From Streptomyces sp. NBC_01216 (GTDB lineage Bacteria > Actinomycetota > Actinomycetes > Streptomycetales > Streptomycetaceae): 64,000 nt of DNA. Positions 1-64,000 of this stretch are shown here, piece by piece. How positions within the stretch are numbered: position 1 is the first letter of the stretch; every line of letters starts with the position of its first letter. A model generated the notes under the pieces. It searched no databases and was not told the origin of the DNA. It saw nothing but the letters and a program-made list of their open reading frames with translations. Both the position numbers and the translations under genes were made by a program. Location: NCBI RefSeq assembly GCF_035994945.1, contig NZ_CP108677.1, forward strand, positions 682,001-746,000, read 5' to 3'.

Positions 1-1
1 C

Positions 2-853
2 CGGGAGCGGCTGCCCGGCCTGGCCGACGACGCCGCGGTGTGGCGGGCTCTCGCCTCCGACCCGCGCTACGTCGTGCTCGACGCGTTCTTCGGCAGCACC
101 GGCGGCCCGGCCGGTGACTTCTACGATCCCGGGGACACCCTCACCCTCACCGACCCCGGGACGGGCCGCGAGGAGCGGAAGGTCATCGCCGGAGTCCTCA
201 GCAACGGGCTGGTCTTCTACCCGGGCACCGGCGCCGGTTCGACGACGTACCCCGTCGTACAGAGCGAGCGGGCCACGCGTGAGCTCTTCGGCGCCCAGGC
301 GCGGAACGCCTCCGCGCTGGTGCGGACCGGTCCCGGAACCTCCCCCGACGCCCTGGCCACCCGGCTGCAGGGCGAGCAGCTCGCGTCCAGCCTGGTCGCC
401 ACCCCCATCGAGTCGGACCTTCGCCGTCAGTTCGACTCCAGCACCGCCTTCTTCCGGCTCATGCAGGGCTTCCTCGCTCTGGGTCTCGGTGTGGGCATCA
501 CCGGTCTCGGCGTCGTCATGGTCCGGGCCGTACGCGAACGCCGCCGCACCCTGGGCATTCTGCGGGCTCTCGGCTTCCGGGCGCGCACCGTCCGGCGGTC
601 CTTCCTGTGGGAGAGCGCCTTCATCGCCGTCGAGGGAATCGTGCTGGGTTCCCTGCTGGGTGTGCTCACCACCTGGCTGATGTACAGCAACAGCGCCGCG
701 TTCGAGGGCCTGGAAGGCGGCTTCCCGGTCGAGTGGACCAGCATCTGCGTCCTGGCCGCGGCCACCTTCGTCGCGTCGCTCCTGGCCACGACCGGGCCGG
801 CACGGCGCGCCGCCGCCATCCGCCCGGCCCTCGCGGTCCGCGTCAGCGAATGA
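2..853 (+). CDS. ABC transporter permease, FtsX/MacB-like C-terminal part (5' partial)
   Basis: The frame is open from the first bases of the window, so the start lies upstream; the first internal GTG (38) is not a convincing start. The visible ~283 residues hold an extracytoplasmic segment followed by a typical FtsX C-terminal membrane block. The first helix is around FLALGLGVGITGLGVVMV, followed by the family-typical basic loop RERRRTLGILRALG. A second helix is near FIAVEGIVLGSLLGVL and a third near ICVLAAATFVASLLA. The protein ends in a short RPALAVRVSE tail, as in lipoprotein-export or efflux-type permeases. It would work with an ATPase partner encoded upstream, outside the window. The last 11 bases overlap the 3' end of the convergent phosphatase gene. 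The substrate cannot be told from sequence. Confidence 0.85.
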   Translation, partial: RERLPGLADDAAVWRALASDPRYVVLDAFFGSTGGPAGDFYDPGDTLTLTDPGTGREERKVIAGVLSNGLVFYPGTGAGSTTYPVVQSERATRELFGAQARNASALVRTGPGTSPDALATRLQGEQLASSLVATPIESDLRRQFDSSTAFFRLMQGFLALGLGVGITGLGVVMVRAVRERRRTLGILRALGFRARTVRRSFLWESAFIAVEGIVLGSLLGVLTTWLMYSNSAAFEGLEGGFPVEWTSICVLAAATFVASLLATTGPARRAAAIRPALAVRVSE

Positions 854-1997
854 CCGGACGCGCCGGGGGCTCCGGCGCCCCGTGCGCAGGTCCCGCTCCC
901 GGAGCGGTGGGCGGCGTCGGAGGGGACGGCGGGGTGAACTCCACCAGCAGCAGCGCGGAGTCGTCGTCGGGCGGCGCCCCGGTGAAGGCAGCGACGTCGG
1001 CGCGCAGCCGTTCCAGAGCCGTCTCGGGGCAGGTCTCCCGCAGCAGCGGTCCCGCTCGCTCGGCCACCGGATAGAAGCGTCCCGCGGCGTCCCGGGCCTC
1101 GCTCAGGCCGTCGGTGTAGAAGAGGAGGCGGTCCCCCGCGCGCAGCGCGAGGCCGGTGACACTGTCCCGCTGCTCGCCTGGTCCGGCCAGCGCGGTGAGT
1201 CCGAACGGTGGTACGGGGCCGGCCGGTTCGACGTCTTCGGTCCTGCCGTCGGAGGCGAGCAGCAGCGGAGGCGGATGGCCGTGGCTGAACACGACGAGGT
1301 GTCCGCTGGGGGTGATCTGGGCGAGGAGACCGGTCACGAAGCGCTCGCCGTCGGTCCTGAGCCCCAGCGCGCTGTCGATGCGGCGGCCGACCTCAGCGAG
1401 GTCGGCGAGTTCGGGAGCGGATTCCCGGAACGCGGCCAGCACCACGGCCGCGCAGCGAACGGTGCCGAGCCCCTTGCCCTGGACGTCGGCGATGACGAGG
1501 CGGACGCCGTGCGGGGAGGGCACCGCGTCGTACAGGTCGCCTCCGACACGGGTGGCGCGGCTCGCCGAGACGTACGAGGCGGCCAGGCGGACGGGGCCGA
1601 TCGTCGGCGGTACGGGGGCGAAGAGCACGTCCTCCAGAGTCTGGGCCACCTCCTGGACGTCCACCAGGCGCCGCTCGGTCCTCAGCCTGGCCCAGGCCGC
1701 GTACACGGCGGCCAGCGTGACGTAGCCGATGGCGACCAGGGCCACGTGCATCCGCAGGGCGCCCAGCCGTTCCGCCTTCGCCGCGAACACGACGCACAGG
1801 AGCGCGGCCACGCATCCCATGACCAGGACGTTCGGTACCGAGCCCCGAGCGGCCGCGATCGCGGGGCCCGCGGCGTACACCGGCAGCAGGTTGAACTCCG
1901 CACCCGTGGCCATGTCCACGACGGCCACCCCCAGCATGACCGCGAGCGGCAGGGCGCTCGGTGAAACGGCCGCCGCCTTGATTCGGCGCATCACCAC
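843..1997 (-). CDS. membrane-anchored PP2C/SpoIIE-type serine/threonine phosphatase
   Basis: 384 residues. Four or so hydrophobic helices fill the first ~140 residues, including LPLAVMLGVAVVDMA, NVLVMGCVAALLCVVFAA and VALVAIGYVTLAAVYAAW. A SpoIIE/PP2C catalytic domain follows, with metal-binding acidic motifs GGDLYD, IADVQGKG, FYTDGLSEARD and a terminal DDDSALLLVEF. Such proteins dephosphorylate anti-anti-sigma factors in partner-switching pathways, which are abundant in Streptomyces; the target here is unknown. I chose the GTG at 1997 because GGGAGG lies seven bases upstream; GTG and ATG codons follow directly, so MVMRR or MRR starts are alternatives. The C-terminal tail is Pro-rich. The 3' end overlaps the convergent permease gene by 11 bases. 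Confidence 0.87.
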   Translation of the reverse strand: MVMRRIKAAAVSPSALPLAVMLGVAVVDMATGAEFNLLPVYAAGPAIAAARGSVPNVLVMGCVAALLCVVFAAKAERLGALRMHVALVAIGYVTLAAVYAAWARLRTERRLVDVQEVAQTLEDVLFAPVPPTIGPVRLAASYVSASRATRVGGDLYDAVPSPHGVRLVIADVQGKGLGTVRCAAVVLAAFRESAPELADLAEVGRRIDSALGLRTDGERFVTGLLAQITPSGHLVVFSHGHPPPLLLASDGRTEDVEPAGPVPPFGLTALAGPGEQRDSVTGLALRAGDRLLFYTDGLSEARDAAGRFYPVAERAGPLLRETCPETALERLRADVAAFTGAPPDDDSALLLVEFTPPSPPTPPTAPGAGPAHGAPEPPARPVIR

Positions 1998-2468
1998 GGC
2001 TGTACCTCCCGCACTCGCCGACCCGGACGTCCGCTGTCGACCCACTCCGGGATGACGCGGACGGACCGCGACGAGGCGGTGCCTCCGCCTCTCGTCCCGC
2101 CCGCCCGTCTCAGCATACGAAGGGCAGGGGGTTCGGACGAGGCGGAGCGGATCACGCCGCGCCGTCCGGCTTCGGCCCGACGTCCCGGGCCACCGGGCGG
2201 GCGGGCGCGGGGCGGGCAGGCCGGCCGGCCGACGGCCATGAGTGTGAGCACGGCCGCCGTGCCCGGCAGCGCGAGCCACCACCGGACCCGTCGCGTCCGA
2301 TGCCCGGCACGCCCGTGACCCCGTCCTCGGCGCGGGTCCGTCCCCTCGCCTCAGCCCCAGGGCCCCGGTCCTGTGCGACCTCGGAGGTACGCGACCGGCG
2401 CAGCTGCCACCCGGGGCACACAGGGCCGCGCTCGCCCCGGGTACCCTCGCCGGCGGGCTCCCCCGCGC
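1998..2468. other. intergenic region, no gene seen
   Basis: About 470 bases lie between two minus-strand genes. The open frames here lack a convincing start or ribosome site and have the low-complexity Arg/Pro/Gly composition of GC-rich shadow frames. It presumably carries the promoter of the phosphatase. I see no clear promoter hexamers or strong hairpin. Confidence 0.4.
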
Positions 2469-3116
2469 TCAGCTCCGGCCGGCGCGGGCCTTCCGCAGGA
2501 GCAGGCCGGCCGCGACGGCGGCGAGCGAGATCCCGGCCAGACCGATCACGGACCACCAAACCGTACGGTCGGCCCCGTCACCCGCAGCGCTCGAGGAGGG
2601 CGCGGGCGAAGCGGACGAGGGTGTGGCGGAGGCCGGTGCCGGCGCGGAGGGCACCGGTGCGGACTCGGTGGGGGTCGGAGCGGGCCCGGTGACCGGCGGC
2701 GTCGTGCCGCCGGGCGGAAGCGGATCGACGACCGGGACGGCGATCTCCCCCTCACCGTGGCCGAGCGAGGGGAAGCCCACGTCGACGGTGACCTTCCAGG
2801 TACCGGGGGTGAGGACTTCGGCGGTGCTCCAGCCGGTGCGGGTACCGGGGTCGCGGACCAGTCGCCAGGGCCCCATGGCGCGGGTTCCATCGGGACTGGT
2901 CGCGTTCACGGTGGCGGCGACCGTCTCCTCGACGGCGTCGCCGTCGTCCTCCCAGGTGATCTTCGTCGTGATGTGACCGTCCCGCTGCCCGGTCACCTCC
3001 ACCTTGACGGTGTCCCCGTGGGCTTGGGCGGTGACCGGGAAGGCCAGTGTCCCGGCGCAGAGGGTGAGGAGGAATCCGAGACCCGTGAAGGCACGGAGAG
3101 CAAGGCGTGTCGGCAT
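2469..3116 (-). CDS. secreted, C-terminally membrane-anchored protein of unknown function
   Basis: 215 residues. The N-terminus is a Sec signal peptide: basic MPTRLALR, hydrophobic GLGFLLTLCAGTLAFPV, then a TAQAHG cleavage region. An Ig-like/beta domain of ~110 residues follows (VEVTGQRDGHITTKITW through EGEIAVPVVDP). After it come a Pro/Ser/Ala-rich wall-spanning linker of ~60 residues and a single transmembrane helix (WWSVIGLAGISLAAVAAGLLL) with a basic stop-transfer RKARAGRS. The architecture resembles actinobacterial CopC/YcnJ-like secreted proteins, but I see no copper ligands beyond the His after the signal peptide, so no function is assigned. ATG at 3116 follows AGGAG ten bases upstream. 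It lies downstream of the metalloprotease gene on the same strand. Confidence 0.75.
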   Translation of the reverse strand: MPTRLALRAFTGLGFLLTLCAGTLAFPVTAQAHGDTVKVEVTGQRDGHITTKITWEDDGDAVEETVAATVNATSPDGTRAMGPWRLVRDPGTRTGWSTAEVLTPGTWKVTVDVGFPSLGHGEGEIAVPVVDPLPPGGTTPPVTGPAPTPTESAPVPSAPAPASATPSSASPAPSSSAAGDGADRTVWWSVIGLAGISLAAVAAGLLLRKARAGRS

Positions 3117-3322
3117 CGTGTCGGTACTCCTGGTGCGTGAGATGCGGTGGGAACGAGGTTCAGCGAGGACGAAGCGCCGGCGATGGGCGCTGTCGGGACG
3201 CGCGCCGCGGTGGCGGACCTGCCGTGGAGAGCCCGGGGTGTCGGTGGACGGTCGCACGCGGCGGCCGTCCACCGACGCCGGATCAGGGGACCGGGGCCCG
3301 TCGGCCCCGGTCCGACGCGAGG

Positions 3323-5416
3323 TCAGGAGCGCTTCTGGACCGTCCACGCCTGCGTCGCACGGCCGTCCGCGCGCTGGAGGTCGAGCAACCAGCTTCCGTA
3401 GTAGGGGCGGTTGCTCACCGTCAGGGCGTAGGTGCCGCCCGGGTCCGTCACCGTGACGGCTCCGTTGCGGGGGGACAGCTTCCACTTCTGCGCGGTGGCG
3501 GTGCCGCAGGGCTGCTGGGCGACCCACATGCCCGCGGCGGGCGCGCCGCCCGTCTGCAGGCACTTCCCGGAGACCGCCGAACGGATCCGGACGAGGCCGC
3601 CGCCGGCGTCGTCGAACAGCCACTGCTGCTGGGTGTAGCCGTTGGCCCGCGCCCCGACGAGTACCGTCCCGTTGGCGGAACGTCCGCCCCACACCTCGGC
3701 AGCCATTCCGGTGCCCGCGTTGCCGAGGGTGTAGCGGCTGCCGGGAGCGGTCGTGCCGCCTCCTGCGCCGGCCGTACGGAAGGAGGTCGTCCGTCCGGCT
3801 CCGCTGTCCCGGCCGGACCGGTCGCGGACCGAGACGGCGACCTTGTACTCGGTTCCGGGCCGGAGGTTGTAGACGCGCAGCGCCTGCGACTGGACCCAGG
3901 TCAGGTGCCTGCCGTTCAGAAGGACCTGGTACCAGGCGGCGCCCTCGACCTTGGGCCAGCTCACCACCGCGGCCGTGGACTGGATCTGGCTGACCGTCAC
4001 AGTCGGTCCGCCGGTGGGCTGCTTGGTGGGGGTCGGCGTCGGGGTCGGGGTCGGGGTGGGCGTCGGGCTGGGGTTCGGGTCGGGGGTCGTGCCGCCGCCC
4101 TCGGAACGCATCAGGAACTGGTTGTCGGCGATGTTCCAGTGCGTGGCCAGGTAGCTGCCGGCCTTGGGATTGGTGTGGAAGTAGTCGTCGTGATTGCAGT
4201 CGAGGATGTTCTCCGCCGCCGTGTTGGAGCACACGTACCGCATCTTGGGGTAGTACGGGCTGTCCGAGTAGCACATGACGTCGTACTCGTCCGTGCAGTG
4301 CGCGCCGCGACTGGTGTTGGGGGCGCTGTTGTTGACCGCGCCGAGGTTGTGGCCGAGTTCGTGGGCCGCGGTGTGACCGCCCCAGCAGCCGGCGTCGGTG
4401 CGCCCGTAGGAGGGGCCGAAGTTGCTCTGGTTGTTCTGGCCGGGGCGTTCGTCGCCGGCGAAGGTACCGATGCCGCAGTAGACCTTGGCGTCCGCGAAGA
4501 TCATGTACTTGCGGTCACGCCGGTCGAGGCCCTTGCCCGCGAGGGCCCGGTTGGTGGCACTGAACTCGGAGAGCGCGGACGCCGGGAGCTCGATGTTGAG
4601 CACAGTCGGAGTGCAGTCCGCCGCGGTCACGTAGCGGATGTGACGCACGCCGCCCGTTTCCTTGGCGCTCGCCGAGTAGATGAGGTCGGCGTCGGCCGCC
4701 CACCTGCGGAACGAGGCGACGTACTCGGCGTAGCGGTCCCGGTCGGGACCGTGCACGTACACGACCTGCACACGGTTGCCGGCGCTTCCGTCGCCGTCAC
4801 ACTGGACGGTCTGGCCCGCGGGACCGGCGGCGACGGCCTGCCCGCCGGACGAGGCGCCCGGCTGCGGCGCCGCCGCGGCCGAGGTCCTGGCACTTCCGGC
4901 GTCGACGGCGGGAGCGTCCTGGGGGCGTCCGCCGCCCTTCGCGGCGGCCGCGTCCCCGGACGCGGGCTTCGCGGGGTCGGCCGCGGCGGCCTTGGCGGCC
5001 ACGACGGGCGCCACCTCGGCCTTGATGTCCACGCCCTTGGGCGGGGCGTCCGGCCCGTGGGTGCACAGTCCGGTGTCGGTGCGGTAGACGCCCGTGCAAC
5101 GGTCACCCTTGGTGGCCACCTTGAGGCCGTCGTAGACCATGCCGCGGCGGGTGTCGTTGGCGGGCTCGCCGACGAGGGGCTTCGGCTCCTCGTCCTTCGC
5201 CGGGGCGGCGGCCGGCGCGAGGGCGCCCGGCGCGGCTCCGGTCCGCACGGGCGTGGGAGCCTGTGCGCGCGTTCCCGTCTGAGCGCCATCCCCCATTCCG
5301 GCGTAGGCCATGCCTCCCGCGATCACCGCCGCCGAGGCGATGGCGGCGGTGACGAGTATCAACCCCTTGCCCTTGCCCCGATGTTCGCGCTTCCTGCGAT
5401 GTCTAGTCATGCGCAC
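3323..5416 (-). CDS. secreted metzincin-like metalloprotease with Fn3 and ricin-type lectin domains
   Basis: 697 residues. A basic N-terminus with a hydrophobic segment (LILVTAAIASAAVIAGGMAYA, ~19-39) marks export. A low-complexity Ala/Pro region runs to ~200. The protease-like domain has HELGHNLGAVN at ~352 and a candidate Met-turn YDVMCY downstream, the layout of metzincins. The usual third histidine is an Asn here, with a nearby HC as a possible replacement ligand. Cys residues suggest disulfides. A Pro-Thr linker (~447-472) leads to a fibronectin type III module (~472-550) and a C-terminal beta-trefoil with QxW repeats (YTQQQWLF, TAQKWKL, ATQAWTV). Such lectin modules usually bind polysaccharide or glycoprotein substrates. 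Start: GTG 5416 with AAGGA six bases upstream, or ATG 5410 with GAGG five bases upstream. Confidence 0.82.
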   Translation of the reverse strand: MRMTRHRRKREHRGKGKGLILVTAAIASAAVIAGGMAYAGMGDGAQTGTRAQAPTPVRTGAAPGALAPAAAPAKDEEPKPLVGEPANDTRRGMVYDGLKVATKGDRCTGVYRTDTGLCTHGPDAPPKGVDIKAEVAPVVAAKAAAADPAKPASGDAAAAKGGGRPQDAPAVDAGSARTSAAAAPQPGASSGGQAVAAGPAGQTVQCDGDGSAGNRVQVVYVHGPDRDRYAEYVASFRRWAADADLIYSASAKETGGVRHIRYVTAADCTPTVLNIELPASALSEFSATNRALAGKGLDRRDRKYMIFADAKVYCGIGTFAGDERPGQNNQSNFGPSYGRTDAGCWGGHTAAHELGHNLGAVNNSAPNTSRGAHCTDEYDVMCYSDSPYYPKMRYVCSNTAAENILDCNHDDYFHTNPKAGSYLATHWNIADNQFLMRSEGGGTTPDPNPSPTPTPTPTPTPTPTKQPTGGPTVTVSQIQSTAAVVSWPKVEGAAWYQVLLNGRHLTWVQSQALRVYNLRPGTEYKVAVSVRDRSGRDSGAGRTTSFRTAGAGGGTTAPGSRYTLGNAGTGMAAEVWGGRSANGTVLVGARANGYTQQQWLFDDAGGGLVRIRSAVSGKCLQTGGAPAAGMWVAQQPCGTATAQKWKLSPRNGAVTVTDPGGTYALTVSNRPYYGSWLLDLQRADGRATQAWTVQKRS

Positions 5417-5881
5417 CTCAAATCCTTGGTCGGAGGAGTGGGTTCGCGGAAGCCTGCCAGACCATGGCCGGGGAGAATTCGGGCAAACGGGAATAGCCGT
5501 TGAGATATCTGACCGTTACCTTCCCGTTTGATTTGATGAACCCTCAACTCCGTTACGAGGGAGGGTAGTTACGCGCACAGACACCAAAAGGTCCGGACCT
5601 TCCCAGGGATCTCGTTATGGAATCGAGATATACGAGGTGCCCCTATTGACGGGAATTCAGTAAGAGGTTCGCCCCTATTGCTACCTCCTGAATCCCCCTC
5701 GTCACAAGCCGTGAGAAATCGTTTGCTCCTGCAGAGGAGCGAGTCGGCCGGCTGTACGCGGCACCGGGCAACCGCCCCTGCCCCACGCCCCCTTCGGGGG
5801 TCTCACGCGTGACGCCTGGTGCGGCGATCGGGAGACGGGGCACACGGCGGGCGTTCACCGCGCCGGTGAATCGTTCCGGGT
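5417..5881. promoter_or_regulatory. AT-richer upstream region of the metalloprotease with repeated decamer
   Basis: This 465-base gap is visibly less GC-rich than its surroundings and is probably the control region of the minus-strand metalloprotease. The decamer GCCCCTATTG occurs twice in the same orientation, at 5639-5648 and 5671-5680. The 32-base offset is close to three helical turns, as expected for two protein sites on one face of DNA. A short hairpin-like sequence (TCTCG...CGAGA) lies near 5609-5628. I cannot name the regulator, nor place -35/-10 hexamers with confidence. Confidence 0.4.
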
Positions 5882-6240
5882 TTCGACACCGAGTGGGCCG
5901 CGATGAAAGCGGTCGCCGCGAAACTCGGCATCGGCACGACCGAGACGCTTCCGAAGTGGCTGCGGCGCGACCAGGTCGACGCCGGCGTACGTCCGGGCGT
6001 CACGTCCGAGGAGTCGGCTGAGCTGAAGCGTCCGAACAAGGAGAACGCAGAGCCGAAGCGGGCGAACGAGATCCCGAAGGCCCGCGGCGTCATTCTTCGC
6101 GGCCGAGCTCGACCGGCCACACACGCGCTCGTAGGGTTCATCGACGAGCACCGGGACCGATTCGGCGGTGTCGAGCCGATCTGCCGCGTGCTGACCGCAC
6201 ACGACTGCAAGATCGCCCCCTCCGCCCATCACGCTCACCA
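5882..6240 (+). pseudogene. IS3-family transposase remnant (OrfA/OrfB junction, decayed)
   Basis: In frame from 5882 one reads FDTEWAAMKAVAAKLGIG, TETLPKWLRRDQVDAG, then a VTSEESAELKR stretch, the signature of IS3-type OrfA (helix-turn-helix plus leucine zipper). Three zipper leucines have become proline (KRPNKENAEPKRANEIPK). Near 6081-6083 one extra C shifts the frame: the other frame reads SFFAAELDRPHTRS and stops, which is how OrfA normally ends. The original frame then continues as an OrfB start (FIDEHRDRFGGVEPICRVLTAHDCKIAPS). Homology fades at ~6240, so OrfB is almost entirely missing. No terminal repeats were found. The remnant marks past mobile-element activity at the edge of the accessory segment. 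Confidence 0.75.
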
Positions 6241-6471
6241 CGAACTCCAGGCCGCGCCTGGGCCAGGACCGTGCGGGATGCCGAGCACCCGCCGAATGCG
6301 AGAACAGCCACTACCTCGCAACCACGAAACCCCAGTTCACAACCAACATCTGCGATCTCTTCCGAACCCGGGGCGGTTCACTACCATGGTTGGTGATCAC
6401 GTAGGCCGTCTCCACCACCATCGTCTTACGGACACGATGGCGGCCGGGAGCGGTTCGGAAGAGGGGGACTG

Positions 6472-6774
6472 GTGGAGATCGGCCTGGCGGAGACAATCAA
6501 GGCACTGCGTGGTGAGTTGGCGCAGGCGATGGCGGACGGCGAGGGTCAACCGGTCCGGCTTCGAGTGCAGTCGGTGAAGCTGGACGTACAGGTCGCGGTG
6601 ACAGCCTCGGCAGAGGCCCAGGGCGGGGTCAAGTTCTGGGTGCTGTCGGCTGGCGGCAAGGCGACCGGGGGCGTCTCCGCCACGCACACCGTGTCGTTGG
6701 AACTCTCGGCCGAGACGGCCAACGGCGGCTCCGTCCTGACGGATTCGGGGCGCGAAGCCGTCCTGGAGGACTGA
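6472..6774 (+). CDS. Trypco2-like (trypsin-co-occurring domain 2) small protein
   Basis: 100 residues. From memory of the Pfam Trypco2 family: an N-terminal GLAETIKALRGELAQAM helix, a beta-rich core (PVRLRVQSVKLDVQVAVTA), then VKFWVLSAGG and a THTVSLELSA strand. These small proteins are encoded beside trypsin-like proteases and NTPases in predicted conflict systems of multicellular bacteria, where they are thought to sense or couple. GTG start at 6472 with GAGGGGG five bases upstream. The stop lies 28 bases before the protease-NTPase gene, so both are probably one transcript. No membrane segment or catalytic motif is visible. The family call is strong by pattern; the function is inference. 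Confidence 0.8.
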   Translation: MEIGLAETIKALRGELAQAMADGEGQPVRLRVQSVKLDVQVAVTASAEAQGGVKFWVLSAGGKATGGVSATHTVSLELSAETANGGSVLTDSGREAVLED

Positions 6775-6801
6775 CCTCGTGGATGAGTCGGTCCTCCGAG
6801 A

Positions 6802-9800
6802 GTGGCGTCGGCTGTGGCTGATCTGATCGCCGCGCAGCAGCCCCTGGAGCGCGTGGCCATGGTGGTGCGCCGCGGATCCGACGGCATCCCTCGATTCAGT
6901 GCTTCCGGATTCATGCTCGCCTCACGGCTGGCCATCTGCGCTGGCCACGGCTTTACCCATCCCGGTGACAGCTATGAGGTGAGACTTCCAGGGCGGTCGA
7001 CTAAGAGGCTTCCGGTCACCGCGGTGCTGCGGCACCGGATCGACGATGTGGACCTCGCCCTCCTGGTTCTCGGGGAGGGCGGGCCTGTCATTCCTCCCGC
7101 CCGGTGGGGCGTCCTGCCCCGAACCGTGGAGTCGGTACCGTTCATCGCGATCGGGTTCCCCGACCATGCGTCGCGTCAGGACGTGCCGAAAACCCGTCAG
7201 TTGACCGGGGCGATCCTTCTGGGCTCCTTCCTGGGGAGCCACGAGGTGGAGCTGTCCCTCAGCAGCCCTGCGCCGCAGGAATCAAGCGGATCTCCCTGGC
7301 GGGGGCTGTCCGGGGCAGGGGTCATCACGCAAGACGGCGTTCTCGTCGGCGTATGCACGAGCCACCACGTTCCGTCCGGCGCGGCGAGCCTCACCGCAAC
7401 CAACCTCTCCCAGGTGTCCCGGGATCCTGAATTCGTGCGTCTGCTGGCCGAGCACGGGGTGGAGCCGGTGCTACCGGGGGACATCATGCCGATGCCGTTC
7501 GATCCAGCCGTGCGCGGCCTCGTACGCACCCATGCCGAGGTCATGCGGCGCCTGCTCGGACGGCGGAGCTTCCTCGACGAGGAGCACTTGCCCTTCATCC
7601 ATCCGGGGATGGACCACGTATCGCATCCGGACCGCCTGTTCGCCCAGCTGAGCACTGGCCGTTCACGAGGGGCACTGCTGGTAGGACCAGCCGGTTCGGG
7701 CAAGACGCGGACATGCTTCGAGGTTGCGCACCGGGCGGACCGCGCGGGCTGGCAAGTCCTGCACGTCCAGCCCGACAGCGCCGTGACGGTCGACGACGTG
7801 GCCGCATCCGTCGTCTCGTGCGGGCACCGACGGGTGCTACTGATACTGGACTACCTCGATGCCTGCCCACAGGTCGACCTGCGCGTCCTCGCCGACGTGC
7901 TGATCCCCGAGGCCAGGCGACGTGGCGCGACGGTGGCGTGCCTGGCCTCCGTGCGGCCCGGCTCCCTGCACACGGTTCAGCTCCGTGGCAGCAGCCGGGT
8001 GCTTGACGAGATCTATCTACGAGAGGACTGGCCACACCAGTCCGCGATCATCGACCAGGTAGTCCACCGCGCGGCACCCGAAACCGTGCGCCGATGGGGG
8101 AACGAGGCACTGTCCCAGATCTGCGGGCGGCGTCCGGTAATCGCACTGCTGATCGCACGGGCGATCGAGGAGCAGGGGCTGGCCCAGCACACACCGGGAG
8201 TGGCGGTATCGGTCCGGCCCGGCGAGCTGCTGGACTGGCTGCGCGAGGGCATGCGCCGGGACGCGCTCGCCAAGGAACCCGCACTCAGCCCCTCCCCCCT
8301 GGGTATCACCACCCCTGCTATCGAGCAGCTGGCCTTCACTGTGGCGGTCGCGGCGAGCCCGCAGCCCCGAGTGGTCGTCGAACAGACCATCGACACCTTC
8401 CTCACGGTGGCCGGTGGGCTGGCCGTTCCATTTGGAGGGCGGCACGTCGTCGACACGCTGATCTCACTTGGGTGGCTCGATGAGGTCGGCGGACAGCTGA
8501 TCGTGGTCCACGACATCGTCACCGACGAACTCCTGGTGCAGTCACTGATGCCATCTCCCGGATGGAGCATCGACGCAGCTGCTGCCGGTGCGCTCTTTGC
8601 CGCGTTCACGCGGCATGCACGTACGTTCTCCGTGTTCACCGGCCATCTCCGACGGCTGGCCGTCGACATGGCCGCGCATGGCCCCGCCCATCGGATCGCC
8701 GCCCTGGAACGCTTTTGCGGGGAATGGCTCACGGCCCAGGTGGAACCGCTCGGCCGCCTCTTGGCGGGCGCCGGTGACGACGGCGGCCACGCGCTGCTGA
8801 CGATGGTGGCGAGCCGGCCCTGGCAAGGGTTCGACCGCTCCGTGTGGAACACGCTGGTTGCTCCCTGGCTCTCCCGCGCCGAGACCGACCACACCGCGCA
8901 GCCGTTCCTCACCGCCGCCCTGAGAGGTATGGATCCCGCTCCCGCGTTCCTTGTCGAGGCTTCCGTCGGATGGCTCGTCCGCCGGGGCGGACAGACCGAC
9001 ACGGAGCATCTTCTGCTCGCACTGATCGAGCGCCCCGACCTTTCGCCGAGGACCGAGGACCTGGTGGTCGACTGCACCCTCGCATGGGTGTCTTCCCGTC
9101 CCGACTGGCGTCACACGCCCGCGCTGTTGAAACGCCTGCTGGCCATGGACCACTCCAGGGATCGACTGGAGAGAGTGATCGCGGGCGTACTGGCGTGGCT
9201 CACTCCGTACCGGTCCCTCGGAGTCGCACCCGTGATCCGTATGTTTCTGCAGCGTGCGGACATCGACGCGGTCGCCCGCCGGAAACTCGTGGACCACGGC
9301 CTCGTATGGTTGCGCTCCGATCTGCGCCCGGGCGTGAACATCGGTCCGGAACTGTGTGCTCTGCTTGAAGACGGCCACCTCCCGGACCCGGACCGCGCGA
9401 CATTGATCCGAAGCGCGCTGGACTGGCTGGAGACGGGGCGGGTGTACCCGAGCACGGGCCGGGTCGTGCACAGACTCCTGTCCATGGACGGGAGTCCGCC
9501 GGAGCTGCGCCCCAGGGTGATCGCCGTCGCCCGTCGGTGGGCGGCTGAGGGCCCTGCCGGCCACCCGGCAGGCTCCCGTGTCCTGGGCACGCTGCTGTCC
9601 ACCGACAGCGTTGCGGACGCCGCCGCCCTTCTCCTGGAACGACTGAGGTCGCAACCTGACGCCCAGTCCGGCCCAGCCATACTCCTTCGCCTGCTCATCC
9701 ACTACGAGGAACTCACCCAGGACCAGGCTCGGACCGCCGTCACGCTCGCCTACACATGGCTCGACAGCCGCCCTGAGCACGAGGCCGTCGGTGCCGTTCT

Positions 9801-10440
9801 GGGCGCCCTCCTCCGCGTGCCGGACCTGCCGCCCGCACAGCTGCAGCGTGCCATCCGTCTCGGATGCGCCGCGCTCCTCGCACGTCCGGATGATCACGTG
9901 CTCATGGCCGTCATGCTCAGCCAGCTCCATGGGCTGACGCGCGATCAGGCACGGTCGATCGCGGACGTCAGCCTGCGGTGGCTCGCCTGCCACGGCGGCA
10001 AGGTCCAGCGCCCGGTGCTCGCTTCCTTCCTCACACGCCCAGACCTGTCCGTCGAACAGGCACGCATCGGCATCGACATCGCTCTGGCCCGACTGAGCAC
10101 CGACCGGTCGATGAAGTCCCGCTCCGTGCTCTCCGGTGTCCTGCGCCACCCGGCCCTCGACGAGGACCTACGATCCCGCGCCGTCGACAGCGCCCTGAGC
10201 TGGCTCGAAGAACACGACATGGGGCCGAAGGCACGTCTTGTCATCGAGGATCTGCTCTCTCTCCCGGCGCTCCCGCCGAGCCAGAGATTCCACGTAATGC
10301 GTCTGGCAGCCGGCTGGTTGACCCGGCACGAAGAACTGCCGTACGCAGATCGCCTCCGCTCGGCGCTCGACGCCGAGACGCGGCGCGACGCCTCGCGGGA
10401 ACGACCCGGAGCGGACTCAGGACCGCCTGCCCGGCGCTGA
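6802..10440 (+). CDS. trypsin-like protease / P-loop NTPase / helical-repeat protein (conflict-system type)
   Basis: 1212 residues with three parts. Residues ~15-215 form a trypsin-like domain: candidate triad His49 (AICAGHGF), Asp84 (DDVDLALL) and Ser170 (WRGLSGAGV). Residues ~280-560 form an NTPase with Walker A GPAGSGKT (~295-302), Walker B LLILDYLD (~346) and a sensor-like ACLASVRPG. Residues ~690-1190 carry roughly 35-40-residue alpha-helical repeats with a recurrent pattern of LL...L..PDL...Q...AI..AL.WL. This is the layout of STAND-type sensors: repeats detect a cue, the NTPase switches, and the protease is the effector. GTG start at 6802 has no strong ribosome site, suggesting coupling to the upstream Trypco2 gene; GTG 6814 is an alternative. 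No signal peptide, so cytoplasmic. Target and trigger are unknown. Confidence 0.85.
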   Translation: MASAVADLIAAQQPLERVAMVVRRGSDGIPRFSASGFMLASRLAICAGHGFTHPGDSYEVRLPGRSTKRLPVTAVLRHRIDDVDLALLVLGEGGPVIPPARWGVLPRTVESVPFIAIGFPDHASRQDVPKTRQLTGAILLGSFLGSHEVELSLSSPAPQESSGSPWRGLSGAGVITQDGVLVGVCTSHHVPSGAASLTATNLSQVSRDPEFVRLLAEHGVEPVLPGDIMPMPFDPAVRGLVRTHAEVMRRLLGRRSFLDEEHLPFIHPGMDHVSHPDRLFAQLSTGRSRGALLVGPAGSGKTRTCFEVAHRADRAGWQVLHVQPDSAVTVDDVAASVVSCGHRRVLLILDYLDACPQVDLRVLADVLIPEARRRGATVACLASVRPGSLHTVQLRGSSRVLDEIYLREDWPHQSAIIDQVVHRAAPETVRRWGNEALSQICGRRPVIALLIARAIEEQGLAQHTPGVAVSVRPGELLDWLREGMRRDALAKEPALSPSPLGITTPAIEQLAFTVAVAASPQPRVVVEQTIDTFLTVAGGLAVPFGGRHVVDTLISLGWLDEVGGQLIVVHDIVTDELLVQSLMPSPGWSIDAAAAGALFAAFTRHARTFSVFTGHLRRLAVDMAAHGPAHRIAALERFCGEWLTAQVEPLGRLLAGAGDDGGHALLTMVASRPWQGFDRSVWNTLVAPWLSRAETDHTAQPFLTAALRGMDPAPAFLVEASVGWLVRRGGQTDTEHLLLALIERPDLSPRTEDLVVDCTLAWVSSRPDWRHTPALLKRLLAMDHSRDRLERVIAGVLAWLTPYRSLGVAPVIRMFLQRADIDAVARRKLVDHGLVWLRSDLRPGVNIGPELCALLEDGHLPDPDRATLIRSALDWLETGRVYPSTGRVVHRLLSMDGSPPELRPRVIAVARRWAAEGPAGHPAGSRVLGTLLSTDSVADAAALLLERLRSQPDAQSGPAILLRLLIHYEELTQDQARTAVTLAYTWLDSRPEHEAVGAVLGALLRVPDLPPAQLQRAIRLGCAALLARPDDHVLMAVMLSQLHGLTRDQARSIADVSLRWLACHGGKVQRPVLASFLTRPDLSVEQARIGIDIALARLSTDRSMKSRSVLSGVLRHPALDEDLRSRAVDSALSWLEEHDMGPKARLVIEDLLSLPALPPSQRFHVMRLAAGWLTRHEELPYADRLRSALDAETRRDASRERPGADSGPPARR

Positions 10441-10596
10441 CCGGCCTCGAAGCCTCTGCGGCAAGGCCGCCACCGCCTACAAAGCCGAAATCACCTGGCC
10501 AACATCGGCAGGCGCTCCGTCCACGCCGCCGGCTTGTGACCCGTAGCGCACCTTGACTGGGTCAAGAAGCGTCGCGGGAACCGGAGGCTGGTCCCC

Positions 10597-10640
10597 AAAA
10601 ACGACCAAGGGGCCGTCTTGGATTGCTCCAAAACGGCCCC
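10597..10640 (-). terminator. rho-independent terminator of tRNA-Pro
   Basis: On the minus strand the tRNA is followed by a stem with GGGGCCGT/ACGGCCCC outer arms (10609-10616 and 10633-10640), an inner TTGG/CCAA pairing, and then a run of five T (10597-10601). Both placement and structure fit a tRNA gene terminator. Confidence 0.8.
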
Positions 10641-10660
10641 TGACCTGCGACTCTTTCGAG

Positions 10661-10734
<74 letters not shown>

Positions 10735-11065
10735 ATGCTCGCCCCACCGGTGTTCCCGGTATCGGCCTGCAAGAGAACATTACCTCACTCCATGAGGTGG
10801 AGTGAGCGTGGGCCTTCGCCGCGTCGGTGGGGCGACGGGATCGGCGTCACAGGTGGTGGACCGGGCCGTCACCCCGTTGACGGTGAGGTCTCTTCCGGAC
10901 CGGACCCGGGTGTCACCGAGGCGGACCGGGCCGGCCGGGGCGAGGGCGGGCGGGCCAGGTGCACGGTCGCGAGCAGGGCCGAGCCGTCGGGCGAGGAGGT
11001 GCGGAAGCACCGGCGACCACGGGAGTCACGGGCACCACCGGGCGGGTGACAATGGAGGTGTGGAC
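10735..11065. other. tRNA upstream region, with a 9-bp inverted repeat
   Basis: 331 bases between the minus-strand tRNA and the plus-strand DUF309 gene. They contain a perfect inverted repeat CTCACTCCA (10784-10792) / TGGAGTGAG (10798-10806) with a 5-base loop, about 50 bases upstream of the tRNA. It may be a small terminator or a protein site. No gene is seen. Confidence 0.4.
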
Positions 11066-11593
11066 ATGGGACCGAGGGATCGTGACGAGGCGGGGCGGGC
11101 ACGGAGCGCGCGCCCCCGGGACGCGCTCGGGCGGCCGCTGCCGTACGGCGCGGAGGGTGTCGCCCGGCAGCCCGAGGGGGTCGCGCGCACACCGGCAGGC
11201 ACTCTCGGCGAGGCGCAACGGCTGCTCGACGCGGGGAGGCCGTTCCACGCGCACGAGGTGTTCGAGGACGCGTGGAAGACCGGTCCCGCCGGAGAGCGGG
11301 ACCTGTGGCAGGGGCTGGCCCAGCTCGCGGTCGGACTGACCCACGTCGCCCGGGGCAACGCGCGGGGCGGCGCCCGGCTCCTGTCGCGCGGCGCCGACCG
11401 CATCGGACAGCAGGAGCCGCGGCGGCAGGCCGCACAGTACGGCATCGACGTCGCCGGACTGGTCGCTTGGGCAAGGGAGTTGGCCGACCACCCGGACCGG
11501 GTGAAGGACGCTTCCGCCGAGGCGCCGCGCCTGCTGCTCGGCGGAGGCCCGTCTCGTCGACCCGGGGCCGCGGGACGCCCGCCGGAGATGTGA
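11066..11593 (+). CDS. DUF309 domain-containing protein
   Basis: 175 residues. The DUF309 signature is present: GEAQRLLDAGRPFHAHEVFEDAWK with the conserved H-x-H-E, then LWQGLAQLAVGLTHVARGNARGGARLL. The family forms small all-alpha proteins whose conserved His/Glu residues suggest metal or ligand binding; its biochemical role is not established. The first ~45 residues are basic and Gly/Pro-rich, and the C-terminal ~25 residues are low complexity. ATG 11066 was chosen because GGAGG lies seven bases upstream; an in-frame GTG at 11060 would be too close to that site. It is convergent with lutC, 55 bases away. Confidence 0.85.
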   Translation: MGPRDRDEAGRARSARPRDALGRPLPYGAEGVARQPEGVARTPAGTLGEAQRLLDAGRPFHAHEVFEDAWKTGPAGERDLWQGLAQLAVGLTHVARGNARGGARLLSRGADRIGQQEPRRQAAQYGIDVAGLVAWARELADHPDRVKDASAEAPRLLLGGGPSRRPGAAGRPPEM

Positions 11594-11648
11594 CGGCCGC
11601 CTGTCGGGACCGGTGGGGCGTCCGGTGTTCCGGGCACGGCGGGTACCG

Positions 11649-12368
11649 TCACGCGGGCCCCGACGGCGGTCGGCACAGGAGGACGACGTCCAGCGCACGA
11701 GGGCCGTGGACCCCTTCGACGCGGTCGAGTTCGATGTCGCTGGTGGCGGAGGGGCCGGAGATCCAGGTGAGCGGGCGGGTGGGGTCGAGACGGGTCAGTG
11801 CCTGAGGGACGGACGCCACGATCTGGTCCGGTACCCGGACGACGCAGACGTGGTGGTCGGGAACGAGGGTGATCCGGCGGCGCCCCTGGCCGGGGCCGCC
11901 GTCGAGCACGATCGTCCCGGTCTCGGCGATGGCCAGCGCGCAGCCGGTGACGACGCTGTCGACGGCGTCGAGTTCACGTGCCGTCGAGGCGGCCCGGTCG
12001 TGGATCCGGGTGATGTCGATCCGGGTGGCGTCGGTCCTCGGCAGCCACTGCGGGGGCAACCCGGACGGGACCAGCACGGTGTTCGACCCGCGGTCCGCCA
12101 GCAGCCGCAGAAGCAGGGCCGGGAGTCCCTCCGCGTCGGTGCGGTGGACGACGGCCCGGTAGTCGGTCAGGTTCTCGTGGAGCAGTTCGGTCAACGCGGC
12201 CGGGTCGTCGGGGACATGGCCGCGAAGGTAGGCGCGCTCGGTCTCGGGTGGCCGGGGCGCGCCCGCGAGGGCGCTCCGGACACGGGCGAGGATGCGGTCG
12301 CGCGAGGAGGACCCCAGCGGCGCCCCGCCTTCGTTTCCGTACGGTGGGCTCGCATGCGGTGTGTTCAC
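11649..12368 (-). CDS. lutC: LutC-like lactate utilization protein (LUD domain)
   Basis: 239 residues with a LUD domain. N-terminal SSRDRILARVRSAL, central TDYRAVVHRTDAEGL, TVLVPSGLPPQWLP, and the family-typical VVTGCALAIAETGTIVLDGG followed by LVPDHHVCVVR and ISGPSATSDIE. It is the third subunit of the LutABC L-lactate oxidation system that feeds electrons to the respiratory chain. The GTG start at 12368 overlaps the lutB stop in a GTGA, implying translational coupling and marking the start. The distal position in lutABC is the usual order. Confidence 0.92.
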   Translation of the reverse strand: MNTPHASPPYGNEGGAPLGSSSRDRILARVRSALAGAPRPPETERAYLRGHVPDDPAALTELLHENLTDYRAVVHRTDAEGLPALLLRLLADRGSNTVLVPSGLPPQWLPRTDATRIDITRIHDRAASTARELDAVDSVVTGCALAIAETGTIVLDGGPGQGRRRITLVPDHHVCVVRVPDQIVASVPQALTRLDPTRPLTWISGPSATSDIELDRVEGVHGPRALDVVLLCRPPSGPA

Positions 12369-13795
12369 GTGCGGTTCTTCTTCCACCAGGCACGGAAGGA
12401 CTCCGCGGGCGGCTCGGGCAGGTCACGGCTCTCGCTCCAGGGACCGGCCCCGGGGACCCAGCCGGGCACGCGCCGGGGGTGCAGGCCACGGGTCGCGGAG
12501 GCGAGCCGCTCGGCCGCCGCGAGGGCGGTCGGCCGGTCGAGGAGCCAGCCCGCCGCCCTGACGGCGGCCTTCTCCAGCCGTTGCCCCTTGTCGCCCGCCT
12601 CGGTGACCCTCTCGCGGAGGTGGACGAGGACCTCGGGGATGTCGATGGCCACCGGACACACCTCGTAGCACGCGCCGCACAGCGAGGAGGCGTACGGCAG
12701 CGAGGCGTCGATGCCGCTCGTCGTCCCGCGCAGCTGGGGCGTGAGGACGGCGCCGATCGGCCCGGGGTAGACGGAGCCGTAGGCGTGGCCGCCGGCGCGT
12801 TCGTAGACGGGACAGACGTTGAGGCAGGCCGAGCAGCGGATACAGCGCAGGACCTGACGGCCGATGTCGTCGGCGAGCGCCGCGGTGCGGCCGTTGTCGA
12901 GCAGGACGAGGTGGAAGTCGCGCGGGCCGTCCCCGTCCGTGGTGCCGGTCCACATCGAGGTGTACGGGTTCATGCGCTCCGCGGTCGAGGAGCGGGGCAG
13001 GGTCTGGAGGAAGACCTCCAGGTCCTGCCAGGTAGGCACGGTCTTCTCGATGCCGACGACCGAGATCAGCGTCTCCGGGAGGGTCAGGCACATCCGCCCG
13101 TTGCCCTCGGACTCGACGACGACCAGGGTGCCGGTCTCGGCCACCATGAAGTTGGCGCCGGAGATGCCGACCTTGGCGCGCAGGAACTTCTCCCGCAGGT
13201 GCAGCCGGGCCGCCTCGGCGAGTTCCGCCGGGCTGTCGGAGAGGCCGTCCGGCGCGGGACGGCCCCAGTCCCCCATCCGGTTCCGGAAGATGTCGCGGAT
13301 CTCTCCGCGGTTGCGATGGATCGCGGGGACCAGGATGTGCGAGGGGCGGTCCTCGCCGAGCTGCACGATGAGTTCGGCGAGGTCGGTCTCGTAGGCGCGG
13401 ATGCCCTCGGCTTCGAGCGCTTCGTTCAGCCCGGTCTCCTGGGTGGCCATCGACTTGACCTTGACGACCTCCGTCTCCCCGGTCGCCTTGACGAGTTCCG
13501 TGACGATCCGGTTCGCCTCGGCCGCGTCCTCGGCCCAGTGCACCGTTCCACCCGCCGCGGTGACCGCTTGCTCCAGCCGGAGCAGGTGCCGGTCGAGGTC
13601 GCGCAGGGCGAGGTCCTTGATCTGCTTGCCCGCGCGGCGCAGTTCCTCCCAGTCGGCCAGCTCCGCGACCGCGCGGGCGCGTTTGGCCCGGATGGTGTGG
13701 GTGGCGTGGCGCAGGTTCGCCCGCAGCACGGGGTCGCCGACGGCCTCGCGTGCCGCGTCGGGGAAGGCCGGCATCCCGACGAACGTCCCGTTCAC
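12365..13795 (-). CDS. lutB: LutB-like iron-sulfur lactate utilization protein
   Basis: 476 residues. An N-terminal LUD region includes AVAELADWEELR, VVKVKSMATQETGLNEALE and GISGANFMVAETGTLVVVESEGNGRM. A C-terminal ferredoxin-like pair of 4Fe-4S sites follows: CIRCSACLNVCPVY and LCGACYEVCPVAIDIPEV. It transfers electrons from lactate oxidation with LutA and LutC. The GTG at 13795 overlaps the lutA stop (GTGA) and is preferred over an internal ATG at 13774. Its own stop overlaps the lutC start. All three genes form one tightly coupled operon on the minus strand. Confidence 0.93.
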   Translation of the reverse strand: MNGTFVGMPAFPDAAREAVGDPVLRANLRHATHTIRAKRARAVAELADWEELRRAGKQIKDLALRDLDRHLLRLEQAVTAAGGTVHWAEDAAEANRIVTELVKATGETEVVKVKSMATQETGLNEALEAEGIRAYETDLAELIVQLGEDRPSHILVPAIHRNRGEIRDIFRNRMGDWGRPAPDGLSDSPAELAEAARLHLREKFLRAKVGISGANFMVAETGTLVVVESEGNGRMCLTLPETLISVVGIEKTVPTWQDLEVFLQTLPRSSTAERMNPYTSMWTGTTDGDGPRDFHLVLLDNGRTAALADDIGRQVLRCIRCSACLNVCPVYERAGGHAYGSVYPGPIGAVLTPQLRGTTSGIDASLPYASSLCGACYEVCPVAIDIPEVLVHLRERVTEAGDKGQRLEKAAVRAAGWLLDRPTALAAAERLASATRGLHPRRVPGWVPGAGPWSESRDLPEPPAESFRAWWKKNRT

Positions 13796-14508
13796 CGGGC
13801 CGGCTCCGGCTCCGTGCCGGCGAGGATCTCGGCGAGATGCAGCGTCCGCAGGGGTTGGCCCTCCCGTCGCAGGATGCCGTCCAGGTGCATGAGGCAGGCG
13901 TTGTCGGCGCCGCAGAGCACCGTGGCACCGGTGGACAGCGCGGAGGCGACCTTGTCGCGGCCCATCGCCGCCGACACCTCGGCGTTCTTGACGGCGAAGG
14001 TGCCCCCGAAGCCGCAGCACTCGGAGGCTCCCGGGAGTTCGATCAGGTCGAGGCCCTCGACCGCCTCGAGCAGTCTGCGCGGGCGGTCGCCGAGCCCCAG
14101 GCCGCGCATGCCGTGGCAGGAGGGGTGGTAGGTGACGCGGTGCGGGAAGTACGCGCCCACGTCCGTCACTCCCAGCACGTCGACCAGGAACTCGGTCAGC
14201 TCGTACGTCCGCGGTCCGAGCCGGGCGGCGTCGGGGCCGAAGCGGGGGTAGTGGTGACGCACCGTCGTGGCGCAGGAACCCGAGGGGGTGACGACGTGGT
14301 CGTACCCCTCGAAGGCGTCGACCGTGCGCCGGACCAGTGGTGCGGCCTCACGTCGGTGACCGGTGTTGTACGGGGGCTGCCCGCAGCAGGTCTGCGCCGC
14401 CGGGAAGTCGACCTCGACACCGAGGCGTTCCAGAATGCGGACGGTTGCCACGCCTGTGGAGGGATACAGGGCGTCATTGACGCAGGTGACGAAGAGTGCG
14501 ACGCGCAT
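13792..14508 (-). CDS. lutA: LutA-like (Fe-S)-binding lactate utilization protein
   Basis: 238 residues with two CCG (cysteine-rich) domains: TCCGQPPYNTGHRREA with a later SGSCATTVRHHYP, and SCHGMRGLGLG with SECCGFGGTFAVKNAEVS. This pattern matches LutA/GlcF/HdrD-type proteins that bind iron-sulfur clusters or flavin-linked redox partners. It is the first gene of lutABC. ATG 14508 begins MRVALFVTCVNDALYP, the family's normal N-terminus, though the ribosome site is weak. The operon may be transcribed from the ~85-base gap after the P450 gene. No regulator gene of the LutR/GntR type is adjacent. Confidence 0.93.
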   Translation of the reverse strand: MRVALFVTCVNDALYPSTGVATVRILERLGVEVDFPAAQTCCGQPPYNTGHRREAAPLVRRTVDAFEGYDHVVTPSGSCATTVRHHYPRFGPDAARLGPRTYELTEFLVDVLGVTDVGAYFPHRVTYHPSCHGMRGLGLGDRPRRLLEAVEGLDLIELPGASECCGFGGTFAVKNAEVSAAMGRDKVASALSTGATVLCGADNACLMHLDGILRREGQPLRTLHLAEILAGTEPEPAR

Positions 14509-14593
14509 GCGCGCAGGATATGCCCGGGGAGGGCGGTCGGGAACCTGCCGGCTACCGGCAGATGCCGCGGCGCCTCCCCCGGCCGCCCCGTGT

Positions 14594-15883
14594 TCACCAT
14601 GTGAGATGGAGCTGCTGGGGTGAGCGGTGGATCAGGGTCGGTCTCATCTCCACGGGACGCTCCTCGGACAGCCGCAGCCTGGGGAAGCGCCGGGTGAACA
14701 GCTCCAGTGTCAGCCGGAGTTGCATGCGGGCGAGCTGTGCCCCGGGGCAGCCGTGGGCGCCGTGGCCGAAGGCGAGGTGCCGGGTGGGTGTCGCGGGTCG
14801 GGTGATGTCGAAGACGTCGGGGGCCTCGTGGCGCGATGCGTCGCGGTTGGCGGAGCCGTAGGCGACGAAGACGGTCGCCCCGGCGGGTAGTTCGGTTCCG
14901 GCCAGGACGACGGGGCGGGTGGTGGTGCGTCGGAATCCCTGGACGGCGGTGTCGAAGCGGGCGGCTTCCTCCACTGCCCCGGGTATCAGCTCGGGCCGGT
15001 CGCGGAGCAGCTCCCACTGGTCGCGGTGGCGCAGGAGGTGCAGGAGGGTGGTTCCGATGAGGGCCGTGGTGGTGAGGTGTCCGGCGATGAGCAGGTTCTG
15101 GAGCTGGGCGACGAGTTCGGCGCGCTGGTCCACGGTGAGCCCGCCCCGGGCGGGTCCGGGTTCGGCGGCCGGGGCCAGTGCGGCGACCAGGGCGGAGCAC
15201 AGGTCGCCGCGCGGCCGGGCGTGACGGTCGCGTGCGTAGCGGTCCAGCAGGTGATGGAGGGCGACCACGTCCTCGGCGGCGGCGAGCTGTTCGTCCTCGG
15301 GCATCGGACGGAAGAGGAGTCGCTCGGCGCGGTGTCCTCCCCGCACCGCGGCGGGGACGTCCTCGGGTGTGATGCCGATGAGCCGGCCTATGACGGCGCC
15401 GGGCAGCCTGCCGGCGTACGCGCCCATCACTTCGGCCCGGCCGTCGGACGCGAAGGAGTCGGCCAGGGAGGTCGCGACCTCGGTGGCGTGGGGGACGAGC
15501 GAGGTGATCCGTGCCGCGGACAGTCCGGTGTTGAGCGGCGCGCGGTGGCGGCGGTGGGCGGCGCCGTCGGTGGAGACGACGGTGGGCCGTCGGCCGAAGC
15601 CGCCGGCGAGGACGGCGAGCACCGCGGGAGAGGGCATGACGTCCGGCCGCAGGGCGTGCGCGGAGGAGAACTCCTCGGGACGCAGGAGGACCTCGCGGAC
15701 GTCGGCGTCCCGGGCGACCAGCCAGGCGTCGAGTTCGGGGACGAAGGTCAGCCCAGGGGCGCGACGCGCCGTGGCGTAGAGCGGGTACGGGTCACTCTGC
15801 AGGGTATCGAGCCGTTCGTGCGCTCTCGCGTCCACGCGGCGCCTCCGGAGGGGAGATGGTGCGGAACTCGGTGTCCGGGCCAT
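14594..15883 (-). CDS. cytochrome P450
   Basis: 429 residues, a normal bacterial class I P450 length with no membrane anchor. The heme loop FGHGAHGCPGAQLARMQL carries the axial Cys. The K-helix ExxR is EEAARFDT with a following QGFRRTTT. The I-helix reads AGHLTTT, where most relatives have AGHETT: the acidic residue before the catalytic Thr is a Leu. The usual partner ferredoxin gene is not adjacent, so electrons must come from elsewhere. Substrate unknown. ATG 15883 is used; the ribosome site is weak. It is downstream of the DUF488 gene (91-base gap) on the same strand. Confidence 0.93.
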   Translation of the reverse strand: MARTPSSAPSPLRRRRVDARAHERLDTLQSDPYPLYATARRAPGLTFVPELDAWLVARDADVREVLLRPEEFSSAHALRPDVMPSPAVLAVLAGGFGRRPTVVSTDGAAHRRHRAPLNTGLSAARITSLVPHATEVATSLADSFASDGRAEVMGAYAGRLPGAVIGRLIGITPEDVPAAVRGGHRAERLLFRPMPEDEQLAAAEDVVALHHLLDRYARDRHARPRGDLCSALVAALAPAAEPGPARGGLTVDQRAELVAQLQNLLIAGHLTTTALIGTTLLHLLRHRDQWELLRDRPELIPGAVEEAARFDTAVQGFRRTTTRPVVLAGTELPAGATVFVAYGSANRDASRHEAPDVFDITRPATPTRHLAFGHGAHGCPGAQLARMQLRLTLELFTRRFPRLRLSEERPVEMRPTLIHRSPQQLHLTW

Positions 15884-15974
15884 CGTGACCGGCGCGTCGT
15901 GTTCCTGGCTACGGCCGGGGGCGCTGGCGTTCCGGGGTCGGCCGGAATCCGTCGGGTGCCGCCGCGGTCACGCG

Positions 15975-16352
15975 CTACCCGTCGCCGTGCCGCGTCAACG
16001 CCCGCCGCAGTACGGCGGTGTGGCTCAGCTCCGGGTTCCTGGCGGCGGTGAGGAGGGTCACCCGGCCGGCGGCGGCGAGGACACGCAGGCGGTCGAGGGC
16101 CTCGGCGGCGGCGGGTGCGGTGAGTTCGGCCTCGTAGCGCCGGCGGAACTCCTCGTAGCCGCCCTCGGTGTCGTGGTACCAGCGCCGCAGTTCGGTGGAG
16201 GGCGTCAGCGCCTTGGGCCATTCGTCGATGCGCGCGTCGGTCCTGGCCAGGCCGCGCGGCCACAGGCGGTCGACGAGGACCCGCAGACCGTCGTCGGGGC
16301 CGGGGATCTCGTAGACGCGGCGGACGCGTACGTCGGGGGTGGTGGCGGACAT
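15975..16352 (-). CDS. DUF488 family protein
   Basis: 125 residues. Diagnostic motifs are VRRVYEIPGPDDGLRVLVDRLWPRGLART, DEWPKALTPSTELRRWY, and a C-terminal VTLLTAARNPELSHTAVL. DUF488 proteins are small cytosolic proteins of unknown biochemistry with conserved Arg/Cys/Ser positions. The ATG at 16352 gives the family-typical N-terminus. GGAGG sits only one base upstream of it, so a GTG start at 16385 (11 residues longer) is possible. Confidence 0.88.
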   Translation of the reverse strand: MSATTPDVRVRRVYEIPGPDDGLRVLVDRLWPRGLARTDARIDEWPKALTPSTELRRWYHDTEGGYEEFRRRYEAELTAPAAAEALDRLRVLAAAGRVTLLTAARNPELSHTAVLRRALTRHGDG

Positions 16353-16502
16353 GCCTCCAGGGTGGCGGAGGCGCGTGTGGCGCACATCTCGGCGCGCGGG
16401 GGCGTCGGGGACGGTGGCCCGACCGGTGGGGGCCGCGAGCGCTGCCGGGTCGGGCGGGTACGCGGGGCCCCGGGGGACGGGCGGGCGCGCCGGCCGGGCT
16501 TC

Positions 16503-17123
16503 TCAGGTCTCGACGCGGAGCGCGGGCAGCAGGACGCCGTCCACGAAGGTGCGCAGTGTGGCCCCGTCGGCGAAGCGCTCCTCGAAGAGCCGCTCGACGC
16601 GGAGCATCCCCAGGAAACAGGGCGCGACGAAGCCGATCGCCGGGTTGTCCTCGTCGATCTCGCCGCGTCCCACCGCGCGTCGCAGCATCTCGTCGAGTGC
16701 GGCGGCCTCGGGATGGATGACGGTCTCGCGCAGCGCCGCCCGCAGGTCGGGGTGCTGGATGTACGCCTGGCTGACCGCCTCCATCAGTTCGGCGTCCCGG
16801 TCCCGGCGCGTGGCGGCGAGGTGGGCGGCCTCGCGGAGGTCTCCGGCGAGGGAGCCGGTGTCGATGCCGGCGAAGAAGGTGCAGCGCTGTTTGGCGAGGG
16901 CGGCCGTGACCAGCTGCGCCTTGGTTCCCCACTGGCGGTACAGCGTGGCCTTGCCGCATTTGGTGCGGGCGGCGACGCCCTCCATGGTGACCGAGTCGTA
17001 GCCGCGTTCGCGAAGGAGGCAGAGCACGGCCTCGTACAGCTCCGCCTCGCGTTCGGGCGTGATCTTGCTGCGGCGGGCGGCAGCGGTGGCGGCCTGCGTG
17101 GACGTCGTGGCCTGCGTGGTCAT
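16503..17123 (-). CDS. TetR-family transcriptional regulator
   Basis: 206 residues. The N-terminal HTH reads AVLCLLRERGYDSVTMEGVAARTKCGKATLYRQWGTKAQLV, a canonical TetR motif. The C-terminal half is an alpha-helical ligand/dimer domain of the TetR_C type (FVAPCFLGMLRVERLFEERF). ATG 17123 is chosen because GGGAGG lies five bases upstream, and it gives MTTQATTST. The gene is divergent from the PAP2 phosphatase gene. The 147-base interval contains a near-perfect palindromic operator (17173-17210) overlapping the putative -35 of the divergent promoter, so it probably represses both itself and the PAP2/transporter pair. Confidence 0.93.
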   Translation of the reverse strand: MTTQATTSTQAATAAARRSKITPEREAELYEAVLCLLRERGYDSVTMEGVAARTKCGKATLYRQWGTKAQLVTAALAKQRCTFFAGIDTGSLAGDLREAAHLAATRRDRDAELMEAVSQAYIQHPDLRAALRETVIHPEAAALDEMLRRAVGRGEIDEDNPAIGFVAPCFLGMLRVERLFEERFADGATLRTFVDGVLLPALRVET

Positions 17124-17172
17124 CGATTCCTCCCGGACAGCACTCTGCACCTACGAGAGTAGGGGGTACACA

Positions 17173-17227
17173 ATCGAGACGCAAACGTATCGAGACGCTT
17201 GCGTCTCGATGAATTCGGATCTAGGCT
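17173..17227 (+). promoter_or_regulatory. TetR-type operator and promoter of the PAP2/DMT pair
   Basis: ATCGAGACGC occurs at 17173-17182 and 17189-17198. Its inverse GCGTCTCGAT at 17201-17210 forms a perfect 10+10 palindrome with a TT centre with the second copy. The first copy, extended to ATCGAGACGCAA, pairs perfectly over 12 bases with TTGCGTCTCGAT. A promoter fits directly on top: TTGCGT (17199-17204), 17-base spacer, TAGGCT (17222-17227), 43 bases before the ATG at 17271. Repressor binding would block the -35. Confidence 0.75.
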
Positions 17228-17270
17228 GCCTCCGTTTGTTGCCGGTTTGACGGAAAAAGAGGGCCGCGCC

Positions 17271-18119
17271 ATGGCTGCCGGGATAGGTGGGACACGTCCT
17301 GCGGGACCGGGGCCGACCGCTACCCCGAGACCGCCGCTGGTGCGCGAGCTGCTGCTCGTCACCGCCCTGTTCCTCGTCTACAAGTTCGGCCGCCTGTTCG
17401 CGAACGGACACGAACCACGCGCCTTCCGCAACGCCGACCGGATTTGGGACGCCGAGCGGGCCGTCCACCTGCCGGGCGAGGGCTCGGTGCAGGCGCTGCT
17501 GCTGCACGGCGACACGCTCGTCCGGGTCGCCAACACCTACTACGCGGCCGTGCACTTCCCCGCCACGATCGCCTTCCTCGGCTGGCTCTACCTACGCCGC
17601 CCCGCCCACTACCTGTGGTCCCGGCGGGTGCTCACCGTCGTCACCTCGGCGGCACTGGCGCTGCACCTGCTGATACCGCTCGCGCCGCCCCGGATGCTCA
17701 CGACCGCCGGACTCGTCGACACGGCGCAGGTCTACGGACCCTCGGTGTACGGCGCGACACCGGAGACGGACTCGATGGCCAACCAGTTCGCCGCGATGCC
17801 CTCGCTGCACTTCGGCTGGGCGCTGATGGTCGCCATCGGCCTGATCGCCGCGACCCGGAGCCGGCTGCGGTGGCTGTGGCTGCTGCACCCGCTGGTGACG
17901 CTCCTGGTCATCGTCGGCACGGCCAACCACTACTGGCTCGACGCGCTGGCGGCGGCGGCGCTGCTCGCCCTCGCCTTCACCGTCGTCCGCGCACCGGACA
18001 CCGGCCACGCCGCGCCCGGCGGCCCGCCCGGCCCCGGGGCTCCCGCGGCCTCCGACACCACCGCCGCCCCGGTCGCGCCCCGCGCCGGCGCACCCCGCCC
18101 CGCCGGAGCCCTGCGATGA
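17271..18119 (+). CDS. PAP2/Aur1-type phosphatase, membrane protein
   Basis: 282 residues with about six hydrophobic helices (LLLVTALFLVYKFG, FPATIAFLGWLYL, VLTVVTSAALALHLLIPLA, ALMVAIGLIAA, WLWLLHPLVTLLVIVG, ALAAAALLALAF). The Aur1/PAP2 catalytic motifs are AAMPSLHFGWAL and GTANHYWLDALA, which supply the active-site His residues and the Asp. Such enzymes remove phosphate from, or transfer head groups to, membrane lipids. ATG 17271 is preceded by GAGGG; a longer in-frame start at 17199 would overlap the promoter. The C-terminal ~45 residues are Pro/Ala-rich and probably cytosolic. The stop overlaps the next start (ATGA). Confidence 0.88.
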   Translation: MAAGIGGTRPAGPGPTATPRPPLVRELLLVTALFLVYKFGRLFANGHEPRAFRNADRIWDAERAVHLPGEGSVQALLLHGDTLVRVANTYYAAVHFPATIAFLGWLYLRRPAHYLWSRRVLTVVTSAALALHLLIPLAPPRMLTTAGLVDTAQVYGPSVYGATPETDSMANQFAAMPSLHFGWALMVAIGLIAATRSRLRWLWLLHPLVTLLVIVGTANHYWLDALAAAALLALAFTVVRAPDTGHAAPGGPPGPGAPAASDTTAAPVAPRAGAPRPAGALR

Positions 18120-19246
18120 CCCCCTTCGACGGCACCGCGCTCGCGGTGCTCCTCTCACTGGTCTCCGCCGCCGGGTACGCCCTCGCCGCGGTCGCCCAGT
18201 CCCGGATCGCGGCCTCCTCGGACGGCGGACGCGGCTCCCTTCGCACCCTGCTCGCCCGCGGACAGTGGTGGTGGGCGGTCGGGCTGAACGCGGCCGGCGC
18301 GCTGGCGCACGTGGTAGCCCTCCACTACGGCCCGCTGACCCTGGTTCAGCCGCTCGGCGCGCTCACGCTCGTGGCCGCGCTTCCCCTGGGGGCGCACCGC
18401 GCGCGGCGGCGGGTCTCCGCGGCGGAGTGGCGCGGGGCACTCTGGACGCTGGTCGGCCTGGTCGGCCTGGTCTCGGTCACCGGGCCGGTGCGGCCCGGTG
18501 AGTCGCTGAGTCTGCGGGAGGCGCTGGCCGTCACGGCGGCGACGACGCTGCTGATCACGGCCCTCGCCTCGGGACGGATCTCCGGGCGGACCGGCCGGGT
18601 CGGGCGCGGCGGTCCCGGCGCGGCCGGCGGCGTCGGCCGGGCCCGGGGTCTCGGCCATGCGACGGCCTCCGGAATCGCCTCGGGAGTCGCGTCCGCGCTG
18701 ACCCAGACGCTGACCGCGGCGCTCGCGCTCGAACTACCGGGCGGCGCCCTGAACTGGTGGCAGACGACGCTCGTCGCCGTACTGATCGCCGGCTTCGCCG
18801 TCAGCGGTCTCCTGCTCTCACAGGCCGCCTACCGGGGCGGCCTCGCGGCCCCCCTGGCCGTGGTGAACCTCGCCAACCCGGCAGCCGCCGCGGTCATCGG
18901 GGTGGCGCTGCTCGGCGAGACGTTCCGCGCCGGGGCCTGGGGCTGGCTCGTCGCGGCGGCCGCCGCGACGGTCGCGGCGCGCGGGGTCGTGCTGTTGACG
19001 AGCGGCCCGGGTGCGCCCCCGTCCACGTCGGCCCCCGACGCGACGGGCACCGGGCCGACGGCCGTGAGCGCCGGCGCCGCGACGCCTCCCCCCACGGTGG
19101 CGCGGACCCGCCGAACGGCGCGCCCCCGCACCGCTCCGGCGACGCCCTCCACGGCTCCGGCGCTCACGGCCCGCACGGCCCACGGCGCCGTCCGGACGAC
19201 GCTGCCCGCTCCCCCGGTGCCGGCCGGCGGCCGGCGCACGGGATGA
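18116..19246 (+). CDS. DMT/EamA-like membrane transporter
   Basis: 376 residues, about nine or ten hydrophobic helices in two halves separated by a basic Gly-rich loop (~residues 150-180). Examples are VLLSLVSAAGYALAAVAQ, LTLVQPLGALTLVAALPL, AVTAATTLLITALA, LIAGFAVSGLLLSQAAY and WGWLVAAAAATVAAR. The pattern PLTLVQPLGALTLV and LAVVNLANPAAAAVIGVALLGET is typical of drug/metabolite (EamA or NIPA-like) exporters. Substrate unknown. The C-terminal ~70 residues are a hydrophilic Thr/Pro/Ala tail. It is translationally coupled to the upstream PAP2 gene by an ATGA overlap and shares its TetR-type control region. Confidence 0.83.
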   Translation: MTPFDGTALAVLLSLVSAAGYALAAVAQSRIAASSDGGRGSLRTLLARGQWWWAVGLNAAGALAHVVALHYGPLTLVQPLGALTLVAALPLGAHRARRRVSAAEWRGALWTLVGLVGLVSVTGPVRPGESLSLREALAVTAATTLLITALASGRISGRTGRVGRGGPGAAGGVGRARGLGHATASGIASGVASALTQTLTAALALELPGGALNWWQTTLVAVLIAGFAVSGLLLSQAAYRGGLAAPLAVVNLANPAAAAVIGVALLGETFRAGAWGWLVAAAAATVAARGVVLLTSGPGAPPSTSAPDATGTGPTAVSAGAATPPPTVARTRRTARPRTAPATPSTAPALTARTAHGAVRTTLPAPPVPAGGRRTG

Positions 19247-19358
19247 CGGCGCCCCGGGAGCCGACCCTCCGCGGGGCACCGACATCCGGGCGCGGCGCGG
19301 CACGTCGCGGCGCGGTGGCACGCGGCGTCTCCCTCGCCACCACCCCGGGAAATTAATT

Positions 19359-19407
19359 TCGTCATCTTGACGACAAAGAAGACCCACCACTATCGTCACG
19401 ATGACGA
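19359..19407 (+). promoter_or_regulatory. promoter with twin operators TCGTCA-N3-TGACGA
   Basis: Two copies of the same palindrome lie upstream of the SPFH gene: TCGTCA-TCT-TGACGA at 19359-19373 and TCGTCA-CGA-TGACGA at 19393-19407. Their centres are 34 bases apart. A promoter fits between them: TTGACG (19367-19372), 18-base spacer, TATCGT (19391-19396). One operator covers the -35 and the other the -10, a strong sign of repression by a dimeric regulator whose gene is not adjacent. Confidence 0.75.
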
Positions 19408-19422
19408 AAAGGGGGCTTTCCC

Positions 19423-20427
19423 ATGGCCGACATCACCCGGCGCGCCGGCTGGCGCCACCTGCGTTCCGCACCCACCGCGCACGTCCGCCACCACCGTCGC
19501 GGACGGCTCGTCCACGACGGCACGGGCCTCAGCTTCTGGTTCAGGTCGCTGTCCGCCGCGCTCTCCGAGGTACCGGTGAACGACCGCGAGCTGGCGATGG
19601 CCTTCCATGCCCGCACCGCCGACTTCCAGGACGTGAGCGTGCAGTCGACCGTCACGTACCGCATCAGCGATCCGGCCGCCGCGGCCACCCGGCTCGACTT
19701 CTCGATCGACCCGGACACGGGAGCCTGGCGCGGCGCGCCACTGGAGCAAATCGCCACCCTGCTCACGGAGACCGCACAGCAGCACGCGCTCGACGTGCTC
19801 GCGCGCACGCCGCTCGCCGCGGCGCTGGTCGACGGCGTGGCCGCCGTGCGGGAACGGACGGCCGTGGGCCTGGCGGCCGAGCCGAGGCTGCCGGACACCG
19901 GGATCGAGGTGGTGGCGGTGCGCGTGGTGGCGATCCGGCCCGAGCCGGAGGTCGAACGTGCCCTGCGCACGCCCGCGCGGGAGCAGATCCAGCAGGAGGC
20001 CGACCGGGCCACCTACGAGCGGCGGGCCGTCGCCGTCGAGCGTGAACGGACCATCGCCGAGAACGAACTCGCGAGCAGGATCGAGCTGGCGCGCCAGGAG
20101 GAGCGGCTGGTCGACCAGCGCGGCACCAACGCGCGGCGCGAGGCGGAGGAGAGCGCGGCGGCCGACGCCGTACGGGCCGAGGCCGAGGCGGTGCGCACGG
20201 TCCGGCTGGCGCAGGCCGAGGCGGAGGCCGCCCGCGAGGTCGGCGAGGCGCGCGCCCAGGCGCAGGCGGCCTGGCTGCGGGTGCACGGAGAAGCCGACGC
20301 GGCCACCCTGCACGCTCTGGCGGTGACCCGGGTCGCGGAGAACCTGCCTCGGATCGAGAACGTCACCCTTTCGCCGGACGTCCTGACCGGGCTGCTCGCG
20401 AAGCTCGGCGGAGGGAGCGGATCGTGA
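19423..20427 (+). CDS. SPFH/band-7 domain protein
   Basis: 334 residues. The SPFH core spans ~30-190: GTGLSFWFRSLSAALSEVPVNDREL, then VQSTVTYRISDPAAAA, LARTPLAAALVDG and LPDTGIEVVAVRVVAIRPEPEVERAL. A long charged coiled-coil (~190-295, repeats of Ala/Glu/Arg) follows, as in flotillins and stomatins. There is no N-terminal membrane helix, so it would associate with membrane or act as a cytosolic scaffold. ATG 19423 follows AAAGGGGG. The stop overlaps the GTG of the NAD-kinase-like gene, so both are one operon under the twin operators upstream. Confidence 0.9.
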   Translation: MADITRRAGWRHLRSAPTAHVRHHRRGRLVHDGTGLSFWFRSLSAALSEVPVNDRELAMAFHARTADFQDVSVQSTVTYRISDPAAAATRLDFSIDPDTGAWRGAPLEQIATLLTETAQQHALDVLARTPLAAALVDGVAAVRERTAVGLAAEPRLPDTGIEVVAVRVVAIRPEPEVERALRTPAREQIQQEADRATYERRAVAVERERTIAENELASRIELARQEERLVDQRGTNARREAEESAAADAVRAEAEAVRTVRLAQAEAEAAREVGEARAQAQAAWLRVHGEADAATLHALAVTRVAENLPRIENVTLSPDVLTGLLAKLGGGSGS

Positions 20428-21317
20428 GCCTGGCGACCCGGGCGGTCCTGGTCCACCGTACGACGGAGTACGAGGAGTTGCTGGCCCGGCACGGCACGCA
20501 CGGTCAGGCGGCCTTCTTCCTCGCCGAGCGGGGGCGGAGCGTCGAGGAGGTACGGGAGCGGCACGAACGCACCCGACGGGCGCTGGCCGAGGTCGCCGGG
20601 GCGGTACCGCTGCACTGGCGGCAGACCCGGGTGGAACGCGCCGATCTGGACCGGTTCCTGTTCGCCCCCGAGGACGTGGTCGTCGTGGTCGGTCAGGACG
20701 GTCTGGTGGCCAACGCGGCGAAGTACCTCTCCGGGCAGCCGGTCGTCGGCATCGACACGGACCCCGGACGCAACCCCGGCGTCCTGGTACGTCACCGGGC
20801 AGGTCGGGCCCGCACGTTGCTGGCGTCGGCCACCCGCGCCGAGGCGGACGAACTGACGATGGCGGAGGCGGTCACGGACGACGGGCAGCGACTCCTCGCC
20901 CTGAACGAGATCTTTCTCGGGCCGGCCGGTCACCAGACGGCCCGGTACACCCTCGATCCCGGCATCACGGACACCGCCCCCGAGGCCCAGGCGTCCTCGG
21001 GGGTCCTGGTCGGCACCGGCACCGGGGCGACCGGCTGGCTGCGGTCGCTGTGGCGACAGCGTCCCGACCGGCCGGCCCTGCCGGCGCCGTCCGACTCCCG
21101 GCTCGCCTGGTTCGTCCGCGAGGCATGGCCCTCGCCCGCCACGGGTACCACGTGCGTGGAGGGCACCCTGGGGCCGGGCGAAGCCCTGCGCCTGACCGTG
21201 GAGACGGACCGTCTGGTGGCCTTCGGCGACGGCATGGAGGCCGACGCGCTGGAGCTGACGTGGGGACAGGCGGTGCGCGTCGGGGTGTCGGAGACGACTC
21301 TGCGCCTGGTCGGCTGA
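20424..21317 (+). CDS. NAD kinase-like protein
   Basis: 297 residues. The fold resembles NAD/diacylglycerol kinases: VVVVVGQDGLVANAAKYL (the usual GGDGT is GQDGL here), PVVGIDTDPGRNPGVLVRH, and ASSGVLVGTGTGATGWLRSL, which matches the substrate-loop GTGxTGW. A C-terminal EGTLGPGEALRLTVETDRLVAFGDGMEADAL completes the beta-sandwich. The altered GGDG loop raises the possibility of different catalysis or a nucleotide-sensing role. GTG start at 20424 overlaps the SPFH stop (GTGA). Co-expression with an SPFH scaffold suggests a membrane-associated nucleotide function, but this is inference. Confidence 0.8.
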   Translation: MSLATRAVLVHRTTEYEELLARHGTHGQAAFFLAERGRSVEEVRERHERTRRALAEVAGAVPLHWRQTRVERADLDRFLFAPEDVVVVVGQDGLVANAAKYLSGQPVVGIDTDPGRNPGVLVRHRAGRARTLLASATRAEADELTMAEAVTDDGQRLLALNEIFLGPAGHQTARYTLDPGITDTAPEAQASSGVLVGTGTGATGWLRSLWRQRPDRPALPAPSDSRLAWFVREAWPSPATGTTCVEGTLGPGEALRLTVETDRLVAFGDGMEADALELTWGQAVRVGVSETTLRLVG

Positions 21318-21781
21318 GGAACCGCGCGGAACCAGCCGTTCCGGGTGGTGGGGCCCGGAGCGCGCGGCGACCGGGTGGGCAGCTCCGGGAGAGCCGTGTG
21401 GCGCCGGGAGTGGGGGGACGACGCGAAGGCGCGACGGCACGCGGGCGCACGCGCGACCGCGGAGGAGAGGCCGGCCGGGCCACCGGAGGCCCGACAGGAC
21501 GGCAGGGGCCGTCGGGGGCAACCGGTTTGCCCGCGTCCACGCTCCTGCCGGCTTGTCCACGCGGGCAAACCGGGCGGGAGGGCGGCGGACGGGGTGGGGC
21601 ACCCGGAGCGTGCGCGGCGCCCGGGGGCGGGCGTACGGTGCGCGGCGCGCCCGGCCGGAAACCATCGCCGGGGACGCCGGAGCCCCGGAACCCTGGTTAG
21701 GATCGGGGCGCTTCGCCCGGATTCACCCCCGCCGCGTAAGCCTTCCGTGTTCCCGCCCGCACCGGTCGCCGAAGGAGCCCC
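21318..21781. other. intergenic region with a 15-bp inverted repeat at its centre
   Basis: 464 bases with no supported gene. Near the middle is a perfect inverted repeat with 15-base arms, 21522-21536 and 21559-21573 (left arm begins CCGGTTTGCCC), and a 22-base loop. It could be a terminator for the SPFH/NAD-kinase operon, although it is 200 bases past the stop, or a site related to the following gene. The rest is repetitive GC-rich sequence. Confidence 0.5.
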
Positions 21782-22657
21782 GTGACCTCCGCCACCCCCG
21801 GCCCGCTCGATGTCTCGCCCGCGACTCTGCGGGACTGGGCGCTGGTGCGCACCTGGGCGGCGGACGAGGGATGGAACCCGGGCGTGTCCGACGCCCCCGC
21901 GTTCTTCGCCCAGGACCCCGGCGGCTTCTTCCTCGGCCGCCTCGACGGGGAGCCGGTCTCTGCCGTCTCGGTCGTCAACTACGGCGAGCGGTACTCCTTC
22001 CTCGGTTTCTATCTGGTCCGGCCGGACCTGCGCGGGCTGGGGCACGGCATGACCACCTGGCGGACCGCTCTCGCCCATGCCGGGGACCGCACCGTCGGAC
22101 TCGACGGGGTACCCGCCCGGCAGGACGACTACCGTCGCTCCGGATTCGTGCCGGCCCACCGCAACGCCCGCTACGTGGGCGGGATCCCGCTCACCGAGGG
22201 CCGCCCGGTCCCGGTGGACGGCATCGTGCCCGCTTCCCGGGTGGACCCGGCCGCACTCGCCGCGTACGACAGCGTCTGCTACCCCGCCGACCGCCCGCGT
22301 TTCCTCACCGCCTGGCTGAGCACCCCCGGCCACCGGGCCCTCGTGCGGCTCGTCGACGGCCGCCCGGCGGGATACGGGGTGGTCCGGCCGGCGCAGGAGG
22401 AGGCCCGGGTCGGCCCGCTGTTCGCCGACACGCCGGAGGACGCCGCCGTGTTGCTGGACGCCTTGGCGGCCGAGGCCCGGTCGTTCGGCTCGGCACGGAT
22501 CGCCGTCGACATGCCGGAGGCCAATCCCGCGGCGGCGCGGCTGGCCGAGGAGCGGGGCCTGCGGCCGACGTTCGAGACGGCCCGGATGTACACCGGCCCG
22601 CTCCGGCCGGTCGCGCAGGAACGGACCTACGGGATCACCACCCTCGAACTGGGCTGA
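21782..22657 (+). CDS. GNAT family N-acetyltransferase (YitH-like)
   Basis: 291 residues, a tandem-type GNAT. The first half has ATLRDWALVRTWAADEGWNPG, FFLGRLDGEPVSAVSVVNYG, and the acetyl-CoA loop VRPDLRGLGHGMTTW, then GLDGVPARQDDYRRSGFVPAHRN. The second half (RALVRLVDGRPAGYGVVRPA, VGPLFADTPEDAAVLLDALAAEA, EANPAAARLAEERGLRPTFETARMYTG) matches the C-terminal acyltransferase domain of the YitH/Acetyltransf_18 group. Substrate unknown. GTG 21782 follows GAAGGAG. The stop codon is inside the left arm of a very long perfect hairpin, so termination and translation end may be linked. Confidence 0.88.
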   Translation: MTSATPGPLDVSPATLRDWALVRTWAADEGWNPGVSDAPAFFAQDPGGFFLGRLDGEPVSAVSVVNYGERYSFLGFYLVRPDLRGLGHGMTTWRTALAHAGDRTVGLDGVPARQDDYRRSGFVPAHRNARYVGGIPLTEGRPVPVDGIVPASRVDPAALAAYDSVCYPADRPRFLTAWLSTPGHRALVRLVDGRPAGYGVVRPAQEEARVGPLFADTPEDAAVLLDALAAEARSFGSARIAVDMPEANPAAARLAEERGLRPTFETARMYTGPLRPVAQERTYGITTLELG

Positions 22658-22719
22658 CAGCGCCGTCATCGGCTCCGGCGCCGCGGCGCGGGAGCCGATG
22701 ACGGCGCTGTCAGCCCAGT
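22648..22719 (+). terminator. 29-bp perfect hairpin overlapping the GNAT stop codon
   Basis: Arms 22648-22676 and 22691-22719 are perfectly complementary over 29 bases around a 14-base GC-only loop. The TGA (22655-22657) lies in the left arm. There is no T-run after it. It is far longer than a normal intrinsic terminator, so transcript protection or attenuation is also possible. Confidence 0.65.
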
Positions 22720-23144
22720 GTCTCCCGGCCCGCGGAACACGCCCGTGCGCCTCACGAAGTCCCGTTGTTTCGGGCATGTTTCGGCGAGGGGTGCGGGCCG
22801 GCCCTCCCGGCACTCGCCGCCCCGTCCCGCAGGGGGCCACCCCCACCCCCCTCGGGGGGTGACAAGGGTTTTCCCCGTATCGGGTTCATCTCGGATTTCC
22901 CTACTGTCTGCCGCACCGGCAGATCCCATCCCCCGAACCGCACCTCTCCGGTGCTTCGAGCCCTGTCAGGTGCATGCGGAGGGTGGGATCTGCCGGGGAC
23001 GGCCTTGACCCGGGCCGTCGCGCCGGTGGCGGCGCACGGGCCCCCCAAGCCCAGGGAGCAGCGGACCGCGACCCCACTTCGCGTCCGAGGCTCCCGCGCC
23101 GCCGCCACTGCTCCGCACCTACGTCGTGCTCGAAAGGGAACACC
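22720..23144. promoter_or_regulatory. upstream region of the subtilase gene with 13-bp inverted repeat
   Basis: 425 bases that should hold the subtilase promoter and leader. A 13-base inverted repeat, CCGGCAGATCCCA (22916-22928) and TGGGATCTGCCGG (22984-22996), encloses ~55 bases and could form a structured leader. No open frame here has a credible start, and no -35/-10 pair stands out. Confidence 0.4.
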
Positions 23145-24980
23145 TTGAACAGTTCCAGGCGGAGAGTCATATCCGTCGTGGTCGCGAGCGCCGCGATCCT
23201 CGGCGCCGCTGCCACGTCCACCGGGGCGTTCGCCGCCGCTCCGGCCGCTTCCACTCCGAAGCCCGCTCCGGCTTCGCAGGCGATGACCGCGCTCCCCAGC
23301 GCTCCCGTCGAGAAGGTCATCGTCACCTACAAGTCCAGGACCGCCGAGGCCGGTTCCGACGCCGCCGCGAAGAGCGACGCGGCCTCGAAGGCCGCCGAGA
23401 CGGGCGAGGCCGTCTCCTTCGAGCGCCGTCTCGCCGGCGGCGCAGCGCTGGTCGACCTGGGTGACAGCGCCACGCACCAGGACGTGGCCGAGGTCATGGA
23501 CGCCTTCCGCGCCGACCCGCAGGTCGCCTCGGTGGAGCCCGACATCCGCGCCTACGCGATGGCGGTCACCCCGAACGACACCGACTACGCGAAGCAGTGG
23601 GACCTCTTCGAGCCCACGGGCGGCATGAACGTCCCGGCGGCCTGGGACAAGACGACCGGTTCGGGCGTCACCGTCGCCGTCATCGACACCGGATACGCGG
23701 CCCACTCGGACCTGGCGGCCAACATCGTCTCCGGCTACGACTTCATCTCCTCCTCGGCCGACGCCCGCGACGGCAACGGCCGTGACGCGGACGCCCGCGA
23801 CGAGGGCGACTGGAACGCCACCGACGGCGAGTGCGGCACCGGTTCGAAGGCGAGCGACTCGTCCTGGCACGGCACCCACGTGGCCGGCACCATCGGTGCG
23901 GTCACCCACAACAGCAAGGGCATCGCGGGCATCGCGTACCACGCGAAGGTCCAGCCCGTGCGAGTGCTGGGCAAGTGCGGCGGCTCCTCCTCGGACATCG
24001 CCGACGCCATCACCTGGGCGTCCGGCGGTTCCGTGCCCGGTGTGCCGGCCAACCCGACCCCGGCCAAGGTCATCAACATGAGCCTGGGCGGCGCCAGCTC
24101 CACCTGCCCGAGCGTCTACCAGAACGCGATCAACGGCGCCGTCTCACGCGGTACCACCGTCGTCGTCGCCGCGGGCAACAGCAACGCCAACGCGTCCGGC
24201 TTCACTCCCGCCAACTGCGCCAACGTCATCACCGTGGCGTCGACCAGCCGCGAGGGCAACCGTTCGTTCTACTCGAACTACGGCTCCATCGTGGACGTGG
24301 CGGCTCCGGGCGGCGAGACCCGCCGCGGCACCGACACGCCCGGCACCGTCACCACCCCCGAGAACGGCATCTACTCCACGCTGAACTCGGGTGCGACCAC
24401 CCAGTCGGCCGAGACCTACGAGCCCTACCAGGGCACCTCGATGGCCGCGCCGCACATCGCGGGTCTGGCCGCGCTGCTCAAGTCGGCGAAGGGCACCCTC
24501 ACCCCGGCCGAGATCGAGTCCGCGATCAAGTCCAACGCGCGTCCGCTGCCCGGTACCTGCACCGGCGGCTGCGGAACCGGCATCGCCGACACGGCCAAGA
24601 CGGTGGACGCCGTCACCGGCACGACCCCGCCGGCCGGCAACGTCTTCACCAACACCACGAACGTGACGATCTCGGACTACACCACCGTGTCCTCCGCGAT
24701 CACCGTCACCGGCCGCAGCGGCAACGCGCCCGCCGACCTCAAGGTCGGCGTGGACATCAAGCACACCTGGCGCGGGGACCTGGTCATCGACCTGATCGCC
24801 CCCGACGGCACGGTGCGCAACCTGAAGGCGTCCTCCTCCCGGGACAGCGCCGACGACGTCCTGGCCACCTACACCGTCAACGCGTCGAGCGAGCCGGCCA
24901 ACGGCACCTGGAAACTCCAGGTGCGCGATGTGGCCGGGGGTGACACCGGCTACATCGACTCCTGGAGCCTCACCTTCTGA
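23145..24980 (+). CDS. secreted subtilisin-like serine protease with P-domain
   Basis: 611 residues from a TTG start, preceded by AAAGGGAA. A signal peptide (SRRRVISVVVASAAILGAAA...AFAAAP) is followed by an I9-type inhibitory propeptide (~50-135, EKVIVTYKSR to VEPDIRAYA). The S8 catalytic triad is Asp181 (VAVIDTGYAAHSD), His242 (SWHGTHVAGTI) and Ser431 (GTSMAAPHIAG). A proprotein-convertase P domain occupies ~495-611 (SGNAPADLKVGVDIKHTWRGDLVIDLIAPDG, GTWKLQVRDVAGGDTG). Such enzymes are exported, self-process and degrade extracellular protein. No longer start is credible: in-frame upstream codons read as non-coding. A strong hairpin terminator follows at 25026. Confidence 0.93.
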   Translation: MNSSRRRVISVVVASAAILGAAATSTGAFAAAPAASTPKPAPASQAMTALPSAPVEKVIVTYKSRTAEAGSDAAAKSDAASKAAETGEAVSFERRLAGGAALVDLGDSATHQDVAEVMDAFRADPQVASVEPDIRAYAMAVTPNDTDYAKQWDLFEPTGGMNVPAAWDKTTGSGVTVAVIDTGYAAHSDLAANIVSGYDFISSSADARDGNGRDADARDEGDWNATDGECGTGSKASDSSWHGTHVAGTIGAVTHNSKGIAGIAYHAKVQPVRVLGKCGGSSSDIADAITWASGGSVPGVPANPTPAKVINMSLGGASSTCPSVYQNAINGAVSRGTTVVVAAGNSNANASGFTPANCANVITVASTSREGNRSFYSNYGSIVDVAAPGGETRRGTDTPGTVTTPENGIYSTLNSGATTQSAETYEPYQGTSMAAPHIAGLAALLKSAKGTLTPAEIESAIKSNARPLPGTCTGGCGTGIADTAKTVDAVTGTTPPAGNVFTNTTNVTISDYTTVSSAITVTGRSGNAPADLKVGVDIKHTWRGDLVIDLIAPDGTVRNLKASSSRDSADDVLATYTVNASSEPANGTWKLQVRDVAGGDTGYIDSWSLTF

Positions 24981-25025
24981 TCCACCCCTGATCCACCCCC
25001 CACAACAGCATTATTGCTGGTCAGC

Positions 25026-25057
25026 GACGCGCTCGTGGTCTATACCACGGGCGCGTC
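25026..25057 (+). terminator. 14-bp hairpin downstream of the subtilase
   Basis: Arms 25026-25039 and 25044-25057 pair over 14 positions with one T-G wobble, around a CTAT loop. No T-run follows. It lies 46 bases after the subtilase stop and 128 before the regulator start. Confidence 0.65.
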
Positions 25058-25077
25058 CTGGCATGTTGACACGAAAT

Positions 25078-25100
25078 CGTTGTCCGAATGCCGGACAACG
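25078..25100 (+). promoter_or_regulatory. 9-bp inverted repeat upstream of the LuxR-type regulator
   Basis: CGTTGTCCG (25078-25086), a 5-base gap, and CGGACAACG (25092-25100) form a perfect palindrome. A good TTGACA (25066-25071) lies just before it but has no convincing -10 at 17-18 bases. It is a candidate operator for the gene starting at 25185. Confidence 0.5.
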
Positions 25101-25184
25101 GGCCTGGACTGCGCGGGTACTCTCCGTATTCTCTGCCCCACGGGGCTCACGGGGCCGGGCCCGAGCAGCGAGGGTGGTGATGAC

Positions 25185-28100
25185 GTGACGACCGCACCGC
25201 ACCGCCCTGCGCCGGTGGGCCGCGAAGAACTCCTCGGCCGTCTCGAACGCGTCCTGCAGACGCGGGGCCGCGCCCTGCTCACCGGGCCGGCGGGCGTCGG
25301 CAAGACCGATGTCGCCCTGGCGGAGGCGGCCCGGGCCGAAGCCCGCGGCGAGACCGTGCTCTGGCTCTCGACCCTGCCCGCCGACCGCGACATACCCGGG
25401 GCGGTCGCCGCCTCGCTCGTGGCCTCGGTGGCCGCGACCGTGACCTGGCCGGTATCCGGCGCCGCCGGACCGGACGACGCGCCCCCGGAGCCGGTCCACG
25501 GAAAGGGACGCAGCCAAGGGCCGGGACCCGAGCCGGCCGTCGGCGCCGGTCCGAACCCCGCCCTCGGGGGGGGCCAGATCCCCGGCCAGACCCGCGGCGG
25601 AGGCGCAGGTCACGGCGGCCCCGGCACCGCCTCCGACACCGGGACCCCCGCGTCCGCCGCGTACACGGGGGCCGGTTCGCTCGCCGTCACCTCGTCCGGG
25701 ATCTTCGAGGCCCTGCCCGGACCGCAGCGCACCGCGGTCGCCATGCTCTGCCGCGAGGCCCCCCTGCAGGACGGTGGCTGGGATCCGATCGCCCTGCGCC
25801 TCGGCATCGCCCGGATCCTGCGGGCACTCACGTCCCGCGGACCGGCGCTGCTCGTCGTCGACGGCGTCCAGCACATCGACGCCGACAGCGCCGATCTGCT
25901 GCGCTTCGCCCTGCACCTGGCACCGCCCGCGCTCCGCGTCATCGCCGTCGAGACCCCGGAGGCGTACGGCTCCGAGGACGCGCACGACACGCACCTGTGG
26001 GTGCCCTCGGAGGCCGACATCCTCCTCGTGGCGCCCCTGCACGCCGACGAGATCGCCGAGCTCCTCATCCACCACCGGCTGCCCTCCCGGATGGCCGGAC
26101 GCATCCACAAGGCCAGCGGCGGCAATCCCCGGCTGGCGCTGGCGGTCGGCCGCTCGCTCGCCGACGCCCGGACGCCGGTCCACCACGCCGAGGCGCTCAC
26201 GCTCTCCGGCCGCGCCCGCGACCTGGCCCGGCAGCTCCTCGGTGCGGCGCCGCCCGCGGTCCGCGCGACGCTCCTGTTCGCGGCACTCGCGCTGCGTCCC
26301 TCCGCCGCGCTGATCCGCCGGGCCGGACGGCCCAACGCCGAGGCGGACCTCGCCGCGGCCGAACGCGCCGACCTGGTCTCGCTCTCGGAGGACGGCGCGG
26401 TCACCTTCACGGCCGGGCTGCTCCCCTCCACCCTCGTCCACGACGCCTGCTGGGCCGAGCGCAGCGCCGGCCACGCCGCGCTCGCCGGGGTGGTGGACGA
26501 CCCCGTGGAGGCGGTACGGCACCGGGCGCTGGCCACCGACATCCCCGACGGGACCCTGGCCGCCGAGGTGGCCGAGGCGGCGGACCTCGCCCGGCGGCGC
26601 GGCAACAGTGCCCTCGCCGCCGAGCTGGCCCTGCTCGCCGCCGAGTCGACGCCCGTCCAGGAAGGCCCCCAGCGGATCACCCGGCTGGTCGACGCCGCCG
26701 AGGAGGCCGCGCGGGCCGCCCGGGCCGACCTCGCCATGCGGGCCGCCACCGACCTACTGGCGCGGGACGCGGCGCCCACCGACCGGGTCCGAGCCCGGCT
26801 GGCCGTCCTCGACACCGCGGGACAGGGCCTCACCGATCTCGACGACATGTACGTGCACGCGATGGAGGACTCCGAGGGCCATACCGCCCTGCGGGCGGCC
26901 GTCCAGCTCAGACTGGCCGTCAAGTACGTGCTGGCCGACGGCGATCCGCTGCGCTCGCGGGCCGCGGCGGTCGAATCGGCCGCGCTCGCCGCCTCGGTGG
27001 GCGACCTTCGGACGGCGACCCAGGCCCTGACCGTGCAGGCCCGGATGGACCGGGCCCTCGGGGTACCCGACGCGGAGTCGGTGCTGGCCCAGGCGCGGGC
27101 CCTGGAGCTGGCCGAGCGCCCGCTCGGCATCCGCAACGCCGCCCAGATCCTGACGATCCGTCACGCGCTGTTCGACGACCGGCTGGGCGACGCCCGCGAC
27201 CAGATCCACGCCCTGCTGCCGCTGGTCCAGCGACGCGGCTCGGTGGAGGACCGGATCGAGCTCTCCCACACCCTGTCCGCGGTCGAGTCCCGGATCGGTG
27301 CCTGCGCCTCCGCCCTGGCTCACGCCGGACGCTCGCTCGCCCTGACCCTGGAGGCCGGGCTCTCCCCCGGCCCCGCCTGGTACACCCTCGCGCTCGCCGA
27401 GACCGCGGGCGGCAGCTTCGGTCGGGCGGCGAGCTACGCCCGGCGCAGCGTGCAGGCGTCCGAGGAGGAAGGCGACCGGGTCTTCCTCTCACGCAGCCTC
27501 TACGCCCTGGGCCGAGTGCAGCTGATCAACGGAGACGTCGCATCCGCCCTGGAGACGCTGCGCCGGGTGCAGGCCGACGAACGCGCCCAGTCGACCGTGG
27601 ACCCGTCCATGCTGCGCTGGCACGAGGAGCTGGCCGAGGCGCTGCTGGCCAACGACGCCGCCGACGAGGCGATCGACCTGCTGGCCGAGGTCCGTCCCGT
27701 GGCGGAGCGCCTGGGCCGGGCGACGGTCCTGCTCGGATGTGACCGCGCGTACGCGCTCACCCTGGCGGCGGGCGGGAAGACCGACGAGGCGGCGGAGCTG
27801 CTGACCGTCACGGCCGACCGGTTCGGCAAGGCCGGGCTGCCGCTGGAGCGCGGCCGGGCGCTGGTCGCGCTGGCCCGGGTGGAGCGCCGACGGCGGCGCA
27901 GGTCGGCGGCGCAGAGCGCCCTCCAGGCGGCGGCCTCGGTGTTCGAACGGGCGGGTGCGGTCCCGTGGCTGGCGCTGACGACCGAGACGCGGGCGGGCGA
28001 GAACGGCGAGGACTCCCGTCCGGTGCTCTCCTCGCTCACTGAGGCGGAGCTGCGGCTGGCCCGGCTGGTGGGACAGGGCGCCAGCAACCAGGAGGCGGCG

Positions 28101-28208
28101 GCCAAGCTGTACCTGAGCGTGAAGACGGTCGAGGCGCGGTTGACCCGGATCTACCAGAAGCTGGACGTCCGCTCGCGCTCCCAGCTCGCGACCGCGCTCA
28201 GAAGCTGA
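25185..28208 (+). CDS. large LuxR-family ATPase regulator (LAL type)
   Basis: 1007 residues. Walker A GPAGVGKTD lies at ~33-41, Walker B-like ALLVVDGVQHIDADSADLLRF at ~220-240, then a long TPR-like helical region. A C-terminal GerE/LuxR helix-turn-helix, SLTEAELRLARLVGQGASNQEAAAKLYLSVKTVEARL, with RIYQKLDVRSRSQLA, sits at ~950-1005. LAL proteins are large ATP-dependent activators of secondary metabolism and carbon use. An unusual Gly/Pro/Ala-rich insert (~85-170) splits the N-terminal ATPase part. GTG 25185 is chosen because it precedes the first conserved segment; earlier in-frame codons lie in the promoter region. It stands alone on the plus strand, and its target genes are not evident. Confidence 0.9.
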   Translation: MTTAPHRPAPVGREELLGRLERVLQTRGRALLTGPAGVGKTDVALAEAARAEARGETVLWLSTLPADRDIPGAVAASLVASVAATVTWPVSGAAGPDDAPPEPVHGKGRSQGPGPEPAVGAGPNPALGGGQIPGQTRGGGAGHGGPGTASDTGTPASAAYTGAGSLAVTSSGIFEALPGPQRTAVAMLCREAPLQDGGWDPIALRLGIARILRALTSRGPALLVVDGVQHIDADSADLLRFALHLAPPALRVIAVETPEAYGSEDAHDTHLWVPSEADILLVAPLHADEIAELLIHHRLPSRMAGRIHKASGGNPRLALAVGRSLADARTPVHHAEALTLSGRARDLARQLLGAAPPAVRATLLFAALALRPSAALIRRAGRPNAEADLAAAERADLVSLSEDGAVTFTAGLLPSTLVHDACWAERSAGHAALAGVVDDPVEAVRHRALATDIPDGTLAAEVAEAADLARRRGNSALAAELALLAAESTPVQEGPQRITRLVDAAEEAARAARADLAMRAATDLLARDAAPTDRVRARLAVLDTAGQGLTDLDDMYVHAMEDSEGHTALRAAVQLRLAVKYVLADGDPLRSRAAAVESAALAASVGDLRTATQALTVQARMDRALGVPDAESVLAQARALELAERPLGIRNAAQILTIRHALFDDRLGDARDQIHALLPLVQRRGSVEDRIELSHTLSAVESRIGACASALAHAGRSLALTLEAGLSPGPAWYTLALAETAGGSFGRAASYARRSVQASEEEGDRVFLSRSLYALGRVQLINGDVASALETLRRVQADERAQSTVDPSMLRWHEELAEALLANDAADEAIDLLAEVRPVAERLGRATVLLGCDRAYALTLAAGGKTDEAAELLTVTADRFGKAGLPLERGRALVALARVERRRRRRSAAQSALQAAASVFERAGAVPWLALTTETRAGENGEDSRPVLSSLTEAELRLARLVGQGASNQEAAAKLYLSVKTVEARLTRIYQKLDVRSRSQLATALRS

Positions 28209-28438
28209 GCCGGAGCCGGTCCGAGGCCGCTCGGCGCACGGCCGCGGGCTTCCCCGCCCGGGGCCCGGCCGCCCGTCTGCGAACCCGCCGGCGTCGGCCG
28301 CGGCCCGCACCGCTCGGTCCGCGCTCCCGCTCAGCGGGGCGCGCGAGGAGAGCGGGGCACGCGGGCCCCGAGGCGTCTGAACGAGTGGCCTGCGGCCCGC
28401 CGCCGAGCGCGTTCCGCGCCGCGCGGTACGTACCTCCT

Positions 28439-29335
28439 ATGAACCCAGCCGACCCATCCCCCTCCCCGCCGCCGCCCCGCGCGGGCCGGCCCCGGCAGGA
28501 CGCGCTCGACGACCGCGCCGGCTACGACGTGTCCTTCCTCGGCCCCCTCGTGCCCATGCCGTCGCCCGCGCGGACCTCGGTGGAGACGGTGCCTCTGCCG
28601 TACACCCACTTCACCGTGCTCTTCCGGCCGGACCGCAGGCTCGCCGCCGCGACGGCCGTCTGTGTCGAGGGACGGGAGCTCCCGGAGGAGGTGCCGCGGC
28701 ACGAGACCTGGGCGTACGATCCGCGGCTTCCCCGGGAGCAGCAGGCCGGCGAGGAGTTCTACCGCGACAACAGCCTGGAGCACGGGCGGTTGGTGCACCG
28801 GCTGGATCCGGCGTGGGGTCCGGCGACCGAGGCGAGCCGGGCCGTCGCGGACACCCTCCACTACACGAACGCCGTGCCGCGGGGCGACGGGCTCAACCGG
28901 GCCAAGCGGCTCTGGCAGGGCCTGGAGAGCCATTTCCTGTCCCACACGCCCGAGTCCGAGCGCCGGCTGGCCGTGTTCACCGGACCGGTGCTGCACGACG
29001 CCGACCCTCCCTACCGAGGGCTCCAGGTGCCGCTGCGGTTCTGGAAGGTGATCGCCTTCCTGCAGGACGGCGTGCTGGCGGCGACGGCGTACGTCCTCGA
29101 CCAGAGCCCCGACATGAGCCGGGACGCGGACCGGGCGCTGGCCGGGGCGAAGCCGGGCGCGCCACCGCCGCTCGGCCCGTTCCGTACGTACCAGGTGCCG
29201 GTCCCGGACGTCGCCGAGCTGACCGAGCTGGAGTTGGGGGCCCTGCCCGACGTCGATCTGTTGCAGTCCGCGCGGACACCGGAGGAGCGCTGGCGGCGCC
29301 TGGAGTCGTACGACGACATCGTGGCCCAGGCGTGA
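28439..29335 (+). CDS. DNA/RNA non-specific endonuclease
   Basis: 298 residues. The NUC-type core reads FYRDNSLEHGRLVHRLDPAWG, a variant of the DRGH motif with the catalytic His (LEHGRLVHR), followed by DTLHYTNAVPRG and LNRAKRLWQGLE, where the conserved Asn of metal binding lies. VFTGPVLHDADPPYRG and PLRFWKVIAFLQDGVLAATAYVLDQ complete the fold. Members cut DNA and RNA and are usually secreted or periplasmic, but no signal peptide is visible, so this one may act inside the cell or be exported another way. ATG 28439 lacks a ribosome site; a GTG at 28385 is an alternative start. It faces the GAPDH gene across a terminator. Confidence 0.88.
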   Translation: MNPADPSPSPPPPRAGRPRQDALDDRAGYDVSFLGPLVPMPSPARTSVETVPLPYTHFTVLFRPDRRLAAATAVCVEGRELPEEVPRHETWAYDPRLPREQQAGEEFYRDNSLEHGRLVHRLDPAWGPATEASRAVADTLHYTNAVPRGDGLNRAKRLWQGLESHFLSHTPESERRLAVFTGPVLHDADPPYRGLQVPLRFWKVIAFLQDGVLAATAYVLDQSPDMSRDADRALAGAKPGAPPPLGPFRTYQVPVPDVAELTELELGALPDVDLLQSARTPEERWRRLESYDDIVAQA

Positions 29336-29361
29336 GCCGCGGCGGGCCGCGCGGGGAACGG

Positions 29362-29400
29362 GCGCGGGCCGTCCCCCCGGAGGCGGGGGAACGGCCCGTG
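29362..29400. terminator. bidirectional terminator between nuclease and GAPDH genes
   Basis: A stem of CGGGCCGT...ACGGCCCG (about 29365-29372 and 29391-29398) is extended internally by C-run/G-run pairing around a short GGAGG loop. It sits in the 117-base gap between two convergent genes and can serve both. Confidence 0.65.
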
Positions 29401-29452
29401 TACCGAGGGGATCGGCCTGCGCGCGCCGACGGGTCCCGTCGGCCTCGGCGGA

Positions 29453-30904
29453 TCAGACCGCCGGGGCCGGGAAGGTCGGGTACTCGACGCCGGAGACGTG
29501 CTGGACGACCCGGATGACCTGGCAGGAGTAGCCGAACTCGTTGTCGTACCAGAGGTACAGGATCGCGTTGTCGCCGTCGACCTTGGTGGCACCGGCGTCG
29601 ACGATCGAGGCGTGGCGCGAGCCGATGAAGTCGCTGGAGACCGCGTCGGGGGCCGTGGTGAAGTCGATCTGCCGCTTGAGCGGCGAGGTCAGCGAGACGT
29701 CGCGGAGGTGGTCGAGGACCTCCTCGCGGGTGGTCTCGCGGCCGAGGCGCAGGCTGAGGATGGCGATCGAGACGTCCGGGACCGGCACGCGGATCGAGCT
29801 GCCGGTGATGGGCGCCTTCAGCTCCGGGAGCGCCTTGGCGACGGCCGAGGCGGCGCCGGTCTCGGTGATGACCATGTTGAGCGGCGCGGAGCGGCCGCGG
29901 CGGTCGGCCTTGTGGTAGTTGTCCAGCAGGTTCTGGTCGTTGGTGAAGGAGTGGACGGTCTCCACGTGTCCGCGCAGGACGCCGTACTCGTCGTCCATCG
30001 CCTTCAGTGGCGGCACGATGGCGTTGGTGGTGCAGGACGCGCAGGACAGGACCCGCTCGTCCGGCTTGATCGTGTCGTGGTTGACGCCGTGCACGATGTT
30101 GGGGACGTCGCCCTTGCCCGGGGCGGTCAGGACGACCTTGTCGATCCCCGGGCGCAGGTGCAGCGACAGGCCCTCGCGGTCGCGCCACTTGCCCGTGTTG
30201 TCGATCAGGATGGCGTTGTCGATGCCGTACGCCGTGTAGTCGATCTCGGAGGGGTCGTCCGCGTAGATGACCTTGATCTCGTTGCCGTTGGCGACGATCG
30301 TGCTGTTCGCCTCGTCGACGGTGATGGTGCCGTGGAACTGGCCGTGGATCGAGTCACGGCGCAGCAGCGAGGCACGCTTGACGAGGTCCTCGGTGGCCCG
30401 GCCGCCCCCGCGGACGACGATGGCGCGCAGCCGCAGACCGTTGCCGGAACCGGCCTTCTCGATGAGGAGGCGGGCGACGAGCCGGCCGATGCGACCGAAG
30501 CCGTAGAGGACGACGTCGCGGGCCTCGCGGCGCTCGATCTTGTTGGCGCCGGTGGCGCCGGCGACGGCCTCGGCGGTGAACTCCTGCACCGACAGGCCGC
30601 GGTCGTCGTCGCGGTACGTCGCGGCGAGCATGCCGATGTCGATCTGCGAGGGGCCGAGGTCGAGGGTGGTGAGTGCCTGGAGGAACGGCATCGTCTCGGT
30701 GACCGAGAGCTCCTCACCGGCGATCTGCCGGGCGAAGCGGTGGGTCTTGAGGATGCTCACCACCGACTTGTTCACCAAGGAGCGGCTGTGAAGCAGGACG
30801 GTCACGTCCCGCTCGCGGTGCATCTTCCCGATGATCGGGATCATCGACTCCGCGATCTCCTCGCGGTTCTTCCAGTTGGTGAACGAGTCGTCTTTGACAG
30901 TCAC
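29453..30904 (-). CDS. gap2: glyceraldehyde-3-phosphate dehydrogenase, long N-terminally extended type
   Basis: 483 residues, versus ~335 for ordinary GAPDH. The first ~130 residues (NREEIAESMIPIIGKMHRERDVTVLLHS and SVQEFTAEAVAGATGAN) are an extra helical domain seen in a distinct actinobacterial form. The NAD fold begins at VVLYGFGRIGRLVARLL (~130). The catalytic Cys is in LSCASCTTNAIVPPLKAM, followed by VETVHSFTNDQNLLDNYH, and the substrate-binding LKAPITGSSIRVPVPDVSIAIL. Such proteins act in glycolysis/gluconeogenesis; the role of the extension is not established. GTG 30904 is used, with a weak ribosome site. It is divergent from the baeRF-type gene. Confidence 0.9.
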   Translation of the reverse strand: MTVKDDSFTNWKNREEIAESMIPIIGKMHRERDVTVLLHSRSLVNKSVVSILKTHRFARQIAGEELSVTETMPFLQALTTLDLGPSQIDIGMLAATYRDDDRGLSVQEFTAEAVAGATGANKIERREARDVVLYGFGRIGRLVARLLIEKAGSGNGLRLRAIVVRGGGRATEDLVKRASLLRRDSIHGQFHGTITVDEANSTIVANGNEIKVIYADDPSEIDYTAYGIDNAILIDNTGKWRDREGLSLHLRPGIDKVVLTAPGKGDVPNIVHGVNHDTIKPDERVLSCASCTTNAIVPPLKAMDDEYGVLRGHVETVHSFTNDQNLLDNYHKADRRGRSAPLNMVITETGAASAVAKALPELKAPITGSSIRVPVPDVSIAILSLRLGRETTREEVLDHLRDVSLTSPLKRQIDFTTAPDAVSSDFIGSRHASIVDAGATKVDGDNAILYLWYDNEFGYSCQVIRVVQHVSGVEYPTFPAPAV

Positions 30905-31277
30905 AGGTTTATCTTTCGAGCTAGGCGGCGCTCATATGCTAACCCCTCCCCCTTTCGGCCCTGCGGACGGTGCCCCCTTCCCGCGGTCCCGGCGCGCCGC
31001 AGGGCCGCCCCGGGCCCCGACGCGCCCGGGGCGGCCCTGCGGCGCGAGAGGAGCATCTGGCTCGCGGGTACGGATATAGCGGGAGAAAATGACTCACTGT
31101 GACCCGTCATCATCCCGGTGCGCCTCCCGCCGAACGGGAAGGCGCGCGACCGGCCGGTGGGTGCGGTACCCGGCGGCGGACCGTGGCCGGGTACCACACC
31201 ACCCGCCGGCCGGGCCGCCGGTCCGGCCGACCGCTCCCCACCGCCACCGCTCTCCCCGCATCCGAGAGGCCCTCCCC
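30905..31277. promoter_or_regulatory. GAPDH/baeRF divergent region with 22-bp hairpin
   Basis: 373 bases. Perfectly complementary arms of 22 bases, 30993-31014 and 31025-31046, enclose a 10-base loop (CCCCGACGCG). The position between divergent starts is odd for a terminator; it may attenuate the baeRF transcript, bind protein or insulate two promoters. Upstream of the GAPDH start is an AT-richer stretch (GATAAACC, CATATG) that probably holds its promoter. No other gene is seen. Confidence 0.55.
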
Positions 31278-32360
31278 ATGCGCCCTTCGCTCACCCCCGA
31301 CACCCTCGCGAAACTGCGCCAGCCCCGCCCCTATCCGGCGCTGTCCCTGACGATGCCGACACACCGCGGCAGGCCGGACAACGACCAGGACCCGGTGCGG
31401 CTGCGCAACCTCCTCGCGGAGGCCGGGCGGGTGCTGGAGAACGACCCCGCGGTGACCCGGGAGCGGCGGACCGACGTACTGGCACAGCTCGACCAGGCGG
31501 TGGCGGACCTCGATCCGGCGCACGCGGAGGACGGCCTGGTGGTGTTCGCCGCACCCGGCGAGCACCAGGTGTGGACGGTGGCCCGCGGCACAACCGAGCG
31601 AGTGGTCGTCGCCGACACCTTCCTCACGCGCAACCTCGTCGCCGCGCAGGCCGCCGAACAGCCGTTCTGGGCCGTGGCCCTCGCGGCGGACCGGGTGTCG
31701 CTGTGGAGCGGCGACGCGGAACGGGTCAGCGAGCACACCGGGGACGGTTTTCCGCTCACCCGGAGCCTGGAGGACACGGACGTGGAGCGCGAGGAACGGA
31801 TCGGTGACCTCCCGAGCACCTTCCGGGACGAGCAGACCCGCCAGTTCCTGCGCGAGGCCCACCATCGGCTGCTGACGGTCCTGAGCTCCCATCGCCGGCC
31901 GCTGTACCTGATCGGTGAGGCCGCCGCCCTCGCGCTGTTCGAGGAGATCGGCTCTCCGGCGCAGGACACGATGAGCGTCCAGCGCGGCGGCCTGGCCCAG
32001 GGACCGGGCGAGGCGGTCCGGAAGGCCGTCCAACCCCTGCTCACGGCCCGGGAGGCGGCCGTGGTGTCCACGGTGCTCGCCGAGCTGGACACGGCCCGGG
32101 GGCGCCGGGAGTTCGCGGCCGGGCTCGACGAGGTCTGGGAGGCCGCCAGAGCCGGACGGGTCCGTCTGCTCACCGTGGAAGAGCACTTCCGGGCGGTCGT
32201 CCGGGGCTACGGCGACCACCTGGCGCCCGCCGAGCCCTCCGATCTGGACGCCCGTGACGACATCGTCGAGCAGGCCCTGGAGACGGGCGCCGAGGTCCGC
32301 TTCGTACGGGACGGAACGCTCTCGGACATGGACCGGATCGCCGCCGTGCTGCGCTTCTGA
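31278..32360 (+). CDS. baeRF3-like archaeo-eukaryotic release-factor domain protein
   Basis: 360 residues. The sequence resembles bacterial eRF1-like domain proteins that are often mislabelled as chemotaxis proteins: PALSLTMPTHRGRPDNDQDPVRLRNLL at the N-terminus, a central VWTVARGTTERVVVADTFLTRNLV, SLWSGDAERV and PLYLIGEAAALALFEEIG, and a C-terminal ETGAEVRFVRDGTLSDMDRIAAVLRF. These families are predicted to act on ribosomes or RNA during stress, from computational surveys. ATG 31278 has no clear ribosome site; the preceding pyrimidine-rich stretch suggests a leaderless or unusual initiation. A lipoprotein gene follows after 75 bases. Confidence 0.8.
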   Translation: MRPSLTPDTLAKLRQPRPYPALSLTMPTHRGRPDNDQDPVRLRNLLAEAGRVLENDPAVTRERRTDVLAQLDQAVADLDPAHAEDGLVVFAAPGEHQVWTVARGTTERVVVADTFLTRNLVAAQAAEQPFWAVALAADRVSLWSGDAERVSEHTGDGFPLTRSLEDTDVEREERIGDLPSTFRDEQTRQFLREAHHRLLTVLSSHRRPLYLIGEAAALALFEEIGSPAQDTMSVQRGGLAQGPGEAVRKAVQPLLTAREAAVVSTVLAELDTARGRREFAAGLDEVWEAARAGRVRLLTVEEHFRAVVRGYGDHLAPAEPSDLDARDDIVEQALETGAEVRFVRDGTLSDMDRIAAVLRF

Positions 32361-32435
32361 CCACGACTCCGCACACCGCCCCGCACCCCCTGGGTGCCAC
32401 CCGCGAACGTTCCCGCACAGAACAGGAAGCCACCT

Positions 32436-33083
32436 GTGAACCCTCAAACGTCCCACAGATCCCGCCCGTCGGCCCGCCGCCGGGCGACGGGGGCCGTCGT
32501 GGCCGTCGTCGCGGCGTCCCTCGGCGCGGCCGGCCTCGTCGCGTGCGATTCCGACGGCGACGGCACGAGCAGCAGCCCGTCGTTCAGCGACCGGCCCTCG
32601 CCGCCCGACACCGCGTCCTTCTCGGGCTCGCCGCCCTCCGCGCTCGCCTCGGCGGCCGAGTCGGCCGAGGCCGCCGCCCGCGCCTCGGCGTCCGCCGCCG
32701 CCGCCTCGGCCTCGGCCCTCGAGGCATCCCGCCAGGCGTCGATCGGCGCCGAGGCGGAACGCTCCCGACAGGCCGCGCAGGACGCGCTGAAGGACGTCCA
32801 GGGCCGCGGGAACGCGCTCGACGAGGTCGCGATGACCGGCAAGCCGCGCTCCGATACCGACGGGCGGCTCGCGGTGGTCGTCAGCGTCCGGAACACCACG
32901 GACGCGACGGCCTCGTACGCCGTCCAGGTGGACTTCCTCGACGCGTCCGGCAAGGTCGTCGAGACCCGCTACGTCGGCGTGGAGGACCTGCCTCCGGGAG
33001 AGCGGAAGCAGCCGCTCGTCATCAGCCGGAATCCCCCCGAGCCCGTCCTGACACCGAGGCTCGCCAAGGCCCAGCGGTACTGA
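32436..33083 (+). CDS. lipoprotein with FxLYD-like domain
   Basis: 215 residues. Basic N-terminus, hydrophobic GAVVAVVAASLGAAG, and a lipobox LVAC (Cys ~37), so a lipoprotein. A Ser/Ala-rich spacer with alternating Ala/Ser/Glu follows (~50-115), partly coiled-coil-like. The C-terminal half (~130-215) is a beta domain: DGRLAVVVSVRNTTDATASYAVQVDFLDASGKVVETRYVGVEDLPPGERKQPLV, as in extracellular FxLYD domains. Function unknown; it is likely anchored outside the membrane. GTG 32436 follows AGGAAG; there is a gap of 75 bases from the baeRF gene, so co-transcription is possible. Confidence 0.78.
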   Translation: MNPQTSHRSRPSARRRATGAVVAVVAASLGAAGLVACDSDGDGTSSSPSFSDRPSPPDTASFSGSPPSALASAAESAEAAARASASAAAASASALEASRQASIGAEAERSRQAAQDALKDVQGRGNALDEVAMTGKPRSDTDGRLAVVVSVRNTTDATASYAVQVDFLDASGKVVETRYVGVEDLPPGERKQPLVISRNPPEPVLTPRLAKAQRY

Positions 33084-33163
33084 GGGCCTCGCCGGGTCAG
33101 GATGCCCGCCCCGGGAACCGGACCTGTCGTTCGTCATGCTGATCAGGTATCAAGGAGGACCGG

Positions 33164-33664
33164 ATGTCCGAACTCATCGTCGTCGGATACGACGCGCGCT
33201 CCACCGCGCACCAGGCGTTCAAGGTGGTGCAGGAGCTGGAGGGGAACCACGTCCTGCGGCTGAGCGGGATCGCCGTCGTCTCGGTGGACGAGGAGGGCGA
33301 GACCCATGTGGACACCCCCTCGCGGAGCGAGAAGGTCGCCGTCTCCGCCACCGCGGGCGCGCTGTGGGGCCTGGTGTTCGGCATGCTGATCCTCACGCCG
33401 GGTATCGGGGTGGTCGGGGCCGCGATCGGCGGCCTCATCGGGAAGCTGAGCCGGATGGGCGTGGACAGGGACTTCCGGGAGAAGGTGCAGTCGCTGCTCC
33501 GGCCCGGCTCCTCCGCCCTCGTCGTCATGGCCACGGAGATCACCGAGGACCGATTCGCCGCCGCCCTGCGGCCCTTCGGCGGCACCGTGCTGAAGACCTC
33601 GCTCGCGGAGCAGAGCGAGCGGGAGCTCGCCGAACAGCTCACGGGCGGCGCGGCCGAGGACTGA
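33164..33664 (+). CDS. DUF1269 membrane protein
   Basis: 166 residues. Motifs are LIVVGYDARSTAHQAFKVVQELE at the start and a central Gly-rich hydrophobic hairpin (GALWGLVFGMLILTPGIGVVGAAIGGLIG), with VDRDFREKVQSLLRPGSSALVVM and GGTVLKTSLAEQSERELAEQL after it. This is the standard DUF1269 layout. The family is annotated as stress- or membrane-associated, with no proven activity. ATG 33164 follows AAGGAGG at a good distance. A bidirectional terminator at 33736-33760 separates it from the spore-pigment hydroxylase. Confidence 0.9.
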   Translation: MSELIVVGYDARSTAHQAFKVVQELEGNHVLRLSGIAVVSVDEEGETHVDTPSRSEKVAVSATAGALWGLVFGMLILTPGIGVVGAAIGGLIGKLSRMGVDRDFREKVQSLLRPGSSALVVMATEITEDRFAAALRPFGGTVLKTSLAEQSERELAEQLTGGAAED

Positions 33665-33735
33665 GACCGGCGGACCACCCGGCCGGGGACCACCCGACGG
33701 GCTCCGTGACCGGACACGCCGCCCGGAACCCCGGA

Positions 33736-33760
33736 GGGGCGGGCCGCACCGGCCCGCCCC
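33736..33760. terminator. bidirectional hairpin terminator before whiE ORFVIII
   Basis: GGGGCGGGCC (33736-33745), loop GCACC, and GGCCCGCCCC (33751-33760) form a perfect 10-bp GC stem between the convergent DUF1269 and hydroxylase genes. Confidence 0.7.
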
Positions 33761-33776
33761 CGGGTGACTCGTGCGC

Positions 33777-35435
33777 TCAGCGGCGGTCCAGCAGCACCGC
33801 GAGGACCTCCCGCAGGGTCGCCGCCGGGTCGGCCACCGCCGCCTCCGACCGCCAGGCGACGAAGCCGTCGGGACGCACCAGCACCGCGCCGTCGCGCGTG
33901 ACGCCGTGCGTCCCCGACCAGTCCGTGTCACCTTCGGGGACGAGCTCGGCGTCCGGGCCGTCACCGATCCGGTAGGCGTCCAGGGGGACGGCCAGTTCCC
34001 CCGCGACGTCGAGGGCCGCCTCGTGCCACGCTCCCGCGCCGTCCGCGGCGCTGAGGAGGACCAGGGAACGCTCGTACAGATCGAGGGTCGACACCCGCAT
34101 ACCGTCGCGGTCCAGCCACAGGTGGGGGGCCCGGCTGCCGGGCTCCCCCGTGAGCCGCAGGCCCTCCGGGACGGCCGGCGTCGACGGGTCGGCTCCGAGC
34201 ACCGCGCCGTGCGGATAGCGGTGGCCGAGTACCACGTCGAGGATGCCGCCGTTCCGGCCGCCGGCGCCGCCGGCGGCCGGGCCCGGCGTGTATCCGGGGT
34301 GGCTGTGCTCGACCGACCGCGCCGAGGCGCGGGCGCTCGTCGCCTCGGCGACCGGCCGGCGCTCCGCGTCGTAGGACCGCAGAAGTCCGGGGCCGGCCCA
34401 CCCACCGAGCACCGCGGCGAGCTTCCAGGCCAGGTTGTGCGCGTCCTGGATGCCGGTGTTGGAGCCGAAGGCACCGGTCGGGGACATCTCGTGCGCGGAG
34501 TCACCCGCGAGGAACACCCGCCCGTCCGCGTACCGTTCGGCGACCCGTTCGGCCGCGTGCCAGGGGGCCCGCCCGGTGATCTCCACGTCGAGGTCCGGCA
34601 CGCCCACGGCCCGCCGGATGTGCGCGACGCACCGCTCGTCGGTGAACTCCTCCAGCGTCTCGCCGTCCTCGGGGTGCCAGGGGGCGTGGAAGACCCAGCG
34701 TTCCCGGTTGTCGACCGGCAGCAGCGCGCCGTCGGCGTCCGGATCGGTCAGGTAGCAGACGACGAAGCGCCGGTCTCCGACGACGTCCGCCAGGCCACGG
34801 GAGGTGAACGTGATGCTCACGTTGTGGAAGAGGTCGCCCGCGCCGCCCCGGGCGATGCCGAGGCGCTCCCGGACGGGGCTGCGCGGGCCGTCCGCCGCGA
34901 CCAGGTAGTCCGCCCGAATGGTGGTGTGCTCACCGGTCTCGCGGCTCTTGAGGCGCGCCGTCACACCGTCGGAGTCCTGATCGACCGACATCAGCTCGGT
35001 GGAGAACCGGAGATCCCCGCCCAGTGCCGCGGCACTCTCCACCAGCACGGGCTCCAGGTCGTTCTGGCTGCACAGGCACCACGCGGCAGGGCTCAGCCGG
35101 GCCAGCCCGCCGCCGGGGTCGATCTCCCGGAAGAGCCACTCACCCGCTTCGCCCGCCAGGCGGGGGGTCTGCAGGATGCCGTTGTTGCCCGACAGGACCG
35201 AAGCGGCCTCCTCGATGCGCTGCCGCACACCGGCCACCCGGTACAGCTCCATGGTCCGCACGTTGTTGCCGCGCCCCCGCGGATGGACCGAGGTGCCCGA
35301 GTGCCGCTCCACCAGGACGTGCGGCACCCCCAGGCGGCCAAGGAACAGCGAGGTGGACAGGCCCACCAGCGAGCCGCCGACGATCAGGACGGGCGTGTGG
35401 TGACCGTCCTCGCCGGGCTCTTGGTACGGGTTCAT
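33777..35435 (-). CDS. spore-pigment FAD-dependent hydroxylase (whiE ORFVIII-type)
   Basis: 552 residues. FAD fold at the N-terminus ([22 protein letters not shown]), a middle DG motif ([17 protein letters not shown]), and the GD motif [36 protein letters not shown] thioredoxin-like C-terminal region follows. This is the aromatic-polyketide hydroxylase group. Divergent placement beside ORFI-type and minimal-PKS genes is exactly the whiE arrangement, where ORFVIII hydroxylates the spore pigment late in sporulation. ATG 35435 follows GGAGG six bases upstream. The interval of 252 bases to ORFI contains a 10-base inverted repeat. Confidence 0.92.
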
Positions 35436-35687
35436 CGATTGCCTCCAGTGTCCCTCGGGGACGCGAGTCAGGATGGGATGCACATGCCTGCCCTGCGAGG
35501 GGCGTGTTCGCGCACCCGGAGCACCCGGTTGACGCGCAGTTCACTCGTCCGCCCCGTGGGGCTCGCGCGCCACGGGACGCGCGTCAACGATCGGCTCATG
35601 GCGACCCCGGCCCGACGGCCGCGTGCCGGTCGCCCATCGCCTTCCGCACCGTCCCGGCTTCCACGAAGAAGAGGAGAGGTACGCCGG
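35436..35687. promoter_or_regulatory. divergent whiE promoter region
   Basis: Between the hydroxylase and ORFI. GTTGACGCGC (35528-35537) and GCGCGTCAAC (35579-35588) are perfect inverse copies, so a TTGACG -35-like hexamer points in each direction. An inner CCGTGG/CCACGG pair lies between. In S. coelicolor the two whiE units are developmentally controlled, one by sigma-F; here only the geometry is visible. Confidence 0.55.
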
Positions 35688-36812
35688 ATGACCATCACCA
35701 GTCGCATCTCGCAATCCGCGTTCGACGGGTCCAGGCTGCGCGTGATCCTGCTGCTGGACCTGTACGAAGGAGCCCAGCAGCAGTTTCTCGACGCCTACGA
35801 ACTCATGCGCAACCAGGTCGCCTCCATCCCGGGGCACATCAGCGACCAGCTCTGCCAGTCGATCGAGAACCCCTCGCAGTGGCTCATCACCAGCGAGTGG
35901 GAGAGCGCCCCGCCCTTCCTCGCCTGGGTGAACAGCGAGGAGCACGTCGAGACCGTCCGGCCGATGCACAGCTGTGTCCGGGACACCCGGTCGATGCGGT
36001 ACAGCATCGTCCGCGAGACCAACCCCGCACAGCAGGCCGGGCGGTCCCGCGGGCCGGCCGCCGCAACGCCGGCCGCGCGGACCGGCGACGGCGTGGCGCG
36101 CCACGCCCTCACCTTCACCGTGAAGCCCGGCTCCGAGTCGAAGGTCGCGGAGATCCTCGCCGGGTACGAGTCGCCCAAGGCCCAGGTCGACGACACCACC
36201 CGGCTGCGCCGGACCTCGCTGTTCATGCACGGCAACCGGGTCGTACGGGCCATGGAGGTGGAGGGCGACCTCATGGCGGCCCTGCGCCACGTCTCCCGCC
36301 AGCCGGAGGTCCGGGCGGTCGAGGAGGCCATCAACCCGTACCTGGAGCAGGACCGGGACCTCACCGACCCCGACTCCGCGCGGGTCTTCTTCACCCGCGC
36401 CGCGCTGCCCGCCGTGCACCACGTGGTGTCCGGCCGGCCCGCTCCCGCAGAGCTGCGGCGCCACGCGCTGTACTACCCGGCGAAGGAGGGCCGCGGGATG
36501 GACCTCGCACGTCTCCTGGCCCATCAGGACGAGGCCGCGGCCGAGGACCCGGACGGCCCCGTCCACGCCAGCACCGTCTTCCAGCGCGACGACACCGTGG
36601 TGCGCCTCGTCGACATGACGACCGAGCTCGACCGCGACCCCGTCGCCGCGCTCGGCCTCAAGGGCAGTGGCAGGGCCGCCGAGCTGGAGGCTCTCCTCGA
36701 CGGCGCCGCGATCGGCGTCGAGGGCTCGCTGGAGACGGACCGCAACATCAACCGGCTGCTGTCGCACGCCGACATGATGCCGATCACCGACCGCAGGTCC
36801 GCGGATTCCTGA
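35688..36812 (+). CDS. spore-pigment cluster ORFI protein (SchA/CurD-like)
   Basis: 374 residues. N-terminal [46 protein letters not shown] and repeated antibiotic-monooxygenase-like ferredoxin folds ([51 protein letters not shown]) match WhiE ORFI and SchA/CurD proteins. They are probably involved in pigment processing or polyketide folding; activity is unproven. ATG 35688 with a GAGGAGAGG upstream sets the start. It opens the plus-strand pigment operon and is followed by the cupin after 68 bases. Confidence 0.88.
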
Positions 36813-36880
36813 CGGAGTGGCCGCGGCGCCCGCCGCGCCCACTCCCCCGGCCGTCACCGCCACACCCGGAGGTATCAACC

Positions 36881-37360
36881 ATGCTCAAGCAGGCTCCACG
36901 CATCGTGAACCTGAGCGACACGGAACCCAACCGCAGGCGCGGAGGTGACCTGCGGGCCATGCTCACCCCGGCCACCGTGGGCTCCACCAGCGGCTTCATG
37001 GGACTCGCCATCGTCCAGCCCGGCGAGCGCATCGGCGAGCACTACCACCCGTACTCCGAGGAGTTCGTCTACGTGGTCTCCGGCGCCCTCGAAGTAGACC
37101 TGGACGGCGAGACGTTCGCCCTCCGACCGGACCAGGGCCTCCTCATCCCCATCGACGTGCGCCACCGCTTCCGCAACGTCGGCGACGTGGAGGCCCGCAT
37201 GGTCTTCCACCTCGGGCCGCTCGCGCCCCGGCCGAGCCTCGGCCACGTCGACACGGAAGCGGCCGACGACGAGTCGAGCCCGCATGTCGTCGTGTCCGCC
37301 CCGCACCCGTCCGCGCGGGATCACGGACAGCCGTCCGAGCGAAGCGGGGCCATCGAGTGA
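36881..37360 (+). CDS. cupin protein (whiE ORFII-type)
   Basis: 159 residues. Cupin motif 1 is [29 protein letters not shown], with metal-ligand His-x-His-(x3-4)-Glu, and motif 2 is [21 protein letters not shown]. The gene belongs to the pigment operon at the ORFII position; such cupins may assist cyclization. The C-terminal ~35 residues are low complexity. ATG 36881 follows GGAGG at eight bases. The stop overlaps the next start (GTGA). Confidence 0.9.
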
Positions 37361-38625
37361 ACCGCCGGGTTGCCATCACCGGCATCGGTGTGGTCGCTCC
37401 CGGCGGCACCGGAGCGGCGGCGTTCTGGGACCTGCTGGCCGACGGCCGCACCGCGACCCGCGGCATCACCCTGTTCGATCCGGCGGGCCTGCGTTCACGC
37501 ATCGCCGCCGAGTGCGACTTCGACCCGCTCGACCACGGCCTGGACCCGGAGACCAGCCAGCACACCGACCGGTACATCCAGTTCGCCCTGGTCGCCGCCG
37601 GCGAGGCCGTCCGCGACTCCGGTCTCGACACCGGACGGGAGGACCCCTGGCGGGTCGGCGTCTCGCTCGGCAGCGCCGTCGGCGGCACCACCCGGCTGGA
37701 ACACGACTACGTCCGCGTCAGCGCGGGCGGCACGCGCTGGGACGTCGACCACCGCCCGGCCGAGCCGAAGCTGCACATGGCCTTCTCACCGAGCACCCTC
37801 GCCTCCGTCGTCGCCGAACGGTTCGGCGCGCGCGGCCCCGTGCAGACCGTCTCCACCGGATGCACCTCGGGCCTCGACGCGGTCGGCTACGCCTTCCACA
37901 CCATCGAGGAGGGCCGGGCCGACGTATGCGTCGCGGGCGCGTCCGACTCCCCCATATCCCCGATCACCATGGCCTGCTTCGACGCGATCAAGGCCACCTC
38001 GCCGAACAACGACGACCCCGCGCACGCCTCCAGGCCCTTCGACGCGGACCGCAACGGCTTCGTGATGGGCGAGGGTGCGGCGGTCCTCGTCCTGGAGGAG
38101 TACGAACACGCCCGCGCCCGCGGTGCGCACATCTACTGCGAGATCGGCGGCTACGCCACCTTCGGCAACGCCTACCACATGACCGGACTGACCGGTGAGG
38201 GACTGGAGATGGCCAGGGCGATCGACACCACGCTCGACCAGGCCCGGCTCGACCCCACCCGGATCGACTACGTCAACGCGCACGGCTCGGGCACCCGGCA
38301 GAACGACCGGCACGAGACCGCCGCGGTGAAGCGTTCCCTCGGTGCCCACGCCTACGACACCCCCATGAGCTCCATCAAGTCGATGGTGGGGCACTCGCTC
38401 GGCGCGATCGGCGCGATCGAAGTCGCCGCCTGCGTCCTCGCGCTGAAGCACCAGGTGGTGCCGCCGACGGCGAACTACGAGACTCCCGACCCCGAGTGCG
38501 ACCTGGACTACGTGCCGCGCACCGCCCGCCCCCGGAAGCTGAGGAACGTGCTCTCCGTCGGCAGCGGGTTCGGCGGCTTCCAGTCCGCGGTCCTCCTCAC
38601 CGGGGCCGGCGGGAGGACACCATGA
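37357..38625 (+). CDS. ketosynthase alpha subunit of spore-pigment type II PKS
   Basis: 422 residues. The KS active Cys is in [16 protein letters not shown], with His ligands in [11 protein letters not shown] and [15 protein letters not shown]. The enzyme elongates the polyketide on the ACP with the KS-beta partner, giving a long-chain aromatic. The start GTG 37357 overlaps the cupin stop; the stop overlaps the KS-beta ATG. Position (ORFIII) and overlap pattern match the whiE minimal PKS. Confidence 0.96.
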
Positions 38626-39869
38626 GCACGCAGCGCCCACGGAACGCGGTCGTCACCGGAATCGGTGTGATCGCCCCCAACGGACTGAGCGCCGAGGCGT
38701 TCTGGAAGTCCACGTCCGAGGGTCTCGGCGTACTGGACCGGATCACCCGCGAGGGGTGCGCACACCTGCCGCTGCGCGTCGCGGGAGAGGTGCGGGCCTT
38801 CGACGCCTCGTCCCTCATCGAGGAACGCTTCCTCGTCCAGACCGACCGCTTCAGCCACTTCGCCATGGCCGCGGCCTCACTCGCCCTCGACGACGCCGGT
38901 CTCGGCCGCGACGCTCCGGAGGAGCCCTTCTCCATCGGCGTCGTCACCGCCGCGGGCTCCGGCGGCGGCGAGTTCGGCCAGCGGGAGCTCCAGAAACTGT
39001 GGGGTCAGGGATCGCGGTTCGTCGGCCCCTACCAGTCCATCGCCTGGTTCTACGCCGCCAGCACCGGCCAGATCTCCATCCGGAGCGGATTCAAGGGGCC
39101 GTGCGGTGTCGTCGCGAGTGACGAGGCGGGCGGCCTCGACTCCATCGCCCACGCGGCCCGCGCCGTCCGGCGGGGCACCGGGACGATGGTCGTCGGAGCC
39201 GCGGAGGCTCCGCTCGCTCCCTACTCGATGGTCTGCCAGCTCGGCTACCCCGAGCTGAGCACCGTCGAGGAACCCGACCGCGCCTACCGCCCCTTCACCA
39301 CCGGGGCCTGCGGATTCGTGCCCGCGGAGGGCGGTGCCATGCTCGTCGTGGAGGACGAGTCACGGGCCCGCGCGCGCGGGGCGACCGTCCGTGCCACCGT
39401 GGCGGGTCACGCCGCCACCTTCACCGGCGCGTCCCGATGGGAGGAGTCCCGGGAGGGACTCGCGCACGCGATCCGCGGCGCGCTCGACGAGGCCGGCTGC
39501 GCACCGGAGGAGATCGACGTCGTGTTCGCCGACGCTCTCGGTGTGCCGGAGGCGGACCGCGCGGAGGCGCTGGCCATCGCCGACGCCCTCGGCGCGCACG
39601 GCACCCGGGTCCCGGTCACGGCGCCCAAGACCGGTACGGGCCGCGCCTACTGCGGGGCCCCGCTGCTGGACACCGCCGCCGCGGTGCTCGCCATGGAGCA
39701 CGGCCGGGTACCCCCCACCCCGCACGTGTACGACATCTGCCACGACCTCGATCTGGTGGTGTCCCGCGCTCGGCCCGCCGAGCTGCGCACGGCCCTGGTC
39801 CTCAGCCGGGGACTCATGGGATCCAACGCGGCGCTGGTTCTGCGCCGCGGTGACGTAGCCGCCCGGTAG
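38622..39869 (+). CDS. ketosynthase beta / chain-length factor of spore-pigment PKS
   Basis: 415 residues, paralogous to KS-alpha but without the catalytic Cys. At that place the sequence reads [13 protein letters not shown], so aligned to STGCTSGLD the Cys becomes Glu; the best-known CLFs carry Gln. The protein pairs with KS-alpha and sets chain length. ATG 38622 overlaps the KS-alpha stop. No frameshift or loss is seen. It corresponds to whiE ORFIV. Confidence 0.95.
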
Positions 39870-39895
39870 GACCGGGCGGGAAGGAGAACACCCGC

Positions 39896-40637
<742 letters not shown>

Positions 40638-40662
40638 ACCCCGGTCCCAGGAAGGACACTCG

Positions 40663-40995
40663 ATGCACCACGCCCTGATCGTCGCCCGCATGGCGCCCGA
40701 CTCGGCACCGGCGATCGCCGACGTGTTCGCCGCCTCCGACCGCGGCGAACTCCCGCGCCTGGTCGGAGTCAACCGGCGCAGTCTCTTCCAGTTCGGTGAC
40801 GTCTATCTCCACCTCATCGAGTCCGAGGAGGACCCCGCGCCCGCGATCGCGAAGCTGACCGGGCACCCGGAGTTCCGGAGCACCAGCGAACAGCTGTCGG
40901 CGTACGTCAGCGCGTACGACCCGAAGACGTGGCGCGGCCCGAAGGACGCCATGGCGCACTGCTTCTACCGCTGGGAGCGGGACGCCGGCTCCTGA
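40663..40995 (+). CDS. TcmI-type polyketide cyclase (whiE ORFVII-type)
   Basis: 110 residues. Motifs HHALIVARMAPDSAPAIADVFAASDRGELPRLVGVNRRSLFQFGDVYLHLIE and a C-terminal DPKTWRGPKDAMAHCFYRWE match the TcmI/ferredoxin-fold cyclases that close later rings of aromatic polyketides. ATG 40663 follows AAGGACACTCG. It is the last gene of the pigment operon, followed by a strong terminator. Confidence 0.93.
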   Translation: MHHALIVARMAPDSAPAIADVFAASDRGELPRLVGVNRRSLFQFGDVYLHLIESEEDPAPAIAKLTGHPEFRSTSEQLSAYVSAYDPKTWRGPKDAMAHCFYRWERDAGS

Positions 40996-41009
40996 GGCGC
41001 TCCGTGTAG

Positions 41010-41059
41010 GACCGAGGCCGCCGGCTCCGCGAACGAAAGCGGAGCCGGCGGCCTCGGTC
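41010..41059. terminator. 21-bp bidirectional terminator after whiE ORFVII
   Basis: Arms 41010-41030 and 41039-41059 are perfectly complementary over 21 bases around the loop GAACGAAA. It lies 14 bases past the cyclase stop and just past the convergent methyltransferase stop, so it serves both. Confidence 0.85.
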
Positions 41060-41074
41060 GTGGCACGGGCGGTG

Positions 41075-42103
41075 TCAGCCGGGGACGGTGCACTCGAAGG
41101 CGTGGAGGTACGCGTTGACAGGGCGGACGTCGCCGATGACCAGGCCCGCGTCCGTCAGGCGGTCGACCATGCTCTGCCGGGTGTGCTTCGCCCCGCCGAC
41201 GTTGAGGAGGAGAAGCAGGTCCATGGCCGTCGTGAAGCGCATCGAGGGCGTGTCGTCGACGAGGTTCTCGATGACCACGACACGGGCGCCCGGCCGCGCG
41301 GCCTTCCTGACGTTGGCGAGGGCCCTGCGGGTGCTGTCGTCGTCCCACTCGAGGATGTTCTTGATGATGTAGACGTCCGCCGCGACCGGGATGTCCTCAC
41401 GGCAGTCTCCGGGAACGACGCGGGCCCGGGAGGCGAGCGCGCCGCCGTCCCGCAGGCGCGGATCGGCGTTCTCCACGACGCCCGGCAGGTCGAGCAGCGT
41501 GCCGCGGGCCTCCGGGTACTTCTCCAGGAGACCGGCCAGGACGTGTCCCTGCCCGCCGCCGATGTCGGCGACCGTGGAGACGCCGCTCAGGTCGAGGAGT
41601 TCGGCGACGTCCCTGGCCGACTGGCGACTGGAGGTGGTCATGGCCCGGTTGAAGACGTGCGCGGACTCGGGCGCGTCCTCGTTGAGGTAGGTGAAGAACT
41701 CCCGACCGTACACGTCCTCGAAGACGTTGCGTCCGCTGCGGACCGCCTCGTCGAGCCGGGGCCAGACGTCCCACGTCCACGGCTCGGTGCACCACAGGGC
41801 GATGTACCTCAGGCTCTGCGGATCGTCCTCGCGCAGCATCCGGGACATCTCGGTGTGGGCGAAGGTGCCGTCGGGGAGCTCCGTGAACACTCCCTGGCAG
41901 GACAGCGCGCGCAGCAGCCGCCGCAGCGTGCCGGGCTGGGTCTTCACCGCCCCGGCCAGGTCCTCGACGGTCATGGGGGTGTCGTCCAGGGCGTCCGCCA
42001 CACCGAGGCGGGCGGCCGCGCGGACGGCGGCGGCGCCCGCCGCCCCGAAGACGAGCTCCCTGAGCCGCATGGGCGGCGGGGGAGCCGGGTCGACTGTGGT
42101 CAT
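41075..42103 (-). CDS. SAM-dependent O-methyltransferase (polyketide type)
   Basis: 342 residues. An N-terminal dimerization winged helix (LRELVFGAAGAAAVRAAARLGVADALDDTPMTVEDLAGAV) precedes the SAM fold (VSTVADIGGGQGHVLAGLLEKYPEARGTLLDLPGVVENA) and the motif PVAADVYIIKNILEWDDDSTRRALANVRKAARPGARVVVIE. This is the TcmN/DmpM-type group acting on aromatic polyketides or related phenols. It is not a core whiE gene but faces the cluster across the terminator, so it may tailor the pigment; this is inference. ATG 42103 is supported by AAGGA. Confidence 0.9.
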   Translation of the reverse strand: MTTVDPAPPPPMRLRELVFGAAGAAAVRAAARLGVADALDDTPMTVEDLAGAVKTQPGTLRRLLRALSCQGVFTELPDGTFAHTEMSRMLREDDPQSLRYIALWCTEPWTWDVWPRLDEAVRSGRNVFEDVYGREFFTYLNEDAPESAHVFNRAMTTSSRQSARDVAELLDLSGVSTVADIGGGQGHVLAGLLEKYPEARGTLLDLPGVVENADPRLRDGGALASRARVVPGDCREDIPVAADVYIIKNILEWDDDSTRRALANVRKAARPGARVVVIENLVDDTPSMRFTTAMDLLLLLNVGGAKHTRQSMVDRLTDAGLVIGDVRPVNAYLHAFECTVPG

Positions 42104-42149
42104 CGGTTTCCTTGCCTTTGCTGTCGTCGAGTGGTGGCGGCCGGAGTGC

Positions 42150-43211
42150 TCAGCACATTCCGGCGGGCTCCGAGAGGGTGCAGGTGTTACCGCGGAAGGT
42201 GTTGCCCCGGCCGGTGTCACGGTCGGCGAGGTCGGCCGTGCTGTTGCGCAGGACGATGTTGTCGAGGATCTCGTTGCGCTCGTTGGGGGCTCCCACGAAG
42301 CTCTTGAACAGCACGATGCCGCCCGAGAGCGGGGAGGTGCCCACGTTGTCCACGACCCGGTTCCGCGTCACCCGGGTGTCCTCGGCGCCGGTCAGGACGA
42401 TGCCGACGCCCTGGAGGAAGGGCAGCCGAGGGGTCTTGGGGCAGTACTTGTTGTTGGCGTGGATGTCGTTGCGGTGCACGGTCATCGCACCGGCCCGCGG
42501 GGTGGACTCGTCGCCCACCACGAACAGCGCCGCGCAGTTACCGGTGGCCTCGTTGCGTTCGACGGTGAGGTTCCGCAGGCGCCGGACCGTCACTCCGATC
42601 CGGTTGCCGCTCAGCCGGTTGCGGCTGATCACCATGCCGCGGGTGTCGGCCGCGCCGGCTTCCTGGTCGATGGTGTTGGCGACGAACAGGCCGGCGTCGC
42701 CGTTGTCCCGGGCGGTGTTCCGACTGAAGACGCCGCGGACGGACCTCTCCTGGGCGATGCCCCACTGGCCGTTCTTCTCGGAGGTCACCTTCTCGACCGT
42801 CAGGCGGTCGGTCCAGGCGGACCACAGCCCGTTCTTGGCGAAGCCTCTCAAGGTGAGGGAGCGCACGGTGACGTCGGAGAGGAGACGGCTCTGCGTCCCG
42901 GTCACGCAGAGGCCGTTGCCGGCCGCGGCGCAGGTGTCGCCGGGCGCGGCGGTGCCCGGCTCGATCACGGTGGGAAAGAGGCCCGACCCCCGCAGGGTCA
43001 GGCCCGGTGTGGTGATGCGGACGCTCTCCCGGTAGGTGCCGGGGGCGAGAAGGACCGTGTCCCCCGGTCTCGCGGCGTCCACGGCCTTCTGGATCGATTC
43101 GCCGGGCCGTACCCGGTGCACCGTTCGTTGGTCGGCCGACGGGGCGGCGCCCAGGCCCGTCACCACGACGGCCGCGGTGCAGGCGAGGAGTGCGATCTGT
43201 CGTCTGGTCAT
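42150..43211 (-). CDS. secreted right-handed beta-helix (NosD/pectate-lyase-like) protein
   Basis: 353 residues. A signal peptide (RRQIALLACTAAVVVTGLGAA) is followed by repeated parallel beta-helix rungs: GTYRESVRITTPGLTLRGSGLFP, LTLRGFAKNGLWSAWTDRLTVEKVTSEKNGQWGIA, RGMVISRNRLSGNRIGVTVRRLRNLTVERNEATGN, MTVHRNDIHANNKYC. These proteins often bind or cleave polysaccharides, but no catalytic residues are certain. ATG 43211 is at the expected N-terminus, without a clear ribosome site. It sits 46 bases upstream of the methyltransferase on the same strand. Confidence 0.88.
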   Translation of the reverse strand: MTRRQIALLACTAAVVVTGLGAAPSADQRTVHRVRPGESIQKAVDAARPGDTVLLAPGTYRESVRITTPGLTLRGSGLFPTVIEPGTAAPGDTCAAAGNGLCVTGTQSRLLSDVTVRSLTLRGFAKNGLWSAWTDRLTVEKVTSEKNGQWGIAQERSVRGVFSRNTARDNGDAGLFVANTIDQEAGAADTRGMVISRNRLSGNRIGVTVRRLRNLTVERNEATGNCAALFVVGDESTPRAGAMTVHRNDIHANNKYCPKTPRLPFLQGVGIVLTGAEDTRVTRNRVVDNVGTSPLSGGIVLFKSFVGAPNERNEILDNIVLRNSTADLADRDTGRGNTFRGNTCTLSEPAGMC

Positions 43212-43448
43212 ATGCCGAAGCTATGAGCGCCGCTGTCTGCTCGCCACCATTGATCCCCCAGGTGGGCAGCGTCTCTCCGGGTGGCGGAACCGGGCCGGGG
43301 GCCAGGCCGTGCAACGGTTGCGCGGCGCCGCGCGCCGGTCCGGGCCCGCGCCGGGAAGCGGTTCGTCCTCCTTCGGAGAGCGGGTGTCGCCGGGCAGGCC
43401 GACTGGCTATTCTGACGGACCGGTTCGAGGGGGACGGAGCAGCATCGG

Positions 43449-44483
43449 ATGAGCACGTCAGAAGCCACAGGGGAGTCGGAAGCGGCGTCCGGCGTACGTC
43501 CGAGGCGCCGCCCCCGGCCGAGAACCGTCCTGCTGGCCGCGCTCGCCCTGCTCGTCGCCGCCGGGCTGCTCACGGCAGGGACCGGATACTGGGCCTACGA
43601 GCACTACACCGGCCGCGTCCAGCGCATCCCCCGGACCTTCCCCACGAACGCGCCGGTGCCGCCCCCTTCCCGGGGCGGGAGCAACTACCTCCTCGTGGGT
43701 ATCGACACGCGTTCCCCCGTCGCCACGACCGGCAACGACGCCAAGGGGGCGCTCTGGAAGTACGGCGACCAGCGCAGTGACGCCATGATGCTCGTCCACA
43801 TACCCGACGACCGTTCCACGGCGTACGTCGTGTCACTGCCCCGCGACTCCTGGGTGGAGATCCCCGGCCACGGCCGGGCGAAGCTGAACGCCGCGTACTC
43901 CTGGGGCGGTCCTCCGCTGCTCATCGACACGGTCCAGCGGCTCACGGCCGTCCGCGTCGACCACTTCGCCGTCATCGACTGGAACGGCTTCCGGAAGCTG
44001 ACGGACGCCGTCGGCGGGGTCGACATGCTCATGCCCGACGGCGAACGCAGGCACATGAACGGCGAACAGGCCCTGGCCTACGTCGGCGAACGCAAGAGCC
44101 TGCCCAACGGCGACCTGGACCGGGCCCACCGTCAGCAGAACTACCTGCGCACGGTGCTGGAGAAGGTGACGGCCTCCGCCTCGCTTGGCGACCCGCTCCG
44201 GCTGAAGGAGACGCTGGACATCTTCACCGACACGATCAGTGTCGACGAGCGTTTCACCGACACGGACATGCGTGAGCTGGTGTGGGAGATGAAGGGAGTC
44301 CGCGCCGGGGACATGACCTTCATGAACGCCCCCGTGAAGGGCACCGGCACGGAGAAGGGCCAGTCGGTCGTCCACCTGGACGCGGCGGCCTGCGCGGAAC
44401 TGTGGACCGCGTTCAAGGAGAGCACGATGGCCGCGTACCTCGCAGGCCACCGCGTCGACCGGCTGCGCGCGGCCACCAACTGA
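43449..44483 (+). CDS. LytR-CpsA-Psr (LCP) family protein
   Basis: 344 residues. A basic cytosolic tail, then one transmembrane helix (TVLLAALALLVAAGLLTAGTGYWAY, ~28-52), and an extracytoplasmic LCP domain with YLLVGIDTRSP, RSDAMMLVHIPDDR, VVSLPRDSWVEIPGHGRAKLNAAYSWGG and DHFAVIDWNGFRKLTDAVGGVDM. LCP enzymes transfer polymers such as teichoic acid or polysaccharide onto peptidoglycan using lipid-linked donors. ATG 43449; ribosome site weak. The neighbours do not define the polymer. Confidence 0.92.
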   Translation: MSTSEATGESEAASGVRPRRRPRPRTVLLAALALLVAAGLLTAGTGYWAYEHYTGRVQRIPRTFPTNAPVPPPSRGGSNYLLVGIDTRSPVATTGNDAKGALWKYGDQRSDAMMLVHIPDDRSTAYVVSLPRDSWVEIPGHGRAKLNAAYSWGGPPLLIDTVQRLTAVRVDHFAVIDWNGFRKLTDAVGGVDMLMPDGERRHMNGEQALAYVGERKSLPNGDLDRAHRQQNYLRTVLEKVTASASLGDPLRLKETLDIFTDTISVDERFTDTDMRELVWEMKGVRAGDMTFMNAPVKGTGTEKGQSVVHLDAAACAELWTAFKESTMAAYLAGHRVDRLRAATN

Positions 44484-44645
44484 GCCGCCGGACCTCCGCG
44501 CGCCACTCGACGAGGCGGTACGCGTGGGGGCCCCGCGGTGTTCCCCCGCGACCGGGCGGACGGCACGGACCGTTCGGCCGTGGACCGTGGCGGTGTGCCC
44601 TCCGCGGACCCGCCGCGCCGGTCGGGGGGCGGAGCGGTCAGTCGC

Positions 44646-45533
44646 TCACACGCGGTCGGCCGCGATCAGGACGTACTGGAAGGACCCGTCCCTGTAGGAG
44701 TTGATGAACGCCTCCTCGATGCCGGTGACCAGCGAGGACGTCGCCCGCAGCTCCCAGTAGGGCAGGGTGTCGGGCGTGAGGTCGACGACCGCCTGCGGGA
44801 CGAGCCGGTTGTCGGCCATCGCCCGCAGGTACTCGCGGCGGGAGTGGATGTTGCACTCGAAGTGCGCGTTGATCTGGGAGACCCACTTCGAGGGCTGTCC
44901 GTAGCGCGGGTTCCAGCACCCGGTGATGGTGACGTAGCGTCCGCCGACCGCGAGGACCCGGGAGTGCTCGGCGAACAGGTCGTGGAGGTCGACGTACATG
45001 CTCGACTCGTTGTTCCACGAGGCCGCCGCCCCGCCGGTCTCGAAGGGGGTGGAGAGCATGTTGCACACCCGGGCGCGGACGTGGTCCTCGATGCCGAGCT
45101 CCTGGGCCCGCCCGTTGGCGAAGGCCGCCTGCTTGGCCGACAGGGTGACCCCCTCGACCGTGCAGCCGAAGCGCTGGTGGGCCATCACCATCGAACCGCC
45201 CCGGCCACAGCCGGCGTCCACGAGCGTGTCGTCCCGCCCGACGGGGCCGAGGTGGTCGAGGAGGACGTCGGCCTGCGCCGATTCGAGGCGGTGGAGTTCG
45301 GCGATCAACTTCTTCTCGTAGGTGCTGTCGGCGGGGTCTCCGAGGGCGGCGTGGTCGACGTCGCCGATGCCGTAGTGGTGGTGATAGAGGCCGTCGACGT
45401 CACCGAGGCGCAGGTTGACCGGCCTGGCCTCGCCGTCCCAGTAGCGGGCGATGTCCCCCTGGTACGGCGACGCCGGGGCGGGGATGAAGGCCGAGGTGGA
45501 GGTGTCCAGGGTGGTGAACTCGGTGCTGGTCAT
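44646..45533 (-). CDS. geranyl diphosphate 2-C-methyltransferase
   Basis: 295 residues. SAM motif I DDTLVDAGCGRGGSMVMAHQRFG, with GVTLSAKQAAFANGRAQELG and CNMLSTPFETGGAAASWNNESSMYVDLHDLFAEH. The N-terminal ARYWDGEARPVNLRLGDVDGLYHHHYGIG is typical of the methyltransferases that convert geranyl diphosphate to 2-methyl-GPP. It is the first enzyme of 2-methylisoborneol formation and lies 16 bases downstream of the synthase gene on the same strand. ATG 45533 has a weak GGGA ribosome site. Confidence 0.95.
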   Translation of the reverse strand: MTSTEFTTLDTSTSAFIPAPASPYQGDIARYWDGEARPVNLRLGDVDGLYHHHYGIGDVDHAALGDPADSTYEKKLIAELHRLESAQADVLLDHLGPVGRDDTLVDAGCGRGGSMVMAHQRFGCTVEGVTLSAKQAAFANGRAQELGIEDHVRARVCNMLSTPFETGGAAASWNNESSMYVDLHDLFAEHSRVLAVGGRYVTITGCWNPRYGQPSKWVSQINAHFECNIHSRREYLRAMADNRLVPQAVVDLTPDTLPYWELRATSSLVTGIEEAFINSYRDGSFQYVLIAADRV

Positions 45534-45549
45534 GGATTTCCCATCTTCT

Positions 45550-46968
45550 CTACCAGAAATCGGGCAGGCTGTACCGATAGGTGTTGGTCTGGTGCCAGTA
45601 GTGGTTGCCGTCGATCCAGACGGCCACGCCCCGCAGGAAGCGGAGGACGCTCGGGACGGGGCAGGAGGCGGCCAGGGAGGCGGCGGCGGCCTCGAAATCG
45701 CGCATCAGGTCGTTGTGGACGTCGACCGCCTTCAGGTAGGCGTCCCGGTCGGAGATGCCTTCGCGTGCGGCGATCACCACGGGCAGGTTCAGGTGGCGGC
45801 CGGGTGCGGCGAGTTCCTTGGTGTAGGAGTAGAGGTCGTTGACGATGGTGCTGGCGTTTCCCGCGAGCGCCAGCACGCGCTGCATGGCGGCCTGGGCGTG
45901 CAGGTCCGCGGGAAGCTCGTAGCCGCCCACCGTGTCGGTGATGGTCGGGCACGGCCGGAAGTTGTTGAACTGCCGCATGGCGAGGTACTCCCACACGTCC
46001 GGCAGGTGGTCCGTCTCGGCCCAGGCCGCCTCCGCGAGGTACCCCAGGTGCAGCCGGGCCATGTCGTGCCGGTACCGGTCGGCCTGGGAGGGGGTGGACT
46101 GGCGCACGAAGTAGTCCATCGCCGAGCGGTAGGCGCGGCGCGGGGCGTCCGCGTGCAGCGACCGCTCCCACTCCGGCTGGTACTCCTCGGTGGTGTGCAG
46201 GGCGTCGAGGGCGGTGTGCGCCAGGAGCAGGCGACCGCCGAGTCCGACGGGGGAACCTCCGTGGTCCTCGCAGTAGCAGTCGTCCACCGCGTTCTCGGCG
46301 ACCATCAGACGCGTGGCGATCATCAGGTGGTCGAGGGTGGGGGCGTCCGGATGGCAGGCGACCATGTAGCGGCCGACGGAGAAGCCGTCGAACTGGCCCT
46401 CCCACTCCTCCGGGTAGAGCTCGACCTCGTCCACCGCCCAGTCCTTGATCCGGCGGCTCACCTCGGCCACCCGCTCCGGGTCGGGCTCCGGAACCGGGTG
46501 ATGGTAGAGGCCCGGGATCGGGATTCCCTCGGGCGGGGATTCCGGCGTCGGTGCCCCCGTGGCCGTCCGGGATTCCCCGGGCCGGAAGGCCGCCGAGGCG
46601 ACCGACGGGGCGGCGGGGCGGGGAACGGGCACGCCGCCAGGCGGGGTGTCGGGCACATGTGCGGACGGGTGGGTCCGCACTCTCCGGCCCGGGTACAGAC
46701 CGGTGGTGCCCAGTCCGCTGGGGCCACGCAGGACGCGCGCCAGGCCCGGCTCCACCGGCAGCGCCTCGACGGCGCCCGGCGCGGGTTCGCCCGCGGCGCC
46801 GGGCAGGAGCGGGGAAGGCGGGCCCGGGAGGCCGCGCGAGGCGGCGGGGACGGAGGGGAGGGAGGGATCGGCGGCGGAGCCGGCCGCGGCGGCGAGGATG
46901 TGGGCACCGAAGCGGGCCGCCGCGGCGGGCAGGCCGGACTGCAGGGGGGAAGGCCCGGGATCGGGCAT
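45550..46968 (-). CDS. 2-methylisoborneol synthase (terpene cyclase) with encapsulin-targeting tail
   Basis: 472 residues. The terpene cyclase core has the Mg-binding DDCYCED at ~229-235 and the second metal motif NDLYSYTKE, plus a C-terminal YWHQTNTYRYSLPDFW. It converts 2-methyl-GPP to 2-methylisoborneol, an earthy odorant. The first ~150 residues are disordered and Pro/Ala-rich. They contain GPSGLGTTGLYPG (~82-94), a conserved element that I interpret as part of the encapsulin cargo-loading domain. ATG 46968 follows AAGGAG. The shell gene lies upstream at 47334-48746, as in published family 2B systems. Confidence 0.95.
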   Translation of the reverse strand: MPDPGPSPLQSGLPAAAARFGAHILAAAAGSAADPSLPSVPAASRGLPGPPSPLLPGAAGEPAPGAVEALPVEPGLARVLRGPSGLGTTGLYPGRRVRTHPSAHVPDTPPGGVPVPRPAAPSVASAAFRPGESRTATGAPTPESPPEGIPIPGLYHHPVPEPDPERVAEVSRRIKDWAVDEVELYPEEWEGQFDGFSVGRYMVACHPDAPTLDHLMIATRLMVAENAVDDCYCEDHGGSPVGLGGRLLLAHTALDALHTTEEYQPEWERSLHADAPRRAYRSAMDYFVRQSTPSQADRYRHDMARLHLGYLAEAAWAETDHLPDVWEYLAMRQFNNFRPCPTITDTVGGYELPADLHAQAAMQRVLALAGNASTIVNDLYSYTKELAAPGRHLNLPVVIAAREGISDRDAYLKAVDVHNDLMRDFEAAAASLAASCPVPSVLRFLRGVAVWIDGNHYWHQTNTYRYSLPDFW

Positions 46969-47333
46969 CCATGGCTCCTTGGGGGAAGGGGTGATCTGTC
47001 ACGGACACGGCGAGGACGCCGGTCCGGCGGAGACGGGCCGACTCCACCGGACACGACCCCCACACGGACGGGATCGGGCCGGCACGGTACGGGGCGATAC
47101 CGGAAGGTTCGGGTCGCCCCGTCCGTCGGAGGTGTCCCGCCGTGCCAGAGCGTCGGTCCGGTCACGGGGCAAGGTGCCGACGGGCTACGGGGCGGCGCGT
47201 GGCGAGGTACGGGACCCCGGTACCGCGCGGGTGACCGCCGGTCCCGGACCGCGGCGCCGGCTCCCCACCCGTGCGCCGCGGGTGCCTCGCCGCGCTACGG
47301 TCCGCGCGAACGGGACGCCGGGCTGGGCTTCCG
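46969..47333. other. gap between encapsulin and MIB synthase genes
   Basis: 365 bases on the minus strand between the encapsulin stop and the synthase start. I see no gene here. The space is long enough for a second promoter for the synthase/methyltransferase pair, though no hexamers or operator stand out. Confidence 0.35.
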
Positions 47334-48746
47334 CTACGCGTGCCTGCGCGCGATCTGTACGTTCTCCAGGACCCCGAGCGCGTTGGGCACCAGAATCGCC
47401 GCGGAGTAGTAGGTGGTGACCAGGTAGGAGATGATCGAGCGCTCGTCGATCCCCATGAAGCGCACCGATAGGCCCGGTTCGTACTCCTCCGGCAGCCCCG
47501 TCTGACGCAGGCCGACGACGCCCTGGTCGTCCTCGCCGGTCCGCATGGCCAGGATGGAACTGGTGTTCTCCTTGCTGATGGGAATCTTGTCGCAGGGCAG
47601 GATCGGGACGCCGCGCCAGGCCGGCACCCGCTGTCCGCCGAGGTCGACGTGGTCCGGGTAGAGCCCGCGGGCGTTGAGTTCGCGCCCGATCGCCGCGATC
47701 GTCCGGGGGTGGGCGAGGAAGAGCTTCGTACCGCGGCGGCGGCAGAGCAGCTCGTCGAGGTCGTCCGGGGTCGGCGGGCCGGAGTGCGGCTGGATCCGCT
47801 GCTTGTAGTCGGCGTTGTGCAGCAGCCCGAACTCGCGGTTGTTGACGAGCTCGTGCTCCTGGCGCTCGCGCAGCGCCTCGATGGTGAGCCTGAGCTGCTC
47901 CTCGGTCTGGTTCATCGGACCGTTGTAGAGGTCCGCGACCCTCGTGTGGACCTTCAGTACCGTCTGGGCGACGGAGAGTTCGTACTCGCGCGGCTTCAGC
48001 TCGTAGTCGACGAAGGCGCCGGGCAGCGAGACCTCGCCGTGGTGTCCGGCGGACAGGGCGATCTCGGCTTCACCGTGCCGGTTCTGGCGTTGCCGGGGCA
48101 GCGAGCCGAACGCGTGGATGTGTGCCCGGAGCCCCGGCGCCGCCGACATCACTTCGGCGAAGTCGGCGCGGGAGAGGGTGAGCAGGGTGCCCGCGGTCTC
48201 GGCGGTCGCGGTGTAGTCCCATCGGGCGTCGCCGTCCAGAAGGGCGTTCTCGCCGAACCGGTCCCCGTCGGCGAGTACGGCGACGGCCACCTCGTCCCCG
48301 TACCGGCCGAAGGAGGTCTGGCCGACCCGGCCGTGCGCGATCAGGTGGATTCGTTCGGCCGGGGTGCCGCGCTCGACCAGCACCTCCCCGGCTCGGAAGT
48401 CGCGCCGGGCACACCGGTCGGCGAGCGCGGTGAGCACCTCCACGTCCTCGTAGCCGCGCAGCAGGGCCAGTTCGCCGAGTTCCCGGGGGATCACCCGGAT
48501 GTCGCCGCCGTCCTGGAAGAACTCGACGCGCCCGTCACCGACGGTGTGACTGAGCCTGCGGTTCACGCGGTAGGCGCCGCCCTTGGTGTCCACCCAGGGA
48601 AGCATCCGGAGCAGCCAGCGGGAGGTGATCTCCTGCATCTGCGGGGCGGACTTGGTCGTGGTGGCGAGGTTGCGGGCAGCCGCGGTGCTCAGACTGGACT
48701 GCCGGGGCGGCTCCGACTGCGTGTCCGGGCCGGTCTCAACGGTCAT
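47334..48746 (-). CDS. family 2B encapsulin shell protein with cyclic-nucleotide-binding domain (EshA-like)
   Basis: 470 residues. Residues ~35-97 and ~205-470 resemble the HK97-fold encapsulin core ([95 protein letters not shown]). The cyclic-nucleotide domain is inserted at ~98-205 ([22 protein letters not shown]). Proteins of this type form nanocompartments; EshA of Streptomyces binds cyclic nucleotide and affects development. In related strains the shell encloses 2-MIB synthase, and the genes here are neighbours. ATG 48746, with AGGAG about ten bases upstream, gives MTVETGPDT. Confidence 0.94.
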
Positions 48747-49271
48747 CGGGCGGGGGCTCCTTCGCGGGGCTGGTGGTCGGCGTACGCGCACGCCGAAGGG
48801 TGGAGAGGAACAGGGCCGGGTGCCGGGGCCGGTCGGGGCTGAGTTCCGGAGACAGGGGGACAGTAACGGCCGGTACACGGAGTTCGCCCGACCGATCCGC
48901 CGGTATTACCTCGATGAAGTGACCTTGCCCCGAACGGTGTTTATCCGGGCCACCGACGACATTCGCGCCAGGTCGGCGCCCTGTGCGCGGGCGGCGCGCC
49001 GGGGACCCGGACGGCGGTGACCGGCGGCGGGAGCGAGGGCACCGGTCCGTGACCGGGAAGGCGGCCGGGCGATATCGGCCGCTCGGCACACGGCGGGACG
49101 GGCTTCGGGGTCGCCGCTCCCGGAAGAGTCCGTCATGTCCCCGCGACGGAACGCCGGAGGCTCGGCCCGAGCAGGGCGCCGTGGCGCGGAGCCGGGCACA
49201 AGGGGCGGGAGCGGCGCGGCACGGGCTCCGGCGGGCGAGGTCCCGCAGGGGGCGGGAGACACGCGGTCGTT
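48747..49271. other. upstream region of the encapsulin gene, no supported gene
   Basis: 525 bases. Open frames here are Arg/Pro/Ala shadow frames without ribosome sites. It must include the encapsulin promoter; an AT-richer patch near 48900-48960 (CGGTATTACCTCGATGAAGTG, GTGTTTATCC) is the likeliest place. Confidence 0.35.
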
Positions 49272-49538
49272 TCAGTGGCCGGCGGCGGCTTTGACCAGGG
49301 CGGCGGCGCAGACCAGGAGGAGCGGACCGACCGCGGACAGCAGCAGGGGTCCGCTGACCCAGAGCATCCGGCGCAGCTCCGCGCCGGTGGCGAGCCTGCC
49401 GTGGACCACACGGTGCGCCTGCTGATCGGCGGCGAGCGAAGCGAGCCACAGGCCCACGGCAGCGGTCAGCACGGTGGCGGCGGCTCCGGCGGGCTCCGCG
49501 TGCCGGGCCGCGGACAGTCCGACCACCACGGAGATCAT
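49272..49538 (-). CDS. small integral membrane protein
   Basis: 88 residues from ATG 49538 with two hydrophobic stretches: AATVLTAAVGLWLASLAADQQAH and GPLLLSAVGPLLLVCAAALVK. The charged AHRVVHGRLATGAELRRML lies between them. The open frame continues upstream for ~38 codons and reads like true protein (DHDPQASAERLKERLYATITMIS), but has no ATG, GTG or TTG before an in-frame stop near 49655. Either translation begins at the internal ATG, or the start codon is unusual or altered. It is divergent from the DUF1232 gene (49739). No function is assigned. Confidence 0.6.
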   Translation of the reverse strand: MISVVVGLSAARHAEPAGAAATVLTAAVGLWLASLAADQQAHRVVHGRLATGAELRRMLWVSGPLLLSAVGPLLLVCAAALVKAAAGH

Positions 49539-49738
49539 GGTGATGGTGGCGTACAGGCGTTCCTTGAGCCGCTCGGCCGAAGCCTGCGGGTCGTGGTCCG
49601 CCGTGACGAGCCGCCCGCCGTGCCGGAGGGGCGACGCTCCGGGTATCCGGGATCACGGGGTGTCGCGCGGTGACGCGCCGACCGAGTCCGACCGGCGTCC
49701 GGCGCACTGGAAAGCCGTCAACGGGGTAGAAACGTCGC

Positions 49739-50062
49739 ATGGACAGCACACCATGGTTCATCGCGGCCGTCGTTCTGGCCGTCGTCACGGCGGCGGGCGC
49801 GGCCGTTCTGCTCGTACGTGTCTTCCGGGCCCGCAAACTGCTGCTGGACGCCGGAGTTCCGTTGCGGTCCAAGGCGCTTTTCTGGGCGGCGGTGCTGTAC
49901 ACGGTCTCGCCGGTCGACCTGATCCCGGACCCGGTCTACCTGGACGACATCGGCGTGCTCCTGCTGGCCCTGCGCGCGCTGCACTCGGCCGCCTCGTCCG
50001 TCCGGTCCCCCGGGTCGGTGCGGTCCGAGCGCGAGGGCCTGCCGGGGCCCGACTACCTGTGA
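49739..50062 (+). CDS. DUF1232 (YkvA-like) membrane protein
   Basis: 107 residues. An N-terminal helix (WFIAAVVLAVVTAAGAAVLLV) and the DUF1232 signature PLRSKALFWAAVLYTVSPVDLIPDPVYLDDIGVLLLALRAL are clear. Function unknown. ATG 49739 has a weak GGGG ribosome site. The gene is alone on the plus strand, about 200 bases from the divergent membrane-protein ATG. Confidence 0.85.
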   Translation: MDSTPWFIAAVVLAVVTAAGAAVLLVRVFRARKLLLDAGVPLRSKALFWAAVLYTVSPVDLIPDPVYLDDIGVLLLALRALHSAASSVRSPGSVRSEREGLPGPDYL

Positions 50063-50256
50063 CGCGGCTCGCGCGGCTCGCCGCGCGCCTGGCCGCGACC
50101 CCTCGGCACGTCACCCCGCCTCCCGGCACCGTTCGCGCCGCCGCACACCGGGACCGCCGTCCGCCCCGGGGCGGACGGCGGCGTCACGGGGCATGACCCC
50201 GGGGGCGGGGCGGCGGTCGCTCAGAGACTGTCGGCCGAAGGCCACCCGACAGGCTC

Positions 50257-50997
50257 TCAGGCGGCACCCCCGGCCTCGGCGTGGGCGCGGGCCGAGGGAG
50301 TGAGGCGCCCGACGATCGCGGGAGCCTCCCGGACCAGTTCCTCCCGCTCCAGCGCCTCGACCATGAACAGCGCGAAGTCCACGCGCCGGGTCCGGTTGCT
50401 CGCCAGGACCGGGTCGCCGACGTGGCGGCTCCACACGGGCGTGCCCTGGCTCTCGCCTTCTTCCAGGTCGCTGCCGCGCACCACGGTCCAGCGGGTGTCG
50501 CTCGCGAAGATCCTGCGGCACGCCTCCACCTGGTCGTCGATGTCGACCGCCCTGACGAGCCTGGCCAGGGGGGTGACGACTGCCAGCAGCGCCCTGAACC
50601 TGAGCGGGTAGACGTCCTTGCCGTCCCGTGTGATGTGCCAGCCGCAGGAGAACACCAGGCGGGCACCGGGGCGCGCGTGATCGAGGACGGCCCGCGCCGT
50701 GCCGGAGGAGTACTGGTGCACTCCCCACGGCACGAGGACCGTGAGAACGGCGTCGCACCCTTCGACGGCGCGGGCGATGACCGCGGGGTCGTCGGTCGCG
50801 CCCGGCACGACCGTCACGCGGTCCCCGAAGTCCGCGAGTTTGCCCACGCTCTGCGCCCGGCACACGCCCACGACCTGATAGCCCCGGTCCAGCGCGTGCC
50901 GCACCATGTAGCGCCCGAGTTTCCCGGACGCTCCGACGACGCACACCTTCTTTCCTCGCCCCACCGCACCGACTTCGCCTTGGACCACCTCGTCCAT
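50257..50997 (-). CDS. NmrA/SDR-like NAD(P)-binding protein
   Basis: 246 residues. Rossmann start [31 protein letters not shown], then [40 protein letters not shown] and a C-terminal [13 protein letters not shown] region, as in atypical short-chain dehydrogenases of the NmrA/NAD(P)H-binding group. It may be an oxidoreductase or redox sensor. ATG 50997 follows GAGGGG; a GTG at 51015 is an alternative. It is divergent from a TetR gene across two palindromic sites, so it is the likely target of that regulator. Confidence 0.85.
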
Positions 50998-51022
50998 GTT
51001 CCCCTCGCCTTCCACACCGGTT

Positions 51023-51058
51023 CCTTACGCTGTAAGGCCACCTTACACGGTAAGGTGG
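51023..51058. promoter_or_regulatory. two adjacent palindromic operators between TetR and NmrA genes
   Basis: CCTTAC-GCT-GTAAGG (51023-51037) and CCACCTTAC-ACG-GTAAGGTGG (51038-51058) are perfect palindromes sharing CCTTAC-N3-GTAAGG, with centres 18 bases apart. They lie between the starts of the two divergent genes and are typical of cooperative binding by a TetR dimer pair. Confidence 0.78.
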
Positions 51059-51093
51059 CCGGGAGCCATGGGACCGAACCGAGGAGGGCTTGG

Positions 51094-51780
51094 TTGTCCA
51101 CACAGGAACCCCAGGCGTCGGCCCGCCGGCGCGGCACGCCGCTGAGCCGGGAGACGGTGCTGAGCGCGGCGGTCGAACTGGCCGACGAGACCGGTGTCGG
51201 CACGCTGACCATGCGGAAGCTCGCCGAGCGGCTCGGCGTCGAGGCCATGTCGCTGTACCACCACGTGGCCAACAAGGAGGCGATCCTCGATGGCATGGTC
51301 GATGTCGTCTTCGGCGAGGTCGAGCTGCCGGCGGACGCACTCGACTGGAAGACCGCCATGCGACGGCGGGCGGTTTCGCTGCGTGACGCCCTGACGCGCC
51401 ATTCCTGGGCGATCGGCCTGATGGATTCACGGACCGACCCCGGACCCCGGACTCTCCGCCACCACGACGCCGTCATCGGCAGTCTGCGATCAGGCGGCTT
51501 CACGATCGCCGGGGCGGCACACGCGTTCTCACTGCTGGACAGCTACGTCTACGGCTTCGCACTGCAGGAGGCCAACCTGCCGTTCGACTCCTCCGGGGAG
51601 GATGCCGGAGACGTGGCCGGTGCGATTCTCGACGGGTTGTCCCCCGGCGACTTCCCGCACCTCGCCGAGATGGCCGTCTCACACGCCATGAAGCCGGGGT
51701 ACGCGTACGCCGACGAGTTCGTCATCGGCCTCGGCCTGATCCTCGACGCCCTGGAGACGCGGCGCGACCACTGGCCGTAG
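51094..51780 (+). CDS. TetR-family transcriptional regulator (TetR_C type)
   Basis: 228 residues. [57 protein letters not shown], then a TetR_C-type ligand domain ([52 protein letters not shown]). TTG at 51094 is preceded by GAGGAGG at six bases, whereas no ATG/GTG in frame is near. It is divergent from the NmrA-like gene and probably autoregulates through the two palindromes in between. Confidence 0.9.
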
Positions 51781-52056
51781 CACCGCAGGTCATGGCAGCA
51801 CGCCCGCGAGGACCCCGCGGGACGACGAGCCCGCCGGAGCGGACGCAGCCGTCCCGCCCGGCCGGGAGACCGCACACCCCCGGTCATGAACGCTCGTCCA
51901 GGACCACGGGGCGCGGCCCCTCCCCCCGGCCGCCCCGGTGACGAAGACCGTCCGTGCCGTCCCCGACGCGTACCGTGAACCCTGGGAGCCCGCGCGCCGG
52001 GGAAGTGTTACAACTGGGGTTGTGAGCCCGTCCCGTTCCCCGCACGCGGCCTACCG

Positions 52057-54705
52057 GTGCCGTCGAGCCTAGGCAGAAGATCCGGAAGCGTCGCCGGGCA
52101 GGTCTTCGTCCTCCAGGTGGCGATCGTGGTGCTGCTCGCCGCCGGAGCGCTGCTGGCCTTGGTGCTGCAGTCCCGGCACGACATCGACCGCGAGGCACGC
52201 AACCGGTCGGTCTCCGTGGCGCAGACCTTCGCGCACTCCCCGGACCTGCAGGAGATCCTGACTTCGCCGGACCCTTCCGCCGTCCTGCAGCCCCTCGCCG
52301 AGCAGACACGCAAGGCCGCGGGGGTGGACTTCATCGTGGTGATGGACACCGACGGCATCCGCTACAGCCACCCTCAGCCCGACCGCATCGGCCAACGGTT
52401 CGTCGGCACGATCGAACCCTCGATCGAAGGCAAGGTGCACACCGAGAGCGTGCAGGGCCCGCTCGGCAAGGAGATCCAGGCGATCGTGCCGGTCACCTCC
52501 CCCGAGGGCGATGTCGTCGCCCTGGTCTCGGCGGGCCTGACCGTGGACAGTGTGGCCGGCATCGCCGACCGCCAGCTTCCGGTCATCCTCCTGTCCCTCG
52601 CCGTCGGTCTGGCCCTGGCCACCATCGGCACGGCACTGATCAGCCGCCGGCTGCGCCGCCAGACCCATGGGCTCGGCACGCAGGAGATGACCCGGATGTA
52701 CGAGCACCACGACGCGGTGCTCCACGCCGTCCGCGAGGGAGTGCTGATCACCGACGGCGAGGGACGGCTGCTCCTGGCGAACGACGAGGCCGGACGGCTG
52801 CTCGACCTGCCGGACGACGCCGAGGGACGCCCCGTCGACCAGGTCGGCCTGGACCGCCCCATGGCGGAACTGCTGCTGTCCGGCCGGGTGGCCACCGACG
52901 AGGTACTGGAGGCCGGGGACCGGCTTCTGGTCGTCAACCAACGGCCCACCCGACCCCGGGGCCGCCCCCAGGGCTCGGCGGTCACCATCCGCGACTCCAC
53001 CGAGATGCAGCTCCTGAGCAGCCGGGCGGAGACGGCCCGCCGGCGGCTCAAGCTGCTGTACGACGCGGGAGGTGACATCGGCACCACCCTCGACGTGGCG
53101 CGCACCGCGGAGGAACTGGCCGACGTCGCCGTTCCCCAGTTCGCGGACTTCGTCACCGTCGATCTGTCCGACCGGGTACTGAAGGGCGAGGAGCCCGGTC
53201 CCGGCGCGGACATGCGGCGCACGGCGGTCAGCGGTATCCGCTCCGATCACCCGCTCTACCCGCTCGGCAGCCTGATCGCCTTCCTGCCGTCCACACCGCA
53301 AGCCCGCGGATACGGCACGGGCACGGCCGAAATCGTCCCCGACCTGCGCGACGCGCCGGGCTGGCACGCCCAGGACGCGCCGCGGGCATCGGCGATCGTC
53401 GGCTACGGGATCCACTCGCTCATCGCGGCGCCGCTGAAGGCCCGGGGCGTCGTGCTCGGGGTGGTCAACTTCTGGCGGTCGCAGAAGCCGGAACCGTTCG
53501 ACGATGACGACCTGTCCCTGGCCGAGGAGCTTGTCGGCCGCGCCGCGGTCACCATGGACAACGCCCGCCGCTACACCCGCGAACACAACCTCGCCGTGAC
53601 GCTCCAGCGCAGCCTGCTGCCGCAGGATCTGCCCGAGCAGAGCGCCGTGGACGTCGCGCACTTCTACCAGCCCGCCCAGTCCGGGGTGGGCGGGGACTGG
53701 TTCGACGTGATCCCGCTGCCGGGCAGCCGCGTCGGGCTCGTCGTCGGAGACGTCGTCGGGCACGGCCTGCACGCCGCGGCCACCATGGGGCGGCTGCGCA
53801 CCGCCGTACACAACTTCTCCTCCCTGGACCTGCCGCCGGACGAACTCCTCGCCCGTCTCGACAACCTCGTCCAGCGCATGGACCAGGAAGGCGACAGCAC
53901 CGCCACGAACGGCGGCGTCCTGGGCGCCACCTGCCTGTACGCCGTCTACGACCCGGTCTCCCGGAACTGCACGATGGCGCGGGCCGGACACATGCCACCG
54001 CTCGTCGTCGCCCCGGACGGCACGACGACGATCTCGGAACTGCCGGCCGGCCCCCCGCTGGGGCTGGGAGGCATGCCGTTCGAGACCATGGACGTGCGCC
54101 TGGCGGAAGGCAGTCAGCTCGTCCTGTACACCGACGGTCTGATCGAGGAGCGGAGCCGGGACATCTCCGAGGGCCTGGAGAAGCTGCGGACCGCGCTGAG
54201 TCACCCCGGCCGGGACCCGCGCGCCAGCCGCAGCGCCGTACTCGACGCGCTGCTCCCCAGCCAGCCCTCCGACGACATCGCGCTGCTCATCGCCCGGACA
54301 CGGACACTGGGCCCCGACCGGGTCGCGCAGTGGGACGTACCGTCCGACCCGAGCGAGGTCGGCGCCGTCCGCAGTCTGGCGGCCGAGCAACTCGAGAAGT
54401 GGGGCCTGGCGGACCTCGCCTTCACCACGGAACTGATCCTCAGCGAGCTCGTCACCAACGCCGTACGGTACGGCGCCGCGCCGGTCCGGGTCCGTCTGCT
54501 GCACGACCGCACCCTGACCTGCGAGGTGTGGGACGGCAGCAGCACCGCACCGCACCTGCGGTACGCCGCCACCACGGACGAAGGCGGCCGCGGACTGTTC
54601 CTGGTGGCGCAGCTCAGCGAGCACTGGGGCACCCGGTACACGCCGGAGGGCAAGGTCATCTGGGCCGAACAGCTCCTGCCCGACGCCGCGGACGGCCCTC
54701 CCTGA
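52057..54705 (+). CDS. membrane sensor phosphatase: sensor-PAS-GAF-SpoIIE-HATPase
   Basis: 882 residues. TM1 at ~15-37 (VFVLQVAIVVLLAAGALLALVL), an extracytoplasmic Cache-like region (~38-188), TM2 at ~190-212. A PAS-like segment follows (~230-340: HAVREGVLITDGEGRLLLANDEAGRLL), then a GAF domain (~350-510), a SpoIIE/PP2C phosphatase (GGDWFDVIPL, GDVVGHGLHAAATMGRLRTAV, LYTDGLIEERSRDI, SDDIALLIART), and a HATPase_c anti-sigma-kinase-like domain at ~755-875 (ILSELVTNAVRYGAAPVRVRL, GGRGLFLVAQLSEHWG). Such proteins can both dephosphorylate anti-anti-sigma factors and bind or phosphorylate partners. GTG 52057 is used; no ribosome site is visible. Confidence 0.92.
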   Translation: MPSSLGRRSGSVAGQVFVLQVAIVVLLAAGALLALVLQSRHDIDREARNRSVSVAQTFAHSPDLQEILTSPDPSAVLQPLAEQTRKAAGVDFIVVMDTDGIRYSHPQPDRIGQRFVGTIEPSIEGKVHTESVQGPLGKEIQAIVPVTSPEGDVVALVSAGLTVDSVAGIADRQLPVILLSLAVGLALATIGTALISRRLRRQTHGLGTQEMTRMYEHHDAVLHAVREGVLITDGEGRLLLANDEAGRLLDLPDDAEGRPVDQVGLDRPMAELLLSGRVATDEVLEAGDRLLVVNQRPTRPRGRPQGSAVTIRDSTEMQLLSSRAETARRRLKLLYDAGGDIGTTLDVARTAEELADVAVPQFADFVTVDLSDRVLKGEEPGPGADMRRTAVSGIRSDHPLYPLGSLIAFLPSTPQARGYGTGTAEIVPDLRDAPGWHAQDAPRASAIVGYGIHSLIAAPLKARGVVLGVVNFWRSQKPEPFDDDDLSLAEELVGRAAVTMDNARRYTREHNLAVTLQRSLLPQDLPEQSAVDVAHFYQPAQSGVGGDWFDVIPLPGSRVGLVVGDVVGHGLHAAATMGRLRTAVHNFSSLDLPPDELLARLDNLVQRMDQEGDSTATNGGVLGATCLYAVYDPVSRNCTMARAGHMPPLVVAPDGTTTISELPAGPPLGLGGMPFETMDVRLAEGSQLVLYTDGLIEERSRDISEGLEKLRTALSHPGRDPRASRSAVLDALLPSQPSDDIALLIARTRTLGPDRVAQWDVPSDPSEVGAVRSLAAEQLEKWGLADLAFTTELILSELVTNAVRYGAAPVRVRLLHDRTLTCEVWDGSSTAPHLRYAATTDEGGRGLFLVAQLSEHWGTRYTPEGKVIWAEQLLPDAADGPP

Positions 54706-54825
54706 GGGCGTCCCGTCCTCCCCCGCGGCATGGGTCGGCTGCTCGTCGTCGAGGAGCACCGTCGGCCGGCACGGCGGAAGTCCGGGGTGGCGCGTCGCCG
54801 CGGCTCTCGCGGGGGCCATGAACGA

Positions 54826-54865
54826 GAGAGGGGCCGTGTCAGATTGCTCTGACACGGCCCCTCTC
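54826..54865. terminator. 18-bp perfect hairpin at the tRNA-Pro 3' flank
   Basis: Arms 54826-54843 and 54848-54865 pair perfectly around a TTGC loop. Like the terminator at 10609-10640, its outer stem is GGGGCCGT-type and it lies just beyond the tRNA-Pro 3' end, suggesting the native terminator of a second tRNA-Pro locus. It also lies 120 bases after the phosphatase stop. Confidence 0.75.
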
Positions 54866-54923
54866 CTGCGACTCTCTCGAGTCGGGACGACAGGATTTGA
54901 ACCTGCGACCCCTTGACCCCCAG
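54865..54923 (-). repeat. attachment site: 3' half of tRNA-Pro(GGG) plus flank (att, partial tRNA copy)
   Basis: 59 bases match 10644-10702 with a single mismatch: 42 bases of tRNA 3' half, from the anticodon loop (CTGGGGG) to the discriminator, plus 17 bases of 3' flank. The 5' half of the tRNA is missing, replaced by AGATCGATGG and unrelated DNA to the right. Because the tRNA reads leftward, the 3' half with native flank at the left end must be the chromosomal half-site of an element inserted to the right, with the restored tRNA at the element's far end beyond the window. pSAM2-type elements use tRNA-Pro in this manner. Confidence 0.85.
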
Positions 54924-54967
54924 ATCGATGGGTCGGAGGAAAAATCATGACATAAGCCATAATTTGA

Positions 54968-55005
54968 GGGCGCACAGCGTGCACATCCATACATGCTGTG
55001 CGCCC
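54968..55005. other. 11-bp perfect inverted repeat inside the element's left end
   Basis: GGGCGCACAGC (54968-54978) and GCTGTGCGCCC (54995-55005) around a 16-base loop. It lies 45 bases inside the att copy and just left of the tandem 11-mers at 55019, so it may be a protein site for integration/excision or a terminator for the 738-residue gene on the minus strand. Confidence 0.5.
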
Positions 55006-55018
55006 ATCAACGTGGACG

Positions 55019-55040
55019 CTGGTCCCCAACTGGTCCCCAA
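55019..55040. repeat. tandem 11-base repeat CTGGTCCCCAA x2
   Basis: Two perfect head-to-tail copies, 55019-55029 and 55030-55040. Related copies occur at 63454-63463 (CTGGTCCCCC), 63574-63583 (CTGGTCCCCA), 63587-63597 (CTGGTCCCCAA), and one near the other tRNA locus (10589). The clustering near tRNA-Pro sites and the element suggests arm-type integrase or excisionase sites; this is inference. Confidence 0.5.
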
Positions 55041-55102
55041 GGGGCGCCACCTGGCCCTCGGGTCCGCCAAGCGTCACAGACGGCCACCTGGGGAAAAGTG
55101 GC

Positions 55103-57319
55103 TCAGGAAGCGGTGTGCCGCCGCTTCCGTTCAGCTCGGCGTCGCAGGTCGCGGACGACCTCGCGCCAACGCCAGGAACCGTCCCAGTCGCAGCCCTCGT
55201 GCCCACCGGGCTCCCAGTCCGCAAGCTCTTCCAGCTGCTTGAGCAGGGCATCCGGATCGACAGGTACACGGTGCGTACGCTCGTCGTCGAGCTGCCCTGC
55301 GATGGCGTGCAGCCGGTGAGCAGCACGGTAGTAGGACAGCTGGGTGTCGGTCAGCCGGCGTACGGCGTAGCCGCCGCACTTGCTGCACCAGTCCCAGTCG
55401 TCACGGGCCAGCAGGTCGGCCAGGGTCAGGAGGTCGTCGCTCGCCGCGAGGCCTCGATCCCGTGTGTGCCTGCAGAGGGGTGAATGCCCCTTGCCTTCGA
55501 ACGTGGGATCCGCGTTCGCGGCGTAGATCTGCGCCTGCCCCAGGACACCCAGCGGCAGGCTGCTACCACTGAGCCAGCGGTCGGCACTGGGCGGCCGGAA
55601 CGGCGTGAGGTCCAAGGGGCCGGACGCGAGCAAACCCTCCCACACCGCAAGGGGCATCATGCTGGAGCGACCGGTGTCGAGACTCCGCAAATCGGGGACG
55701 CCACGCGCCGCGGCGAGCAGGCGCAGATTCTGCTCCTTCGCGCGCTCCCCCTGCGCCCACCGGACAGCTACCTGAGCCCCGGCCGCAAGGCCCACGTCAG
55801 CGCCGAAGCGGTCATCCTGCCTCGTGCTGTCGCGGCCCGGGTGAGGTCCCTCGTGGACCTCCGGCGTAAGGCCGACCTCCTTGATCCACGGACTGATCAC
55901 GCTTTCGGGAAGGTCCGACGCGCCGGCGACAATGACGCCGAGCCAGCCCTGCGCGACACGCTTCTCGATGGCGTCGAGGGGCAGAACCTCCGCTCCTCCG
56001 CTCGTCGAGAAAACGATGTAGAGCTGGTGTGCGGCGTACGAGAAGTTCCGCAGCGCCCGCAAATGATCAGGGGTAACGGGCTGGCGGTCGAAGACAGCGG
56101 TGTCGTCGAAGACCCCGGGCCGTACGGAGCCGGGTTGCGCGTGAGGGACAGCCTCAGCCGACGCGGCTTCGGCTCCCCGCTCGCATGCGAGGGCGCTCGA
56201 GGATGCAAGGAGTCTGTCGGCGACGAGGGTGGGGACCTTCAGCGTCAAGGTGCGTCGGCTCCAGTCGGCGCTCACGGTCCAGGTCACCACCACCCCGAGG
56301 GTCCACCGATCCAGGTCGTCCAGGACATCACGTGTATCCCCGCGCGAAGGCTCCTCCGTGTCCTCCGGCAAGCGTGCCGTGACCCACACCGTCGGTGTTG
56401 AATCCGTCGCCGCAGCAGCGGCGCGGGCCTCGTCCTCCCATGACTGGATCAGGCGGGCAGCTCCTTCCAGGGCTTCCGTGTGCCCCTTCTTGTTGGACCT
56501 GATGCCCTCGACGAGGTCATAGCGCCTGATCGCGCGGGATGCCGGTCCCTCCCAGCCCCGCTCGGCCGAGTACTGCCACCTGCGCCATAGCGTGCTCAAG
56601 CCTGTGGAGATCTGGCTGCGGTTGCCGAGCACCGCGAAGGCAGGATCGTCGGCGGGCAGTGGGGGCGTTTCCAGTGTCGCTGCTGCAGCGGCTACGACGA
56701 GACCGGCCGGCTCCACGAAGAGGGCCGCCTGCGCCCGCAGGGTCTCGAGGTAGCCCTCCTTCGCCAACAGCTTCGGCCGCGCCCATTCCGTCAGCCAAGG
56801 GAAGTGGGCGATGACGGCCTGCGCTCGGTGAAGGCTCCCGCAGGCATGACGCCAGAGGGACAAGACCTGTTCCTGCAGCTCGTCGGCCTCCCTGCGCGTT
56901 TCCCACCGCCCGTCGTCGTCCTCGTCGTCTTCGTCATCCTCGTCCGCAGCATCCCGCTTCGAACGCAGGAGCTCGGCTGCGGCCCGCACTTCGCCCTGAG
57001 TCCAGTACACGTCCTCGTCCGGCTCGACATAAGCCTGCAACTGGTAAAGCAGTCCCAGGCCGCCGAGCGCCCCCATGAAGATGCCCAGCCCGGACGTCGG
57101 CCGCGCCCTCGGGCCCCAGTCCGCGCAACCTGAGCAGAACCTGCCCACCACGTCCGCGTTCAACGGGACCTCGGTCGTCGTCACGTTGGCCGTGCGGAGC
57201 TGGCCGCATTCCTTCCGGACATGCAGTCTGGTGTTCTTGCCCTTCGCCGAGTAGACGGTGATCTTGGTGCCCTCGAACGGCCCGAGCGGTACGTCGGCTG
57301 TCAGCATGCGGTCGCGCAC
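55103..57319 (-). CDS. uncharacterized protein with N- and C-terminal Cys/His clusters
   Basis: 738 residues; no family recognised. The N-terminus has RLHVRKECGQLRT with RFCSGCADWG, a possible H/C-C-C-C zinc site (~30-70). The C-terminus has HSPLCRHTRDRG with WDWCSKCGGYAVRRL (~620-665), the same layout again. Between lie an acidic stretch (DEDDEDDEDDD, ~125-135), a helical middle, a YAAHQLYIVFSTSGGAEVLPLDAIE segment and many Arg/Trp/Leu-rich helices. No P-loop, nuclease or membrane motif is seen. GTG 57319, with GGGGGAG five bases upstream, sets the start. It is the last gene of the minus-strand cassette after the SNF2 and SWIM genes, separated by 348 bases. I can say only that it probably binds metal and works with them. 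Confidence 0.7.
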   Translation of the reverse strand: MRDRMLTADVPLGPFEGTKITVYSAKGKNTRLHVRKECGQLRTANVTTTEVPLNADVVGRFCSGCADWGPRARPTSGLGIFMGALGGLGLLYQLQAYVEPDEDVYWTQGEVRAAAELLRSKRDAADEDDEDDEDDDGRWETRREADELQEQVLSLWRHACGSLHRAQAVIAHFPWLTEWARPKLLAKEGYLETLRAQAALFVEPAGLVVAAAAATLETPPLPADDPAFAVLGNRSQISTGLSTLWRRWQYSAERGWEGPASRAIRRYDLVEGIRSNKKGHTEALEGAARLIQSWEDEARAAAAATDSTPTVWVTARLPEDTEEPSRGDTRDVLDDLDRWTLGVVVTWTVSADWSRRTLTLKVPTLVADRLLASSSALACERGAEAASAEAVPHAQPGSVRPGVFDDTAVFDRQPVTPDHLRALRNFSYAAHQLYIVFSTSGGAEVLPLDAIEKRVAQGWLGVIVAGASDLPESVISPWIKEVGLTPEVHEGPHPGRDSTRQDDRFGADVGLAAGAQVAVRWAQGERAKEQNLRLLAAARGVPDLRSLDTGRSSMMPLAVWEGLLASGPLDLTPFRPPSADRWLSGSSLPLGVLGQAQIYAANADPTFEGKGHSPLCRHTRDRGLAASDDLLTLADLLARDDWDWCSKCGGYAVRRLTDTQLSYYRAAHRLHAIAGQLDDERTHRVPVDPDALLKQLEELADWEPGGHEGCDWDGSWRWREVVRDLRRRAERKRRHTAS

Positions 57320-57667
57320 TAATTCTCCCCCTTCTCCTGCCTCGCGAGCTTAGAGCCGAGCAGTGACACATGCCGCCCAACGATGAATCTCCAGCCCTTC
57401 CGGTCGACTGGTGTACAAGTGCAGTTGCCTGTCGGCGAGAGTGGCAGCGCTGCGACGCCCGCCGACACCAGACGGCTCCGATGTCGGTTCGCGACCGTCT
57501 CGGGGCCGTGGGAGGACGCCCGAAGCGGACCAGGGCCTGGAAGCGGGCCTTGCGGGCGGCGCGGCGGCAGACCGTGAGGATGGCTGGGCCGAGATACAGA
57601 CCAGGGTGATGGCGTACTGGACCCTCCGTTCTGTCGCAGATTGCGGTTCAGGGCGGTGTTTCTGCCG
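57320..57667. other. gap between SWIM-protein gene and the 738-residue gene
   Basis: 348 bases on the minus strand with no gene or ribosome site of its own, apart from that of the 738-residue protein. Third-position base use is less extreme than in the chromosomal core. A separate promoter for the distal gene may be here, but I cannot place it. Confidence 0.35.
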
Positions 57668-58555
57668 CTATGCCGAGGTACTGGCTGCGGTGATTCGGTT
57701 GCGGAGGTCCGCGATGTCGAGGCCGAGGCGGTCGGCGATTTCCGGGATGCAGGTGTGCGGGATTCGGGCGGCGAGCCGGACGGCGTCCTCGTCCCAGGCG
57801 CATTCGAGCGGGGTTCCGCCGCGGAGGAAGTCCCTGGCCTGGGTCGCGGCATCGTTGACGAGGGCGTGCAGGTGCTCGGTAGTGGGTGCGGGAGGGGGAG
57901 GCGGAGACCAGGCTGGGGGGCCGGGCGGCGGCTCGTTGGAGAGTGAGGGCGAGTACTTGGGAATCGGCGGCAGGTCGGGGCATTCCCTGTACCAGGCCCA
58001 GGCGTGGTGTGCCGAGATCCGGGTCTTCGGCCTGGTGTCGGTGCTCGCGCCTGCTGCGGGGAGGTCCTGGGCTGGGTGTGGCGGCTGGCGCAAGCCGCGC
58101 AGGGCGGCGAGGTCTTCTGGGTGGGTGCGGAGCCGGTCGATGAGTGCGTGGGCCAGGGCGGCTGCGTGCCGGCAAGGCGAGGTCGCTGGGCAGGTGCAGA
58201 TGAAGCTGAGCTCGGCGGGCTCGGACAGTAGCGTCACGCCACCCGTGTGGGCGGGATCTGCCAAGCACTCGGGTAGTGCGCCGTCGTCGGCTTCGTGCTG
58301 CTCGCACTGGGGCGTTGCTGTGCGGAGGGCGGCCGCCTGGTCGGCGGTGAGGACCGGCAGGGTGATGGCGGCATGGAGTTCCGCGCCGGTGTTGCGTGCG
58401 GTCACGAGGCCGGAGATGCGTCCGGGTGAGATCAGGAAGCGCTCGATGCCGAGCTCGTCCAGGTCCGCTCGGCCGCCGAGGAAGACTTCCTGGTCGGTGA
58501 TGGCAGCGCGCGCGGCGGCACCGAAGCCGTCGGCCCACATGCTCGTCTGGTTCAT
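57668..58555 (-). CDS. SWIM zinc-finger protein
   Basis: 295 residues. SWIM motif C-x-C-x5-C-x-H: ICTCPATSPCRHAAALAHALID at ~118-138, preceded by a beta-rich part (FLISPGRISGLVTARNTGAELHAAITLP). C-terminal parts have a Pro-rich region (SNEPPPGPPAWSPPPPPAP, ~205-225) and a helical tail. SWIM domains bind nucleic acid or protein and are frequent partners of SNF2-type helicases. ATG 58555 overlaps the SNF2 stop (ATGA), so the two are translated together and probably form one complex. The metal-ligand spacing is intact. Confidence 0.9.
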   Translation of the reverse strand: MNQTSMWADGFGAAARAAITDQEVFLGGRADLDELGIERFLISPGRISGLVTARNTGAELHAAITLPVLTADQAAALRTATPQCEQHEADDGALPECLADPAHTGGVTLLSEPAELSFICTCPATSPCRHAAALAHALIDRLRTHPEDLAALRGLRQPPHPAQDLPAAGASTDTRPKTRISAHHAWAWYRECPDLPPIPKYSPSLSNEPPPGPPAWSPPPPPAPTTEHLHALVNDAATQARDFLRGGTPLECAWDEDAVRLAARIPHTCIPEIADRLGLDIADLRNRITAASTSA

Positions 58556-61500
58556 CGGCTGGCTCCCAGGGCGATCAGCTGGCAGATTTCGTCGTCGCTG
58601 AGCTCGCTGAGGGCGGAGCTGTCGCTGGTGAGGATGGCGTCAGCCAGGGCGCGTTTGTGGCGGAGGAGTTCGTCGACCCGGTCTTCCAGGGTGTTCTCGG
58701 TGGTGAGCTGGTGGACGGTGACGGTCCGGGTCTGGCCGAGGCGGTGGGCCCGGTCGATGGCCTGGCTTTCCTTGGCCGGGTTCCAGGGTCGGTCGAAGAG
58801 GATGACGTGGCTGGCCTGGGTGAGTGTGAGGCCCGTTCCGCCGGCCTTGACGGTGATGACCATGGTCTGTCCGGGACGAGTCTGGAAGCTGTCGATGACG
58901 CGCTGCCGGTCGCGGCCAGCGGAGATGTCGCCGCTGAGATAGAGCGGACTGATGCCGTGGCGCTGGAGGTGATGGACGAGGCGGTGGGCCATCGCCCGGT
59001 ACCGAGTGAAGATGAGGCACGACTCGTCCGGGTCGCTGAGCAGGGGCAGGAGGTCGTCGAGGGCTGCCAGTTTGCCCGATCGGGCGGCGGCGCGTTCGGG
59101 GTCGTAGGAGTCGTCGAGCGGTTCGGCGAGGAAGTGCTCGGGTGCGTTGCAGATCTTCTGCAACTGGTCGAAGAGCTTGAGCAGGAGGCCCTTGCGCGCG
59201 ATGCCTTCGGCGGCACGGATCTCGCGAAGGGTTTCGTCGGCGACGTGCTGGTAGAGGGCGGCCTGCTCGGGAGTCAGCGCGACGATCCGGGGGCTGTGAA
59301 CCTTGGGCGGGAGATCGGGTAGGACTCCTGGGTCGCTCTTGCGCCGTCGGAGCATGAAGGCTTTGAGGAGGCTGGAAAGCCGGTCGGTCAGCTCTGTGTC
59401 GGTGATGTTCTCCTCGATTGGCTTGCCGAACTGGTCCCGGAAGGTCCTCAGGGTGCCGAACAGCCCGGGGTTGAGCCAGTCCATCAGAGACCAGGCGTCG
59501 GAAAGGCTGTTCTCGACGGGGGTCCCGGTCAGGGCGACGCGGATCTGGGACTGGATACGGCGCATGGCCATGGCCGTGGCTGTCCGGTGATTCTTGATCA
59601 GCTGTGCTTCGTCGGCGATAACGAGGTCGAAGGGGTGTGTGGCCAGGACGTCGATGTCGCGGCGGACGGTCTCGTAGGTTGTGATCACCACGCTGCGGTG
59701 CGTCGTTTCGTCCAAGGTCCGGTCCGGGCCGTGGTACCGCACGGTGGGCACCGTGGGGGCGAATCGCTGTACCTCGCGTTCCCAGTTGATCACCATGGAA
59801 GCCGGGCAGACGATCAGGGAGGGTCCGGCGGGGCGGCTGGTGCGGTCCCGGCGGTGCAGGTGGAGCGCGAGGGCGGTGAGGGACTTGCCGAGTCCCATGT
59901 CGTCGGCAAGGAGGGCTCCGAAGCCGGCGTTGGTGGTGTTCGCCAGCCATGCGAGGCCAAGCTTTTGATAGTCGCGCATCGTGGCCGACAGCCCGTGGGG
60001 GGAGTTCACCGGGGCGCTGCGGGAGCCGGCGCGCAGGAACTGCACGAGCTCGGCGAGGTCTCCGGCCGGCTCGCAGTCGAAGGTGTCGCCGTCGATGCTG
60101 ATCTGCCCGGTCAGAGAGGCCCGCAGCGCCTGATCGGCGGCGACGGGCGGCATTACGCGGTCTCCTGCACGCTGGGCTGTCTCCTCGTCGACGAGCACCC
60201 AGTGGTCGCGGACCTTCGCCAGCGGTACAGGAGTCTTCGCAAGGTCGTCCATTTCGCTGTCGGACAGGTCGGTGCCGGCCACCGACAGCTGCCAGCGTCC
60301 GTCGAGTACGTCGTTCAGGGCGAACCGGGGGCGAGCCGCGGAGACCGGGGCTGCCGGGCGGCGCTCCAGGACCGCGCGGGTTCGCAGACGGTCCGTCCAT
60401 CCGTGGTGCCATTCCACGCGCAGCCCTGCTCGCTCCAGTTGATGGGCGACCCGCCCTCGCAGCAGGACGGCCTCGGCCGCCCGCAGGGTGAAGGTGTCGG
60501 GGGTGGGACGCTCCAGAAGCCGTTCGGCGGGCGCCCACTCGGCCGCGATGTGACGGAGCCGGCGGCGCAGGAGGGCAACGAGCTGGGGGTCGGACGCGAT
60601 GTCCGCCGCAGGGCGCCAGTTGCGTTCATGTTCCGTCGGGGCATCCGGCATGCGCAGCCGAAGGTCTGCCCAGAGCAGCTCAGTGTCGTGCGGGCTGTCC
60701 TTCTGCGGAGCGCGGACCGACAGGACCAAGTCCAGCGTCTCGGCGGCCGCACCGTCCCGCAGACCATCACCCCACTGCACGAGCGCGGGCGCGTGCTGCT
60801 GCCGGGGCACCGCCCCGGTGAAAGGCCCGTGGCCGAGCACGGTCGGCGTACCCGGGCCGCGGAGCATCGCCTCGGCAACTGCGTTGAGCCCGGCGAGAAT
60901 CGCGACCCGCGGGGCCCACAACCGGTGCGGTTTCGTGTCCGTGACCATGCCGCAGTTCGCCGACGGTACGAGGGCATCGGCGAGTCGCCCGACCCACTTC
61001 TCCTCTTCGCCAGTCAGCGGGCCGGCCCGCCACACGTCCGTCCCGTCGTCGGCCAGCTCCGGGAAGACTCGGCCGTCGGCCACGACAGCCAGCCCTAGAC
61101 GGATCACCTGACGCCACACGCCGACCGAATGCGCCTCCTTGCCCCGTTCCTCCTCAGAGGCGAGCACGTTGGCCAACAGGCGCAGCGGGACGTGCCAGCA
61201 CTCCACGAGCCGAAGTTGGATCGCACATCCCTGCGTCGGCAGGATCAGTGCGGCCGTACAGGTGCGGATCGGACGACGGGGCGTCCCCTGTACCGGCAGC
61301 CCGTCGGGGCTGTAGAGCAGGAAGCGTGCACTCCCGCCCTGGATGTCGATGGTGAGGTCCGCGCCCTGCCGCAGCAGCGCCGCCAGTGAGACTTCCGCTG
61401 CGGTGATGTCGGCGGCTCCTGCGACCGGTCCAGCGGGCCCGTGCCGGACGCGGTCATCATGGATGTCCGGCGTCGGCTCCGCCTGAGCAGCCTGGGGTGC

Positions 61501-63075
61501 CGCGCCAGGTGGAGCAGCCAGTAGCTCCACCATGGCCTTTGCCGCGTTGCGCTGGGCGGGCCGCCTCTCCGCTCCGGCCGCCTCAACCCGCAGTTCCTGC
61601 CCCGCAACCTTGCAGGTCACCGTCGCGAGGTACCCGGACCCTGGTTCGAGCCGCGGTTGGCCGATGACCAGCTTGGCGATCCGGCCCTTCTGCTTGAGTG
61701 AATTCAGCACCTGGAGGGCGGTCATCTCGTTGATGGCCGGCACGTTCTCCTGCCCCGGCCAAATACGGAGCGCGGGCGCCGTCGACCGCCTCCACTCGCT
61801 CAGCAGGTGCTTGGCCGCTTCGAGGCGGGCTCCGGACCTTCCCACGCCGCGGCCTGTGCCCGAGAGCACCTGCCCGTTGCTGACGCAGGCGGCCACGCAC
61901 ACGAACAGAGGCTCCAGCCCTGTGATGCTCGGTTGCTCCTTGAAGGTCAGCTCGCTGATCAGACCCCCCTCCTGCATCACAAGGAGCCGCTCCTGTGGGC
62001 CGGGAGCGGCCGTCTTCACCGCAGGGGCAGGGGCCTGGGCCGGCCGCGGCGGGGGAACCTCGACGGGGAGGCCGGCGAGATCGGCCAGAACGCGCAGTGC
62101 GACCACGCCCCGGGCATCGCGCTTGTTGCTGCGCCACGGACCGGTCACGGTCGCCGTCTCGCCGCCGGTCACGTACGTGACGCGTGACCGGAACAGCACC
62201 GCGCCTCCGGACTGTTGCTCCTCGTCGAACTCCGGGACGGGCTGGTTCCGAACGGAGTGGTACAGCGTCAGCACGGCGACGGCGGCCCCGGGCGTCTCGG
62301 CAGCAGCGCACAAAACCGCCTTGCGGGCAGGGTCCCAGGCGGTCGCCGCAGCATCGAAGAGCACGGCATGAAGGTCGCGCGGGATCAGCGCACCCGCGGC
62401 GATCCGGGTGGCTACCTCGGCCACCACGGCCGGGGCCACGACCGGTTGCGCGAGGGCGCGCAGCAGTCGCGACGCGAAAGTCGGGTCAGCGGCTGCGGCT
62501 GCCGAACCGGCCGAATACCGGGCCGCTGGCAGCCAGCCCTTCCCGGCGAAGTCAGCCTGCTCCACCGGTTCACAGCCGGACATGTGACCGAGAAGGCTGA
62601 CCACGGCGCCTTGCAGCGCAGCCTTCTTCGTCCCGCGGGTGACGGCGGCGCCGTGGAGCTGCCGGACCTGATCACGCCAGCCAGCCTGCACGACGAACAG
62701 CTCAGGACCACCGGTATTCAGATCCCGGACTACGAGCGCGGTCGGGACACCGCTGTCCTGGGCATGGGAGTGCAGCACCGACGTGGCGAGCTCGGGCCTT
62801 GCCCTCACCACCGCCCAGGCCGCCGCCGTCGCCTGCTCGGCGAGGCGGGATCCCTTGAACCGGAGAAGGAGTAGACGCAGCTCTTTAACGCCCAGCCGGC
62901 CGTTTCCGGCACGGACGGCTGCCTCGGCAGCAAGCTCAGAGGTGAGGTGCCGGGCTTCATGCGCCTTCTCCAGCAGCCGGGAGAACACCGAGGGCTCGAG
63001 GGCGCTGAGGTCTACCCGGGAGGGGGGCGAGGGGCGCGGAACCCGGGCTGACTGAGCGGAGGGGAGAGTCGCCAT
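58552..63075 (-). CDS. SNF2-family ATPase with tandem dsRBD-like N-terminal modules
   Basis: 1507 residues. The C-terminal ~500 are a complete SNF2/SF2 motor: LLADDMGLGKSLTALAL (~1056-1070), ITTYETVRRD, VIADEAQLIKNH (~1152-1162), VALTGTPVENSLSDAW, SCLIFTRYRAM, YLSGDISAGRDRQRV, KAGGTGLTLTQASHV and ESQAIDRAHRLGQTRTV (~1436-1452). A DUF3670-like region precedes it (~880-1000). The N-terminal third contains up to four dsRBD-like patterns, ending in (K/R)xxAxxxAAxxLL helices near ~150-162, ~318-333, ~414-426 and ~505-520. The clearest two are QERLLVMQEGG...GTGRGVG...AAKHLLSEW and NSLKQKGR...AAKAMVELL. ATG 63075 with GAAGG. Likely remodels nucleic acid or protein-nucleic-acid complexes; a defence role is inference. 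Confidence 0.9.
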   Translation of the reverse strand: MATLPSAQSARVPRPSPPSRVDLSALEPSVFSRLLEKAHEARHLTSELAAEAAVRAGNGRLGVKELRLLLLRFKGSRLAEQATAAAWAVVRARPELATSVLHSHAQDSGVPTALVVRDLNTGGPELFVVQAGWRDQVRQLHGAAVTRGTKKAALQGAVVSLLGHMSGCEPVEQADFAGKGWLPAARYSAGSAAAAADPTFASRLLRALAQPVVAPAVVAEVATRIAAGALIPRDLHAVLFDAAATAWDPARKAVLCAAAETPGAAVAVLTLYHSVRNQPVPEFDEEQQSGGAVLFRSRVTYVTGGETATVTGPWRSNKRDARGVVALRVLADLAGLPVEVPPPRPAQAPAPAVKTAAPGPQERLLVMQEGGLISELTFKEQPSITGLEPLFVCVAACVSNGQVLSGTGRGVGRSGARLEAAKHLLSEWRRSTAPALRIWPGQENVPAINEMTALQVLNSLKQKGRIAKLVIGQPRLEPGSGYLATVTCKVAGQELRVEAAGAERRPAQRNAAKAMVELLAAPPGAAPQAAQAEPTPDIHDDRVRHGPAGPVAGAADITAAEVSLAALLRQGADLTIDIQGGSARFLLYSPDGLPVQGTPRRPIRTCTAALILPTQGCAIQLRLVECWHVPLRLLANVLASEEERGKEAHSVGVWRQVIRLGLAVVADGRVFPELADDGTDVWRAGPLTGEEEKWVGRLADALVPSANCGMVTDTKPHRLWAPRVAILAGLNAVAEAMLRGPGTPTVLGHGPFTGAVPRQQHAPALVQWGDGLRDGAAAETLDLVLSVRAPQKDSPHDTELLWADLRLRMPDAPTEHERNWRPAADIASDPQLVALLRRRLRHIAAEWAPAERLLERPTPDTFTLRAAEAVLLRGRVAHQLERAGLRVEWHHGWTDRLRTRAVLERRPAAPVSAARPRFALNDVLDGRWQLSVAGTDLSDSEMDDLAKTPVPLAKVRDHWVLVDEETAQRAGDRVMPPVAADQALRASLTGQISIDGDTFDCEPAGDLAELVQFLRAGSRSAPVNSPHGLSATMRDYQKLGLAWLANTTNAGFGALLADDMGLGKSLTALALHLHRRDRTSRPAGPSLIVCPASMVINWEREVQRFAPTVPTVRYHGPDRTLDETTHRSVVITTYETVRRDIDVLATHPFDLVIADEAQLIKNHRTATAMAMRRIQSQIRVALTGTPVENSLSDAWSLMDWLNPGLFGTLRTFRDQFGKPIEENITDTELTDRLSSLLKAFMLRRRKSDPGVLPDLPPKVHSPRIVALTPEQAALYQHVADETLREIRAAEGIARKGLLLKLFDQLQKICNAPEHFLAEPLDDSYDPERAAARSGKLAALDDLLPLLSDPDESCLIFTRYRAMAHRLVHHLQRHGISPLYLSGDISAGRDRQRVIDSFQTRPGQTMVITVKAGGTGLTLTQASHVILFDRPWNPAKESQAIDRAHRLGQTRTVTVHQLTTENTLEDRVDELLRHKRALADAILTSDSSALSELSDDEICQLIALGASR

Positions 63076-63908
63076 GACGAGCCTTCACGAGAGCGTAGAA
63101 CCTCCCCAGACCGGAGAGAGGATCACTAACAGTGGCCGATGATTACAGTCCGTATGTAACCGTGGTGGTCCACGCCGAGGCGGCAGCGCCGTGAATAACC
63201 CGGACGTGTGTACGCAGAGCTGACGCCTTGACGGGGCATCGCCTACGGGCATCCGGTACCCCAGCTCGACGGTGCCCCTGCACGGCGTCACGACGACGCT
63301 GGCACCGACGCAGCCTCTGCCGCTGCAGCCGCCACGGTGACCCGCCTGCGCTTCGGAACCCCACAGCGCCGCGCCTGAAGCTGTGGGCCCCGCTCCCACG
63401 GCCACAACTCGGCGTCGGGCACCGTCAACATCGACCGCCTCACCGTTGGCGCACTGGTCCCCCGGACGCCCAAACACCCATGCGACTCCCATGCCCCAAG
63501 GTCACATAACCGCGATCACTCGAGCCCCATCGCCGTTACTGGGGATTCGATCCAAAAATACGTGCCCCGCACACTGGTCCCCAGGACTGGTCCCCAAGCT
63601 CGAGCCACTTGCACCGCCGCCTGAACCCGGCACGCGTCACCACGGAAATCAGTCGCCACCCCAAGAGACGACCGCCAGCAGGGACCGTCGCGGCAGTCGT
63701 CACGGCTAACGTGGCAGGGGAACGGCCGCACCCGTGCACGACCGCCACACGGCACCCAAGAGGCCGAGCCGCCGCCAGAAATCCGTGGCGAGTGCCATGG
63801 CGACGCGCCCCCGTCACCAACGGGCGCTGCTCGACCAATCGTCCGGCGCACGTAGCGTCTTCCGGCATCAGCCAGCGGAGCCAGGCCAGCAATGGCAGCA
63901 TCCAGGAA
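63076..63908. other. upstream region of the SNF2 operon, with repeats and no supported gene
   Basis: 833 bases. Promoter and leader for the minus-strand SNF2 gene should be here; the start has GAAGG six bases upstream. Copies of CTGGTCCCC(A/C) lie at 63454, 63574 and 63587. Several frames are open (for example, 63516-63941 on the minus strand), but they are Arg/Gly/Ala-rich, lack ribosome sites and overlap one another, so I do not call them genes. Confidence 0.4.
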
Positions 63909-64000
63909 ATGACGGCACACCCGATCTTCAGCGCCACCCACGTCCCGGCGCTTGAGCCCTACCTCGCACGAACGGGCACCATCTTTCGCACGTTCGCTGA
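63909..64000 (+). CDS. start of an unidentified CDS, 3' partial at window edge
   Basis: From ATG 63909 the frame is open to the window end and reads MTAHPIFSATHVPALEPYL, then ARTGTIFRTFA. It has a natural amino-acid mix unlike nearby shadow frames. AGGA lies almost adjacent to the start, so the ribosome site is poor. The family cannot be told from 30 residues. It would be divergent from the SNF2 operon and belong to the element. Confidence 0.4.
   Translation, partial: MTAHPIFSATHVPALEPYLARTGTIFRTFA

Follow-up and report, generated by a model that had tools for sequence, protein, structure and literature searches.

A window of 64,000 nucleotides from the chromosome of Streptomyces sp. NBC_01216 carries an accessory operon of two genes, which encode a large SNF2 ATPase and a SWIM-type partner protein, and the N-terminal third of the ATPase is predicted to contain an array of four dsRBD folds. 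The SNF2-SWIM pair as such is already known; the predicted dsRBD array sets the present variant apart and belongs to a small family of modules with two effectors. The reading that we prefer, an RNA-directed SNF2 motor and hence an SNF2-SWIM remodeller, is in our assessment about as likely as not. The genes and the catalytic domains are located as follows (positions are those of the window).

58552..63075, minus strand: SNF2 ATPase with N-terminal dsRBD array (P0001), 1507 amino acids
60115..60504, minus strand: DUF3670, residues 858-987 (Pfam, 71.4 bits, cut-off 27.6)
58591..60009, minus strand: SNF2 motor, residues 1023-1495 (Pfam and model matches)
57668..58555, minus strand: SWIM partner, 295 amino acids, joined to the SNF2 stop by an ATGA overlap
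58166..58198, minus strand: SWIM motif C-x-C-x5-C-x-H, residues 120-130 (C120, C122, C128, H130)

The 1507-residue protein is a member of the SNF2 superfamily of ATPases. The full SNF2 motor that an initial annotation of this DNA had recognized is indeed present: the motifs DDMGLGKS, DEAQ and QAIDRAHRLGQ are all intact in the translation, and both Pfam domains exceed their cut-offs (SNF2-rel_dom, residues 1036-1313, 207.7 bits against 24.9; Helicase_C, residues 1335-1447, 72.6 bits against 23.5). In a tree of the motor, the clade of the window protein comprises 13 rows and is supported at 100/100 (the L115 row is mis-framed, and there is a single core row). The best curated match is NF058637, the model of the SCO1167/SCO6262 helicases, with 830.7 bits over residues 584-1503, and the protein could accordingly be viewed as an ordinary helicase of this kind with an unremarkable N-terminal extension. 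We regard this as very improbable, since the score lies below the curated cut-off of 1200, a paralog on the same chromosome (L002) aligns with the SNF2 protein only from residue 582 onward, and the extra 570 residues at the N-terminus hold four predicted dsRBD-like folds. These folds and the helical bundles that accompany them occupy the following segments.

62800..62994, minus strand: helical bundle 1, residues 28-92 (AlphaFold2)
62578..62793, minus strand: dsRBD-like unit A, residues 95-166 (α-β-β-β-α order in the AlphaFold2 model; profile match to unit B, 95.5%)
62296..62478, minus strand: helical bundle 2, residues 200-260 (AlphaFold2)
62074..62292, minus strand: dsRBD unit B, residues 262-334 (predicted fold matches solved dsRBDs)
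61780..61998, minus strand: dsRBD unit C, residues 360-432 (closest to dsRBD3 of Loqs/TRBP)
61516..61719, minus strand: dsRBD unit D, residues 453-520 (the most canonical of the units in sequence)

Up to four dsRBD-like ends had been suspected in this part of the protein, and the structure predicted by AlphaFold2 bears the suspicion out, as it places four α-β-β-β-α units in tandem within residues 95-520. When the predicted model was used in a fold search, units B, C and D were found to match solved dsRBDs, while unit A had no row of its own among the matches listed. On these predicted folds, the dsRBD assignment of the N-terminus is stronger than the initial annotation supposed. Profile comparisons connect the units with each other: residues 28-172 match residues 196-342 at 96.7%, and the pairs B-D, C-D and B-C are linked at 92.5%, 95.1% and 81.5%, respectively, with unit A linked to unit B alone. 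The pTM of the complete model is 0.36, and the arrangement of the domains relative to each other is not readable from it.

The sequences of the four units differ in how closely they approach the canonical dsRBD. The window protein scores 16.5 bits with the Pfam dsrm model (PF00035), under the gathering cut-off of 23; four of the five relatives scanned exceed this cut-off (30.4, 40.1, 31.1 and 29.4 bits), with P0037 missing it at 19.5, and dsrm is precomputed in 29 of 44 rows of relatives. Compared with a profile of 30 Streptomyces dsRBDs, putatively of RNase III by size and sequence and taken from the genome-wide dsrm search described below, with 35 windows of the same SNF2 protein serving as controls, unit D alone stands clear (25.4 against a control maximum of 13.5); unit A is marginal (16.9), and units C (13.7) and B (12.0) do not stand out from the controls. 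At the start of helix 2, the basic residues of units A, B and D are near-invariant in the 44 aligned rows: K151 is present in 41 of them, K318 and R319 each in 42, R322 and R505 in all 44, and position 504, an arginine in the window protein, is a lysine in 41. Unit C is without the usual basic pair of the RNA-contact motif and carries R413 and R417 instead (43 of 44 rows each).

These data bear on the possibility that the units, although of dsRBD fold, serve as scaffolds between proteins and have lost RNA binding. For unit C, the best alignments are those with dsRBD3 of Loqs, dsRBD5 of Staufen and the TARBP2 chain in a complex with Dicer, all of which are dsRBDs of the protein-binding type, as is dsRBD3 of TRBP, and the low dsrm scores of the window protein point in the same direction. 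We nevertheless consider a pure scaffold improbable, given the near-invariant basic residues of helix 2 in units A, B and D, the dsrm scores above cut-off in relatives and the fusion of the very same module to an exoribonuclease. The array of four predicted folds is inferred to bind duplex or strongly structured RNA.

The exoribonuclease in question is encoded at locus L003, and further proteins of this type are found on plasmids.

L003, 310-2250: RNB exoribonuclease fused to a helical and dsRBD module (RNB 185.4 bits; C-terminal dsrm 45.8 bits)

The C-terminal part of this protein aligns with the modules of the SNF2 protein, and a search with its module recovered 26 proteins of comparable length, all of which have both RNB and dsrm precomputed; a Rhodococcus plasmid encodes an RNB protein with a dsrm match of 32.1 bits. 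No match to the SWIM partner was detected at the RNB loci L029, L110 and L111. L003 lies in the genome from which the window derives, on a 338-kb replicon (G000:C2), and its module matches residues 198-427 of the SNF2 protein at 30%. The case for RNA as the ligand of the array rests mainly on this sharing of one module between an RNA nuclease and an SNF2 motor.

A module that also occurs without an SNF2 motor speaks, in addition, against a RapA- or Mfd-like transcription factor, whose motor would act on double-stranded DNA and RNA polymerase while the dsRBDs merely gripped hairpins of nascent RNA. Most SNF2 motors work on double-stranded DNA and are taken to be DNA translocases, a point against an RNA-directed motor, and in bacteria RapA is the SNF2 ATPase that serves RNA polymerase. 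The window protein matches the RapA model weakly, and its same-chromosome paralog adjoins rpsA-like and coaE-like open reading frames (named from reading the ORFs). However, the RapA match amounts to 41.1 bits against a cut-off of 576, and we judge a role of this kind to be unlikely.

The distribution of the module was followed with a profile (A4) made of six modules, which was searched in 392 genomes of the same genus and found matches in 17 of them. As judged by tblastn and reading of the ORFs, SNF2 forms are present in 11 of these genomes (one of which has two) and RNB forms in three, and the genome of the window possesses both; the remaining matches are a remnant (G009), a 427-residue ORF (G331) and proteins with the last dsRBD only (G032, G109 and a second place in G370). 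Of 394 genomes sampled at class level, that of the window alone gave a match to the full module, and five others match the last dsRBD only. Proteins from Kitasatospora and Streptacidiphilus are among the relatives, and the family is hence not confined to one genus. In Streptomyces, dsrm domains occur almost always once per genome and on a short ORF: a dsrm search across 101 genomes gave 107 matches, 100 of which represent one match per genome, and all but one of these 100 lie in open frames of 252-382 amino acids, which we take to be RNase III from their size and dsRBD sequence; at E 0.001, this genome-wide search did not pick up the SNF2-dsRBD genes of the window, G029 and G090. Two large proteins of another kind (L077, 7470-10394; L079, 6583-8895) each combine one dsrm domain (38.6 and 35.7 bits, respectively) with a degenerate RNase III-like region in which Ribonucleas_3_3 stays under its cut-off, and L118 and L119 are similar ORFs by reading.

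A gene for a partner protein lies directly downstream of the SNF2-dsRBD gene in all 19 loci examined (the window, L014-L020, L022, L024-L026, L112-L116, L120 and L121, with the partner of L017 cut by a contig end), and 12 of 13 junctions are of the ATGA type, with GTGA as the remaining one. The overlap and the C-x-C-x5-C-x-H motif had both been noted in the initial annotation and are seen in the window as described, the motif as C120-x-C122-x5-C128-x-H130; the 295-residue partner conforms to the SWIM pattern CxCxnCxH, and its Pfam SWIM score is 12, under the cut-off of 19.6. The motif is found in 15 of the 19 partners. Those of L025, L112, L113 and L116, which accompany distant SNF2-dsRBD proteins, have no motif and keep the C-terminal part alone, which suggests that this domain may be the essential part of the partner. 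The count excludes L023, a deletion remnant in G009: at about 8847-9476 of this locus, a short fragment from the dsRBD part of the SNF2 gene runs directly into a short SWIM-gene fragment, a decayed copy of the pair.

Beyond the pair, no gene among those called is common to all SNF2-dsRBD loci, and some neighbours recur in sub-groups of two to five. At two loci, the candidate defence nuclease PDC-S18 is encoded directly downstream of the SNF2-SWIM pair (L014, 15685-16491; L015, 15641-16490). The conserved unit consists of two genes, SNF2 and partner, and not of three. The initial annotation had drawn all three genes at this end of the island into one cassette, the third being the following ORF.

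55103..57319, minus strand: third ORF, with two Cys/His clusters, starting 348 bp past the stop of the SWIM gene, in the same direction

The two Cys/His clusters ascribed to its product are real, as C38, C62 and C65, and H612, C616, H618, C645 and C648 are invariant or near-invariant in 56 aligned rows. The protein belongs to a family with at least 97 relatives, mostly from Streptomyces and Kitasatospora, and its predicted model is confident (pLDDT 81.3), with no match in the PDB at E 0.001 or better. Among 199 genomes of the same genus, the module is present in seven (one of them with a remnant) and the third gene in 20 (many with fragments only); both occur together in a single genome, that of the window. 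The other 18 SNF2-dsRBD loci contain no homolog of the third gene, as determined by tblastn and, for two plasmids, by blastp of the called genes. Co-occurrence in other genomes, the test by which the initial annotation had proposed to refute its cassette, holds for the SNF2-partner pair and fails for the third gene, which we have dropped as a member of the system.

The mobile setting that had been proposed for these genes is well founded: the unit lies on an element integrated at a tRNA-Pro gene, with the intact copy of this gene and an integrase beyond the window, and relatives reside on linear plasmids. The distal end of the island is marked by the following feature.

54876..54923, minus strand: tRNA-Pro 3'-end fragment, 48 bp, matching the intact tRNA-Pro

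The intact tRNA-Pro is found in the same orientation at chromosomal positions 838459-838533, about 101.6 kb from the fragment; a tyrosine integrase (PF00589, 79 bits) adjoins it, with both within 837.2-838.5 kb of the chromosome, and the SNF2-SWIM unit sits at the end of the island remote from this integrase. A further tRNA-Pro, located within the window at 10660-10734, does not delimit the 101.6-kb island. Linear plasmids with relatives include pSCL2 of S. clavuligerus, typed as mobilizable, and pSVL1 of S. vietnamensis, typed as non-mobilizable. With its location on an island and on linear plasmids and its patchy distribution in the genus, the SNF2-partner unit is accessory.

No relative was found in which both flanks of the island are joined as an empty site. 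The left flank matches many SpoIIE-like paralogs; in G004, the relative whose left flank matches best (92%), a tRNA-Pro lies near this flank, and at the right flank there is another tRNA-Pro accompanied by an ORF that reads as recombinase-like, an arrangement that makes the site look occupied there too. In G004, the SpoIIE-like gene from the right end of a segment of the window lies across the tRNA-Pro, as if the segment were permuted; this segment (window positions 10660-54923) has the 3' end of tRNA-Pro as a direct repeat on either side. Adjoining the tRNA-Pro inside the window, positions 6802-10440 encode a 1212-residue protein with trypsin-like and STAND-NTPase-like parts, an architecture of the conflict type (Trypsin_2, 28.4 bits, above cut-off; nSTAND_NTPase5, 30.8 bits, under cut-off).

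An accessory, patchily distributed unit on islands and plasmids invites an interpretation as an anti-phage or anti-plasmid defence, in which the array would sense an invader's RNA in duplex form (sense-antisense pairs or structured phage RNA) and the motor would shut down transcription or replication of the invader. Flanking proteins picked by hand include the PADLOC candidate PDC-S18 next to L014 (1.7e-118), a subunit of a type I restriction system in the vicinity of L015 (5.8e-32) and a DrmD-like SNF2 protein near L016 (5.1e-81), and the motor resembles the ZorD and DpdE models. However, the matches of the window protein to defence models are confined to the SNF2 part, and the curated cut-offs are missed: 263.5 against an equivalog cut-off of 1500 for ZorD of Zorya type I, 59.3 against 610 and 91.4 against 950 for DrmD of DISARM, and 40.5 against an NCBIfam cut-off of 500 for DpdE, each of which shares with the window protein a similar SNF2 motor. 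Moreover, the loci have no conserved third gene, the SNF2-dsRBD unit has no match in 50,697 phage records and, by pattern scan, no viral contig in IMG/VR, and accessory regions used as controls hold defence genes as well, including DndC and methyltransferases. PADLOC models were matched in larger number by the flanks (71 models by 89 proteins) than by the controls (24 models by 91 of 92 proteins, a 2446-residue protein being left out), a comparison that counts models and not proteins and takes as controls proteins encoded at RNB loci and on the island of the window itself. Since 20 of the 25 flank models among the matches listed belong to one family, PD-T4-6, and in view of the counting per model and the origin of the controls, we do not claim an enrichment of defence genes. 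We rate the probability of a defence role for the SNF2-SWIM unit as fairly low.

Returning to the RNA-directed motor, the closest described systems each share one part of its architecture. SWIM-associated prokaryotic SNF2 proteins of the SsoRad54 type (NF058637) likewise combine SNF2, DUF3670 and an overlapping gene for a SWIM-type protein, and PMC5512222 already describes SWIM-associated SNF2 ATPases and their occurrence in mobile systems; this paper makes no mention of dsRBDs (term count 0), whereas the window protein has an array of them. Passages of PMC3710099 place HEPN-RNase III-dsRBD and HEPN-SNF2 fusions among bacterial conflict proteins; a single chain with both dsRBD and SNF2, as in the window protein, is not among the fusions described there. 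The RNB (RNase R-like) exoribonucleases of Streptomyces and of Rhodococcus plasmids share the dsRBD and, in Streptomyces, the same helical and dsRBD module, and they carry a nuclease where the window protein carries a motor.

Among eukaryotic proteins, TRBP, Loquacious, R2D2 and HYL1/DRB4 resemble units B, C and D in fold and in having several dsRBDs in an array, and MLE/DHX9 also join dsRBDs to an ATP-driven motor. The window protein differs from all of these in being bacterial and in possessing an SNF2 motor rather than a DExH motor or Dicer, and, in contrast to the eukaryotic tandem dsRBD proteins, helical bundles precede its units A and B. A functional parallel is offered by the plant SNF2 ATPase BRM/CHR2, which, according to passages of PMC7017052, acts together with SERRATE, a zinc-finger protein, and unwinds pri-miRNAs, so that an SNF2 ATPase with a zinc-finger partner acts there on RNA duplexes. 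Targeting to RNA is achieved by separate proteins in that case and by dsRBDs in the same chain in the window protein, and no homology beyond the motor is claimed.

Among the matches listed, the PMC literature contains no description of a dsRBD combined with SNF2 in bacteria (subscription journals lie mostly outside this scope), in agreement with the initial annotation, which knew of no described bacterial system that pairs the two; likewise, no assigned function for the SNF2-SWIM pair was found. We suggest that the four-dsRBD array, as predicted, would grip duplex or strongly structured RNA and tether the SNF2 ATPase at the C-terminus of the chain to this RNA, or to the transcription complex producing it. 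Powered by ATP, the motor would then unwind or remodel the duplex, or strip off bound protein or RNA polymerase. Against this reading stand the dsrm scores of the window protein and P0037 below cut-off, the genome-wide dsrm search that passed over three of the SNF2-dsRBD genes, the profile comparison in which unit D alone is clear of the controls, the missing basic pair of unit C and the four distant partners that have no SWIM motif. The co-translated SWIM-type protein, a standing partner of this SNF2 branch by virtue of the conserved pairing, probably aids in the binding of the substrate, and the sister RNB fusion would destroy, not remodel, the same class of RNA. Its location on islands and linear plasmids makes it probable that the unit has a part in inter-replicon conflict or regulation, of which anti-phage defence is one possible form.

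In a broader and more tentative reading, towards which we lean less than towards its alternatives, the proteins may represent a mobile modular platform for the recognition of RNA duplexes in Streptomyces and relatives, built as (helical bundle + dsRBD)n + dsRBD and plugged onto either an SNF2 motor for remodelling or an RNB nuclease for destruction. In bacteria, such a platform would correspond to the handling of dsRNA in the manner of TRBP, Dicer and MLE, and it would be used between replicons or against invaders. With four predicted dsRBD folds and an SNF2 motor in one bacterial chain, and an exoribonuclease as a sister, duplex RNA as a signal for remodelling becomes directly testable, and the RNA-directed reading would tie the SNF2-SWIM pair to RNA.
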